Shown in pieces: positions 1 to 64,000 of a stretch of 64,000 bases of DNA. Origin of the DNA: Sphaerosporella brunnea (Eukaryota > Ascomycota > Pezizomycetes > Pezizales > Pyronemataceae); the NCBI GenBank assembly GCA_008704415.1, contig VXIS01000220.1, positions 1 through 64,000 of the forward strand. Reading direction: 5' to 3'. The translations under genes and the position numbers were made by a program. Within the stretch, counting starts at the first letter, position 1, and each line of letters opens with the position of its first letter. Under the pieces are notes generated by a model that made no database searches, was not told the DNA's origin, and worked only from the letters and a program-made list of their open reading frames with translations.

Positions 1-1662
1 TCCACGGCCACGTCCAAGCCAGAATCCCCACAATTCGTGGATGACAGCTCGAGCGCCTGCACTTCTGAGCTGAATACACAGAAAAGGATCCAAACACGAA
101 CTACCTATCCACCTCGTGCGCTTATGAGAACCATCCAGAAAATGAGCAATGAGTTGCCCGAGTAATCCCCATTCCACCAACTCCTGTGTCACCCATCGCT
201 TGTCTTTAGCCCCCACTGGACTACATATGTGTGCTTTTTACGCGAGCGGTTTTCACGCCGACCAGCCTTTCGGTTCCTCTGTGGTTGGCTCATCTTTTCC
301 ATGGGCTTCGTCCGGTTGTCGAGCTGGCAGAACTCCTCCAAAGTTCAAGGAGTGGCGGGATATCAACACATCGAAGGTTCGGTCCATGGCCAGCGACAGT
401 TCGAAAATTCTCCAGACCCAGTCCGCCATCACTGGTACCAACAGTTGCTCGGCCCCCAAAAGTTTACCGAGTCCACGGACGGCCAAACTTGAGGCAAAGG
501 GGGGGGGTTTTCATTCTAGCGATCTTGTGATACATACACGCACGGCTGAGCACCAACCGCTGTCAATCCGGCAACTGCACGTAGATCTACATAGCAGCTC
601 CTCCGCCGTCGAAATCTGGGCCGAAAACAGCCAAGCCGACCTGTGCCCAGGCTGGGTCGGTATGCAATGCCACCTGGTCCAACGCTCTTTCACCGCTCTG
701 TGTGTGTGTGTGAGCATGTCCTTACGCGACCGCGAACGATCATGACAGACCCACTACACCTCCCGCCCCTGATCCTCTCCGCCACCTTATTGTTTCACTG
801 CTCTACGTAGTAGGCTGATATGTAGAATACATATTTTGGTGAAGAAAGCAATGCTCTCTTTTGCAAGCTCCTTATGCGTCGGGGCGATAGATCTGACGGC
901 GCGCCGTGGCTGGGAGTGAGGATGAGGATGGAGGATCAGGCGGATGGAGTACCACCCTGCGAGGTGCGTCGCCGGAGGGTATCATATCACCCCCCAGTGG
1001 CCTAGGAGTTGGAGAGGCATCACCGCGATTGTTTTCCCCACCCACCTCCCTCAAAAGGGGCTCCGGGTCTCTGGAGCCTGGGGAGCAGCGCAGCGCCGAG
1101 CCTGAGGCAGCCGCCGCTGCGCCCAGGACAAACTACGGGTTTGAGTATGAAGGATGTGAGCGAAGGAGTGTGGGACTATGTAAGCGCAGCCTCTTGTGGC
1201 CGACGGATGGCCAGCTATAAGCTATTCGTGCAGTTGGAGACGGAGGGGCTTGGGCCTCATTTTCAACAGCTGTCTCTGTCGAATAATAACGAGCTTTCTT
1301 TTTTCCAGGCATTTTTGGAGGAGCAGTTAATTTTCAAAGAAAAGCATTTTGTATGGGGGTCAGACGCAATGTCCCCCTGCAAAACCTACTGTAAAAGGCA
1401 ATTAAAACAGCGCTAGCAGGACGCAATTACCATAAATGGCAAGCGCACCTGCGGCTTCTCTGCCTAATTCGCGACCTTGGCACGCATAATTCGCAACTTG
1501 GCAGCTTAATTGCAGAATTAATTCTGTTTTTGGTAATTTTGAAGTCCGGAAGAATGTCCCCAACCCCTCACAGGTTAAAGGCGTCCCCAACTGTAAGAAT
1601 AAGAATAATTGGTCGAAAAGTGAAAAAGCAAAAAGCAAAACGTCTCAGTCCATCAGTCCTTG

Positions 1663-2423
1663 CAGCTTTTTTTTTGGTTTTTTTTTGGTTTAATCATAAT
1701 GTATTCGGCCGCTTGCGGCCATGACATAGAAGAAGCTACATATTGCCCCTACTCTGGAGCTGAACTTCTAAGGAAAGGACAAAGGAAAGAGCACCACGTA
1801 AATACTCGCACAAAGGAAAAACGTAAAAGGACATATGAAAGGTTGCATGTCAGAAGGGGCCTGTGGCCCAGCTCGGCCACATCCCCACTTTGGTGCTGCT
1901 CAGAAAAGCCATCACCGCCTCCGTCCATCGCTCATCTGACAACAAGACCTGGATCGAGGTGTTGGTCGTCCTCCTTTCCGGTCCTCCTGTCTTCGTTTTA
2001 TCTTCTTCCTTCTCTTTTGCTTTCTCTTTCTTCCTGGTAGCTTCGGTCAGCGTCGCCTGCTCTTTCTTCCACCTGGCGCACGACTTAAAAAGGTGGTCCC
2101 TTGTTTGGACCGGCTTGCCTGCACAGAACCAGCACCTGTCGTCCTATCGTCGTCCTGTCTTGTGCTGGTAAATTGCCTGTCTGTCTGGAACATTCTCGGG
2201 CCTAGCCCGGCCACATCCCCACCTGAGTGTTACATAGGAAAGTCATCACCGCCTCCGTGCAGCGTTCATCTGACAAAAGGACCTTGATCGACGTGTTGGT
2301 CCTTCTCCTCTCCGGCTCTCCTGTCCCTTTCTCCCTCTCGTTCTCTGTCTCTCCCTTCTTTGTCGCTTCAGCCACTGCGTGCGTGTCCTTGCAGCTTTGG
2401 CTGCCGGCAAAGCCTGCGAGTCC
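1663..2423 (-). mobile_element. LINE (Tad-like) 3' end fragments, left palindrome arm (mirror copy)
   Basis: Exact mirror of the LINE fragments at 2960-3720, read on the minus strand. It differs only in the length of the terminal A-rich tail (T runs at 1667-1687). Confidence 0.68.
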
Positions 2424-2959
2424 CAACCGAGTGATTTCTGGTGTACTAGTACACCGGTGTATTGTCGAGAAACCCATAACTAGCATTACTATACCATACG
2501 TTTCTATACCTTTCTGAAAAACGATACAAAGCTCGAGGCAAAACTATACTGAAAAAAAAAAAAAAAAGGTTTCACCGATACCAGGGAAGTAGTATGTCGG
2601 GGTCGCGACGTCACGCTCTGTGGCTGTCAGTGGTAGACGTCCGAGATTTCATCATATGGAAGAACGTCCGTCAGAAACACTGTCACGGGATTTACCGTGA
2701 CAGTGTTCTGACGGACGTTCTTCCATATGATGAAATCTCGGACGTCTACCACTGACAGCCACAGAGCGTGACGTCGCGACCCCGACATACTACTTCCCTG
2801 GTATCGGTGAAACCTTTTTTTTTTTTTTTTTCAGTATAGTTTTGCCTCGAGCTTTGTATCGTTTTTCAGAAAGGTATAGAAACGTATGGTATAGTAATGC
2901 TAGTTATGGGTTTCTCGACAATACACCGGTGTACTAGTACACCAGAAATCACTCGGTTG

Positions 2960-3720
2960 GGACTCGCAGGCTTTGCCGGCAGCCAAAGCTGCAAGGACAC
3001 GCACGCAGTGGCTGAAGCGACAAAGAAGGGAGAGACAGAGAACGAGAGGGAGAAAGGGACAGGAGAGCCGGAGAGGAGAAGGACCAACACGTCGATCAAG
3101 GTCCTTTTGTCAGATGAACGCTGCACGGAGGCGGTGATGACTTTCCTATGTAACACTCAGGTGGGGATGTGGCCGGGCTAGGCCCGAGAATGTTCCAGAC
3201 AGACAGGCAATTTACCAGCACAAGACAGGACGACGATAGGACGACAGGTGCTGGTTCTGTGCAGGCAAGCCGGTCCAAACAAGGGACCACCTTTTTAAGT
3301 CGTGCGCCAGGTGGAAGAAAGAGCAGGCGACGCTGACCGAAGCTACCAGGAAGAAAGAGAAAGCAAAAGAGAAGGAAGAAGATAAAACGAAGACAGGAGG
3401 ACCGGAAAGGAGGACGACCAACACCTCGATCCAGGTCTTGTTGTCAGATGAGCGATGGACGGAGGCGGTGATGGCTTTTCTGAGCAGCACCAAAGTGGGG
3501 ATGTGGCCGAGCTGGGCCACAGGCCCCTTCTGACATGCAACCTTTCATATGTCCTTTTACGTTTTTCCTTTGTGCGAGTATTTACGTGGTGCTCTTTCCT
3601 TTGTCCTTTCCTTAGAAGTTCAGCTCCAGAGTAGGGGCAATATGTAGCTTCTTCTATGTCATGGCCGCAAGCGGCCGAATACATTATGATTAAACCAAAA
3701 AAAAAAAACCAAAAAAAAAA
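2960..3720 (+). mobile_element. LINE (Tad-like) 3' end fragments, right palindrome arm
   Basis: Two consecutive relics of the C-terminus of a non-LTR retrotransposon polyprotein. The first (about 3030-3181) has the tail motif LLSDERCTEAVMTFL ending GMWPG-stop. The second (about 3250-3532) has a zinc-knuckle-like stretch (CAGKPVQTRDHLFKSC, then RWKKEQ), a lysine/glutamate-rich linker and the related tail LLSDERWTEAVMAFLSS. CxxC/H-type knuckles followed by a 'LLADERCT..LDFL' tail are typical of fungal Tad/I-type LINEs. The element ends in a 3' UTR with the CATGGCCGCAAGCGGCCG signature and an A-rich tail at 3697-3720. The 5' part is absent, as expected for 5'-truncated LINE copies. Confidence 0.7.
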
Positions 3721-5386
3721 GCTGCAAGGACTGATGGACTGAGACGTTTTGCTTTTTGCTTTTTCACTTTTCGACCAATTATTCTTATTCTTACAGTTGG
3801 GGACGCCTTTAACCTGTGAGGGGTTGGGGACATTCTTCCGGACTTCAAAATTACCAAAAACAGAATTAATTCTGCAATTAAGCTGCCAAGTTGCGAATTA
3901 TGCGTGCCAAGGTCGCGAATTAGGCAGAGAAGCCGCAGGTGCGCTTGCCATTTATGGTAATTGCGTCCTGCTAGCGCTGTTTTAATTGCCTTTTACAGTA
4001 GGTTTTGCAGGGGGACATTGCGTCTGACCCCCATACAAAATGCTTTTCTTTGAAAATTAACTGCTCCTCCAAAAATGCCTGGAAAAAAGAAAGCTCGTTA
4101 TTATTCGACAGAGACAGCTGTTGAAAATGAGGCCCAAGCCCCTCCGTCTCCAACTGCACGAATAGCTTATAGCTGGCCATCCGTCGGCCACAAGAGGCTG
4201 CGCTTACATAGTCCCACACTCCTTCGCTCACATCCTTCATACTCAAACCCGTAGTTTGTCCTGGGCGCAGCGGCGGCTGCCTCAGGCTCGGCGCTGCGCT
4301 GCTCCCCAGGCTCCAGAGACCCGGAGCCCCTTTTGAGGGAGGTGGGTGGGGAAAACAATCGCGGTGATGCCTCTCCAACTCCTAGGCCACTGGGGGGTGA
4401 TATGATACCCTCCGGCGACGCACCTCGCAGGGTGGTACTCCATCCGCCTGATCCTCCATCCTCATCCTCACTCCCAGCCACGGCGCGCCGTCAGATCTAT
4501 CGCCCCGACGCATAAGGAGCTTGCAAAAGAGAGCATTGCTTTCTTCACCAAAATATGTATTCTACATATCAGCCTACTACGTAGAGCAGTGAAACAATAA
4601 GGTGGCGGAGAGGATCAGGGGCGGGAGGTGTAGTGGGTCTGTCATGATCGTTCGCGGTCGCGTAAGGACATGCTCACACACACACACAGAGCGGTGAAAG
4701 AGCGTTGGACCAGGTGGCATTGCATACCGACCCAGCCTGGGCACAGGTCGGCTTGGCTGTTTTCGGCCCAGATTTCGACGGCGGAGGAGCTGCTATGTAG
4801 ATCTACGTGCAGTTGCCGGATTGACAGCGGTTGGTGCTCAGCCGTGCGTGTATGTATCACAAGATCGCTAGAATGAAAACCCCCCCCCTTTGCCTCAAGT
4901 TTGGCCGTCCGTGGACTCGGTAAACTTTTGGGGGCCGAGCAACTGTTGGTACCAGTGATGGCGGACTGGGTCTGGAGAATTTTCGAACTGTCGCTGGCCA
5001 TGGACCGAACCTTCGATGTGTTGATATCCCGCCACTCCTTGAACTTTGGAGGAGTTCTGCCAGCTCGACAACCGGACGAAGCCCATGGAAAAGATGAGCC
5101 AACCACAGAGGAACCGAAAGGCTGGTCGGCGTGAAAACCGCTCGCGTAAAAAGCACACATATGTAGTCCAGTGGGGGCTAAAGACAAGCGATGGGTGACA
5201 CAGGAGTTGGTGGAATGGGGATTACTCGGGCAACTCATTGCTCATTTTCTGGATGGTTCTCATAAGCGCACGAGGTGGATAGGTAGTTCGTGTTTGGATC
5301 CTTTTCTGTGTATTCAGCTCAGAAGTGCAGGCGCTCGAGCTGTCATCCACGAATTGTGGGGATTCTGGCTTGGACGTGGCCGTGGA

Positions 5387-5934
5387 CCAAATGTCTGGTC
5401 TGGACACCGATAAATATCTTCTCGGACGGGCTTTTTCAAGCGACGACGTGAGACGTGTAATTTTCTACTCTACTCTAGAGTACTCTACTGATCCGCGAGA
5501 TAAATGAACACGGCCGAAAGCTAGAACGAGCAAATGACCGCTTAATGATAACAGTTAAACGCCAACTGTGCCAATTGCAACGGCCAACTTCCCCAATGCG
5601 ACATGTTTTCCTCCGTATGGACTATCAAAAGTACAATCCAGGGCCAGGAGATAGAGACCTTACGCCATATCTCGGCATTTCATCCAGCCATTCTGGTCGT
5701 TCGATAAAATCCTACTGGTACTAGTAGAATGCTTGGCTCTTCCCCAAGTTAGAGTCGTGCTTCTAACCCCTGCGCTACATACTTAAAGACTCTAGTACTT
5801 GCTGCACAATATAAATATATTAATACCCCGGATATCCCGCGTCGTCCTGTGAAAAAAGGCTACGATACTCCCATGCATTTGCTGTCGAAACTGAGGTTGC
5901 ACCACGAGCTGAACGCTATTGCCGTTGACCCGCA
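5387..5934. other. Intergenic region with TATA box upstream of methyltransferase gene 1
   Basis: No gene seen. A TATA-like tataaata lies at 5810-5817, about 120 bp upstream of the ATG at 5935, and is the likely core promoter of the next gene. The palindrome ends at 5386. Confidence 0.5.
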
Positions 5935-7400
5935 ATGTGTATGGCGACCACGCTTCCCACGATACATATTTCTAGGAGAGAGCTGATTAGCTTGAAGCCA
6001 GATTATGACGATGATGGTTACGAGTCTAGTGGCTCTTGTGGTTCAAGCGTTGCGAGCTTGAAATCGACTGTTCATGAGTACATAATCGAGAATGGTATGA
6101 TCCCCCTCCCCCCCTTTTTTTTTCTTAGATGAGGATATGAGCTCATCGCTGGAACGTACATACAGGACGACGTTACCACGCGTATTTTGGCGTCGACAAG
6201 TCAATAACGCCCACAGACGAGGTGCGAACCTCACTGCACAGCAGCAGCATCTTCAGCTAACAAGACCAACGCCGCGCTCAACAGATAGAACAAGACCGGT
6301 AAGCCTCTTGTCTTCGCAGATTCCATAGCCACGCATCTGATAACACGCTTATTTATACAAAGACTCGACATCCACCACGAAATCATGCTGCTGCTCCTCG
6401 AAGGCGAGCTGCATCAAGCGCCTCTCGAGAACCCGCGCAAAATCCTCGACGTCGGCACAGGCACCGGGATCTGGGCGATCGACATGGCCGACAAGTACCC
6501 AGGGTCCAAAGTTCTGGGCGTAGACCTCAGTCCCATCCAGCCGAATTGGGTACCGCCGAACTGCCGGTTCACCGTGGATGATGTGGAGGCGGAGTGGTCT
6601 TGGAGATCTGTAAGCGGCCCTTGGTAGAGGGGGGGGGGGCGATGCGAGACTCATGGTGACAGAATAGAATACCTTCGACTTTGTCCACATCCGCAACCTA
6701 GTGCACGACATCCACGACTGGAGCAAGCTGTTGTCTGAGTTGTACCGGTGCACGCGGCCGGGGGGGTGGGTTGAGATCGCCGAGATGGGCGGTGAGCTGC
6801 TATCCGACGACGGGACGCTAGCAGATAACCATCCGACCAAGCGCTGCTGGGACCTGCTAACCGCGGCGCTGCGAGCAACCGGCCGCGAACCCGCCACCGG
6901 GACGCTACTCAACAATATTCTCTCGGCGGCCGGGTTTGAAGAGATCGAGGTTGTGGCGGTAAAGCAGCCCATAGGCCTGTGGCCGCACGATAAGCGGCTG
7001 AAAACGATCGGCAAGATGGGAATGCTGAATATACAGCTGGGAACCGAGGCGTATTGTATGGCGGCGCTCACACGCATCTTGAAGCTGTCAGTGGAGGCGG
7101 CGAGAGAGATCTGTCGCGACGGCGTGGCCGCGGTTTGTGATCCGGGCGTTCATATGTACAATTTCTTGTAAGCGCTGCCCACACATATATCCAGGGCTAC
7201 AGATTTGCCAACTAGCTTTTTTTGACATCAGCTACATTGCATACGCCCGGAAACCGAAGCGGAAGGACGACGACCACGACGAGGCGACAGATTCCGTCGA
7301 TGCAGACTACGACTCTGACGATGAGGCTTGGGAGGATGAGACTGCGTTTGGTCAGGGCTTGGAGGTACATCATACACCGCTGAGCGCGAGACCTGCGTGA
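5935..7400 (+). CDS. LaeA-like SAM-dependent methyltransferase, paralogue 1
   Basis: Predicted class I SAM-dependent methyltransferase of the fungal LaeA/UMTA-like group (Methyltransf_23 fold). Six exons: 5935-6094, 6166-6221, 6285-6298, 6363-6609, 6668-7167, 7232-7400, giving about 381 aa in frame. The N-terminus is acidic with DDDGYESSGS; then ENG/RRYHAYFG, the SAM-binding motif I DVGTGTGIWAIDMADKYP, and the post-motif DLSPIQPNWVPPNC. A C-terminal half follows with RPGGWVEIAE, KQPIGLWP and a basic YARKPKRK followed by an acidic tail. Exon 3 is only 14 nt and is required to keep the frame (E-IEQDR-LDIHH). Its introns have GT..AG ends. LaeA-like proteins regulate secondary metabolism or methylate small molecules or proteins; the substrate cannot be told here. 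Neighbouring paralogues at 9.7, 14.9 and 17.2 kb indicate a local gene family. Confidence 0.88.
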
Positions 7401-9593
7401 TCCTTCGACCATTCCCCACAAACCGACAGTGCGGACTAAGACTTTGTAGGTAGGTACAAACCGTCTTTGGGCATGTCCATACAGATCTGCACAGGGCTTA
7501 AGTAAATAAGATGTAAGTGACTCGAAAGGATCGTGGAGCCGGGTGGCGATCTGGAGAAGGAAGGTGTCGCACTCGATATTGATACGAGTGCGTATGCATA
7601 GGAGAGACAGTCTCATACGATTAGTTACTCGGGTATTGAAGCGAGAATTGGAGAAATACAGGGTTTCTGAATCAGCAGATGATGTCTGAAGGACAGTAAA
7701 TAGTGAACACCATTAAAAGCAAAGATGGTGGTGTCGTTTTTTGTAGGTATGGGCTTCGCTTATTTTTTCGTTCCAGAGACATTTCCGATTGGAACTTCCA
7801 TGCCCGGGTCTTGAAGTGAAGATCTCGCGCGTGAGCCTGCTTGTAGTGTCGCTTTTGTTTTGTTTTGTTTTAAATCATTGCCATTGCACATATCTATCGC
7901 TAGCTACGTACAAACAGGGCCCAGCCGCAACCGACCTATTAATCCATCCCGTCATCCCGGCAAGCCGAGTGTCTGTGGGCATTCCCCGTCCCCACTTGTA
8001 GTGTCGCTTTGCGCTTCATGAAACAGCACTGACCGAGTGATTTCTGATGTATAAAACACGTGCTTTTGTGCTGTCTAGAGCTTGACTCTAGATCTTTACC
8101 GTGCGGTATCTGCGCTTTCTTAAGTTAGATGGGCTCGGGACATTTGAGATACATCCCTTCTGCTTCTATGTGTGTGGTCATGGAAATAGGCTTAGAGAAC
8201 ACGTTCTGAGAATGGGTTGACGATCACGTATTTTAAAATGGCGATAGCTAGCAACACCATGATAAAACGCGGTTCGCGCAAGTACAGTGCACTATTCACA
8301 CAAGCCGTCTTTCACTCAATGATTTTGAAGCTCCATCCGAGTGATATCGGCCGTTGTGAAGTATGTATTATCGGACCTGTATGTACTGCATCTTAGTTTT
8401 GAAAATATCATGAACCTCACATTTTCCTACATACCCGCACCCAGATTGCACGCGCTACTACTTGCCTTTAGTTGTGTTGTTGATTGTTGAGCCCGCCAGC
8501 CAGGAGAGGCCTCGTCGACCCAACAACCCGGGTCAATTCACCTTTGTACATATGTGCCAGATCACGCAATGTTCGCCTATCCGAAAAACCCTGGGTTGGG
8601 CCATATTCAGGGTTTGCATTTAACTGATGAAAAGAGCCGGAAGAGGAGATAGTGGAGAGCCTGTAATTATACCTGATACCCGAATTACGTACTGGGGTAT
8701 CGTCCTTTGCTGGACTTCCTTTCTGCAGGAGCTCATCGGGGATCACTCGCACCCGGGACCGTTTCGAATCACGGCTGATTTTGAACCACCCACAGGAAGA
8801 CAAGTTACGCGAGCCGCACCTGAAAGATTCCGAGTCTACATATGTCTAATTGGAAATGGGACTTGCCATGCTCGTGCAGGCCAGATTGTGTGCGTACATG
8901 TATGTACAGTACCCTCGTCATAAGTCTTCGTGATTGTGTAACGTGAAGTGGTTTTCTCAGCACAGCCAATTATTGGTCTAATTGAGAGCTGTAAAAAATG
9001 GCAAGCCCCTAGTAAGCACCTTGGAGAGCAGTTTGTGAGTTCCTGAAGCAGAGCACTCTATAATTTACCCAGATCGACCCCAAATTGTTTCTCCAAAAAT
9101 CAGTGTACTCTGTTAAATGTCTTTTAACTCCGAGATGCAAGGCGTTTTGCTCGTCCAAAAATCCGCTAAACTTCATTGGGCATCGCGCTCACAACGGCAC
9201 CCATGATGCTGAAAGCCGAGGAACTTCAAAAAAAAATTATGAAAATTTTTATAAGCATCTCCAATAGAAAAATGATCAGTCCTTATGCCTGCCTGCACTG
9301 GTGTCGAGATGAAAGCGAGCATTTTCGCTAGTTTTTGGTGTGGTGTTGGCGAATCACGAAGACTTAAGACGAGGTGCCATTATCATAAGGTTATTGGACC
9401 GCAACTTCATGCACTCCCATTCGCTCGATCCACGGCATACGAGAAAATTCCCGACCAATCTTTAACCGAGTGATCCCGCATGAAGACCTGTGGCCAAGAC
9501 AATAGTCGGCAGTGCCAACGCACCATCAACCAAGCTAGACCTACCTGGTCACAAAGCGGTTAGCATGCTACGTCAAAAAATAATGCGAAACAA
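7401..9593. other. Intergenic, no gene recognised
   Basis: Only short unconvincing ORFs on both strands. A stretch at 9286-9366 resembles 45755-45815 (gcgcattttcgcc-type core), so at least one old dispersed repeat is present. Confidence 0.5.
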
Positions 9594-9600
9594 TATAAAA
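9594..9600 (+). promoter_or_regulatory. TATA box of methyltransferase gene 2
   Basis: tataaaa about 96 bp upstream of the ATG at 9696; spacing is like the TATA-ATG distance of the sister genes at 5810/5935 and 17120/17188. Confidence 0.45.
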
Positions 9601-9695
9601 GTAGGATTTCTAGCACAACAGCACCCTTCAATCTACGTAATTACCCCACCCAGTTCTCGCCGTTACAACACTTCGGTTCGGGGTCCCAGACTTCC

Positions 9696-11661
9696 ATGGC
9701 AAACAGGGCTCCCATATACGAGGTTGACCCCGAAATGGTAAGCATCTGCTCTTTTTTTTCACACTGATCTGTTTCGCGGTTGCTCATGGCGCAGAATGAT
9801 GAGTTTGAGCTTGGCTACGAGTCGTCTGGGTATTCAGTCAGCCCTCGGTTGCCAACGCGAAACGCGGGGCAAGAGCGTGTGCGACCTACAATTTGTGGCT
9901 GATATAAATTCTTCGATGAGTACAGCAGTGCCGAACTAAGCACAGTGAGCTTGTCAAATTCGGTGAATGAGTATCTGATAGAGAATGGGATGGAGGGATT
10001 TCCAATGGAAAAGTACTTATGCTAATCCACTCACTAGGCCGTCGGTACCATTCATACTTTGGAACGGATAAGAATCCTCTTCCCACAGACGAGGTATTGC
10101 ACAGCAATGAAAAATGCGAAGTTTGGGCTGATTCCTTTCGTCCGATAGATCGAGCAAGATCGGTAGTATTCCATGCGGTCCTCTTGGCAAATTCATTGAC
10201 CCCGAGCTGCGGGATGTTTATTTTCTAAACTGTAGCTTGACGACGCTTGTGTGCATCATGGCTGACCTTTTCCCGCCAGCCTTGACATGCACCATGAAGC
10301 AATGCTCCTGATGCAAGGGGGAGCCATGCATCTCGCTCCCGTGGAAGATCCCCAGCGTATACTAGACGTCGGCACTGGCACTGGAATATGGGCAATTGAG
10401 ATGGCTGATAGACATCCCAAAGCGAAAGTCATTGGCATCGATCTCAGGTGAGAAGCCATCGTATATAGTTCATCAGCTACCACGGAAAGCTGACGAGGGT
10501 GACACAGTCCAATTCAACCGAAATGGTAGGCTCATAGTCACGTTCAAAGTCTTCCTGCTAATTTAGGTGCCGCCAATACCAAGGGTTCCCCCCAATTGGT
10601 AAGATTTTGCCACCCTCTCGAGTCCTGGATCACTGAAGTTGACACTCGAGTTGCCAGCCATTTTCGAGTCGATGATGCCGAATATGATTGGGATTTCAAA
10701 CACGACTATTTTGACTTCATCTACATGCGCAATCTGGCGCAAGGTACGTTCGAACGGCATCTGCCGCTGAGTTGCCCAAGTGACACTGAAAAATCAGGTA
10801 TTTCGAATTGGCCCAGATTGCTGCAACAAGCCTACAGGTAATACAGTGTCACCCGAGGAGATGGCTCGCGTAAATTGCTGAATCGAGGCAGAAGCACCAA
10901 GCCAGGAGGCTATGCTGAAATCGCGGATGTGGGCTGTGGGAAATCCCGTGATTTCGGCTTCATGACTGCTTAGCTGACAGATCGAAGGCGAAGTATTTTC
11001 TGATGAATCTGTCTTGCCGGATGCACATCCCGTGAAGCGGTTCTTCACGTGCCTCGAGGAAGCGATGTGCAGGATTGGTGTGATAACCCTGTACCCCAGG
11101 GCACCGGTCTGTTTCTGCTGACTCCTGTCACTTTTCGCAGGGCGGCCTCCACAAATGGAACAATCAATGAGAAAGTACTTGGAAGATGCGGGCTTTGTTG
11201 ATGTGGTGATAAAGACGATGAAGCAACCGCTCGGGCCATGGCCGCAGGAACAACGAATGAGGGAGGTTTGTACCAAGCAGCCTTCCACTTTCCTCCCACT
11301 TTCCCCAGATCGCAGCTAACTGTCTGTGAAGATTGGTAGTCTGATGTATCTTAATTGCGAGACAGGTATGGAAAGCCGCTAGATTGTGGGGTAGTCGGCC
11401 GTCAAGAACTGATATCTTTCCCGTCATAGGGTTCCACGCGTATGGCATGGCAGCTTTCACTCGAGTACTCGGGATGACCACCGAAGAGGCCGACACATTG
11501 TGCACAGAGTCATCTCGGTCCATTCGAGAGCGAACGACACGCGTTTACAACTTATTGTAAGTGCAGCCCTGGTGTGGCTTGTAAAGTGCAGCGCTGACAT
11601 GCAAACCAGTCATGTGGCTTACGGAAGAAAGCCAAGAACGAGTAATTTGAGATGCGGATGA
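9696..11661 (+). CDS. LaeA-like methyltransferase, paralogue 2 (16 exons; one damaged donor)
   Basis: Same family as 5935-7400. Exons by paralogue alignment: 9696-9737, 9795-9829, 9926-9987, 10038-10092, 10149-10162, 10280-10447, 10508-10525, 10584-10598, 10658-10743, 10798-10837, 10892-10928, 10981-11077, 11141-11275, 11332-11365, 11430-11556, 11610-11661. The sum is 1017 nt, in frame, about 338 aa. Visible motifs are LGYESSG, ENG/RRYHSYFG, DVGTGTGIWAIEMADRHP, DLS/PIQPKW/VPPNC, KPGGYAEIAD, KQPLGPWP and YGRKPRTS. It keeps the 14-nt micro-exon (10149-10162). The intron after exon 3 begins GG instead of GT at 9988, while the paralogues have GT there. It could be a young pseudogene, a rare non-canonical donor or a sequence error. 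Very high intron number compared with paralogue 4. Confidence 0.75.
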
Positions 11662-12640
11662 TGGGAAAATCTGGCTGGTTGTTGCGTTTTTAGGATCTTT
11701 AGGGCGCGCCTTGAGATTATATACTTAACCAACCTGCTGCCGGATCAATCGCTTGACCATCCATAATCTTTGATTGTCTTTCCGTGTTTGAACTAACTTG
11801 GTAAGATTGCTGGAATTGGATTGAACTCAGGACCAGCCAATAATGACCACATTGGCCGTGAATCCTCTGAGTAAAAGTACGCGATTCACGCTGCTCAAGC
11901 GCTGAAGCGTGTATCTAAGGGCAGGCCGACTGCTTTCCCCGGCCATGAAGAAATGAACAAACTAGCTTAACCCACGGTCAAAAAAAGTTGGTCATCAATG
12001 TTCTCGACGCCGTGGATCGGATTACATCCATAATTAATGAGTCTAAATTGTGTGCTGATGGAACCGTGTTGTGTGCCACATTTTGCGTCACAACCCTCCA
12101 TGGTCGAGCCAGCTTAGCCATGAGCATTCTGCAGCAGCTGGCGTTCAGCGCTCTCTCACAATTCGTCAACCATTTCTGATGAGTTTCAAGTTTGTATTGA
12201 GGATAGTTGTTATTCGCTGGCTCCTCGGTGTATCGACGGCGGAAGCATCCGCGCCAGCGCTGGATTCGGCGCACCTTTCATCTGAGACTACTGACGATCT
12301 TAGATGTACTGTGCATTTCAAATCGGCCTCTCGGGCACCGGGCTGCAGGTTCTGATAAACGAGTTCCTGATCCCTTGTTCAGCAATCACCGAGTACATAG
12401 AAAGCGCTGAGACATGTCGACAGGCCTCAAGTCGCATCTTCAAGAAAAGGCAAATCTCGCCACCTCGCAATGCAGCCAAGTGGCAAGATTTTTTTGGTTT
12501 CACCGTCGTCGGCATCGCCCACGACGGCGAGGAGGAAAAAAGGACTCGCAGCATCGCCGTTTGCCCTAAAACCCCCTCTGTCTGTTCCGCACTGATAATG
12601 GTAGGTCACGAGCCACCGCTTCATTGATCAGGTTGTCGAG
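11662..12640. other. Intergenic, no gene recognised
   Basis: No ORF with convincing coding character and no recognisable family. It ends at the GA-rich minisatellite. Confidence 0.4.
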
Positions 12641-13125
12641 CCAGCGTGAGAAGGAGAAGAGGAGAGGAGAGAAGAAAAGGAGAGGAGGAGAGACGGGAGG
12701 AGAAAGGAGGAGAGACGAGAGGAGAAAGGAGGAGAGACGGGAGGAGAAAGGAGGAGAGACGGGAGGAGAAAGGAGGAGAGACGGGAGGAGAAAGGAGGAG
12801 AGACGGGAGGAGAAAGGAGGAGAGACGGGAGGAGAAAGGAGGAGAGACGGGAGGAGAAAGGAGGAGAGACGGGAGGAGAAAGGAGGAGAGACGGGAGGAG
12901 AAAGGAGGAGAGACGGGAGGAGAAAGGAGGAGAGACGGGAGGAGAAAGGAGGAGAGACGGGAGGAGAAAGGAGGAGAGACGGGAGGAGAAAGGAGGAGAG
13001 ACGGGAGGAGAAAGGAGGAGAGACGGGAGGAGAAAGGAGGAGAGACGAGAGAAGAAAGGACGAGAGACGAGAGAAGAAAGGACGAGAGACGAGAGAGAGG
13101 AGAGGCGGAGATAAGGAGGAGAGAA
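12640..13125. repeat. 22-bp purine-rich minisatellite
   Basis: About 17 copies of a 22-bp unit (core agacgggaggagaaagg) from about 12690 to 13060, flanked by degenerate copies. One strand is almost pure purine. Because 22 is not a multiple of three, all three plus frames stay open and give spurious Arg/Glu/Gly ORFs; I do not treat these as genes. Confidence 0.95.
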
Positions 13126-14912
13126 GGAGAGAGGGCGGTATTTATAGTTGTCTGGAGGCCGGGTAATAGAGGGTTATCATAGGGCTATGCAGTGGTTGGG
13201 GGGGAATATTTGGCCGCTTCATGGCACGTTTGTTCGCGACATGAGATATCACTCGGTCAACACCGAAAAAGCTCAGCTCACTGGAATCCGAATCCGAATC
13301 ATCTGCCTGTGAAGCGTGCCAAGAACTACAGCTGTTACAGAAACAATAGGCCAAGCGGTATTCTGGAAGAGTGTTGTTTTAGCGCGCCAAATAAGACAAG
13401 AACATTGGCGGTGCTTCCTGGGAGGTGATGGTTGAAGATATGCGCTTGAATCTTATGGTTAACCATGGCCTCAATTCCAGCCGATGACAAAAGTCAAGCA
13501 AATATTCCCCAGCACTCGTGTTTGGCTTATTGTTACTGCAATAGCTGTAAATCAAGACAGCTGCCAACGGGGGAATTGAATCACTCGCTTCAACGTATCA
13601 CAACAACTGTATGGCGTCCAGGAAGTTTTGTATTCCGTCACTCCGGGCTGTGCGCAGAACAGAACCGTTCACTCCAGAAATTCACCAAAGCACTTGACTA
13701 GGTAACTGAAACATCCATGGAGCAGCCTATCTAGAGTCATTGGATTTCCCAGTGCGTACCGATACAAAATATGGCCTAATGAATAGTATCCATCTACACA
13801 AATTCGAACACGTCCAAAACCCTTTTGTCAGCTCTACAAGCCTATCCAGGGCTGACTAGGCTCAAAGCCGGAGCAACTGGGCTGGCTGCCCCGGTTTTTT
13901 GGCCGAGTGATTTACTGTGACACACACCTGCAGTGCAGTCGGCTCACTATCTCTCAATGCATGGATGCAACCCTGCACCAGACCAAAATCCGCGAATATT
14001 TAAATGAATGAACGCTATGTCTGAGGCCTACGCTCTGGGTGGTATGCTGAGGTGCTCATGCGAACCAATTATCAGCGACCAGCTAGAGTAGTCATTGCAT
14101 GCGCCGCTCAGCGGTTTTGCTGATTTGAAGCATTTTATTCGTCCAAAGAGCCTTGCCTCAACGTGAAGAAGCGATCATGAACTGGACTGTCGATCCTTGG
14201 AAAGACACCATTTTGTATGGGGCCCTTTTGCACAATGAAGCCTTTTCGATTACCTAGTTCGGTTAGCGAAACCTCTGCTATCGTCATGATCAACGCTCGA
14301 TACCTTTTTCGTCCAGCCCCGAGCCCTATCGCAATACCCCGCCAACTTTTCAAAGTCCTCGACACTGCAGGTCGCATGTACCTAGGGATGCAAGCATCTC
14401 TGTGATGATTGGTGCTGCCGGGCTGGTGTGCATAATCACAACCTTCTTTTGCCTCTGCAGCGCCGCTCAACCGCGGCACAACCATTCCGGGCTCACCAAA
14501 TCTGTGCTGGATTGGACACCGCATGCATGAGGTTCTTCTTCTGCAAGGCTGTCTGCCCCAGAAAGCAAAAGGTCTCGAGGGAAGCCAAATCCGAGGGAGG
14601 TTTCACACCTCTCAAGATATACCAGTAATAGCTTAGACTGATGGGCTGAGACTTTTTGGCTTTGCTTTTCCGCGTTCCCTTTGGGGTGAGCAGATACTCC
14701 AATGCGCGTCGACGGGTCGGTGGCAAAGTGGGGGGTTGCAAGCACACAAAGTAGAGTAATTATACCCCCCGGCTCCCGCGGGTAGCGAAAGTTGGGGCTC
14801 GGGTTCGGGGGGTTTGTAGAACATCACACGTGGAAGGAAGGGCGTCGGTGCTTAAAGAGCGCAGTCTGGTTTACAAACCCGCAGCTCGGGGTAAAAATTT
14901 ACTACGTCAACC
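13126..14912. other. Intergenic; degraded duplicate of the paralogue-4 upstream region near its end
   Basis: No gene recognised. At 14635-14680 there is a segment similar to the palindrome arms (gactgatggrctgagac). From about 14700 the sequence resembles the upstream region of methyltransferase 4 (17020-17130), including a cacgtggga-like motif, so the pseudogene that follows was duplicated with its promoter. Confidence 0.5.
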
Positions 14913-15613
14913 ATGGCTACTGCTCCCGAGACGATTGGAGCCGATCCTGCGGTGCTGACGAAAAGATGAGGATAGTCATTACGCCTCCTTAGGGGCATGT
15001 CCCGAAGCCTCTTCCGACAAACCCGTCACAACATATAGCTACGATACCACCTCCGCCAAGCGGAACCGGCTGGATGTGTACGACGAAGCGATGCTGCGGG
15101 TGGTGGGCGGGGGGCTGCAGCACGCACCGCTTCAGAATCCTCGATATTGGGGCTGGGACTGGTGTCTGGGCTATTGGTATTGCGGATGTGTATCCTGAGG
15201 CCGAGGTATCTAATCCCGGCTTAGCCGGGTTGGATGCCCCCCGAATTGTACGTTTCAGTTGGACGATGCCGAGAAGGAATGGATGTTTCGGCCGGTATGT
15301 AGTTTTTTTTTTTTTGTGGAGAATCCTTCGACTAAATCCACGCGCGCAACTTGGCGCGACTGGGACCATGTAATGTCACAAATGTACCGCAACACGGTGC
15401 GTTATCCAGGGAGTTCGCGTATAAACAGCCTCTGGGAAAGATGAGCGCTTGAAGCAGATTGGAGCGGGAGCAGGCGCTTGACGCTGTGAGGAACAAGAAT
15501 TTGCACCTTTATACCTACGTGTAGGTTCTTCTACCTAGCTGGCGTCGACGCCGCCGTGGCACCACTAACGAGGAAACTGTAATGTTGCCTTTGGATGGAA
15601 GCCGGAGGAGGAA
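14913..15613 (+). pseudogene. LaeA-like methyltransferase pseudogene, paralogue 3
   Basis: Clear but wrecked copy related to 17188-18324. The start (ATGGCTACTGC..) matches paralogue 4; then come fragments equivalent to TYDTTSA, DVYDEAML, RILDIGAGTGVWAIG, QLDDAEKEWMF, the poly-T-bearing intron, ESFD-like, FAYKQPLG, and NKNLHLY. Frameshifts, stops and large internal deletions (the RPGGW region and much of the C-terminal half) preclude a functional enzyme. The 3' flank up to about 15700 is also similar to the 3' flank of paralogue 4. Confidence 0.85.
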
Positions 15614-17119
15614 GAGCATGGATGGGTGAAGCTGTGGCTGGTTTACTACTTCGGGATGGTTTCTCCTCCCTGGCTTGTTTCAGCGAAACAAAGCATTCAT
15701 GGCTTATTCACCATCGCCATAGTTGACCAAACAGTCCTGGTGTTTATCACTGCGGTTTTGATATCTCAACAGGCTTGCGGCACTTCACTCATCCCAGAGG
15801 ACTAGTATTCACCGCACTCGTCCCATCACGATTCATGTTCATCCAATTGCCAGCTGGCTTGCAAAGCGAACACTCAGACTGCATATATCTGAAGGTAGCA
15901 GCCATCTCGCATCGTAGCCTTGCGTGCTTACACATTATTACCACAGACAGCAGACATGGCGAGTCTCGGAGTGATCTGCCATGATGCCAGAGGTACGGTC
16001 TGCCGATGCCGCCAGCCTTTTGATGGGCGCAGCAGAGGGGGCATAACGACATTTCTGTCTGTCTTGCGGTCCTACGTCTCCAAGGGGGTCATGGCAAGCT
16101 TTTACGGCCAACCTGTTGCGTGCCAAATGCTTGTGATATGCCACCGCTTTTCTTTTTTTTTTTTGGTGTTCCGGGAATTCTACCGGCCCGGTAAACTGAA
16201 CCCCCACCCCCTCCCGAGTACCGTTCAAGCCGCCGTTAGCATCGATATTCAGAAACGAGCGCGGGCTCGACAGCCAGGCGATGGCGTCGTCCTCGACTGA
16301 GGAAGAAGTTCAAAACTTAGTGCATCCTGCCCAGCACGTGATGAGGTGCACCGAGGCTCACTCGGGCCTGTCATGTCATTCCATCCCAGTGGGGCGGTTG
16401 ACTAGAAAATCTCGCTATGGGTGCCGAAGCACCGCCTTCCGCGATTCGTTTGTTCGTTTGTTCGCAATCAATCACAGTTCCTGCGATATGCAGCCGGAGC
16501 GCTTGCCACAGTTTATGTGACATGATTCAGCACGGCGACACGGTAGCTAGACGAGAGACCGGAGCTCGCCTGCTTCGCGGAGATCTCGCTCTGTTGCGGC
16601 TGCGGCTAGTCTCCGCGGCGTCTAGCGGTCGTACCGTCGGTCGTCTATCACAACGACCATTCGACCGCCACCTCAGTCCCTGCACCAGCGCGGTGACCCC
16701 ACGGCAGGGGGACGGCGAACAAGAGCCAGAGACCCACCCCCACGGAAAACGCTCAACGTTTCTTTTTTTTTTTTTTTTTTTTTTTCCGTCCAGCCCCCGA
16801 GCCGAGCTTCCCCTTCTGCAAGGGAGAATGTCGGCAACAAAGCGCGGGGGAGGGGAGTTGCAAGCAATTAATTACCCGCGGTTCCGGGCGGCAGATGACC
16901 ATGGCCGTCGCGCGGCAACGGCCGGCAGCAGCACACGTTTGCGCCATGCGCAATTTCCCCATGTGCAGCAGCGCTGGCCAATCACCGCGCGTCTGGCTTC
17001 GCGAGCGAATCAGCGCAGCTCACTCGGGGAGCTGGGGCACGCGGGGTTCGGGACCAGGGGGGGGTTCGTAAGGATTGGAGCAACCGCACGTGGGAGGATT
17101 TTCCCTTAGGCGCAACGTA
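15614..17119. other. Intergenic; T23 run; promoter region of paralogue 4
   Basis: No gene recognised. A run of 23 T lies at 16763-16785. The GC-rich region 16900-17110 includes a ccaatca box (16978-16984) and cacgtggga (17088-17096), plausible promoter elements for the methyltransferase at 17188. Confidence 0.4.
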
Positions 17120-17126
17120 TAAAGAG
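17120..17126 (+). promoter_or_regulatory. TATA box of methyltransferase gene 4
   Basis: tataaag 62 bp upstream of the ATG at 17188, within a GC-rich promoter. Confidence 0.5.
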
Positions 17127-17187
17127 CCGGCTGGGTTGCCGGCTGGGGGGTACACATGCACAGGCTTGCAACGACGACGTGGAACCC

Positions 17188-18324
17188 ATGGCTACCACCA
17201 CCGCGACGATCGAAGTCGACCCTGCCGTGCTGGCGAACGCTGCGGACAGCGACTACGCCTCGTCCGGGTACGACACCAGCACCGCCTCCCTCACCTCCTC
17301 GGTCAACGACTACATCTTCGAGAACGGCCGCCGCTACCACGCCTACTTCGGCGCGGAAAAGAATCTGCTGCCCACCGACGAGCTCGAGCAGGACCGCCTC
17401 GATCTGCACCACGAGACCATGCTGCGCATGATGAACGGCCGCCTGCACGACGCGCCGCTGCGCGGCCCGCAGCGCATCCTCGACATCGGCACCGGCACCG
17501 GCATCTGGGCCATCGACATGGCCGATGCGTATCCGGCGGCCGAGGTCGTGGGGACGGATCTCAGCCCGACGCAGCCGGGCTGGGTGCCGCCGAATTGCAG
17601 GTTTGAGCTGGACGATGCCGAGAGGGAGTGGACGTTTCGGCCGGTATGTTGTTTGCTGTTTGGGGGAGACGGGAGGATGCTGACTGCTGGAAGAAGGAAT
17701 CCTTCGACTACATCCACGCGCGCAACGTGGCGCAAGGCATCTCCGACTGGGACAAAGTGATGTCGCAGATGTACGGGCACACGCGGCCTGGGGGGTGGGT
17801 GGAGCTGGCCGAGACGTCGGCCAAGATCCACTGCGACGACAACACGATGAGCGCCGACAACGGGGCGAAGGTATTTTTCGAGACGATCGACGAGGCGTTA
17901 ACGAACATGGGGCGGCCGCCGCCCACCGTCGAGCTCCTGCAGCGCCGGCTGCGAACCGCCGGCTTCGTGGATATCCAAGCGTTTGCGTACAAGCAGCCGC
18001 TGGGGCCGTGGCCGAAAGACCCGCGCCTGAAGCAGATCGGCGCGATGGTCATGTTGGGCTGCGAAACGGGGTTCCAGGCTTACGGGATGGCGGTTTTCAC
18101 CCGCGTACTGGGAATGGACCCGCTGCGCGCGAAGCAGGTTTGCGACGATGCCCTGAAGGCCGTGAGGAATAAGAATTTCCACCTTTACAATCACTTGTGG
18201 GTTCTTTTTCTGGCGCCGCCGCCATGCCATGCGTGACACACACCGCTGACGAGGAAATAGTAACGTTGTCATTGGGCGGAAGCCCGAGGAGGAGGAGGGA
18301 GAGCTCGGGGCTGTGGCTGCTTGA
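17188..18324 (+). CDS. LaeA-like SAM-dependent methyltransferase, paralogue 4
   Basis: The best-preserved member of the local family. Three exons: 17188-17643, about 17697-18196, 18261-18324 (about 339 aa). The start is the ATG of MATTTATIEVD; the GTG nine bases upstream is not credible as a start. Motifs: ASSGYDTSTAS, ENGRRYHAYFGAEKN, TDELEQDRLDLHH, motif I DIGTGTGIWAIDMADAYP, DLSPTQPGWVPPNC, DDAEREWTF, GHTRPGGWVELAE, YKQPLGPWPKDPRLKQIG, and a VIGRKPEEEE tail. The two introns sit at the same places as introns in paralogue 1, but the intron-flanked 14-nt exon of paralogues 1 and 2 is fused into exon 1 here. The gene is much more GC-rich than paralogue 2. The function is inferred only to the methyltransferase level. 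Confidence 0.92.
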
Positions 18325-18806
18325 TGGTTGCTTTTCATCTGGTGTTCCGGTTTCTCCTTTTTCTGCTTTGTTTAGCGAAATGAAGCATTTCATGACCTAC
18401 GAAAGTACCAGCTGTTCTCTATGTATGAGTTGGCAACCAACGCTACGACCGGCCAGCGCCTGCATCTCCATAGATAAGCCAACCCGCATGCCGGCATTTT
18501 CCTGGCAGTTTTGCAATTTGGTGTTGCGTTATTAACAAGCTGCACGGTAATATACTCGGCATGCGGATTCCGGCCATGCATTGGGTATCACTCGTGGTGT
18601 CTCACGCCAGTTACTTGCCAGTGCTGCCCCAGCGTTGGATAACATTTTCCAGCCCAACTGTTAGGATCTTGGTATCGATGTTATTTTGCTGGTATGCTCA
18701 GACGAGAGAACTGGGATATGCTGTCAGGTGCCGCCGGGAGGTGTGGGGTGGCATGTAACCGGAGTAGCTTTATTATGTCTGTCTACTCAACTCTATGTCC
18801 TCCACT
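18325..18806. other. Short convergent intergenic region
   Basis: The 3' ends of methyltransferase 4 (plus) and the tRNA-ribosyltransferase (minus) face each other here. No other feature seen. Confidence 0.5.
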
Positions 18807-20274
18807 CTATTCCGCCAACAAGTCCACGCCCACGCCCCTCAACGCGTCCACCGCCCACTTCGGGAATTTCGCCTTATCGCCCTGATACCACTTCCCAAAC
18901 GTCTCCCTCAAGAACTTGGGGTACTCATCTCTAACCACCGCCTTCCTCGCCTCGTTCATAAGGTTTAGCAGATACGACACGTTGTGTAGCGTCAACATAT
19001 GTGCCCCCGCCGTTTCCTTCGCCGCAAGGTGGTGGATAAACGCCTTGGTGATGCCCATGCCTCTGCCAGTATACCGCGTCGGCCCCTCGGGGGCGTCATA
19101 GCTCGCTTTTCCCAACGTGGGATTGAGTGGTTCCCGCGGCTGTGTATCCGACGGCGCGCACACGGGACACTTGCAGTCCGGGTCCACGGGTGAAAAGTCG
19201 TTTGCATATTGGGCGTTCCGTAGTTTTAGCACGCCGCGGGATGTGATCGCGTTTCCGAACCTGGCGGTTCGTGTGCCCCAGACGCAGTCGAACATGTCCG
19301 CGCCTAGCGCAACGCTGACGATCAGGTCCTCGGGGTATCCGACGCCCATCACGTACCGGGGCTTCCCCTCAGGAAGCAGGTTTGTGCAGTGGTTCACTAC
19401 CGCGCAGTATTTCTCCTTCTCTTCCCCGCCGGATAACCCGCCGATCGCGATGCCCGGCGTGTCGCGCTTCACCATCTCCTCGCAGCACTCCGTGCGTAGG
19501 GAGAGGTCCAGCCCGCCCTGGATTATGCAGAAGAGGTTCTGGCGGTGCGCGTAGGTTTCCGTGGGGGAGGAGGAGGAGGAGGGATGCGGCTTTAGGTGCT
19601 CGGCGATGCAACGGTCCAGCCACCGGATGGACCGGTACATTGCATCCCTCATCCGCGCCTCGTCCGGGGAGGTGGTGGCGATCACGTCGTCCAGCTGCAT
19701 GATGATATCGCTGCCGATGCTGTGCTGCAGATCTATCGAGTGCTCGGGGGTCAACAGCATCGGGGTGCCATCGTGCGGAGAGAGGAATTCGACGCCGTTC
19801 TCGGTGACGGTTGCCAGCTCCAGGAGCGACACCATCTGGAAGCTGCGCCGTGTCAGCGCGCGCGGAGAGAAACGGGAGCGGATGGCCCGCACCCACCGCT
19901 GTCTGTGAGGATGTTGTGCCTCCACCCCTGCAGCTTGTGGGCGCCCCCGACCGCCTCGAGCACGGCCTGCCCCGGCTTGAGCCCCAGGTGGTAGGTGTTG
20001 TTCAGGCAGAGCCGGCAGCCGGCGGCTTCGAGTTGCTCGGGGGTCAGTCCTTTCAGCGCGGCTTGCGTAGCGACCGGCATGAAGATCGGCGTCTCGATCG
20101 GGCCGTGGGGGAGGCGGAGGACGGAGGCGCGCGCTTTGGTTGTCTGCGCGAGAGATTGGTCAGTTGCGCTTCCGGCGTGGGTGGAGGAGGATGTACCGAG
20201 CATTTCGCCACCAGCTCGAAGGCCAGGGCTGAGGGCATCGCAGGGAGGGAAGCGGCGGCCATCTTGCGGAGCAT
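18807..20274 (-). CDS. Queuine tRNA-ribosyltransferase catalytic subunit
   Basis: Eukaryotic-type tRNA-guanine transglycosylase. It exchanges guanine-34 for queuine in tRNAs with GUN anticodons, normally as a heterodimer with a QTRT2-type partner. Exons on the minus strand: 20274-20197, 20143-19893, 19842-18807 (about 454 aa). Introns of 53 and 50 nt rejoin KCS/TTKARASVL and DSG/GFQMVSL. Visible family motifs are TPIFMPVATQ, NNTYHLGLKPG, the catalytic DSGGFQMVSL, GGLSGGEEKE, YVMGVGYPEDL, MFDCVWGTRTARFG (catalytic aspartate) and the zinc site CKCPVC followed by a histidine in HMLTLHN. I chose the ATG at 20274 (MLRKMAAAS); ATGs at 20262 and 20238 are alternatives. A serine run (SSSSS) interrupts the domain near residue 200. 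Confidence 0.93.
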
Positions 20275-20550
20275 CGAGGGCGACGGCGGCTCTGGGAACT
20301 CGAATGCACGTGGCACGTGGGGTCAAGTTTGGATGGCTTGGCGCATCATGTGATCAAGTTGAATGGCTTGGCACATGTGATCGCACTCGGCCGTTCAGAG
20401 TCGCGGGTAGAATAGAACTATATTATTATTATTATCCTATCGGTGAAATCGAGGTTCGATAGAAACCACAACGGGCGCTGTTGCGCTAATCACGACGATC
20501 ACCTCCACGTGGCGATGAGCCGCAACGTTTAATTCACTCTACGCGTCTCG
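20275..20550. promoter_or_regulatory. Divergent promoter between tRNA-ribosyltransferase and Hrq1-like helicase
   Basis: 276 bp separate the two divergent ATGs. It contains two direct copies of a cacatgtgatc/catcatgtgatc-type motif (about 20344 and 20373) and an AT-rich attattattattatc stretch near 20422. No classical TATA box is evident for either gene. Confidence 0.4.
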
Positions 20551-23500
20551 ATGCCGCCCAAACGCAAGCCCGCCCCCGACGCCGCTGCAGAACCCCCCAA
20601 AAAGAAGCCCGCGCGCACAAAAAAGCCACCGCCCCCGCCATCCGCACCGGCAATCCCATGGCCTCCGCACTTCCTCTCCCTCGAGCGCGTGCACCGCGCG
20701 CTAAACCTCGTCTACACCTTCTGCTGCACGCGCAAGCAGCTAGCCACCACGTTTGACAACCTCAAAGCCGCCGTGGAGGGGCACACCAAGAAGCCGCTCA
20801 CGATCTCGGATATCGCTCAGATCAAGTCCCTGGTGCCGCGGACCGTGCATTTCGAGTATGTGGACGCCGAGGCCCTGGAGGTGTATGTGGCGGGCGCTAC
20901 GGAGCGGGAGAAGGCGTATTCTATGATGCAGGAGACGGAAGCTGCGGTCGAAGAGAGGGAGGTGCTGCTGTTTGAATTCGTGGACGGAGACCTGAGGAAG
21001 AGCGTCGTGAACCGTCTGGGAGATGTCAAGAAGGCGCCTGGCACTGAGTTTAAGTTGCCGACGTTTTCGACCAAGACGATGAAGAGCGTGATTGAGAAGA
21101 GGAATGCTAAGTTTAAGGAGGCGGTGGATAAGTTTTTGTGGGAGTGTGAGGAGTCCGGGCAGGATCCGGTCGAGGCTATCACGCATCAGCACAGACCGTA
21201 TGTGCCGGCGAAGTCGTTTTCCGAGGAAGTGAAGGAGGAAAGCACGAGCACAATCCCAGCTGAGATCCCAACGGAGAGGAAAAGCATCGCGGAGATTGTT
21301 GAGGAGATAAAGAAGGAAGACATATACTGCGATCAAATTGTCGAAGGCGGCCACCGCGTGTTTGAGCCGCAAGAAGCAGAGTATGGCGACCTGGACTTCC
21401 TGATGTCGCAAGAACTCGTGAATGCTATATACACGGCCAGGAATATCACCAGGTTCTACTCCCACCAGGCAGAAGCCATCAACAACCTCCACGCCGGCCA
21501 CGATGTCATCGTATCCACCTCCACATCCTCAGGGAAATCCCTCATATATCAAATCCCCGTCCTTCACGCACTGGAACAGGACCCCGATACCAGAGCAATG
21601 TTTATCTTCCCCACCAAAGCGTTGGCCCAAGACCAGAAGCGCAGCCTTCAGGAGGTGCTGGGATACATGTCCGAAAAGCTGGGGCCGATAGTAGTGGACA
21701 CCTTCGATGGCGATACACCCTTTCCTGACCGCCGCAGAATCCGTGAGGAGGCATCAGTAATCTTTACCAACCCGGACATGCTGCATGTCAGCATCTTGCC
21801 CAACGAAGAGCACTGGCGCATGTTTCTCAAAAACCTGAAATTCGTCGTGGTAGACGGTTCGTCTCCCTCCTGTACTCCTCTCATAACAAGCCTGACTGAA
21901 TAGAACTCCACGTATACACTGGCCCCTTCGGCAGCCACGTCGCCTTGATAATGCGTCGCCTCCGCCGGATATGTTCCGCCGTGGGCAATAACAACATCCG
22001 CTTCGTCTCCTGCTCCGCCACAATCACGAACCCTATCGAGCACATGCAAAACATCTTCGGCATAACATCGGTGCAGCTAACATCCATCGACGGCTCTCCC
22101 CGCGGCCGCAAAGAATATCTGGTCTGGAACACGCCTCCTGAACCCTCCGGCGACATTCTGCAAGAGTCAGCCAAACTCTTCACGCACCTCCTCCTACGCG
22201 GTGTTCGATGTATAGCCTTCTGTCAGATCCGGCAATCCTGCGAGCTCCTCCTTCAGGCCGTGCGTAGAGAGCTCCAACGGCGCGGCCGCCCAGAGGTCAT
22301 AAGCCTGGTCATGGGCTACCGCGGCGGCTACACCCCGCAGGACCGCCGTCGCATCGAGGCGGAAATGTTTTCCGGCCACCTCCTCGGGATCGTTGCCACC
22401 AACGCGCTCGAACTCGGCGTCGATATCGGCGCGCTAGACGCAGTTATAACGGTTGGGTTCCCATCTTCCCTTGCCGCTCTACGCCAGCAAAGCGGGCGTG
22501 CTGGCAGGAGGAACAAAGATTCCCTCTCCGTGCTGATCGGGGGCACAAGACCGCTGGATCAACACTACATGTCGCACCCCGAAGAACTCTTTTCCCACTC
22601 TCCCGCCCCTCTCAACGTCGACCTAGCAAACCCGACAACCCTCGAATCGCATCTTCAATGTGCCGCGCAGGAACTTCCGCTGCACCCACCCCGGGACGAG
22701 CTTTACTTCGGCCCTCTCACTGGCTCCCTCACAGCAGAAAAACTCTTCCTCGACCAAACCACCGGGTTCTTTTCCCCTTCCCCGCGCTTCCTCCCCCACC
22801 CCGCCTCCCTCGTCCCAATCCGCGACATCGAAGACGCCGCCTTCGCCGTCGTCGACACCACGGCCAACCGCAACATAATCCTCGAAACCGTCGAGCCCTC
22901 ACGCGCCATCTTCCTCCTCTACGAAGGCGGCATCTTTCTCCACCAAGGGCGATCCTACCTCATCAAAACCTTCTCCCACTCCTCCCGCCTCGCAGCGGTA
23001 GAAGCCGTGAACGTAACCTGGACTACCTCTCCCAGGGACTACACTGACATCGACCCATTACAAACACTGACCACAAAACCCCTACCCACCACCACCGCCT
23101 CCTACGGGAAATTGAAAGTCCTGACAAAGGTCTTCGGCTTCTTTAAGTTCGACCGCGCGAACCGCATTCTGGATGCGGTGGAGGTGGACTCCCCGCCGCT
23201 GGAGGCGGAGGCGGACGGGGTGTGGATCGATCTCCCGCCAGAACTCCTCCCCACCTTGACATCCCACCGGATCAATCCTGCCGCAGCTATACACTCTGCC
23301 GCGCACGCTATCCTCTCCCTTCTACCCGCCGGCCTTAAAACCGAGTGCAAAGCCCCCGAAAAGGAGTTCGCCAAAATCCAAACCTCGAGGAAAAGACCCG
23401 CGAGACTGGTGTTTGTGGAACGCAGAGGCGGAACCGGCGCCGCTGCCATTGCCTGGGAGAGGGTTGCCGAGGTGCTGGAGACGGCGAGGCTCAGGGTTGA

Positions 23501-23705
23501 AAACTGTCCGTGTGAGATGGGGTGCTTGGACTGTGTGCTGGGAGCCGGGTGCAAGGAGGGCCATGAGGTTGCTAGCAGGGTTGGAGCCGGCGTGGTGTTG
23601 CGGTGCGTGCTGGGAATGCGCGTGCAGGAGGAGTGGTGGGGGCGCGTGCCGGAGGAAGGAGAGAGGGGGTGGGATAGGGGGACTGTGGTGCCGGTGTGGA
23701 GGTGA
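20551..23705 (+). CDS. HRQ1: Hrq1-like ATP-dependent DNA helicase (DUF1998-containing)
   Basis: Superfamily 2 helicase of the Hrq1 group, a 3'-5' DNA helicase related to RecQ4 and linked to interstrand-crosslink repair and telomere maintenance in yeasts. Two exons, 20551-21856 and 21904-23705, with a 47-nt intron inside the DEAH-type box; total about 1035 aa. Features: a Lys/Pro-rich N-terminus; a helical N-terminal module (FLSLERVHRALNLVYTF); Q/Ia region FYSHQAEAINNL near 303-314; Walker A TSSGKS near 325-330; DELH box at 435-438 completed only after splicing; SCSATITNP (motif III); helicase C part with FCQIRQSCEL, TNALELGVDIGALD and QQSGRAGRR (motif VI); then a C-terminal zinc cluster CPCEMGCLDC..GAGC typical of DUF1998. 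Length and domain order match fungal Hrq1. Confidence 0.94.
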
Positions 23706-24594
23706 TTCATTGTGTTGATGGCGTAAACCACTGCACTCTTATACACATGCTCCGGATCTCTGCCCTCTTCCAAACACATCTATGAATAGAACCTCTTTCC
23801 CCCCTGAAGTTCAACTCACCTTTCCCCTTTCAAATTTGCTCTTAAGTGCCAACGCCTCAGCAGGGACACTATGCAAATCAATTCCGGTCGTTTGTGGCGA
23901 CGGCAACGCACTCCCGCAACCGCACTATCGCCCTGTCAAACAACTTTGTTGCAGCTGCACTACTTGGGCCAAGGAAACCTGGATCACAACAAATCACTCG
24001 TCTGCTAACCCGCACGCTCTGTAGAGGCGTGTGCTGCTCCTTTTGGGCTTGGGTGTCGCAGTGAGATAGATACGGAGGCATTCAGTAGTGCTTGGAGCAG
24101 GTCGCTTGGCTTTGTCCTAACAGGTGTATCCATTGCAAAGGTGGTCAAAAGTGGGCTTTTTGCACACCACCGTATGGGTGCCGGCTGGTTGGGGAAAGGT
24201 AAAAGGATAGTGAGCTTTCCGAACAGAAAATGCATCGCCCGCCATATTGCGTGACGCCGGGACCCCCCGAGATCACACCACGCAGTTCGTCTGCACCGAC
24301 GACCCCAGGGGTTTCCAACCGCATCGCGACATGAGTGGTGGGATCCGATGGGATACTCCTAAGGCGGGCAGCGCGGTGGGTTTTCTTTCTACTGGATCAC
24401 GGGTACATCTCACAGCCTCAATTATCAACATCAGGACGGGTCTAGCTAAGTAGCTGGCCGCAATAACGCCAGCCCTCCCCCCCCACCAACAGGGCGGTGA
24501 TACTCTCTGGCGATCCCGGAGCCCGACTAATGATTGTACGAGTACGGCATTCCCCCCCAAGGAGCCGCACACATTTTGGCGGGATAAAAATATT

Positions 24595-24638
<44 letters not shown>

Positions 24639-25332
24639 TTTCACCTTCTCCCAGCGAACCAATGCAGCTTGATGCCGTCGAGCTCATACAAGTCGACGCA
24701 GTGACCTGCCAGTGCATGTTACCATCAAAACAAAAGCAGGGCATGGAAGAGCTAGAAGACGCATCCGGTCCTGATACTCGACGTGTACAGGGTAGCCATC
24801 CTACTGCTGGGCGATGTTGGTGACGTGAGTGCGGTGCAGCAAGCCATGAGGAGTTGGCAAAGCCGATCTGCGTGGGGGTGAGGAAGAACACGTGGGTTGC
24901 GCCGTTCAAGTACACGCGACTAAATGAATGCAAGAAAAAAAAAATATAATCGGAGGAAGCGGCTTTCTCGGCGCGGAAGTATTGGCTTTGACAAAGGAAA
25001 AATGCTTCTAGGCCTCGGACCGCTGCAAGCGCCGATGAGTTAGGTACATGGAGACTTGGAAGAAGTAATCTTTTCGAGCAGAAACGGGTGCCCCGGCTGA
25101 TCTTGGGAAATTGAGGGAAGGTAAAAGGATATTGAGCTTTTCGATTGCTAGGCACTGGAAGGCTAGTAGGTTGTGCACGCGTGTATGTGGCAATACCGGA
25201 GCTGGCGAGGGCTTTTCTTGTATATTGCCCGTATTGTCAGTGGCCCAGCAGTCATCGTCAAGGTAAAACTTCCCCCCTGGTTGAGATACACGAGTGACAC
25301 GCTATGACGCTGCACCACGCTTTGTTTGTTTT
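23706..25332. other. Intergenic with a T41 run and a degenerate direct repeat
   Basis: No gene recognised. A run of 41 T occupies 24597-24637. The segment 24165-24230 is similar to 25085-25145 (ggtaaaaggatattgagctttt-type core), an old direct duplication. Confidence 0.45.
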
Positions 25333-26445
25333 AAGGGCAAATGTCTAGTATACCACCCAAAAAGCCTCGAAAAGAGCAGGATACCACCAAATTTTGTTAT
25401 TGTCCAGGATACCACAGCCTCGCGTGGGAGTACGTGACCAACATTGGTTTTATTCCCTTCATTCAAATATCCGTGCTAGCTACACATGAGGGCGAGTACA
25501 AGTCCGCACCTTATGCCCGTCCGCTCCACCACAAATTCCACATCGCCGCGGGGCGCGGTCCGGCACGTCACGCTTATTCCGTCGTCTATGCGCTTCGTCC
25601 TTGCGCATACACTTTTTCTTGGGACGTCCACGAGGGACTTTAGTCAGTGGTGGTTCACAGCGGTCCAGGGAGGATCGCTGAGATCCGAAGAAGAGCTGGA
25701 GTCAGTATCTGTACCAGAATCGGAGTCAGATACTGCGTTTGCCGCCGCGTCGTTTCCCTGCGCTAGTAAGCGCACATCGATTGATACGCCGAGAAAACTG
25801 TCGTCAGACGAAGATATGAAGGCATAAAGTCCACGGGAGCTAAATTCAAGCGATGCATAACAGAAACTTCATGTCCACAGGGCACTTAATGTTCTTGAAA
25901 TCGGTAGCACGTACAGCTGAGTTTCTCCAGGTCTACGAAGAAACTGGCTTTGTCATGGATCTGGGTAACCTGCGCTGGGGTGCTGCTACTCATCCGGTCC
26001 GACCGTTCAAAGCGCACAGCGAAGCCCGCAACTGCTGCCCAGGAGTGTATTCTCTCCTTAAAGTCCTGAAACGGGCTGAACAGCTCGCCCTCCTGCAGCG
26101 CTTTGCTCTGCACAACAACACTAAGAACACCACTGGTGTCCGCAGTGTCCGGCTGTTCCATTGACGTTGCACGCGGAGTTGTCGTCGTCGCAGATCGAGC
26201 GGTTGACGGGGTAGGTAGTCGCCTGAAGCGTCGCCGAGACGGCAACGGAGGTAGTAGTGACTGGGCGGGGGGTCGCGCGCGGGGTGGTGGAGAGCGGTGT
26301 AGAAGGTTCACGTTCAGACGCCGGCAGAGGTTGTTGTTTGTCACGTACTCTCACGCGGGGTTGTGGTATCCTGGACAATCACGAAATTTGGTGGTATCCT
26401 GCTCTTTTCGAGGGTTTTTGGGTGGTATACTAGACATTTGCCCTT
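25333..26445. mobile_element. 1113-bp DNA transposon with ~106-bp terminal inverted repeats
   Basis: 25333-25438 is the inverted copy of 26340-26445 with only a few mismatches; both ends begin aagggcaaatgtctagtata. A 5-bp direct duplication, gtttt, flanks it (25328-25332 and 26446-26450). Inside, a minus-strand ORF (about 26164-25900) reads LFSPFQDFKERIHSW..GFAVRFERSDR, which resembles the FAR1/MULE-type N-terminal domain of Mutator-like elements; no complete transposase is present. I infer a non-autonomous or decayed MULE-like element, although the short TSD is not the 8-9 bp usual for that superfamily. Confidence 0.8.
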
Positions 26446-26504
26446 GTTTTAATCATAACGTATTCGGCCGCTTGTGGCCATGACATAGAGAGTAAATAAG
26501 CTGC
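26446..26504 (-). mobile_element. LINE 3'-terminal remnant
   Basis: On the minus strand this is a copy of the LINE 3' UTR end seen in the palindrome arms (CATGGCCACAAGCGGCCG followed by a short A-rich tail). The TIR element directly abuts the A-rich end, so it inserted at the LINE tail. Confidence 0.65.
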
Positions 26505-26779
26505 ACTACGTTTTGGTTAGGTGGATGTTGATGGCCATCGTATCCCCCGGGAGACACCGCGCTACAATACACTAGCTTAGTATCCGTGCACTTGCTATCG
26601 ATCCTCGTTCTCAACATGGTCTCTTAGATCCAGCGATTTTGTGGTGTCTTTGGGTGCGTGGGGAAAGAGGCGGACTGCGGAGGCTTTAACAATGATAGAT
26701 AGTTACATGGTTTGACGGACATGCGGGGCTTCACTCGAAAGGTGAGGATATAGCAAGGCCGAGTTGAACTTTTGATACA

Positions 26780-26788
26780 TATAAAATA
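26780..26788 (+). promoter_or_regulatory. TATA-like box before the proline-rich ORF
   Basis: tataaaata about 41 bp upstream of the ATG at 26829. Confidence 0.3.
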
Positions 26789-26828
26789 CCGTCATTCCCA
26801 CCACCACCCGAGACATTCTACCTGCATC

Positions 26829-27362
26829 ATGTCCTCAACCACGTCCTCCACGACCACCGCCTCGACCTCTCCGACCTCCTCCCCTCCTGTCTCCCTCCTC
26901 CCCAACCACAGCCCCGCCTCGACCTCTCCGACCTGTCTCCCTCCTCCCCAGCCACAGCCCCGCCTCGACCTCTCCGACTTCCTCCCCTCCTGTCTCCCTC
27001 CTCCCCAGCCACAGCCCCGCCTCGACCTCTCCGACCTCCTCCCCTCCTGTCTCCCTCCTCCCCAGCCACAGCCCCGCCTCGACCTCTCCGACCTCCTCCC
27101 CTCCTGTCTCCCTCCTCCCCAGCCACAGCCCCGCCTCGACCTCTCCGACCTCCTCCCCTCCTGTCTCCCTCCTCCCCAGCCACAGCCCCGCCTCGACCTC
27201 TCCGACCTCCTCCCCTCCTGTCTCCCCCCTCCCCAGCCACAGCCTTGCGCTTCGCCAACTCAAGTTCTTCCCTTCGCCGCCCGCCCCCGGGGATCGGCGG
27301 AGAGCGGGCGGCAGAGGCTGGGGGTACTTGTTGGCGGGAACGGATTTTTCTTGCCAAGGTGA
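26829..27362 (+). CDS. Hypothetical Pro/Ser-rich repeat protein (57-bp in-frame repeat)
   Basis: ATG at 26829 (MSSTTSSTTTAST). A 57-bp tandem unit at about 26894-27240, in frame, encodes roughly six copies of a 19-residue unit PPPQPQPRLDLSDLLPSCL. The ORF runs into a perfect donor (CCAAG/GTGAGT at 27356-27361), so a downstream exon is likely. No known domain. The minus strand is also open through the same repeat, so coding strand is uncertain. Function unknown; could equally be a non-coding minisatellite. Confidence 0.35.
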   Translation: MSSTTSSTTTASTSPTSSPPVSLLPNHSPASTSPTCLPPPQPQPRLDLSDFLPSCLPPPQPQPRLDLSDLLPSCLPPPQPQPRLDLSDLLPSCLPPPQPQPRLDLSDLLPSCLPPPQPQPRLDLSDLLPSCLPPPQPQPCASPTQVLPFAARPRGSAESGRQRLGVLVGGNGFFLPR

Positions 27363-27531
27363 GTGATGGGGAGGGAGGATGATGTATTTCTTTGCACCCC
27401 CCCCCCTCCCCAGCCACAGTCCTGCACTTCGCAAAAATGAGTTCTTCCCCTCGCCGCCCGCCCCGTGGATCGGCGGAGAGGCTGGGGGAACCCGTTGTCG
27501 CGAACGGAGTTTTCTCGCCATTTTGGCGAGG
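27245..27531. repeat. Duplicated ~120-bp segment (two direct copies)
   Basis: 27245-27362 and 27413-27531 are diverged copies. Each follows a ccccagccacag acceptor-like site and ends at a donor-like site (AAG/GTGAGT and GAG/GTGGGT). The inner part shares cgccgcccgcccc and gatcggcggagag. It looks like a duplicated exon with splice signals, or an extension of the neighbouring minisatellite block. Confidence 0.6.
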
Positions 27532-27764
27532 TGGGTGGTGGGGAGGAAGTTGTGCAAACCCCCCCCCCCCCACATGGGGTAATGATGGTGGTGTTGTGGG
27601 GGTAAGGGTGGTGGTGAGGTATGGCGTTCCATTTGGTCTGAGCAGCAGATGTTCAAAGCAGCCGATGAGGCCTCGGGGGTCGTACCTAGCCTCAGGGAGA
27701 ATAGCAGAATTTATTCCCGAGACTAGGCACGACCGGGATGGCGAGCAGGAGTAGCAGTGGCACA

Positions 27765-27854
27765 CCGCCCGTTCCTGCCGAAGAACCTCCTGTTCTACCC
27801 ATGGCGGCCAGATGCCATGGGTAAAAAACGAAGTGCTTCAGCAGGAACGGGCGG
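27765..27854. repeat. Interrupted inverted repeat
   Basis: Outer arms ccgcccgttcctgc (27765-27778) and gcaggaacgggcgg (27841-27854), inner arms tacccatggc (27796-27805) and gccatgggta (27814-27823). Could fold as a stem-loop; small relic element or regulatory hairpin. Confidence 0.7.
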
Positions 27855-28299
27855 ACCTTCTCGGTGAAGGATGCCCTCGTTTGAGCGACAGTCCATGATG
27901 TTGACGGCCAGGCAGAGAGGTTGGGAGGTGCTAAACAACTTGCGGGCGGTCGAAGGCGTGGGGTAAGGTGGCGGACGGCGGAACCAGGGAACACGCCGGG
28001 GAAAACGCCGGCTTTCTGATAGCTATTCAGTTAGTATGCCATGGGGAAAAACAAGGGCTTTCGGCGAATTACCTGCAGGGTAGATATTGTTCAACCCCCC
28101 CCCAGACGAAGTCTTTACCCGCCTCGCGGGCAACAGCGTTTCAGACGCAGCTGAGTGAACATGGCCGGCTCAGCCTGGTGGTAGGAATCTCCACCTCTAA
28201 ACCTGTCGATTGGGCGAGCTCTTCTGAATGTCGCGTGGCAGTCGCGACGCAACGCGTTACGCTTGATGGAGCAAGCTCCAATGTTGGTGTTGGAGTTGG

Positions 28300-28605
28300 G
28301 GCGGAGAGAGAAGGAGAGGCGGAGAGAGAAGGAGAGGCGGAGAGAGAAGGAGAGGCGGAGAGAGAAGGAGAGGCGGAGAGAGAAGGAGAGGCGGAGAGAG
28401 AAGGAGAGGCGGAGAGAGAGGGAGAGGCGGAGAGAGAGGGAGAGGCGGAGAGAGAGGGAGAGGCGGAGAGAGAAGGAGAGGCGGAGAGAGAAGGAGAGGC
28501 GGAGAGAGAAGGAGAGGCGGAGAGAGAAGGAGAGGCGGAGAGAGAGGGAGAGGCGGAGAGAGAAGGAGAGGCGGAGAGAGAAGGAGAGGCGGAGAGAGAA
28601 GGAGA
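28300..28605. repeat. 18-bp purine-rich minisatellite
   Basis: About 16 copies of an 18-bp unit (gaggcggagagagaagga with a g/a variant). In one plus frame it encodes an (EREGEA)n tract inside an open frame at 27968-28714, but nothing else supports a gene. Confidence 0.95.
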
Positions 28606-31600
28606 TAAGGGGAGGGGAGAGGGGAGGAGGGATGGTCGTCGATTAGGAAATGACCCAGCTGGCCACAGTGATGCGAGGAGGCTGTTGTATTCGGTCGGGG
28701 AAGGGGTGTGCTAGCATAGCTGGTTGTCGGCGTCGGCTCGATGGTATGTAAAGAGGTTGTAGGGAAATAGTCAAACCTAAGCGACCCCTGGCTGAGTGGA
28801 AAGTAATTGTAGCGTAGGGCTGGCGGTATCTTGTTAAGTGGGCCCTGTGCCGTTAGGATGGCAGGTGTTGGTTATGAGAGGTGTACCTCAGGAAGTCGCC
28901 GAGGCAATCCCGTCGGTCGATGTCCCGGAGATCCTTCCTGTCTGGGTGCAAGTGTTGGTGCTGGTGTAGGAAAACCAAATGCTGGACCACATCTAGACCC
29001 AGAAACAAACGTACCGATGGGTTTCGCCCCCTCCGTCGGGGTTGTCGATCCGGGTCTGGACAAATAGCTCGGGGGTTCAGGATTTCCACAGTGCGGTTCT
29101 AAGCCGTCCTATAGCTATAACTGAGCTCACTTTCAACCTTAGGTTCTAGCAATTATCACAAAATGTATTCTATTTGTATTATAGGCAAACGTCCGCAGTT
29201 GATCTAGTTGAGCTGCCGGAGCAGTGAGCTTACAGTATCTGTAATAGATCCAAGGGTAAAAACCGCTGCGGACACCACGCCAACTGTAACTAGTGTTCCT
29301 AATAACCGTTCGAAAAAGCTGGGCGAGGTGGGCAGACGATATAAAGAAAGCAGGGCTGTCTGGGCTGCGAGTGATATGCCGTGAGTTCAATTGGAAATTG
29401 CTACTGTAAATGTTGTAAGAACAGTGGGTGAACATCGAACCCGTCACAACGGACAAACTTACCAGCAACTGGACCTGAATGCGATGACAGACCTTTCGGT
29501 GGAAGCTGTTGAGCATCAGATTCCTGTCTGCCAGTGAACTCGCTTCGTCTACTGCTGCTGGTTCCGAGTCCGTGCTGGCGACAGACTAGGCTTCTCACGG
29601 AACCGTGACTGCCGATCCTATCGACGGACGGGGAGCAAAAAAGAGGACGCTCACAATCACATCACCTCTATGGAGTGAAATCCAAGCGAGGTACTGGAGT
29701 GAATGGCAATTGGCAGAGCAGAGTGAATTATGGTTTGTACATCAAGTGAAATTGTCCCCTTTGTGCTCAGGAGCGTGAACCCTGCCAGCGAAGCCAGCTC
29801 AAACCGTCCTCCCGTCTTTTTTAGTAGCCTAGGCCGTCCGACTGGCTGACTGGCTACAAGGAACACTGACCGCAGTTCCGCACCCTCGATCTCGACCGCT
29901 TCATCTCCCTCTCCATGGCATTTTCCCCCCTCCCCAAGCTAAACAAGCCACAATAACAACACCAACAGAAACAAGATGAAAGCCCGACCGCTACGCTACG
30001 TCGATGCGTTCAGCGATCATCGCTATGGCTTAGACCACGGGGGGCGGCCTTCTGCAACAACTCCTCAGCCGCCCCCCAACGATATCAATACTGGAACATA
30101 GCCCCCGAATCCAAGCTCCCAGCTGATGGAGAAAATACCCCAGTACCCCAGTATACGCTGGTTTCCGAAGTTGGCCTTGTGGTAGACCGGAGGTAAGTAA
30201 GCGTTGGAAAAAGCTTTCGGCCGATTGCCAGAAAGTCAGAAGCAAAAGGCCACCACCGGATTTGAAGGAGTGGAAAAACCTTCTTCGAACTCGTTGGCGG
30301 GTCGGGATGCTCCTCCCGGGTCTTGGAGATTTGTGGAGCAAGCAGGTGCGGTGGCGGTGTCGGTGTTGGTGGTGATGAGGGGAGTAGTAAGATGGCAATG
30401 CTGGGTCTTCATTGCGCGAGGGTGTGGATGATGCCAGCATACGCTGGCTCTGGGTGTGGTGGTCAGCGAGAAAGCTATGAAAAAAAAAAGGCTTTCGCCG
30501 AATTACCTGTCGGTTAGATATCGTCCAACACCAGACCAAGGGAAGAAAGAAACGCCCTCCGGCAGTCTTGTGGGGCGCGTTGCCCCAACTTTTGGCTGAC
30601 CAGCCTCGAGGATATCGGGGAATAAGCGGCGGCGATGCGGCTGTGGCGGATACTGAGGGGCAGCGTCGTTGATCAAGAAGTCGCTGAGGTGTCCGAGTTG
30701 GTCCCAGTCGATGCTGCAGGTGAGGTTGCTATTGTGGATGGAGAATACGCTCTCTGGTTCCGAACGTCGAATTCATTGTAAACGGCGTGAGTCGTAGCGT
30801 CGCAATGGCTGGTTAGGGACGCATACTTTATGGCAAACCGATGGTATGTCATGGAAACATGCTGTAGGTCATCGAGCATTCGAGACGGAGAAGGAAGAAC
30901 CGCAATGGGCAATGAAGTGAAACCACTTGGCGGGCCGGGAAGTCCCTCCTCAAGATTTTGCGGGCGGTGTTGGTGTTGGTCTTTATGAGGGGAGTGCTGG
31001 TTGATCAGAATGTCGCCGAGGCAGTGCGGGTGTGGGTGTCCGAGTGTGCTACAAGGCGTCGAGACCACATCTGGTCCCGGAACCAAAACAGAAGCCCAAT
31101 GACTCCGCACCCTGTCGCCTTCTTCCGGATCCATGTGGTAGGGCGCTAGCATACACTCGGTGGTTCCGAATGTCCACTTTATGGCAGCTATCTAGGACGT
31201 CTTTACTTCGAAAGAATGCCATTGAGAAAGACTTTGTGCCGATTGCCTTTGTGTAGATACCGTCGATCATCAGACGCAGACAACAGAGCTTCCACCCCCC
31301 CCCCCCCACCAAAAAAAAAGAAAAAATCAGGCATTGCAATCGCCATTCTCTTTCCCTTGCCTTTTTTTCTCCCTTGCTCTCAATATCGGTACTTAGGCTG
31401 GGAATTGGCGCGGTCTTGGTACACATATTGGTGTTAGGTACTTCGTATTGATTGCCCTTGCATGGATACAAAACTGTCACATCGACTTCCCATTTTCCAT
31501 CCGCCGCAGTGGTAGCCGACAGAACGCTTGCCATCTGATCAGGAAATGCCCATCTAATGTGATGTACGACCTTAGATGATGGCGGTGTTCTGAAATTATG

Positions 31601-32262
31601 ACTGGAGAGTCTGGTTGCAAGGCCTGCAATGAAAACAGAGGCTGCATTGAAATGAGGAGGTGGCTACTCTGTAGTTACAACCTAGAGGCGAAAACCGGGA
31701 GGATTGGCTGGGGAGAGTGGAAGATGAAGAGAAGGAGCATGATGAGCAGGGTATTTGGGAATAGGGGAATCTAACCAAAGGTAATTGACACGAAGTCTTT
31801 CTCAACGGCATACTTGGTGGGTACACACCTACTAGGCAGCTTGGACGTTCGAAACCGAATGCACAGGATCTATGACCCCATGCCAGAAGGATAATACAAA
31901 ACTTTTCGTGGTTTAACTGTAAAAGCCCCTATCTAACAAAAAAACAAAAAAACAAAACCCCTTTTTTAGCAGCTCAACGAGCCCAATTGCAGCCGGACTG
32001 CTACTAGGAACATTGCCTCTACCTCCACAAAAACTGCGATATCTCTACCCCCTCTCGCCTGCCCTAACCCACCCTCATCGTATACGCCCCGGGGATCTGA
32101 CGAGGAATGGCTAGATGTAGCCGCTGTGCAAAACTTCGGCGGTGCTGTCGACGCTCAGGCATTGAAAGTGCCAAACTGGTTGCGGAGTACGGTGCGGGGT
32201 ACGCTGGCGGTCGTGCCAGCACGCAAGCCCAGGGTCAGTCCGAGAGATGAAGCTCACCTCAC

Positions 32263-32321
32263 AGCCGGCCATGCATAGTACATTGCCAGTATCAAACTGG
32301 GCGTACTATGCATGGCCGGCT
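32263..32321. repeat. Perfect 19-bp inverted repeat, 21-nt loop
   Basis: Arms agccggccatgcatagtac (32263-32281) and its exact reverse complement (32303-32321). Confidence 0.85.
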
Positions 32322-32639
32322 CACCCCGTGCGCTAAGCGCCACTTTGGAACCAATCGATTGATTGGGCGAGCGCGAGGCGAGGTTGGTGTTAACAGCTTT
32401 ACCCCCCTTTGTCCTTTCTACTACCCTCCACAACCCCCACATTTCCTCGCGATCCAGCTTACCCCTTGAGCTCTGCTCTACCGCATTCCCCTACCATTTG
32501 GTGGTTGGATGAAAAAGAGGCTGACTTTGCGGTAGAGCAGAGAATCGTCGAACTTCAGGGTAAGCTGGATGGCGAGGAGATGATGAGGGATGGATGGGTA
32601 GTAGAAAGGCAGTTTGACCGCTGAAGTGATGGAGGTGGG

Positions 32640-33240
32640 CGGTGTCGACGGCCAGCGTTGGCCGTCGACAGAAGGTAAGGCTGGTCGTGCTTGATGAAGT
32701 TCTCATCCCCGAACCTGTTGCCGTAGATGGACCTGCCACCGGCGCCCTGTGCGGTGATGTCAGTTAATTTTTTTCTTCGCTCCTGGTCAGATGAAAGTAC
32801 TTACGCCGCGGGGGAGCAAGCTCAATGCTTGCGGCGGCGGCGGCGGTGGCGGCCCGGGGGGTGATGTGAGCTGATCGTGCCTCTTGACGAAGTCCTCGTC
32901 CTCGGACCTGTTGCCGTAGATGGACCTGCCACCGGCGCCCTGTGCGGTGATGTGAGTTAGCTATTCCTTCGTTCCTGGGCAGATGAAAGAACTTACGCCG
33001 CGGGGGAGCAAGCTCAATGCTTGCGGCGGCGGCGGCGGTGGCGGCCCGGGGGGTGATGTGAGCTGATCGTGCTCTTGACGAAGTTCTCGTCCTCGAACCT
33101 GTTGCCGTAGATGGACCTGCCACCGGCGCCCTGTGCGGTGATGTCAGTTCATTTTTCCTTCGTTCCTGGTCAGATGAAAGAACTTACGCCGCGAGGGAGC
33201 AAGCTCAATGCTTGCAGCGGCGGCGGCGGCGCCGGGGGGG
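32640..33240 (-). pseudogene. Cyclophilin (peptidyl-prolyl isomerase) exon relics, three tandem copies
   Basis: On the minus strand, three copies of an exon start encode [19 protein letters not shown] (about 33140-33080, 32950-32885, 32757-32690), the conserved cyclophilin segment around GTGGKSIYG.KFEDENF. The last copy continues [13 protein letters not shown], matching the KHTGPG.LSMANAG core, then is lost. Units are 191-193 bp; each exon is preceded by a short intron-like sequence starting GTAAGT and ending CACCGCACAG. Upstream cyclophilin sequence and the catalytic FHR region are absent, so this is a fragment. A (GCC)n stretch follows each of the upper copies. Family call is from the motif; pseudogene status is inferred. 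Confidence 0.75.
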
Positions 33241-33449
33241 GGGGGGGGGGAGTTAATGGTTGGTGTTTGCGGGAGATTGCAGCCGGTGAGAGGGAGCGCG
33301 AGAGGTAGTGCGCATCGCCAGCACACGCTGGTTCCGATGGTCGACGTGCTGGCAGGTAAGGAGCATCGCGTGGTCCTGCTGGCGAGTAGAGCAGATAGTG
33401 GGGGTTGTGGACTAGATGGTAGAGGTGTAATGGATAGGAAACGTTGATG

Positions 33450-36400
33450 GGAGTGGGTCCTAAGAGAGAGAGAGAGAGGATTTATTGAAAAGGATGTGCT
33501 AGCTCACACGACCGTCCGAGTCCGTCTGCTCGACGCCGTGGCAAATACGTTTGCTGAATCCTCGAACCTCTAGCTCGCTCATACACGTCCAAGCAAAAGT
33601 TGCCCATTGCGCATTTGTGCTTATAACATCTCACTGCTCCAGCCAAAATGCTAACCCCTACGCGGTAAAGCACACAGGATTTACAAGTACTTTACATACA
33701 AGGGGTATCTTTCCTCAATGCTTTGCGGTTGTGTAATGGCGGTAACTACTCAAGTCGGTCTTTACGGCGCGAAATTTGTAATGGCATATCCAATACAAGT
33801 ACCTGCTTGAGTACCTGCGTAACTCTAGATTTCACCCCTAGGAGTCCTTAAATAAAAGCGGGGTCCCTTTTTACACACCCGATGCTGCCAAATTCCGACG
33901 TAACCAGCTGTTACTGATCTAGGCATAATAACCGTGCCAGTGAGGAATGACATGGGGATTACGAACATGAGCACTGGGAAAGCTTTTTTTTTACTGTCTA
34001 GACAGCTCTTCTATGGGTTGCAAAATATAAGCGTAAAATGCGCATTGCCTGGCCTGAAAATGTCAGCTGCCAAACGGCGGCGATGTCGGGAAGGGGGAAG
34101 TGCGTGGGTGGCCTACTATCAAAGTGGTTATTAGGTTAGAAGCCTTAACTGAGCTCATTTGTTATTCACACATATGTAGCATCATAAGTTTTGATACAAA
34201 ATAACTCAATTCTATCTATTAAAAACAAACATGAAGTTGCTCCTGCCAGTTCAGATGCGGCAGGGGCTATCGATTTCACCGCATGGTTACTTCAAGTTCA
34301 AACCCCTCTTGTTCTGCTCCTTTTCCTTATTTCTCGCAATAAAAACCTGATCCAACCACCATAGATGGTCAAACCTAAACCCCAAGTGGGGACTGCATAA
34401 TTGCCCGGGTCCGTCTCCCTGGAGATGTATGGTGATGAGGGGAATAGTCGTTGATCAGGACGCCGCTGAGGCAGTGCGGTCCCAGTGGTCCCTGTGGGAG
34501 TGGGTGGGTAATACCAAACCACACCCAGACCCAACCCCAATACGCCGTACTCCGTCGATTTCTTCCCGCTCCAGGAAATGTCGTAGAAACCCTACCTTGG
34601 GTTTAGCGGACTGGGGAGGCTATCTATATCGGAGGGATATGGTGGAGCAAGCTCCAGCAGCGACAGCTTTTTTAGTGAGGTAGCTTTCGTGACAGCGAAA
34701 CATGTTAATTCATCCAGCAGCCAATCGGGCAGTTCTTGCCATCCATTTTTATCGACCTCGATCTCGAATGGGTTGGTCTTGTCCGCGGGAGGACCCGGCC
34801 GGTGCGAGGGTGCGCGAGAGGAAGTGCGTATCGCCAGCATACGCTGGTTTCGATGGTCGACGTGCTGGCAGGTAAGGAGTATCGCGTGGTCTTGCTGGCG
34901 AGCAGAGCAGATACTCGTCAAACCCAGAAAAAAAAAGTACCTGTTTGAAGACTTGAGGTGTTCGCTGTAAAAGCGTGCGTCAAGCTCCGCAGTTCGTCTT
35001 GATGAGCTGCAGGGGGGTATGGTCCCAGTAGATCCTACTGTTATATGTCAGTGCCTGAGGGATGTGAGAACATCGGTAGATCTTACCAACTCAGGCGCCC
35101 TGATGGCAAACATCGACGCCAGCTTCATGGCAATCCACGAAAAAAAAACCTCATGTTCGATGTCGTGGGAGGACTTTCGCTCTCTGGTTGCGAACATCGA
35201 CTTCGTACTAGGTACTTAAGTACTTGGTACTTCTTAAGCAATCAGTGAGTCTGCTACGGAAACAGACTTTCGGCCACTTACCTGTACCGGACTAAGGCTG
35301 GAGAAAAACCTGGAGAAAATGGCCACCCCTCCTCGGTGTTGTAGAAGCCCATTCTGCCAATTAAGTTGCGGCGCAAGCCTCCGGAGGTAGTGTTCTCGGG
35401 ATCGCCGCGTCGGACCACCTTGCGCTTATATATAATTATTAGTGTCGGTGCCCAAGGAGTGTGCAAATGTGAGTGGATCATACCAACCGGCTCGCGCTCG
35501 CTGGTCCCTAACGTCAACTTGACGGGAGCAGGTGTGGGGTACCATCAGCCTGTCCCAGTGGACTCCCTCATCTCAATTGTATGCAACGCTTGTGGAGTAC
35601 AGTGATGATAACGATGCAGATCGTGAGGATGAGAGTGCTTTGGCGGCCGGGTGTCTCAAGGACAGCGCAGGGGAAAGGAGCAAGTGGGCAGACGCAACGC
35701 GTTATGCTTGAAGCACTTGTCCATTGGAGGGTATTGTGTCAGGGGTACTCATCGCAGTCCCGACGTCAGCCACGGCCCCATGAAGAGGGGCACTGAAATA
35801 CTCCTTTGAGCCCAGAAGAGCGAGATAGCAAAAATTCAAAGTGTCAACGGAACGCACCAACACCACTCGATGGTAAAAACCCAAGTTCCGCCAGGTAGGC
35901 TTCGCTCGAGGAAGGAAGATGCGCTCGAAGCCTTTCGCAAAGGAAGGAATCAAGGGAAGGACAGTCCGGTGCACACTGGCTGTCCGAAACAACAGAAAGT
36001 AGCGGGATAGCAGCGGAAAAACAAAGAACAAACAAACACAGTGTACTTATGGAAAAGTAACTGTAGACAAGTGTTGAGACCTGATGGCGATGAGGACGAC
36101 GAAGCCAGCAATGACAACATCTTCGCTACATCAAACCAATCCAAGTCAAGCGGGTATATATCTGTAAACTAATGGATATATTTGAGGCTATAGAAGCAGG
36201 AACAGGAGCGGGAGGAGTTGGGGGCGTTGGAGGAGTGCGGATGGCAACGAGGAAAGAAGGTCGAGAGTGGAAAAACCGCGGCTATTTATAGTCGAAGCGC
36301 AAAAGGCCGTAAGGCCCGGGTCGGCAGGGGGTGGCGGGCTCGCAACGAGCTGCTACAGGTGCTGAAGACCCCTCACAGGGTGCTTGTGTCCGGACAGCAA

Positions 36401-37107
36401 GCGCTGCAAGTTTAAAGAGGAATTGCGAGAGAAAGGCTGCTGCCTTCTCTTTGACGGCGAGCTCTGGATGCTCTCTGCACAGCCGTTGAGTTGCAGCTCT
36501 CCGCCGCTCTCTGCAGCTCGCTGTTGGCGTGGCGGGGAGCAATGTGGCCGCCACTCATATGGCGACGAACCACTTTCCCGCCAAAAGAAACTCCCTAAAA
36601 CGAAGTAAAGATCAAGCGCAACTATACCCCCGTAGACGCAGCGCTATTGCGTTAAATAGACGCGCTCTTGAAGGGCTCAAATCGAGTTTTCGAGTTTTTA
36701 TTTGCCCCGCCTTCTCCGAGCATCCGACGCCAGTCGACCACAACAACCAGCCAGCCCTTTGCCTTCACACCACGTCTCATATCGCTTTACCATGCAATGC
36801 GTTACTTCCGTAACGCACAGCGGCTCATAACCAGCAGTTCGTTCGCAAGAGCGTCAGGGCGCGGTGCACTTTCATCATGGCATGTCACTCGATATACCGT
36901 TGGAGCAATTTTCCCCACGGGAAGGGCTCAAATTAACGGAAAACCAAATCGCGTAAAAGAGTGCCGCAAAGTTAGAGAAAGAACTGCACAACGGCTGTCC
37001 ACGAATAAGACATCCTTGTACTGTCATAATACCTTCAACTACCACCTCCCCAATCGTACCCTTCCTCTCCTACCCATCACCCAAAGTCGGAAGTCACCCC
37101 TAAGTTG
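33450..37107. other. Gene-poor, repeat-rich region
   Basis: Part of the degenerate repeat cluster continues to about 35520. A minus-strand open stretch at 34921-34592 contains a credible peptide (NPFEIEVDKNGWQELPDW) but no recognised family. An ORF at 36797-37108 (MRYFRNAQRLITSSSFARA) has a mitochondrial-presequence-like start, without other support. Confidence 0.35.
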
Positions 37108-37775
37108 ATGGACATGGATCCCGGAAACACCCCCAAGCCCATGAATCTCAAGTTCGATCGAGCGCTCCTCGAACAAGACCAGCTGCTATCCGAACTCGCC
37201 CTTGATCAATTTTGAGCTCCTCTGGTGTTCCCTCCCACGGGTGATCATGGATTCGAAGACCTTGGTGCCTCCGGCGAGCTAGGAGCAAGTTATTCAAGAT
37301 CCCTTTGTTTGTAATCAGGTTTATTGTCTGTATGCGACCGCGAACGATCGTGACAGACCCACTATACGTCCCAGCCCCTGTCCTGTCCGCCCCCTCATTG
37401 ATGCTAGCTCATGGATCAACTGCGGCCACCCAACTACCATAAAGGAAAAGTGTAAAAGAGGTTCAAGATCCCTTTGAGGAAAAGGAGCTAACTGCTGACT
37501 CAGAGCTGTTTTGGGACATCGTGCTCCTCGGGTTGGCTCTGCTAGCCGTCGGCAAGATGATGTTGCGCGACCGTCAAGATTTGAGAATCGCGGATCATGG
37601 ACTTGAGGTTGTGGGATATTCACACGAGGCCATCAACCGTATGATTGCTCGGCACCAAGCGAAAAAAGCGAAAGACAGTTCTGAGGTTGGAGAGGGGACT
37701 TCTCAGACGTTTCCTGGTCCCATGTCCATGAGCATTGATTCGGCTCCCGAAAAGGTCAATACTGGGCATCAATAA
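37108..37775 (+). pseudogene. Hypothetical gene interrupted by a 154-bp insertion
   Basis: Coding-like sequence starts at MDMDPGNTPKPMNLKFD (37108) and, after the insertion, continues QDPFEEKELTADSE, LFWDIVLLGLALLAVGKMML (a possible single membrane segment) and HEAINRMIARHQAKKAKD to the stop at 37773-37775. An exon starting GAGCAAGTTATT after the AG at 37282-37283 would put both halves in frame once the insertion is removed. A stop follows LDQF near 37213, so either an intron lies there or the gene is dead. No known family. Confidence 0.4.
37308..37461 (+). mobile_element. 154-bp insertion with 15-bp target-site duplication
   Basis: Flanked by direct repeats ttcaagatccctttg (37293-37307 and 37462-37476). 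The core, gcgaccgcgaacgatc plus the next 50 bp, is also found in each palindrome arm (about 725-785 and 4602-4662). The right end is A-rich. A long TSD and an A-rich tail suggest a SINE or truncated LINE-type insertion. Confidence 0.65.
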
Positions 37776-37873
37776 AATTAGACTGGTCCAGAGAAACCGT
37801 CCCCGGCGCAGACTTGGAACAACCACCATGAACCACTGATCACGGACCTATCGTATTTTGCGCTAGATGAGTC

Positions 37874-38212
37874 CTAAAGACCGGCAATGGTAGAAGCGAT
37901 CAAGAACTCGAAGCTTGGCAGCACGCTTTTCTCACGTTCGAGCCGGAAGTAGTTGGAGATGGAGTCCGAGCTGGATGCGACAGCTTCAGGCCACGAATCC
38001 AGGGCAGAGAATTCGAATTCTGGGCGGAAACATGGGTGCAGCACAATGGTCGGCAGCCATTGCTGAATGCTGAGGAAACGTCGAGTGGGTGTTTGGCTGG
38101 AAAGATTAGTTGGAGGGCTTACAGGGAGGGAGTTCTTGGACTGGAGTATTGTTACATGGGACACAATAAAAGCCGGTCCAAGAAAACATAATAGCAGGAA
38201 GGGCTTCTCCAT
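37874..38212 (-). CDS. Hypothetical small protein with possible signal peptide
   Basis: 112-aa ORF starting MEKPFLLLCFLGPAFIVSHV, a hydrophobic N-terminus compatible with a secretion signal or anchor, followed by a polar Ser/Pro-rich body. Only two methionine/TATA hints support it (a tataaaat on the minus strand near 38380). No family recognised, so it may be chance. Confidence 0.3.
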   Translation of the reverse strand: MEKPFLLLCFLGPAFIVSHVTILQSKNSLPVSPPTNLSSQTPTRRFLSIQQWLPTIVLHPCFRPEFEFSALDSWPEAVASSSDSISNYFRLEREKSVLPSFEFLIASTIAGL

Positions 38213-39138
38213 GTAGTGTTCCAGATAGCCAGCCTGAATGGCCCTGACCTGCTTAAGGCGCTGGCCTATTGATCAGTCAGGCTGCGTAGGCTGGGTATTT
38301 GATGTTGAGTGCTTTTCGGTGACGCAACTTCAAAGCTTGTGTAGCCCAGACTTGAACGTGCACTGACCTTTGGGAAATTTTATAGTTGTAATAAACCGGC
38401 TATTTCATCAGCCCAAGCAACCGCAACCGGCTGGCGGACTCCTAAACACTGCCCGAACCCCCATGGTCCCTCTACCCCAATGTTCGCACCGACCACAATC
38501 CCTGCAACTCCGATATTTCCACAGGTACCACCGTTCGCCGCGACCTCGACAGTCCTGCCTTGGTTAGTCGGCTCGCCTGGATTTCGACCGCCATCGCCTT
38601 AAGCTCTCAACACCTAAGCCAGATGCAAGGTGCGCACCTGGGCCTCCACGAAGTTGAAGGCCTCACCGGAAGCTTGAACGTGTTGGAGCTGCTCCTGGGG
38701 CAACTCCTAATTTATGAACTGCAGGATTCGTGGAGTGCATGGGGAAAAGGGGTCGGATAAGAAAGTGTTGACAGTGGGATATCTTCTAGCATGAAAGAAA
38801 GAAAGAGAAGTTACTGCGCGCACAGAGCTGACCATTTCTCCGATTGCTGGTCTCAGGCATCCACCGTTAGAAACCTCCTTCCACCAGGACTTCGTATCGG
38901 TTGATTCCGATGGCTCTGGCAATACGGTGACGGACGGAATGACATTATCCTGGCCCCGGTCCCAGTGACGGTGGCTCGGGGAAATGCTACATTCTCAAAC
39001 ACCTGCTGTCCAAGCTCATATCGCTTGGGAACTTTGCTTTTGTAGACGCGTGGCTACAGAACCTGATGTCTCCAGGCTGAAAAGCAGACAGGATATAATC
39101 GAACACCTCTTGGGACGCAAGATTCAATCAACAGCACA

Positions 39139-39509
39139 AGGGGTATTCAATTTGGCTGAAAACGGCACCATATATGAGTACCAGAATATGGACGTCTACT
39201 TTTCATTTCAGGCACATAATATGTCTTTTGATTTATATGTCTTTTGATTTTAATGATGGTCCGGGATCAATAAAGCTCCAAATACCCCACCGATTATAGT
39301 CCTCCAGATAATTGCGGCTCAAATGCTAGCACTCACATCCACCGGAATCAGGCGGAAAACAAGCGACAAGAGGAAACAACTTTTACGGCGCATAATATGC
39401 CCAATTTTAGGCATCTTTTAGTGGGGGTATTCAACTACAACTACCTATTGTGCCATCACTAATCAGTGGCCCATATATGGTGCTGTTTTCAGCCAAGTTG
39501 AATACCCCT
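39139..39509. mobile_element. 371-bp element with 38-bp terminal inverted repeats
   Basis: Left TIR 39139-39176 and right TIR 39472-39509 match at 36 of 38 positions (starting aggggtattcaa and ending catatatg). A further partial copy of the terminus (gggggtattcaact) lies inside at 39424. No clear target duplication. MITE-like, non-coding. Confidence 0.7.
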
Positions 39510-40359
39510 ACTGTAATAACCAGGAAATTTTCTCGATACTCGAAAGTAGGGTGTGTAGGTGGCCCCGAGGTCCTTTCCAGACCTTCGTGGACCGTTGAGG
39601 ACATCAGTTGGAGTAGAGTTGATTCACTCATCCACTTATTTATTTATTATTCCTGCCGGCATGCAGCCCTTCGGCTATGGCCATACAGAGGTGAAAAGCC
39701 GCAGTACAAAGTGAAAGCAAACACACAGCATAGCCAACAGAGGGAACAAGGAAAATATTGCATGAAAAACAAAGAAAAACACGTCCAGCTTATCGTTCGG
39801 TGGCGGCCTGAACCTCTGGGCCTTTCCTTGGGTTCCGTCCTCGTTGGCAAGCCATCTGGTTCGCAGTCACTCAAAATGAGGGTGCCTCTTCCTCCGCCCT
39901 TCACCTTCACTCGTCCCCTTCCTCGTCATGCTCCTCCTCTCCTTTGTTCACCTGTCCCCATCCCACTCCTCTCTCCGCCTCCTTCTCTGAGTCTGTTCCA
40001 AGAAGCCATCGTCGAAAGGCTACATTGGTTTGCACTGTTGGAAACGGAAATTACATGAAGAACAGCGCACACCGGCGCGCCTCCTTGGTTTCTTTTTCTC
40101 CTATCTTTTCCTTCCGTCCGTCCGTCAGTTCCTTCCATCCGTCCGTCTGTTCCTTTCTCTTCCGATAGTTCTTTCCTTTCTTGCACACGCGCCTTTTGGC
40201 CGACTTATGTATATAAACACCCCGAAGCTCCCGCTCCGGGGAACTCAAGAGTGAACAATCGATCTTTTCTCTTAACATGCACCAGGAAGAGCTGCAGGGC
40301 ATTGAAGCCCTTGTAGACGTGGAGTAGTCCTTGCAGCTGGACTTTTTTTGATCATATTT

Positions 40360-40940
40360 TCGATACATCGAGAGCATCAGTCGTCTGGCACTTGCATATC
40401 GCGGGCATGCCAGGAGGAGGTGTCGGACAGTCTGTGTGCTTCAAATAGAGCAGATACACGCCGTGCTATCAATGCTGCTGGAGGGTATTCTGCCGAAGTA
40501 CTCGCGCAGGTAACCGTTTGATGTTCGACGCTGAGTGATCGTGGATACCGCTTGACAGCCGTTGGTCAGCTGGAACTTGTCGGGCCGGGCCTTGAAAAAA
40601 TCCAGAGTAGTTCGTGCCCTTGTCTGTTCTAGCCTCCCATGCTGTGCTCCAATCCTGCTTCATTTCCTCCCTCAATACACGTTTGAGGCAGGAGAGAGAA
40701 GTTGCTGCGTCCTTATACCTCGGTAAGCCCGCCGCCCTCTTGGCTAGGCGCTCTGCTTCTTCATTGCCCGCAATTTTCGTATGGCTGAACGATTACCTTG
40801 TGGGCGAATTCGTGCAGTTTGTCGCATGTTGCGGTTACCGCTAGTGCTACTGCTTGTCCAGGTGCTGGGTGCAGGCCCATGAGTCGTCGGATAGCCGTTT
40901 GGTTATCGGTGAAGACCCAAATAGTGCGTCCATACGACTA
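40360..40940 (-). pseudogene. LINE RNase H / C-terminal domain relic
   Basis: Minus-strand translation in changing frames gives VFTDNQTAIRRL, IAGNEEAERLAKRAAG (RNase H Asp-containing segments of non-LTR elements) and STQTVRHLLLACPRYASARR (the zinc-knuckle tail). At least one frameshift and stops are present, so it is dead. At 39655-39690 the ctatggccatacagaggtg motif resembles a LINE 3' UTR end. Confidence 0.65.
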
Positions 40941-42492
40941 GGGTTGATTCCGGCGGCGGCGGCGGCTCTGTCTGTCCTGTTCTGTTTTCTGTTTTTCTCT
41001 CTGTACCGGGAGGCTTCGGAGGTGCAGTAACAATTTCACGCGGTTTGAAGGGGCTTTCTTTTGTCTCTTTGGTCTGCAGCGAGGTTATATATCCGGTTAC
41101 TTGGAAGGAAGTCGCTTGAAACTACCTAGAGAAGGGTGATGTACACCGTGGATAAGAACGACGTGGGAACGGTGCTTCTTTGCTTCGGCCAGCTTCATAT
41201 GTTTTCCGACCCTGTTGGCAAGTAAACCACTTGGTCAAGAGGCTGGCCCCCTTAGCCAGGGAATGAGGCCACCTACATTGATCCGTGGCATGGCCCAGAC
41301 CGAAAGCACGCTCCTTGGTCAAAAGGTTGGACCAGTCGGCAAGTATCGACAAGACTTGATGAAGCGTCGCTCCGCCCCGGCAGCCTGAAAACCTATCCCG
41401 CCCAATTTCAGCCCAAACTCTGCGACCGCGGGATATCGAAAAGATTCTGGTGAGGAGTTCACTGCGGTTGCTGCTTTCTAAATAGACGGCTGTCAGAAAG
41501 TGTTGGCGTTTGTGCAGGCAACATAGGTTGATTGTGATGTGTAGTTGTGATATGTAACAGACAAGGAGGTGACAACCTCAAAGACCACGATAAATAGCGC
41601 CCATACCATATCATGTCAGGACGCATAGATATTCCAGCAGAAAGTGATCTTTCAAAGGAAGGAAAGAAACATATGCGGTTTCGGCATTATATTGGCTCAT
41701 ATGAGGTTCCTTAAGAAATACGGCTATCATGCTCGGTGCGCCCCTAAATTGGTGAAAAATCTTCGGTATCCCCAATTTTTTGTCAATGTAGCGTACCCCC
41801 AAGATCTCAGAGTGGTAGATAAGTAGACCTCGAGTGAATTTTATTGTCAAACTACCATCAAACGCCACCGCACTCGCACACATGGATGCACTCTACCAGA
41901 ATGTCGGCCAAAAACCCCGCAGAGCCTCATCCTCGCCAATAAATACCATCTTTCCCACCTTTCCTTCTTTTTTTTTCTCCTCAGAACAAGAAAAAAGAAC
42001 AAAGTGTAACTGTGCACGATAAGAGCAAATGGCATACTGCAGGGCCCCCGAAACGTGGAAGAAAGAGCAACCCGACGCGTGGCAGAGGTTTTTGTCCCCT
42101 TTGAGGGTTTTTCCTCTATAAAACATCACTCCTCTGGCCGATGGCGAGAGAGTGAGGTTTTTGACTCCTTGAAATGTAAACACGCCCCCCCCCCGCTGCC
42201 TCATGCGACAAGCTTCTCCAATGATACTTCGCATGATTCTTCAGCATGCACCACCGCGCCGCAAGGTGAGCGTGATCCTCACTGTTAGTAGCCTAACTAT
42301 CCTAGAAATAGCTATATCTTAAGTTTGCAAGGCGGAGAGGCTCTGGCTTCGGATCCTCAACATCTCTATAGCCGACCCCTAAGCAGCACTGCCGACGCCG
42401 CGACGGACCGCCCATCAGATGGGGGCCATATGGATTTGGTTCCATGAACTACTTGACTTCCCCGGTATGCGTATCCTGCGGCACCAGCTCAC

Positions 42493-42525
<33 letters not shown>

Positions 42526-45122
42526 GGGGGGTACCAAAGACTTTTCGGCAGTTTTGGGGTAACGTGTGCGAGGTGGAAGCGAGATATCAGGGCGAAGCGA
42601 GACGACACACCACCACAAAAAAAAATAAAAAAATCGCGATACAGACTCCCATCAACATGCAAAATGATCGCAAACCATGCATCTTCATATATGTGACTTC
42701 GCTTTCTGGCGTGCTGTAGCAGTTCATTGCTAGAGGCCGGTCAGGTAGCCTCCTCAAGGCCATTACGGGCATCGGGCGTATCCAGGACGACAGAGGGCAC
42801 ACGGGTTGGATGGAGACGGGCTTGAGCAGCCTTGTCCTTTGAACTGGAGCCAGGCGCTCAGTCAGGCTCTCTGGGGTGCCTCAAGGCCGCCATAGGGCGA
42901 GATGACAGTGCTGTTGGCGCAGTCGAGAGGGGTTTCCGGCTGGGGAGGCACTAGGAGCTCAAATCGGATCTGAGTTGTACGAGGAGTTATTGAGACAGCT
43001 GGAAGGCGTCGGTAGTGTTGGGGGGGCGGCATTTGGGGTTTGTTCCGGTGCTTTCATCCTTTCATCCCCCGCGCCGCTAAGGCCTCCGCACCTGTGATTA
43101 CCATGCTTTACTGACCACCCACGTAGCTTCCTTCACATCATTTGCCACCTTGATCTCCTCTGTCAACCGCTGCATCTCAATGTTAACGATGTTATTGTTG
43201 GTGGGGCTGTATTCCCCAGCGAGAGAGAAGCGAAGGATGAGGTTGCGGATTTCCCCTTTAAAAGCAGTTTTGACAACATTCAGTGCTGATGTGGGTTTAA
43301 GTCCTCAGCTGGATATTGGTGTAGGGTGTTCTGGCCAGAGGGATGGACTTAACGGCAGGTGGGATGGTATGGTGGCTGTGCTTTGGGTGAGAACTTCCTT
43401 TCCATAACCGCTCGGCAGTTTCTATCTGAGCAGGGGGGTGGTAGCAGCTCCCTTGCTGTACTCGTGGTGTCTCTCTTTACCGGCATTTCTGCGCAGAGCA
43501 AACGGTCCCGAGTTGATGTTGGGTCTGACTCTCTCTGGTCGACGTCTTGCTGGTTACACATATCCAGCGGCGGGGATATTGTCGTCTCGGATGGATCTTA
43601 CAGCCGATCACACACGTTTGGAAGTCTGCAGCCGTTTTGAAAGGAAAGGTTGAGGGAAGAGACGGGACTGGTGCTCTACAAGAGGCAGACCGAACACCGG
43701 GGTGTAGATATGTACGGGATTGGCTCGCGATAGTGGTGGCGGTTGTATGACATCGGTCGACGCAACGCAACACCAACTACCACCGCCACCCAAGATGCTG
43801 GGGCGGCGCGATACGAAGGCCGAGAAGGACGGCGATCGTGAGGAGAGAGAAGCTCCAAAACGCTAGCGCTTTGAAAAAGGATCTCCATAAGATAAAGATG
43901 AAGCTGTCCGAACGCCCCCTAGTCCGTTGTTGGCCTGCTTGCAGGTGCCCCTCTTTTTTTTTTTTTTTTTTTTTTTTTCGCTTTGGTGGTAATCACTCGT
44001 TCGGTGGGAGTAGACCACTCACTCACTCACTCACTATGCTACTGCAAGTTTTGGGATTCTCAACCTGTTATATGGGGCTTTGTTCAATAGGATGCAGTCG
44101 GTGATCGGGAAGGAATGAATGTGTGATTGTTTATGCCACTGAATCCTCCAGCAACCGCGAAAACTCAAAACACCTGGCCACCTTATGAAAAAGAATCGGA
44201 TGAAAAAAAAAAAAAAAAAAAAAAAAAACCCAACGAAACAGATGCCAAAACATCCAAACTACTATTTGCCGCTACTCTTGAGGTTGGCGAGCTAGCTAGC
44301 ACCTTCTCTGTGCTGTGCAAGATAGACATCAGCCTCGCGATTGAATAGAAGAAAGAGTCGCTGCAGTTTTGCTTACCGTCGATCGATTCGATGATGGCTG
44401 TATTTATGTTCTCGGGAAGAGATATCAACAAGGTCCCCATGCTTTCGGACTCTTAGTTCCCAAAGTTTTCTGACTCTTAGTTTTCCTAAAGAGCCCGTCG
44501 ACGCTCGGTTGCGTCCTTCGTTGTGCACCATGGGAAGGTGCGGGGGCGGCCAGTGAATTTATAGTTGAACTAAGGTGGCATCGCGGTCGCCGCTTTGTCG
44601 CCGTCGTCGCAAGTCAGCTCAAAGTGCTCGGCCAGGTGCCACTTGGAGTCGGCTGCCGAGGAGTCGCGGGGATCGATTGTGCATGCTTGTCAGAGATGCT
44701 TGGTTTGGAGCGTCATGAAAAAAACCCTCTTAAGGCTTTGTCGGTTTTTGCCTGTTGCCGGTGCTGCTGCATACCTTGGGGTAGTCACGAGCGTGTCGAC
44801 TTGGAAGCTGGAAATGGGGCGCGGCGGCGTGCGGCCAGTTGCCTCACTGCGCATCACTCGGTCCGTCTGCACATTTCGCAAACCTGAACGCGAGTGAGTG
44901 AGTGAGTGAATTGGTGAATCTCGAGCTCTTGCAGGTGGAGATGATCTCCTGCAGCTCTAACAGCCACAAGTGGCGGATAATAACTTTATCGAGAGTTTTT
45001 ACGCCACCGCCCACCGCTGGAAGGCTTTGTTGGACATGGAGTGTCACTCCATCATGGAGTGTCACTCTACAAGGGATCCGAGTATGAACCGACACATCTT
45101 TAGGGTTACCGCATAAACTCGC
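40941..45122. other. Gene-poor region with long homopolymers
   Basis: No gene recognised. Long runs: T30 at 42495-42524, T25 at 43954-43978, A26 at 44203-44228. They may be tails of retroposed sequences but no flanking duplications were found by eye. Confidence 0.4.
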
Positions 45123-45220
45123 AAGCAAGAGACTGGGCTAAGTCACTGCGCCATGTAGGCTTAGTCACTTTGCCACATGGCGCAGTGACTTAGCCAGTGA
45201 CGTAGCCCAGTCTCTTGCTT
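45123..45220. repeat. 98-bp hairpin-forming inverted repeat
   Basis: Outer arms aagcaagagactgggcta (45123-45140) and tagcccagtctcttgctt (45203-45220); inner arms of 19 bp at 45138-45156 and 45175-45193. The right arm has an extra 9-bp bulge. Could be a miniature foldback element. Confidence 0.85.
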
Positions 45221-46062
45221 CTGAGGTAGATAGTACAAAAGTCTTGGTGATTGCACTGCGGAAACCACAATTTGCACAACCACGACAGCGTCTTCTGATT
45301 GAGAGCCACCAAAAAAAATCCAGCTCATTCGCTACTATGCGGACTATTTTTATAGCCAGTATCAAGCCCTTCAACTGTTTGTTGTTGTACGCTGGCTCGC
45401 TTAAAACGGCTCCATAATTCCTGTAGCTCAATATCAAGCAAATGTCATGTTCAAAACTTTTCAAAAACGGCTTCTGTAGAGCAATAATACATCTACCAAG
45501 CTGGCAATTTTTTAAAACTGAACCCTATTGAAATAGACTCAATTGGTGGACTGCGGTTTTCTTGGGGACGTGAAAACTGAGAAATGCAGCATCCCTGCCA
45601 TGAGGAGATTAACCGCTGATTTGGTGACGATATTTGAAGCACTTGGGGGTGTCTGAAAATTTTGAAACATTTTTTACAAGATCTTTTACATATGAAGTGT
45701 TAGATATGAGAGTCTTGAGGTCAGCAAGCAAGAACCGGTTTTTTCTTGTGTTGAGCAGAAAGCGCGCATTTTCGCCCACTTTTGGCGCGGTTTGACAGAA
45801 TCATCAAGACTTTTGTCTAGGAACTGTAGTTAGATTAAGGTTTGGAGCTAGCGTCGGTTCTGCACCTTAAGTGCAGAACCGAGCGTCTAAGCTCCGTCCG
45901 TACCTTTAATACATACCTCTTCTACCCACATCTTAGTGACGCTGCGTATAAACTTGCTGTCAACAGGCTTGACATTCAGACTCACCCTGTTTCCCCGCTC
46001 TTCTCCTCCTACACCTTCCACTCATCCCCCCTCCCCCCCAAACTCCACCTTCGCCTCCAAAC

Positions 46063-46348
46063 CATGACCGAAACATACTGCCGACACCCGTTCACCCGGC
46101 ACCACAACAACAACGGGCACTCCGAAGCCCTCACGATCCTCTCCTCGCCACCTTCTCCATCTGCCGCCGCCGCCTCTGGAGCCTCCACGCCAAACGCTCT
46201 TGGCGCTCGCAGCTCTTCCCGCGTCATCGGCGGCGAATGGGTTCTCCCGGTTGCTGTGCGAGGCCTCTCATACCTTTTGAAGAAGAAACGGCGAACAGCA
46301 GTGCGCAAGCGCTTCACCTTGTGGGATGACGCGATCAATAACTCCTGA
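46063..46348 (+). CDS. Hypothetical ORF, low support
   Basis: 94-aa ORF (MTETYCRHPFTRHHNNNG...) after a pyrimidine-rich leader typical of fungal 5' UTRs, containing a Ser/Ala-rich stretch and ending WDDAINNS. Downstream to 46690 the sequence stays GC-rich and codon-like but shifts frame (KDVDELATPAAR, APVVIYNDSNTLARS), so this may be exon 1 of a decayed or intron-containing gene. No family recognised. Confidence 0.3.
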
Positions 46349-47142
46349 GACGTGGAAGGAGGCGTGCGTGATGACGATGGGCGAGGAGGAGGAGCTGCTG
46401 GAATGGGCTGATGTCGGGGCGCGTTGAACCCAAGGTCGGCGAGGGTTGTTAAGCAGGAGGAGGACACCATCGATGAAACCGATGCTAGGACTGAGAGCCT
46501 GCATGACGCCACCACACTGCCGGTGAGCAAGCCACGAAGGATGTGGATGAGCTTGCTACCCCCGCGGCGAGAATCAGCTTTCCGCTACAACTCCGGCGCC
46601 CGTGGTCATCTACAACGACTCCAACACACTGGCGAGGAGCCAGCCATCATGGACGCTCTTCTGAGCGTTTGGGACAACGAGAAGGAGGAGGCGGAATTGC
46701 TCTTTTTTCTTTTTTTTTTCTTTTTTTCTTTCGTCGCTTTTATCAAGGGAAGTCCGCGGTGCGTTCTGGGGTATTACATTCTTTATATTCTTACGATTCA
46801 TGATTCGTCTTGCAGGTGCGCGATAGTGGATGTTGTTACTGTTTCCACTCACATACGCCATAAGCTTTATCATTGTTGCGACACAGATGTTGTACACTGT
46901 TCCTTATCTTTCCTATATCTATTTGTAACTGTAAACACAAGGATAGTGTGCCTGATCCCTGTTTTCTTTCAGGTTGTGATATTCCTTTCCTTTCTTTTAG
47001 GTGTCATTTGCCTGCATTATGTTTTCTTGGCTGTTTTTCAGGGTCAACAGTCTCCTCACCCTCTGTTTCTTGTCTTCGAAGACTGGCATCTCTCTGGAAT
47101 AAATACCTTCTGTATTTCCTCTCTTTCGACATACAATCAATA

Positions 47143-47284
47143 GGGCCGCTCAGACAGGCGTTTATATTTTTTTCGACGTTTCTGGATTTAAGGCCAGTTT
47201 CGGCGTCAAATGGCTTACAGACATCGATAAACAGCCGGTTGAAAATTCGGATATCCAAGTCAAAAACGCCCGTCTGAGCGGCCC
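47143..47284. mobile_element. 142-bp MITE, TA target duplication, copy A
   Basis: Ends gggccgctcagacaggcgttt and its inverted complement; flanked by TA on both sides (47141-47142 and 47285-47286). No coding capacity. TA duplication points to a Tc1/mariner-type transposase acting in trans. Confidence 0.88.
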
Positions 47285-47956
47285 TAATCAGTCAATACAG
47301 TTTCTTCCTCACTTAAGAACTTGATTCAATCCTCCGTTCAAAGCGTTACTCTTCGCTCTCTCTCATTGCGTCCTCCTCTATTTGTTCGATGATAAGAAAC
47401 GGAGCCTTTACATCGAAGATGCAACCATTTCTTCAGGGAAAGGTGGAATTGCGGTATTGTGTTCGGTTTTGAATGTGACTGTTTGTCTTTCCTTTTTTTC
47501 TTGTTTTCGGTTCAAGAAAGAATGAGCATCCGGTTTGTATACTCCTATTCTTATGATTGTCAGTCCTCTTCCTTGCCTACGAGGAGAAATCCCAGCTCCC
47601 TAGAGTTTCAAACCGTCACACTGGAACGGAATTACACGTGGAGTGATGGCGTATTTCGAAGACAAAACAAGGCTGTGATTGCGACGGAGCATCGTGCACG
47701 GTCTCAATCTAGTATTCCACAGCGCGCCGAGCAATGGGTTCAGATTGTGGCACCCTTCATGAGCAGTCGGGCATAGACAAATAGGTATATATATAAACAA
47801 CGACAAGACGTAATCCCACCTGGAGTATCAACTCAAGACCGTAACCAGGTCCGCTGTGGCGTTGCAAAGAAACTGCCTGAGTGAAATGCGGGAGTGTGAG
47901 TATGTAACTGAGCGGCTATACCACCTGCTGGGACTGAAAACGGAGGCGCTGCAATA

Positions 47957-48098
47957 GGGCCGCTCAGACGGGCGTTTTTGACTTGGATATCCGAATTTCC
48001 AACCGGCTGTTTATCGATGTCTGTAAGCCATTTGACGCCGAAACTGGCCTTAAATCCAGAAACCTCGAAAAAAATATAAACGCCTGTCTGAGCGGCCC
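47957..48098. mobile_element. 142-bp MITE, TA target duplication, copy B (inverted)
   Basis: Nearly identical to copy A at 47143-47284 but in the opposite orientation, flanked by TA at 47955-47956 and 48099-48100. The two copies differ at only a few bases, so insertion is recent. Confidence 0.88.
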
Positions 48099-48734
48099 TA
48101 ATATTGAGGAACATCCGGCCGAGGAACAACTCGTCAAGTAAGTAAGATTGATGCGTGGCAGCACCCTGTAGAATCCCCCGCTCGACTTCACCCTGGCAAC
48201 TGCGCCTGGGCGGCAGGACTCAAAAGCGGTGGCTGCAAACACCTCATGCATGTTGTCCCCTTCACAGGGTCGGCTACCGTGCGACAAACTGCCGGTGGCT
48301 GATCGGAATGATAATCGGAAACCCAGATTGTTTTCGCTGGGATATGTATGCGGCGGTAAAACAACTTCCAGAGGAGGCGGAATCGCTGTAGCTCTTGTTG
48401 TGCCGCAAGGTGAAGCGGGGGTAGCTTGGCTTGTAACGCGTCCGCCCAGTGAAGCCGGCTTGCGGACATTGATGGCACAGCACCCGAACGGTGGCTATGG
48501 ATTGACTTAACAGCGCGTGCTTCGGGACCCAGAAACTGCAGCTATTGGTGGAGAGACCGGATTGAGAGTTGAGCGGTATGTCATCCGAGGACTCACATCT
48601 GTGTGAGTGATTTCGTGAGATTCTTGCATTCCTAAGGGGTTGGCTGACGGCCTCTACAGCATCTGTTAGATGCCCCGCTTGTGACAAGTCTGGTTTTTTT
48701 TTTTTTTTTTTGCGGCCATGGAATAGCACTTGCT

Positions 48735-49240
48735 CGGTACTCGCAGGTAGTAGACTAATCTCTACCTGCTGCTGTACCAATCGCTCCATACAGGCAATGA
48801 GTGCGTGCTCTTCAGTTCCGGACAAAGATCTCCCCAAGCTCTTCTGCATTTGCGAGAGGTTTTTTTTTTTCCTTCCTTTGTTTCGCGGAATTCCTTAATG
48901 TCTGGGTCCTTCGCAATCTCGTTTTTTCCCCAAACCTCATCTGGGGCGGTGTATGTTTCCAGCCTCCTGAATTCCTGATTTCTCCCGAGGCCGGACACGT
49001 CGCGCAATCGAGTCCATAAATTCCAACTATTTTCGGAATGTCTCCAACAATTTTGCCCATGCCGATGGGGGGTCGCCCGGGTCGAGTTTCTGGATTATTG
49101 CCGATATGCTGTTCCAAACCTCCTCTTTCCAGCGTGGATAGCATTCAAACCCTCTCGAACCAACACAATAGCCAGTTCTGCGGTTTGTTGTGCTCGACTT
49201 GAACCTGCTGCTGCCGCTGTCGTCGCCGCTGCTGATTTCC
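48735..49240 (-). pseudogene. Myb/SANT-like DNA-binding domain relic
   Basis: The minus strand, read across frames, gives AELAIVLVREGLNAIHA, WKEEVWNSISAIIQKL, LWTRLRDVSGLGRNQEF, TAPDEVWGKNEIAKDPDIKE and QMQKSLGRSLSGTEEHAL. The order W..EVW - LRDvSGlG - T.PDEVW.....P..K.F is that of the Myb/SANT-like (PF12776-type) domain, common in fungal transposon-related DNA-binding proteins. At least two frameshifts, a stop and an A11 run break it. Confidence 0.55.
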
Positions 49241-49689
49241 TTTGCGTTTTACCACTTGGAGGTACACGGGTAGCTTAGGCTCGGCGGCGGTGGCGAAAAC
49301 AGACGGAGCGGAGAGAGAAAACCAGAGGCGATTCGGGTTGCAGGAAGGGAATCTATCGTCCGAGCAGAAAGTGCTTCGGAAATAGCACCCTGTAGCCTGC
49401 TTCCCACTCACTGTCTGGGGCCTCGGTTTGCTGGCAGCGTGGTGGCGATGGGGCGTATGGCGTGGAGGAGATTTTTCTGTTTCTCGGGAGTTGTTTGTGC
49501 GATGAGAGGGAGGTTGCTGCTGCTGCGTCATACCTGCTCGGTGGTGGGGGTAGGGACTGAACTCCAACAAACCCGAGTTTCGTCACACCTAACCTCTACT
49601 TATTATAACCTCGCTTTTTTTCGATGCGACGTATGCGCTCTCTCTCCATTGCAACAAACAACGGCCGCGCAACCAAACACCGACAATAG

Positions 49690-49870
49690 CCTGGTCTCGG
49701 AAACGCCCGTGGCAAACGGCAGTTGCTACTCACGGTCGCGCTAAACCTGGGTTACAGGTCGTCCCAGGCCGAGTCAGCAGTGAAGACGGCCAGATCGTAT
49801 GGCGTGCAAGCCCACGTCTCTACGGTGAGCGATGGGAGCAAGCACAGGGCTGGCAAGTTAAGGAATCTGA
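49690..49870 (+). pseudogene. Possible short-chain dehydrogenase (SDR) fragment
   Basis: One frame reads LNLGYRSSQAESAVKTAR then YGVQAHVSTVSD, resembling the NYRSS...EA...GVKA..VQADVSD stretch of classical SDR enzymes (second and third strands of the Rossmann fold). No complete glycine motif or catalytic YxxxK is present. Weak family call. Confidence 0.35.
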
Positions 49871-51364
49871 CGGGGAACCTGCAGACGCGGAACCGAGCCG
49901 CAGTCTCGTTGCGGGAAGAGATATCGACCTTTGTCCAGCCAGATTGGCAAAATAGTTGAAGCCTCTTAATCGTTGGTGGTTCTCGTTACTCGTCTGGATT
50001 CGTCGAGGGACTCTTTAGACTAAAGCTTCTACTCCTGTTTAAGACGTTCCAAGTTCTCTGCGTGTTTACCCACAGTTGCAACGATTACCTCACCGTAGGT
50101 TCCGATTCTTCGTTGATGTATATGTACACGGTCTTAATCCCATTACTAACAGAGAGCTTCACGTTGAAGTGCGGATAGTCCACTCGCTTGTCCGATCCAA
50201 CTCCGGTTGACTTGTCACCATTATCTGGCGCCATAAAACCCACCAACACCACGCGGCAAGTGCTTGCTGGGATATCGATGAAACTGGCCTGCAGTCAACG
50301 CCAGCCCCCTGATTGTTGCCAGTAGGCTTTTCAAAGGCACGAGGCTTTGGTGACCACCGAATGCATCAAAGATCAGTCGAGTAAACTGTGCTTTACGAAG
50401 GGACTTGTCTGGATGGGAGATGATACGTTTTTTGGTATCTCGAAGACCGGCTTAACAACAGGGGGCTATTTCTTTCTTTCATTTTTTTTTTTTTTTTTTC
50501 CTTCGAGGAATGCGGATCTTCTATACTGAGACCTCCCAATCAATGAATGAATGGATGCCTCCGTTCAGGTGATTTTTTTTTCCACGGGTTGCGTTGGTAA
50601 TCGAAGATGTCTCTATTATCGTGGAAGCCTTGCTGAAACTGATCAATACTACTACCCACGTGGGGCCGGGGAAAGGAGATGAGAGAAAGAAATGAAGAGA
50701 TGAGCATATGCCTCCTTATATACATGAAATCTCTCCACTAGGGAGACAGTACAAACACCCGGAGGCCCCATGAACCCCCACCATAATTCCCGAGAGGTGC
50801 TTCCTCATTGAGGAAGCATGTTCGTCGCCGACGCATCCGTGGCGACCATTCCTGATCCCATCACACAGTGCTGGATATTGGTACATGGTTCAAAATCCAT
50901 AGCGGTTGCACGGTTAAGACCGCCATAAGACGTCCTCTCACAGCACGTCCTCTATCTTCGTGAGGACCACCGAATTTTGCACGGTGGTGAAAAGGCTATT
51001 GTGGTGGATGGTGGAATCCGGGGAATGTGAAAGTGTTGCCTAGAATGAAGCCGTTGCATGGTGGGGTACATGTTGTTCAGAAATTCCTGGTATGTTGATG
51101 TTTTCTCGCCAGTTTGCTCAGGTTTGGGGCCAACCTTGTTGTCGTTGATGCCGAGCAATTCAACCTCGCCGTTCATGGGAGAATGCTAGCAGTGTACAAA
51201 TCACAAGAGGTGTGGCCATTGCATGGTGCATGGCAATGCTGCCACGGGAAAAGGTTCAGGGAAGAACCCACAAGATGAGGGTTGCATTCGGCGGAATAAT
51301 GTAGTCCTGCGGTAGAGACTGCCCTGTGTGGGGGGTTTTTGGCCTTGGTGAGACTCTTCGTTGC
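49871..51364. other. Intergenic, no gene recognised
   Basis: T-rich runs near 50480-50500 only. A minus-strand ORF (51176-50952, MNGEVELLGINDNKVG) could be an exon of the hypothetical gene at 51365-51685. Confidence 0.3.
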
Positions 51365-51685
51365 CTACAGCAAGTGCTGCTTCAGCCGTTGCTGCTCGTT
51401 GCCCAACAATAGCAACCAAGGCTCTTCCTTCTTCGATGCATCGCCGGAGCAAGCGTCTGGGCTTTCTTGCTTCGTCCCCGCATAAAGCTCCAGCTCGGAG
51501 TCCTTGATACCTTGCCGGGACACCGACGGTGGACACCAGGCGTTGTTGTTATCGTGCCGCCAGAAGTTCCAATTGTGCGAGCCTCGTTGCAGAAAAGACT
51601 GAAGAGCGCTCTGTTGAAGCTGCCGGCGTGAGGTGAGATGATCCAGCTTTTCCCTCTCAATGCCATAATCAGTTATTGCGCTCAT
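51365..51685 (-). CDS. Hypothetical protein, 106-aa ORF
   Basis: ATG at 51685 (MSAITDYGIEREKLDHLTSR). Hydrophilic, Gln- and Glu-rich composition (KDSELELYAGTKQESPDAC), with a GTAGGC donor-like site at its end that would allow a downstream exon. No family recognised. Confidence 0.3.
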   Translation of the reverse strand: MSAITDYGIEREKLDHLTSRRQLQQSALQSFLQRGSHNWNFWRHDNNNAWCPPSVSRQGIKDSELELYAGTKQESPDACSGDASKKEEPWLLLLGNEQQRLKQHLL

Positions 51686-51843
51686 CCCACCTCACTACTG
51701 CATTCCCCTCCTCCGGAGAAACTCTTGCGCTGCCTAGCGTGGGCCCTCTCTCTCTGACGGTTTGTTCAAATATTCCTGGCTATGCCGTAGTGGGCAGATC
51801 CGAGCATCTGTATGCTCAGTGACATCTCAATTGCACTGGCTGC

Positions 51844-52470
51844 TAAGCATATAGGTATCTTCTCGATTCGACGAATTGGAACGGTGCTGGGTTGTGTAGT
51901 TTCGTAGCTGGTGATTTGGGATTCTCGCAAGGGATAGCGGCCATGTAGGGTCTCTTATGAGAACAGAGACTTTGGGCGAGCATACTGAAGCGGGCATTGG
52001 CCGAGGGGCGTTTCTTGTACACCAGCGGTTGTTTCTAGGCAAAAACCGTGTCAGCGGGAAGGAAAAACTCCTGAAACCTCTCTCAACCTTCCTCACCTGC
52101 CTTTCATCACTGGCTTTCAGAGCCCTCATGACCAACCGCTCTTGCCGTGCGCCTGAAAACGGCGTTGAATTCTGCCTTTTCAACTGGGATAAAGAATGAG
52201 TTCAAGCGTTGCTGACCTTGCGGCATGAGCAGCTGCGCCGGAATATCGCCGTTCATCATGATGGACTGTGGGAGGAGTTTTGTCGATGTCGGCAATGCTA
52301 TGGCGACGGCGGCAGGTGTGGTAGGCGTGTTAATCGGGGGAAAAGGTAACGGATGGATAGCCGGGTAGGACGCTCTCCCACCAAATGTCCGCAATTCTAC
52401 ACCGTTGGTTTGCTCCCACTACGGCTCGGCACTCCAAAATCCTGTATGTCGATTGCTTTTGGTCACCACC
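51844..52470 (-). CDS. Hypothetical multi-exon gene, low support
   Basis: A plausible chain of minus-strand exons rejoins in frame: WEQTNGVELRTFGGRASYP, then DIDKTPPTVHHDERRYSG, then QNSTPFSGARQERLVMRALK, then KQPLVYKKRPSANARFS to a stop (YLYA) at 51844. The last intron (about 52030-52100, GTGAGG..TTTGCCTAG) is the most credible. The start codon is unresolved. No family recognised. Confidence 0.28.
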
Positions 52471-52727
52471 AGCTCGTTCCATTCTCACCGGAGCGGTGTA
52501 ACACTTCAACGTACCTGTCACCATCCTCTAGTACATGTGACACAGGGAAGGCACATACGCTCGAATAAAACACATCGCCGGTGGCAAAATCTCAATTCAT
52601 TTCAACATCCAAACGCCTCCTAGCAGGCATGACTCGCCAACAAACAAATGCCACAACTAACGCATGCAATAGACATGGTAGCAGCGTCTCCACAGGCGGC
52701 AGCCGTTGCAGATGCCGACCGACGTGT

Positions 52728-53031
52728 TCACAGCTTTCTGAGAATCCAATCCTTGAGCCTGTCAGTCCAAGTCTTCTTAACAAAGATGACAGGATCCCCT
52801 ACCGGCCCGTTAGCTGCAACTCCCGCCGCCACATATACGGGTGAGGTGGGGAAGATACATACACGTGTTCTGCCGAGGGAGCATCTTGTAGCCGTCGGGG
52901 GGCTGCGGATTTCCGGAGCTGGAAACGATGGCTTCGTCGAAGTGGACCCCGTGGAGCGCGACAATAGCGCGCTCACGAGCACGCAGACGCTGCTCGGGGG
53001 TGTACTGGGGAATGGTGTAGTTTTCGACCAT
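52728..53031 (-). CDS. Hypothetical 79-aa protein, two exons
   Basis: Exon 1 53031-52863 and exon 2 52798-52728, joined by a 64-nt intron with a GTATGT donor, a GCTAAC branch site and a TAG acceptor; the frame is preserved (PRQNT-W-DPVIF). The ATG has a good context (CGCCATGG) and a tattaaag-like box lies about 70 bp upstream. The protein starts MVENYTIPQYTPEQRLRARE and ends TWTDRLKDWILRKL. Not recognised; composition is soluble and amphipathic. Confidence 0.55.
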
Positions 53032-53402
53032 GGCGCTGTGCTTGGTGAGGGGTGAGGTGAAATTGAGGTGGTGCGTACTGATGGTTCCAGTTGAGCACCT
53101 TTAATACAGTCTGAGGGCTTGGCATCCCTGGTGCCGTATTTGGAATTGTGGGGGATGCTCGGGCTGGACACGCGGGAGCACTCGTCAGGCTTCAATGTTT
53201 CGTTTTTTCACCTTTTGTTTCAGCGTCCAAAGAATCAACCATCGAACCAGCCGGTAGGCGGTGACGTTTGTGCCAGCGCGTCTGGTGGCTCCTCGGTCGC
53301 TCACTGACAGACTCCAATGTATCGCAGTGACCTATCTCAGAAGAATATCCATTCCGGCGACAAGAGGAGTATGCACGAGCTCATGTAACGCGATTTTTCG
53401 AA

Positions 53403-54151
53403 GTGGACTATCTCGGGTTCAACCACCCCAAGAACGATATCATCGCCACATCGACAGCAGCAACCGTCTCGCGCGTCCGTTATATAGCGATGCCACAAGA
53501 AACACTAAGAGCGTCATCTCAGATATCAAGCAGGCACTGCCAGTCTCCGTACCCAACAAGCACAGCGGAAAGAGCGAGTGCGCTCTACAAAGATATATGC
53601 GGCTCTATGCACCGCGTTTTTGCTGGGGCATGGAAGAGTGGGGTCGTATCTGCGGGTCCGGACTCACTAAGAACTACAGCACGTGGTGGACTGAAGAAAT
53701 GCGGACCTTGGTCGGTAATGCTGAATTCAAAGCGAACTGCTGATACACCGATCCCCGCTGTGGCGGTCGATGCACTCATCCGCAAAAGATGTTTGGATAA
53801 TCCCAGAGCTTTCGAAGAAGCTGAAGGGAGACGTTGGAACGGTACACAACTGAATACAGGGTCTGACCGGTGCTGGGTGAAGGTGAACATCAACGCCGGT
53901 GGGGAGGCGCACGAGAAGCAGATAGGATGGAAGAATATCGGCAGTCCAGTATACATGTCGCGAAAAGTTGGCACCTCACCCATCCAAAGCGCAGAAATCG
54001 ATGTCGACATCGCCGCCCCAATCATACCAACCGACCCCCCATCGCGGAGTTCGACGCCAAAAAGAAGACGGTGGACGAGCCCTGTTTTATGAACATTCCC
54101 ACGATTGCTGGAGACGGCTTGCAGGTGGATAGGAGCTTGACACCGTCTTGA
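53403..54151 (+). CDS. Hypothetical protein, low support
   Basis: Long open frame (229 aa without splicing) with credible stretches VDALIRKRCLDNPRAFEEAE and WVKVNINAGGEAHEKQIGWK. A 50-nt GT..AG removal (about 53999-54048) would join SAEID to FDAKKKTVDEPCFMNIPTI, ending at TPS-stop (54151). The opposite strand is also open, so the coding strand is not secure. No family recognised. Confidence 0.3.
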
Positions 54152-55050
54152 TTGCCGTCGTGGAGCAATTTGGTAGTTTATGAGGGAGGGTGGGTGCGGG
54201 TTGCGGCAAATCTGGATGACGATGGTGGAGTGGGATTCTCGGACCTGAAGGATCAATACAACTTAGAATTCTGTTTGTATTTGCTTGTCTTCAGGTTGGG
54301 GTCTTACGCATCTTATTGTCCATTAGGCATCATCTTTCGTAGCATTCGTGAACGTCGGAACTGGCAGGCGCAATGAATAGTTCATTTACGGTTCTATCCG
54401 CCAACTTTTCAACCACCGTACGGGGGGTTATTCTTCCAACCTCCCGATAAGCATTTTGCTCTGCAATGTCAACATATATAGCTTCACAGTGGCGAGCAAC
54501 ATATGGCATAGGATTGGGTTTTGAATCTAGAGGCGAAACAGTTATAGATCGCCATTCCTGTGTATGTGTTTGTGTAATCATAGTGTGTGGATGTAACCTC
54601 GAAAGATTATGGAAGACCCACACTCAAATCCTGTCTGATGTGATCTCATGCGTCAACTGCGGCAATCCTGAATACCAATCGTAACAAAACAATGTGAAAT
54701 TTACAAGAGAAACAACAAAGGAAAGAAACAGGCCCGGAAAACCGCATAAACTGCCATGGCAGGTCACTTCTCCTCCTCCACCTCCTACTCATCCTCCCAA
54801 GCAAACCACTACAACTCGATTGACCCTGGTGTCCCGCAGGAACCGCTGCATAGCATCAATAGCCTTCTCCTCCTCCTAGAGCAACTCCGCAATCGGAGGT
54901 AGTTCCCCAGAACACGCTGATCTGTGAAAACCATGGCTTGCGCTTGTATCCCGTGTCTTTGAGGGAAACATACCCGGCGCGGGGAGCCATTGGCTGGGGC
55001 ATCCCCAGTCTTGTCTGCGAGTCGCTTTGCATCAAGCAAATAACCATTAC
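54152..55050. other. Intergenic, no gene recognised
   Basis: Only short open frames; lies downstream of the micro-exon gene 1 stop. Confidence 0.4.
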
Positions 55051-56653
55051 TTATTCGGGCGTTTGGCCGTCGACTCCCCAGGGGCCGCAGTCACAAACCT
55101 TGCGACCCGGCCGGGGCTCCGGATGATCCCCTCGTGGGTTCGGGTACCGAGAGCACTTCAGTTGGGATTAGTATAAGAGTCTGAACTGGTCTTTGAGGGG
55201 AACTTACCCGGCGCGGGGACCCCTGGGGAGCCATTTGAGCAGCAGGTGGAGCGGGGGCGGTGGAGGCGGCAGGGGCGGTGGAGGCGGCAGGGGCGATGGA
55301 GGCGGCCGCTGCCACGGGACGCCCAAGCGGCCAGATTCCCTGGACGGTGTTAGCGTTGCTTAGACCCAGGTTGTATGAGAAGGTGCAAACGTACCCCTCC
55401 GGTGCCAAGCACCGGTGCAGGACCCTAGGAACGGTCAGCAAAGTTTCCAAGAACATTTACGAATGTCCTTACCAGCCGCATCCGCGGAGGGCCCTGGCCA
55501 TACTCCCGGCCTTGTGGCAGCCTCTAGAAAACATTTTATCAGCATCATTTTTGTCCGCAGTCAATTTCGAAGGGAATCAACATACCGACGGCTGCATTGC
55601 CATCTCCACGACCTTGGCATACATGTCTGGAGAGAGCTGAGGAAGGTTGTAGCGTTAACTCGAATGCGCAAAGTTCGAAGGGAATCAACATACCTCTTGC
55701 CGCAACTTTGCCAGCAGGTAGTCTGACAACGAGGGCGACTAAATTACACAGACATTGTTAGACATCGTCGCTATAAATATACTGGGTTTGAAGCAACGAC
55801 TTGGAAGCGTACCGATCGACGAATTTCCTAGAACATATTAGCATCATTTTAATACATGAGAGGTTGAAAACATACCGCAACTTGGTTGGCCGCCAACGCG
55901 GGGTTACCCTAGATTGTTGTGTTAAATCCGAGATACATCATTGCGTCAAGGACCTGTGCAGATTTCTAAGGAACTCGACTTACGCGCAGCTCCCTCATAT
56001 ACTTGAGGGCTTCTGGAAGCTTGCCATCGGAGAATTTGAAGTCTTGGAAGCGTACTGATGGATCGCTGGCCTAGAAAATATTAGCATCATTTTAATACAT
56101 GAGAGGTTGAAAACATACCGCCACTTTTTCTTCAGCCAACGCGGGGTTACCCTAGATTGTTGTGTTAAATCCGAGATACATCATTGCGTCAAGGACCTGT
56201 GCAGATTTCTAAGGAACTCGACTTACACGCAGCTCCCTCATGTATTTGAGGGCTTCCGCGAGCTATATATATAGAACATATTAGCTGAGAGATCTCCACG
56301 ATTTTGTCGTAGATCTCCGGTGTGATCTGAGGAAGGTTAAATCAACCTACGGCCAGCTGGTGAGAGAGAGGGGCTGGTGGATGCACCTAGAAAACATTTT
56401 ATCAGCATCATTTGTGTCCACATATACCACACGTGACGGTATGAAAAACAAACGACTGATTCGCCATTGCGATGAGCCTCATCGACCTAGATTGCGCGAC
56501 AGCGCAGCAAGGACAGATCTTTCTGAGGCTGATCCGCATGGCAAAGATCAGGATAGGGGAATAATGAGATGCGTAGAATAGCCAGATGTTTGTTTGAGCG
56601 AGGATTTTCGGTGTCGGGGTAGTACTAACCTTAGCGGGAGGAAAAACCTTCAT
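55051..56653 (-). CDS. Micro-exon gene 1 (unrecognised family)
   Basis: About 15 tiny exons, nearly all multiples of three with phase-0 introns. Minus-strand exons: 56653-56630 (MKVFPPAK), one near 56500 (VDEAHRNGESV), 56386-56351 (VHPPAPLSHQLA), about 56326-56300, 56262-56227 (LAEALKYMRELR), 56151-56119 (GNPALAEEKVA), 56070-55984 (ASDPSVRFQDF..), 55908-55876 (GNPALAANQVA), 55827-55813 (EIRRS), 55738-55694 (SPSLSDYLLAKLRQE), 55636-55586 (LSPDMYAKVVEMAMQPS), 55523-55473 (RLPQGREYGQGPPRMRL), 55424-55395 (GPAPVLGTGG), 55339-55208 (GIWPLG plus an Ala/Pro/Ser-rich tract), 55155-55051 (CSRYPNPRGDHPEPRPGRKV). Introns have GTATGT, GTAAGT or GTACGC donors and TTCTAG/TTTAG acceptors. The first four exons are uncertain: intron 56350-56327 would be only 24 nt. 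The C-terminal CDQC of gene 2 is CDCG here. Function unknown. Confidence 0.7.
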
Positions 56654-56761
56654 CCGAAGATGTGATGGGGTGGAGGAAAAAAAACAAGTAGGAAAAAAAA
56701 CAAGTAGGAAAACCTGTTTTTCCCGAAGGAAGTGGATTGGGGGATAAAGGGGAATCGCGCG

Positions 56762-56769
56762 TTTATATA
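56762..56769 (-). promoter_or_regulatory. TATA box of micro-exon gene 1
   Basis: TATATAAA on the minus strand, about 110 bp upstream of the ATG at 56653. Confidence 0.5.
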
Positions 56770-59476
56770 TGCGGCGCCAAGCTTGCTTCACTGAATTTCA
56801 CTCGAGTATTCAGCCGCATTTTAGTGTTGTGCGGGTTCCAGCCCTGGGCAAAAGCGACGCGCTGCTTCAAAAATCCACAAATTTTTATGCCGTTCATTCG
56901 TTGCTACTCTAGCTGCGGCAAATGTCAAGACGTCCTGGCACCGAGCTAGAAAAGCCCCTGACGCGTGGAAAGCACACATCTGGGGGCGCTGGCGACACCG
57001 CGGCGCCCAGGATCCATCTGTACAGATAGCACTGGTAGAAGAAAGAAAAAAGGTGGCAGAGCGGCGTCCCGATCCTGGGAAAAGTGTGAAGATATCGGGC
57101 GGCCCTTATACATAGAAGTCACCCCCTGGGAAACCGATCAACGACCTTTGCCCACACCTCCGTAGCTTCCAAGTGCTTCTTCAGTTCCAGTCCTGCGATC
57201 AGACATCCGTTCGGCGTCTCCACCGAGTCTTCTACGAGCAGCTATCCGATCCGACGCTGGCGACCCTTTCCTCTCCTATCAAGCACAGCGTTGAAACAAA
57301 CGCGTGACTGTTTATGCTTATGCATTTCAGCTACATATTCGGCAGCGCAGGATGCCGCCTCCTCGCCCTTATCATTTCAAGGCGTCGTCGTTGTGACATC
57401 ATGCTCTACCAGTGCGATTTCAGGAATGGATGCCATGAAGTCGCCCTACACCACGCACAGCGCGTGCTGAGAGGTCTATTGTCTTTTATCGACAACAGCC
57501 CTTGTGTGGCTTGGAGCTGTTGCAGCACCACCGCAGCAGATATTCAAGATGCGTTTCAAGGTGTCGTGCGTAGTGTAGATTCAATTTGCAAGGTGCTGCT
57601 TCTCGCCGCGCCGGCCATAACTCGTGTCTAAATAGCTAGCTATATGATATCTCACTCGGCGTGCTCAGATGCTCGAACCTACCGGTTCCAACGCTCCCCC
57701 TATGTGCCACCGAAACCACAAATAGCCTCAAACCGCCCATCCCATCTCAGAGCCGATGCCTTCTCGTTCTGCTGAGATTCCAAACCCGTTTATCCGACGC
57801 CCTTGCACTAACACTCCATCGGTGGTGTCCGCTACCTCGTTGAAAATCCTTGTGCATCTGTACTTCTGACAACTCCGCTTGTTCAAAAGGCGCCTGCTTC
57901 TGTTCATTGTTTCCAAGGCACATCATGCCGCTATCGTCAGGTGTACGGTTACAAGCTCCAATCCCTCCCTGTGGCAAACGCTTTGCTGTGCCAACTATCG
58001 CTGTCGGTTGAGCAACTGTAACCCCGTACATGGAACCAGGCCCAAGGTACGTTTTGTTGCTGGCGTTCATAGAAACTCCGTATGCCTTGTATGCTGGTGT
58101 GTGCAAATCTTTGTCCAATGCGCGCAGTCGATAGTGATGTACTGTCTTTGGTTAGAGTTTCGGGCACCCTCTTCGGCCATGGCGACATACCGCAATATCC
58201 TGGAGAACAGACCATCGGTTTCAGTTAAAAATGACCCGTATGCACCATCCGCCTCGATGTTCACTCTTCCACCAGATTCCGCCGTATCATTGAACTTCAA
58301 GGTTGACCAGTTGTGCAAAGTTGGTCGAACTTCGTTCCCGCTATCACCTCTCCTGAATACGATCCTCGCAGCGCGGGACCCAAATCCATTGCCTTCGGGC
58401 GGATCGCGAACACGAACCATCGTCTCCGCCGTGCTGCTCATATTCGGATGTTGCACATTGCTTGTACGTATCGTTGGCTTCAATCCTCTGTTCGTCACCA
58501 GATTCAGCCGTGCCGTCGAAAGTTTTCGTCAGTCCGCTGTTCAAAGTATATGGAACTTCGTGCACCAGATAGTCGGTGGTCTCTGTTCTCGGGTGCCGTC
58601 ATCTTCAAATCCAAAACCAATACCTTCACTGTGGGCAGAGTACACAACTCCCCCAGCCTCCAAGCCAACGTCGCTGATGGGGGACCAGTCATGCTGCTCC
58701 ACGTCGCTCCCGTGCTTATTCAATAAACCGTGATATCACCTGCCGTCGCCGTGTCCGTTGTGGTATCCCAATCAGCGCAATCCGGCTCGTTTTGATCCCT
58801 ACTAAACGCGTAGTTCACGTGGTAGCTAGGTTGAACCCTAGTTGCCCTACCACACCTCCAATGTTCACTCTCCGCCATTGCGCCACAGCGGTCACTTGGA
58901 TAACACTGCTACGTTTTGTCCGCTGTCACCTAGGGTATTCATAGGAGTCTCTGCTGAGCTTCCTTCGGGCTTCGCTACCTGTCATTGGTGCTTTACTGCT
59001 TCTCATTCACCACGCCCTTTCAACCGCTGTTGCAGATGTGGCTGTATTCAACAGCGCTACAGAAACGATTGATCAGGCTGCAAATGTCCTTTTCGGTAAC
59101 AGGCTTGAGGGAGTTCAATAGTTTTCGCTCTCTGTTGGTAACTTCGTGGAAGGGGAAAGGGCCGGGCAGCGGATGGATGATTCCTGTTGTAAGATGGTCA
59201 CAATTTTTGATCATAGGTCATCACTCACTAGCCGCATTAGGTAATATCCAACCTGCTGCTCATGCGGCATCACCTGGAACTTTGCTCACCGCCTTCCTTC
59301 TTATAATTCACCTGCTTTATTTCCTATGGTCCTGTAACTGATTCCGGACATTAACTACCTCAGTGGCGTGATACTTTGTCGTCATAGAGTCACCGGTATG
59401 ACTCTTTCCTATCGCTTTTTCTACTAGTACACTGGTCAGGCACGCAGCACATACTGGTTTCTTATATAAGGCTGTA
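56770..59476. other. Region between micro-exon genes; no gene recognised
   Basis: Overlapping open frames on both strands at 57660-58735 (for example a 284-aa plus frame and several minus frames with recurring TAESG/DGTAESGDEQ-type peptides near 58300 and 58510) hint at an internally repeated decayed gene on the minus strand, but no frame, splice set or family could be supported. Confidence 0.35.
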
Positions 59477-59909
59477 AAGCCCCGACCCACTTGATGGTGC
59501 ACCCCACTTGATAGTGGATTGATAAGATAAGAGATAATCTACGCGACAATTGATGACCTGCACCAAAAATAAAATGAAGGAAAATTCACAAATATACATA
59601 TTTTCGCGCTCTATGGCTGTGGCTACGCCCCGTTTTTACGCTTCTGACCCGCCTGACTCTTCGCTGCCAATTGTGCCTTTTTTTTTGCTGAGCTTCTTTT
59701 TCAGAATCTAGAGGGTCAGTCGCGGTTGCCATGACAATGAGCCAGATTTTCAAGCGGATTTTGGTGAGTCCAGGGCGCTATTGTGGAGCGAGGGGCGTGG
59801 GGCGTGCGGGCACAATCGCAAAATCTCACTCGACGGATTGACATTGCCGCGCAGATTATCTCTTATCTTATCAATCCACTATCAAGCACCATCAAGTGGG
59901 TTGGGACTT
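59477..59909. mobile_element. 433-bp MITE with ~65-bp terminal inverted repeats, TA duplication
   Basis: Left terminus begins aagccccgacccacttgatgg and the right terminus is its near-complement (aagtcccaacccacttgatgg); homology extends about 65 bp inward through ggattgataagataagag, with a 9-bp length difference. Flanked by TA at 59475-59476 and 59910-59911. Non-coding. Tc1/mariner-like by its TSD. Confidence 0.88.
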
Positions 59910-60950
59910 TATCTCTTCGAGCATGTTTGAGGACATCATGATCATCATTTCCACGCTTCCAGTTCATCGTCTAGAAACCAGAATGAAAGAATTGTTCAGC
60001 TCGTCTTACTCCCACCCTACCTCCAGGTGATTAGGACCCAAACCTCGCCAGAATAGCCCCCTTGGATCGTCTGCTTGAGAGCCTGAGCCTCTGAACGCCT
60101 CCATTCGTCTCTTGCATCAGGGAACGCGACCTAGGATTGGATGACATAATTCTGAGGGTTGCCTTCCTGAAACTACCCGCAATGTTGCTCCGCGTCTGGC
60201 GCCTTATGAGCGTTCTGAGCAGGAAAGAAACTGGTTATTGATTCCTCCTTTGGTTGCATCCAAATCGACATGCCGAGATTCGCCATAGTAAAGATGTAGA
60301 GAAGAGCACAACATCAAGCGGGTGTAGCACAGGTGGTGTAGATGTGGTGAGCTTGCAGAACTCACCGACGGGGGAAAATCTGGCAGGGTGACGGCGAAGA
60401 ATTGAGAATTGCAGTCCCCGCCGATAATCGAGCGCATTTCCTTTTTCCGTGATCTTCAGCTTTTCGCGCAATGGTTTGAAGGCCACTGCTTGGTTCCCCA
60501 CCCTCTGCCAAGCTGGCGCAGTCGTTGTGTTTCAAGATCCACGTCTCAACCGCCTTCTCAGCAGTGCTTTCTGGCTGTCAAGTAACCATCCTAGCGTGGA
60601 CTCAGCGAGGCTGAGATGCCACTGTCTCCCCTATGGAGCCAACGGTGCTGCGGTCTCGGGCTTGTGGGAAGCGCTCCTTGCGGCTTGCTGGAGCGGTTGT
60701 TTGCTCCAGACATCGTACGAGCGTGCGACGGACGGCAACGAAGGGGCGATGAGGGGGCGACAAAGTGACGCGGCAGGCGTTTTGTTTTTGGTGGTCGTCT
60801 CCGGTAATGCGAGTTGTTGTAGGCCTGGTCATAGTCACACTCCGCACCCAACTTGGACAGACAACACCAGAACGGCAGCTAAAAATCCTTCCGACACAAA
60901 AACACTACACAGACAAAAAAAAAAGACATTTTAAAGAACCACAACCAGCA
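59910..60950. other. Intergenic, no gene recognised
   Basis: Short open frames only; lies downstream of the micro-exon gene 2 stop at 60951. Confidence 0.4.
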
Positions 60951-63771
60951 CTACTCCGGGACCTTCTTCCTCTTGTAACCCCTGTCCTTGGCCAGACACT
61001 GGTCACAGACCTTCCGGCCTGGACGGGGCTCTGGATGAACCCCCTTGGGGTTCATGTACCGAGAGCACTTCTGTTGGGATTAGTATAAGAGTCTGAACTG
61101 GTCTTTGAGGGAGACTTACCCGCCTAGGCACGGAGGCCTGGCCCAGTGTGGCGGAAGCGACAGGGGCGGAGGTGGCGGCTGGGGCTGCGGAGGCGACGGC
61201 AGCAGAGGCGACAGGGACTGCGGAGGCGACGGCAGCAGGGGCGACAGGGGCGGCGGAGGCGACGGCAGCAGAGCCGGCAGGGCCTCCGCGGGGCCAGATT
61301 CCCTGGACGATGTTAGCGTTGCTTAGACCCAGGTGTACATGAGAAGGAGCAAACGTACCCCTCCGGTGGCAAGCACCGGAACGGGACCCTAGGAACGATC
61401 AGCAAAGTTTCCATGAACATGTCACAATGTCCTTACCAGCCGCCTCCGCGGAGGACCCTGACCATACTCCGGGCCTTGTGGCGGCCCCTAGAAAACATTT
61501 TATCAGCATCATTTTGTCCGCAGTCAATTTCGAAGGGAATCAACATACCGGCGGCTGCATTGCCATCTCCACGACCTTGGCATACAGTTCTGGAGAGAGC
61601 TGAGGAAGGTTGTAGCGTTAACTCGAATGCGCAAATTTCGAAGGGAATCAACATACCTGTCCTTTCAGTTTTCCGAGCACGTACTCGGAGAACGAGGGCT
61701 CCTAAATTACACAGACATTGTTAGACATCATCGCTGTGAAGAAAGTGTCAATTTCGAAGGGAATCAACATACGGGCGGCGGGATCTGGAACTAAAATACA
61801 GACATTGTTAGACATAATCGCTATGAATATACTGGGTTTGAAGCAACGACTTGGAAGCGTACCGATCGACGAATTTCCTAGAACATATTAGCATCATTTT
61901 AATACATGAGAGGTTGAAAACATACCGCGACTTTTTGACGCGCCAATGCCGGCTTATCCTAGATTGTTGTGTTAAATCCGAGATACATCATTGCGTCAAG
62001 GACCTGTGCAGAGGAACTCGACTTACGCGCAGTCCCCTCATGAGCTTGAGGGCTTCTAGCTTGCCATCGGGGAATTTGTAGTCTTGGAAGCGTACCGATG
62101 GTTCGCTGGCCTAGAAAATATTAGCATCATTTGTGTCCGCATTATTTCGAAGGGACTCAACATACAGCCAGTTTTTGCAAGGCTCTCCTCATTCTCAAGG
62201 CCTCCGGACGGAACTCATCGCTGTCAAGGTGTGAAGCAAGATCATGGGAGCGTAACATGGGGTCAACATGGGGGTGTGGGGGTGGAAGAATCTGGAAAAC
62301 ATGTTAACCCGAGATACATCAATGTGTTGACGAGGGTTCAACATACTTTTATTCGCTGCTCGGTGGTGTTGGCCATTGCCTGGTTCGAACGTTCCATGGA
62401 CTAAATTACAAAGCCATTGTTAGACCATGCCAATTTCGAGGGAACTCAACATACCTCAGCGCGCTGCTGTAAGCTGTTATCCAAGGGCCCGGAGTGTGTC
62501 GTTTGATTGGACTGCCGCATCGGAGGGGTTCGAATAAATCGGTCCACGACAAGGGACCACTGAGACTGCCGATCGGATTCCTGTTGAACAGACTGTGGCA
62601 TCTGAGGAAGCTGTGACGACTGAATGGACTGTTCCGGCTGATCGGACTCCTGTTGAACAGACTGTGGCATCTGAGGAAGCTGTGGCGACTGAATGGACTG
62701 TTCCGGCTGATCGGACTCCTGTTGAACAGACTGTGGCATCTGAGGAAGCTGTGGCGACTGAATGGATTGTTCCGGCTGATCGGATTCCTGTTGAATAGAC
62801 TGTGGCATCTGAGGAAGCTGTGCCGACTGAATGGATTGTTCCGGCTGAACAGTCGCAACAGACTGCTGATCGGAGGGAGAGGCGCGTTCCTAGAAGCTGT
62901 CAGCATCAACCGGGTCTACGCGACAGGATGAAACCATACGTCCGATGCACCAGTGTAGATCAACATCGCCTAGATTATCACGTTAGAACTCGACATAAAT
63001 CATTGCGACTGAACATACAGCCATGGACTTCTTGAAATCGTTGATCACATCGGTTAGAGTCATCCCAGGCTTTCTAGGAGGGCGTTCTGAAGACATGATT
63101 GAGAGAGCGCGAGGAGAGGTAGCGGGATGAGGGATGGATTGGTGCGAGAAAGGATGGATTGGTGCGAGAAAGGATGGATTGGTGCGAGGAAGGATGGATT
63201 GGTGCGAGAAAGGATGGATTGGTGCGAGAAAGGATGGATTGGTGCGAGAAAGGATGGATAGGTGGGAGAAAGGATGGATGGGTGGGAGAAAGGATGCAGG
63301 GGTGGGAGACGAGCCCAACAGGCGGTTATTGGCAAATAACTTGAATCTCCAATAAGATGTGCAGGAAGGAGTGATGGGTATAGGTTGGTATAGTGTGACA
63401 GGACGGAGAATAAACCGGTGCAGATCAAAAGCATTCGGAGTGATATAAACATACCTGCGGAATCGGGTTGATATTGGTCGACTACAGTAAAGCATGGTTA
63501 GCTCGAGGACGGTGAAAGCGAATGTGGGGTAAGGGGTAATCGCTTGAGCGACGGAGAACAGGCGCAGGTCAAGAGCAAAGCGCAGGTTCAGAATGAATAA
63601 ACATACCTGCCGAAGGTTATCGTAAACGATGGTTAGCTTGAGGACGGTGCCAATGATGAAAGCAAATATGGGGTAAGAGGTAATCGCTCGAGCACGGGTA
63701 TAATATGAACGAGGTAGGGAGCAATGATTTGAACGTACCTGGTTGGGGCTCATTTCGAGCTTATCGTTCAT
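60951..63771 (-). CDS. Micro-exon gene 2 (unrecognised family)
   Basis: Paralogue of the gene at 55051-56653. Minus-strand exons, all with phase-0 junctions: 63771-63739 (MNDKLEMSPNQ), 63481-63455 (STNINPIPQ), 63096-63019 (MSSERPPRKPGMTLTDVIND..), 62969-62940, 62889-62455 (145 aa, Gln-rich with 23-residue repeats), 62400-62347, 62291-62166, 62110-62027, 61958-61926 (DKPALARQKVA), 61877-61863 (EIRRS), 61790-61773 (FQIPPP), 61701-61657, 61599-61549, 61487-61437, 61388-61359, 61302-61120 (Ala/Val-rich), 61070-60951 (CSRYMNPKGVHPEP..KVCDQC, basic end KRKKVPE). Starting at 63096 it encodes about 450 aa. The two upstream exons may be an alternative 5' end or a separate transcript, since no in-frame acceptor before 63096 was found. 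The Cys-containing end could bind metal. Function unknown. Confidence 0.75.
62581..62856 (-). repeat. 69-bp in-frame tandem repeat in micro-exon gene 2
   Basis: Four copies spaced exactly 69 bp (starts at 62581, 62650, 62719, 62788) encoding units like MPQSVQQESDQPEQSIQSPQ. 69 is a multiple of three, so copy-number change keeps the frame. The third and fourth copies are nearly identical to the others, suggesting recent expansion. Confidence 0.9.
63130..63309. repeat. 20-bp minisatellite upstream of the 63096 ATG
   Basis: About nine copies of a 20-bp unit (gattggtgcgagaaaggatg, later variants ggtgggag). It is pyrimidine-rich on the coding strand and lies just upstream of the possible internal start at 63096, either as 5' UTR/promoter or within an intron. 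Confidence 0.9.
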
Positions 63772-63780
63772 TGTTGTGTG

Positions 63781-64000
63781 TTGGTTGGAAGAGAGGTATG
63801 AAGGGGCAGAAGTTAAGAAGCGAGCTTCGAGATCGCGGGTGTAGGTTTTATATCAGGGCGTAGGGTGTGCGTGTTCGGGGTGGTTTGCTTGTTGGTTGGA
63901 AGAGAGGTATGGAGGGGGAAGAAGTTAAGAAGCGAGCTTCGAGATCGCGGGTGTAGGTTTTATATCAGGGCGTAGGGTGTGCGTGTTCGGGGTGGTTTGC
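63781..64000 (-). promoter_or_regulatory. Tandemly duplicated core promoter of micro-exon gene 2
   Basis: About 110 bp present twice in direct orientation (63781-63891 and 63892-64000). Each copy has, on the minus strand, a GATATAAAA box (about 63847-63855 and 63958-63966). The proximal box is about 80 bp upstream of the ATG at 63771, a usual fungal spacing. The window ends inside or at the end of the second copy. Confidence 0.65.

Follow-up and report, generated by a model that had tools for sequence, protein, structure and literature searches.

Exon shuffling by way of introns that share one phase has been inferred mostly from old animal genes; snake-venom PLA2 offers a parallel for conserved introns combined with divergent exons, and in conotoxin superfamilies it is the toxin parts that vary. 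The closest described systems are summarised here from excerpts of the sources cited. About 80% of the coding sequence of schistosome MEGs lies in exons of 6–36 bp, and almost all of their products are secreted or membrane-anchored (PMC5825161). Aphid bicycle genes have approximately 17 exons on average, unusually small and nearly all phase 2 (PMC9168663), and encode gall effectors with saposin-like folds (PMC13041983). Introns are conserved within each conotoxin gene superfamily (PMC3862624), and introners are spread across many genes (PMC4457414, PMC9860276). The excerpted account of Trichoderma virens Xlr2 states that functional micro-exons had not previously been described in filamentous fungi (PMC11121469). 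Among the matches listed in the CC-licensed PMC literature there was no matching fungal case, either of micro-exons or small symmetric exons, or of conserved introns with divergent exons.

Sphaerosporella brunnea is a culturable fungus that partners with roots; PMC6908789 names public RNA-seq data for it (SRP214822, SRP215074). The window, by which we mean the whole stretch of 64,000 nucleotides analysed, is part of S. brunnea contig C136, and an initial annotation had placed in it two related genes of about 15 exons each. Gene A does have 15 exons, and splicing it by eye yields a protein identical to one already deposited for this species. The features in and around gene A are:

63096–60951, minus strand: gene A, 15 coding exons, 450 amino acids, stop codon at 60953–60951; equals FN846DRAFT_994131
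62571–62848, minus strand: 69-nt repeat, four times, in exon 3 (the Gln-rich repeat)
61863–61877, minus strand: exon 8, 15 nt (EIRRS)
61773–61790, minus strand: exon 9, 18 nt (FQIPPP), missing from gene B
60954–61070, minus strand: exon 15, basic C-terminus with C-x9-H-x9-C-x2-C
63739–63771, minus strand: first exon of gene A in the initial annotation (MNDKLEMSPNQ), outside the deposited model
63779–64000, minus strand: 112-nt repeats upstream of gene A, extending past the end of the window

Exons 1–8 measure 78, 30, 435, 54, 126, 84, 33 and 15 nt, and exons 9–15 measure 18, 45, 51, 51, 30, 183 and 117 nt, the last counted without the stop. All 15 lengths, from 15 to 435 nt, are divisible by three; two exons are under 27 nt, five are no longer than 33 nt and eight no longer than 51 nt. 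The 14 introns are without exception phase 0 and GT-AG, with lengths of 48–72 nt. Hence the short exons of 15–18 nt, the multiples of three and the phase-0 introns first noticed by inspection are all present, and the model of gene B described below is likewise phase 0 throughout. The start had been placed too far upstream, at 63771; the deposited model begins at 63096 and does not contain the exons proposed at 63.1–63.77 kb. The gene structure of A is well supported; part of the deposited model may be ab initio. We take gene A to be a genuine protein-coding gene and the most complete representative of a small family found so far in S. brunnea only.

The N-terminus of the protein looks hydrophilic, with no hydrophobic stretch on inspection by eye, and its cysteines are confined to near the C-terminus. 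In protein database searches, all the relatives found came from S. brunnea. In Pfam nothing scored above the curated cut-off (the best match was TFIIA, E 0.082) and P0002, P0003 and the C-terminus had no match; an NCBIfam search returned no match, and the last 100 amino acids had no sequence match in the PDB. An AlphaFold model (pLDDT 54, pTM 0.21) was too poor for fold comparison. The protein might be intracellular, with a few short helices in an otherwise largely disordered chain, and the basic C-x9-H-x9-C-x2-C end could conceivably bind zinc and nucleic acid.

The second gene departs from the 15 exons proposed for it. Its features are:

56241–55051, minus strand: gene B, best open model with 11 coding exons, all phase 0, 198 amino acids; coding status uncertain
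55800–56256, minus strand: 243-nt tandem duplication of exons 6 and 7 plus their introns
56292–56422, minus strand: rearranged pieces resembling gene A exons 11 and 12, together with the ends of the adjoining introns
56600–56830, minus strand: gene B promoter, 5' leader and first exon, common to six other contigs

Gene B had no match among deposited proteins in a search covering lengths of 102–323 amino acids, and for gene A exons 1–5 and 9 the B region holds no matching exon (blastn, E 1e-3). The stretch that resembles exons 11 and 12, at 56.29–56.42 kb, is situated directly upstream of the B model. The protein motifs previously credited to both genes are divided between them: EALKYMREL and GNPALAxxxVA occur in B, where A has EALKLMRGL and DKPALARQKVA; the Gln-rich repeat is A's; and the CDQC-type C-terminus is present in A and lost from B, which has C-x-C in place of CxxC. 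A match to EALKYM on contig C54 was judged to be due to chance.

The suggestion that exons could be skipped or duplicated without a frameshift is borne out by duplication and loss of symmetric exons: exons 6–7 are repeated in B, and exon 9 is present in A and absent from B. The junctions of both changes lie inside introns, as do those of module exchange between loci, and introns are chimeric in type. Related introns share one phase, which lets units be gained or lost without breaking the frame. A larger family, the possibility of which had been raised, exists, with further members in the same genome, and we read it as an orphan S. brunnea family evolving through exon-unit shuffling. We favour, with moderate confidence, the explanation that it is a coding family changing by the copying, loss and swapping of whole exon-intron units. 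Recombination between like introns would make these changes; the exon versions would be old ones reshuffled between copies, or would have been altered by a process confined to exons, and the introns would be kept alike while the exon versions differ.

Alignment of the copies indicates that it is the introns that are conserved and the exons, silent sites included, that diverge, a contrast that goes beyond the initial annotation. Between A and B, with some poorly aligned ends taken in, exons have 432 identical and 134 different positions and introns 487 and 31 (p 8e-17). Differences occur at 17 of 59 four-fold sites and 14 of 386 intron sites (p 9e-9). CpG hypermutability fails to account for the contrast: with CpG sites set aside, it persists at 69/385 for exons and 14/395 for introns (p 3e-11). 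Across six loci all 15 pairs, which are not independent, point in the same direction, with pS of 0.30–0.70, pN of 0.02–0.18 and intron interiors at 0.05–0.125. The tandem copies within B differ at 13 of 69 exon and 1 of 123 intron positions, and one 53-nt intron at four loci has 3–7 differences, the exons on either side being mostly more divergent. A putative exon-intron repeat at 32.7–33.2 kb lacks the contrast of the gene family (introns 18/171, exons 20/312). The contrast is drawn from short stretches and from a single usable control, itself only a putative exon-intron unit. Methyltransferase paralogs at 6.6 and 17.6 kb were dropped as a second control, as their introns were not confidently identified or aligned. 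Introns that change far less than adjacent silent sites are the opposite of what is usual and need an explanation, be it constraint, homogenisation or exon-confined change.

Constraint is the strongest of the alternatives, and a tentative one. Strong purifying selection would act on the intron interiors, which might serve as splicing signals for very short exons, with exons evolving normally after old duplications; the position-specific introns 12–14 do keep their identity across loci, intron/exon boundaries are sharp, and divergence at silent sites is as after an old duplication. Yet introns 6, 7 and 11 have no differences over 177 bases between A and B, nor are there any over 75 bases between B6 and B6c, which exceeds expected splice-signal needs. 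Searches for intron structure, intron-intron pairing or an Rfam family found none (shuffled sequences gave stronger duplex energies), introns are kept in apparently decaying copies too, and promoters, though constrained themselves, are 11–25% divergent between copies, below silent sites. Somewhat less probable, and in our view doubtful, is an exon-cassette system in which near-identical introns of the same phase act as recombination handles, swapping old divergent exon versions among dispersed copies, or in which change is confined to exons (for instance when spliced mRNA of divergent copies is reverse-transcribed and drives conversion), to give combinatorial proteins without frameshifts.

In two further copies exon 14 is broken when read in A's frame: C74 contains a stop there and has lost the intron-13 donor GT, and in C334 the length is not divisible by three. 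B, too, lacks the CxxC end, and decay may therefore have reached much of the family. Of the C, H, C, C ligands, A, C74 and C334 retain all four; C133 has no H, and in the C612 copy compared the second cysteine of CxxC is missing. These losses, together with the lack of Pfam or NCBIfam function signals, would suit a mostly dead family of recent duplicates drifting without function, its open frames due to chance or annotation. This is unlikely, because A is intact across 15 exons, neutral drift does not spare introns, and all 15 pairs have a pN much lower than pS in exons 13 and 15, a pattern indicating that their amino acids are held by purifying selection.

Within gene A, 16 of 91 intron pairs are alike and none of 105 exon pairs, and 10 of 14 introns have a relative elsewhere in the gene; therefore their phases are not independent. 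Were they so, 14 phase-0 introns of 14 would have a chance of p 1.4e-5 to 6e-5, at a phase-0 rate of 45–50%, assumed because the excerpt of PMC1626468 gives the order of phase frequencies in fungi with no percentage; counted as six classes, the introns give approximately 0.016. The excess of alike introns over alike exons means that the uniform phase was probably inherited by copying. Alike introns at different positions, between exons that are not alike, could instead reflect introners private to the locus, inserted at a favoured phase into coding sequence that was already there, with no exon duplication. We think this more improbable still, as it leaves unexplained why same-position introns exceed exons in likeness between A and B, and B plainly duplicates exons together with introns. 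A genome-wide pattern scan of one intron motif (up to two mismatches) placed all six matches on C136, so genome-wide introners are unsupported. Least probable is a secreted effector family of MEG or bicycle type, diversified by positive selection at plant-root contact. Orphan status, restriction to one lineage and many small exons of one phase would suit it; against it, there is no hydrophobic N-terminus by eye, defining MEG and bicycle features are lacking, and dS exceeds dN, which also rejects positive selection as the only cause.

Here, in a fungal family, the shuffling junctions within introns are legible at the level of single bases. The resemblance to micro-exon and effector families that was first proposed is not supported. 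Like schistosome MEGs, gene A has short symmetric exons and an orphan protein; however, exons of up to 36 nt make up only 126 of its 1350 coding nucleotides, below the MEG share, and the protein carries no sign of secretion by eye. With aphid bicycle genes it shares many unusually small exons of one phase, but that phase is 0 and not 2, and the cysteines of its protein lie near the C-terminus only. Conotoxin genes have two or three exons, long introns and secreted peptides, in contrast to the 15 exons and 48–72 nt introns of gene A. Introner-like elements also place similar introns at different positions, but across many genes, whereas the motif scanned here is confined to one locus. Xlr2 is likewise a case of a micro-exon in a filamentous fungus, and unlike gene A it has a single regulated micro-exon, within a zinc-cluster transcription factor.

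Gene A, which lies in the window on contig C136 (82,354 bases) of Sphaerosporella brunnea (C numbers denote contigs of one assembly), is a real and unusual gene. Splicing by eye yields a 450-aa protein that matches the deposited FN846DRAFT_994131 at 100% over its full length. The all-phase-0, symmetric design proposed in the initial annotation holds for A, where each of the 15 exons has a length divisible by three and the 14 introns (GT-AG, 48–72 nt) are without exception phase 0; an extension of its exons to 63771 is possible but without support, the deposited model beginning at 63096. Among the matches listed, the region upstream of A is matched only on C136, plus an 83-nt piece found at least twice on C72. 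The features at this end of the window are:

63096–60951, minus strand: gene A; exon and intron numbers below are those of A
63132–63296: eight copies of a 20-nt repeat, immediately before the point where the deposited model of A begins
63779–64000: 112-nt repeats in the upstream region of A, extending to about 64.24 kb of C136
56241–55051, minus strand: gene B, a related copy, best open model

An AlphaFold model of the A protein, made from three sequences (pLDDT 54, pTM 0.21), places helices at residues 14–36, 173–198, 227–243, 258–267, 272–285, 295–304, 309–319, 414–417 and 434–442, the last starting beside CDQC. Together with this helix and the basic residues that follow, C413, H423, C433 and C436 suggest a candidate zinc knuckle, presumably resembling GATA or copper-fist ends; the four-residue pattern is not retained in every family copy.

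The best open model of B has 11 exons, fewer than the roughly 15 initially proposed; these are multiples of three joined by phase-0 GT-AG introns and encode 198 aa. Its last exon retains CSRYPNPRGDHPEPRPGRKVCD and diverges thereafter. By eye, no open-frame join was seen between the shared upstream leader and this model, and exon-11-like and exon-12-like pieces sit rearranged between them. B carries exons 6–7 twice, as a 243-nt unit; the two copies are separated by an intron whose start resembles intron 7 and whose end resembles intron 5, introns which have a 15-nt run in common, but this chimera is weak when taken alone because its end is one base off intron 7. A single B intron corresponds to introns 8 and 9, starting like the former and ending like the latter, an arrangement by which exon 9 is gained or removed cleanly. 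A protein search with a B-like composite query found no deposited protein for B. The status of B is uncertain: it may be a short gene or a copy undergoing decay.

The protein searches covered about 5.8 billion sequences and could detect only proteins within set length limits that have 5-residue words in common with the query; distant relatives could therefore escape. Residues 200–450 of A recovered no protein but A itself among the 7,992 candidates to which that search was limited, although Ala-rich words may have displaced others, and residues 404–450 returned A as the single candidate. The composite query matched two proteins, both from S. brunnea (P0002 on C74 and P0003 on C334), which by eye are parts of these loci read in other frames. 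In A's frame, exon 14 contains a stop in C74 and is 94 nt long there and 133 nt in C334, neither divisible by three; C74 has also lost the GT of intron 13. A is the sole member found intact over its length.

In the contig set used (a 50.57-Mb, 640-contig assembly), the C-terminal exon has at least eight matches on at least five contigs (C136, C74, C334, C133, C612), and a promoter and leader module, differing by 11–25% between pairs, occurs on at least seven (C136, at B; C74, C334, C612, C630, C269, C35). What we take by eye to be hAT-transposase-like remains adjoin family copies at L029 (C133, 2046–2837) and L030 (C612, about 2300–2500). There is a second many-exon gene on C621 (locus L063, 4300–5700, minus strand), with a relative on C35 (L044, 4500–5600, plus strand). 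By eye, the first three introns of this second family are alike and phase 1 and the later ones phase 0, and between C35 and C621 the introns look better kept than the exons, as in A's family. Pieces of the C621-type gene stand in tandem at L064 and L065 (C194), L066 (C619), L067 (C245) and L068 (C156), most with broken frames. The intron before the KPRD exon of the C621 gene is shared with C612 and C630; this 53-nt intron has 3–7 differing positions among the four loci, against 11–16 differences of 39–44 in the 45 nt of exon upstream (except C612–C630, 2/42) and 10–24 of 36–45 in the exon downstream. By eye, an intron on C269 starts like that of B and C35 and continues like that of C612 and C630.

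With the splice sites set aside, significant similarity links 16 of the 91 pairs of introns in A, against none of 105 exon pairs (p<0.005, mononucleotide shuffles; pairs scoring under 18 were excluded from further testing), and 10 of the 14 introns belong to related pairs. A's introns are therefore relatives of one another and probably brought their phase along.

The most surprising point is a reversal of intron and exon divergence. Between A and B, exons align with 432 identical and 134 different positions and introns with 487 and 31 (p 8e-17; some ends are poorly aligned). With gaps set aside, differences in introns 6, 7, 10 and 11 are 0/68, 0/48, 1/57 and 0/61, and in introns 12, 13 and 14 they are 6/48, 4/55 and 3/49, a total of 14/386 that omits introns 5, 8 and 9 because they lack one-to-one counterparts. 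Four-fold sites differ at 17/59 (p 9e-9) and codon positions 1 and 2 at 33/250 (p 1.6e-5), with exon 14 and the terminal part of exon 15 omitted. The tandem copies in B differ at 13/69 exon and 1/123 intron positions (p 8e-6), and A differs from the first B copy at 19/66 and 1/116 (p 9e-9). NG86 estimates between A and B for exons 6–13 are dS 0.25 and dN 0.16, or 0.48 and 0.17 including exons 14 and 15, where the exon 14 alignment is uncertain. Across six loci, interior divergence of introns 12–14, where present, is 0.05–0.125, below pS for exons 13 and 15 (0.30–0.70) in all 15 non-independent pairs; promoter divergence is intermediate between introns and silent sites. The sole usable control, a putative exon-intron unit rather than a proven gene (32680–33244, a 191-nt repeat present 2.8 times), lacks the reversal, with 18/171 intron and 20/312 exon differences (p 0.11). 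The reversal is provisional.

CpG sites do not explain the contrast. Protein-level selection as its sole cause is ruled out by the excess of silent-site change. The protein is in use now or was until lately, because pN (0.02–0.18) in exons 13 and 15 is below pS in 15/15 pairs, themselves non-independent. Three candidate causes remain: constraint acting on the introns; intron homogenisation accompanied by a swapping of old versions of the exons; and a process confined to exons. Introns 6, 7 and 11, without a difference over 177 bases between A and B, lean towards the second or third, but the stretches are short.

Elsewhere in the window, positions 1–5386 form a contig-end palindrome: this initial 5.39 kb matches its reverse complement at 99.7%, and each strand carries an identical 199-aa open frame. 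The palindrome may be a fold-back made in assembly or a genuine inverted repeat. Four stretches (5.9–7.2, 10.0–11.6, 15.0–15.4 and 17.2–18.2 kb) match one protein, which we take to be methyltransferase-like, and long tandem repeats lie inside open frames at 12683–13133 (22 nt), 26857–27244 (57 nt) and 28300–28605 (18 nt).

According to the genome report, S. brunnea is an ectomycorrhizal member of the Pezizales with a 51.6-Mb genome annotated by the JGI pipeline, and mycelial RNA-seq came from the same project (PMC6908789). A's family is a distinct orphan family of many small exons, and stands outside the schistosome micro-exon genes, the aphid bicycle genes and the introner-like elements.
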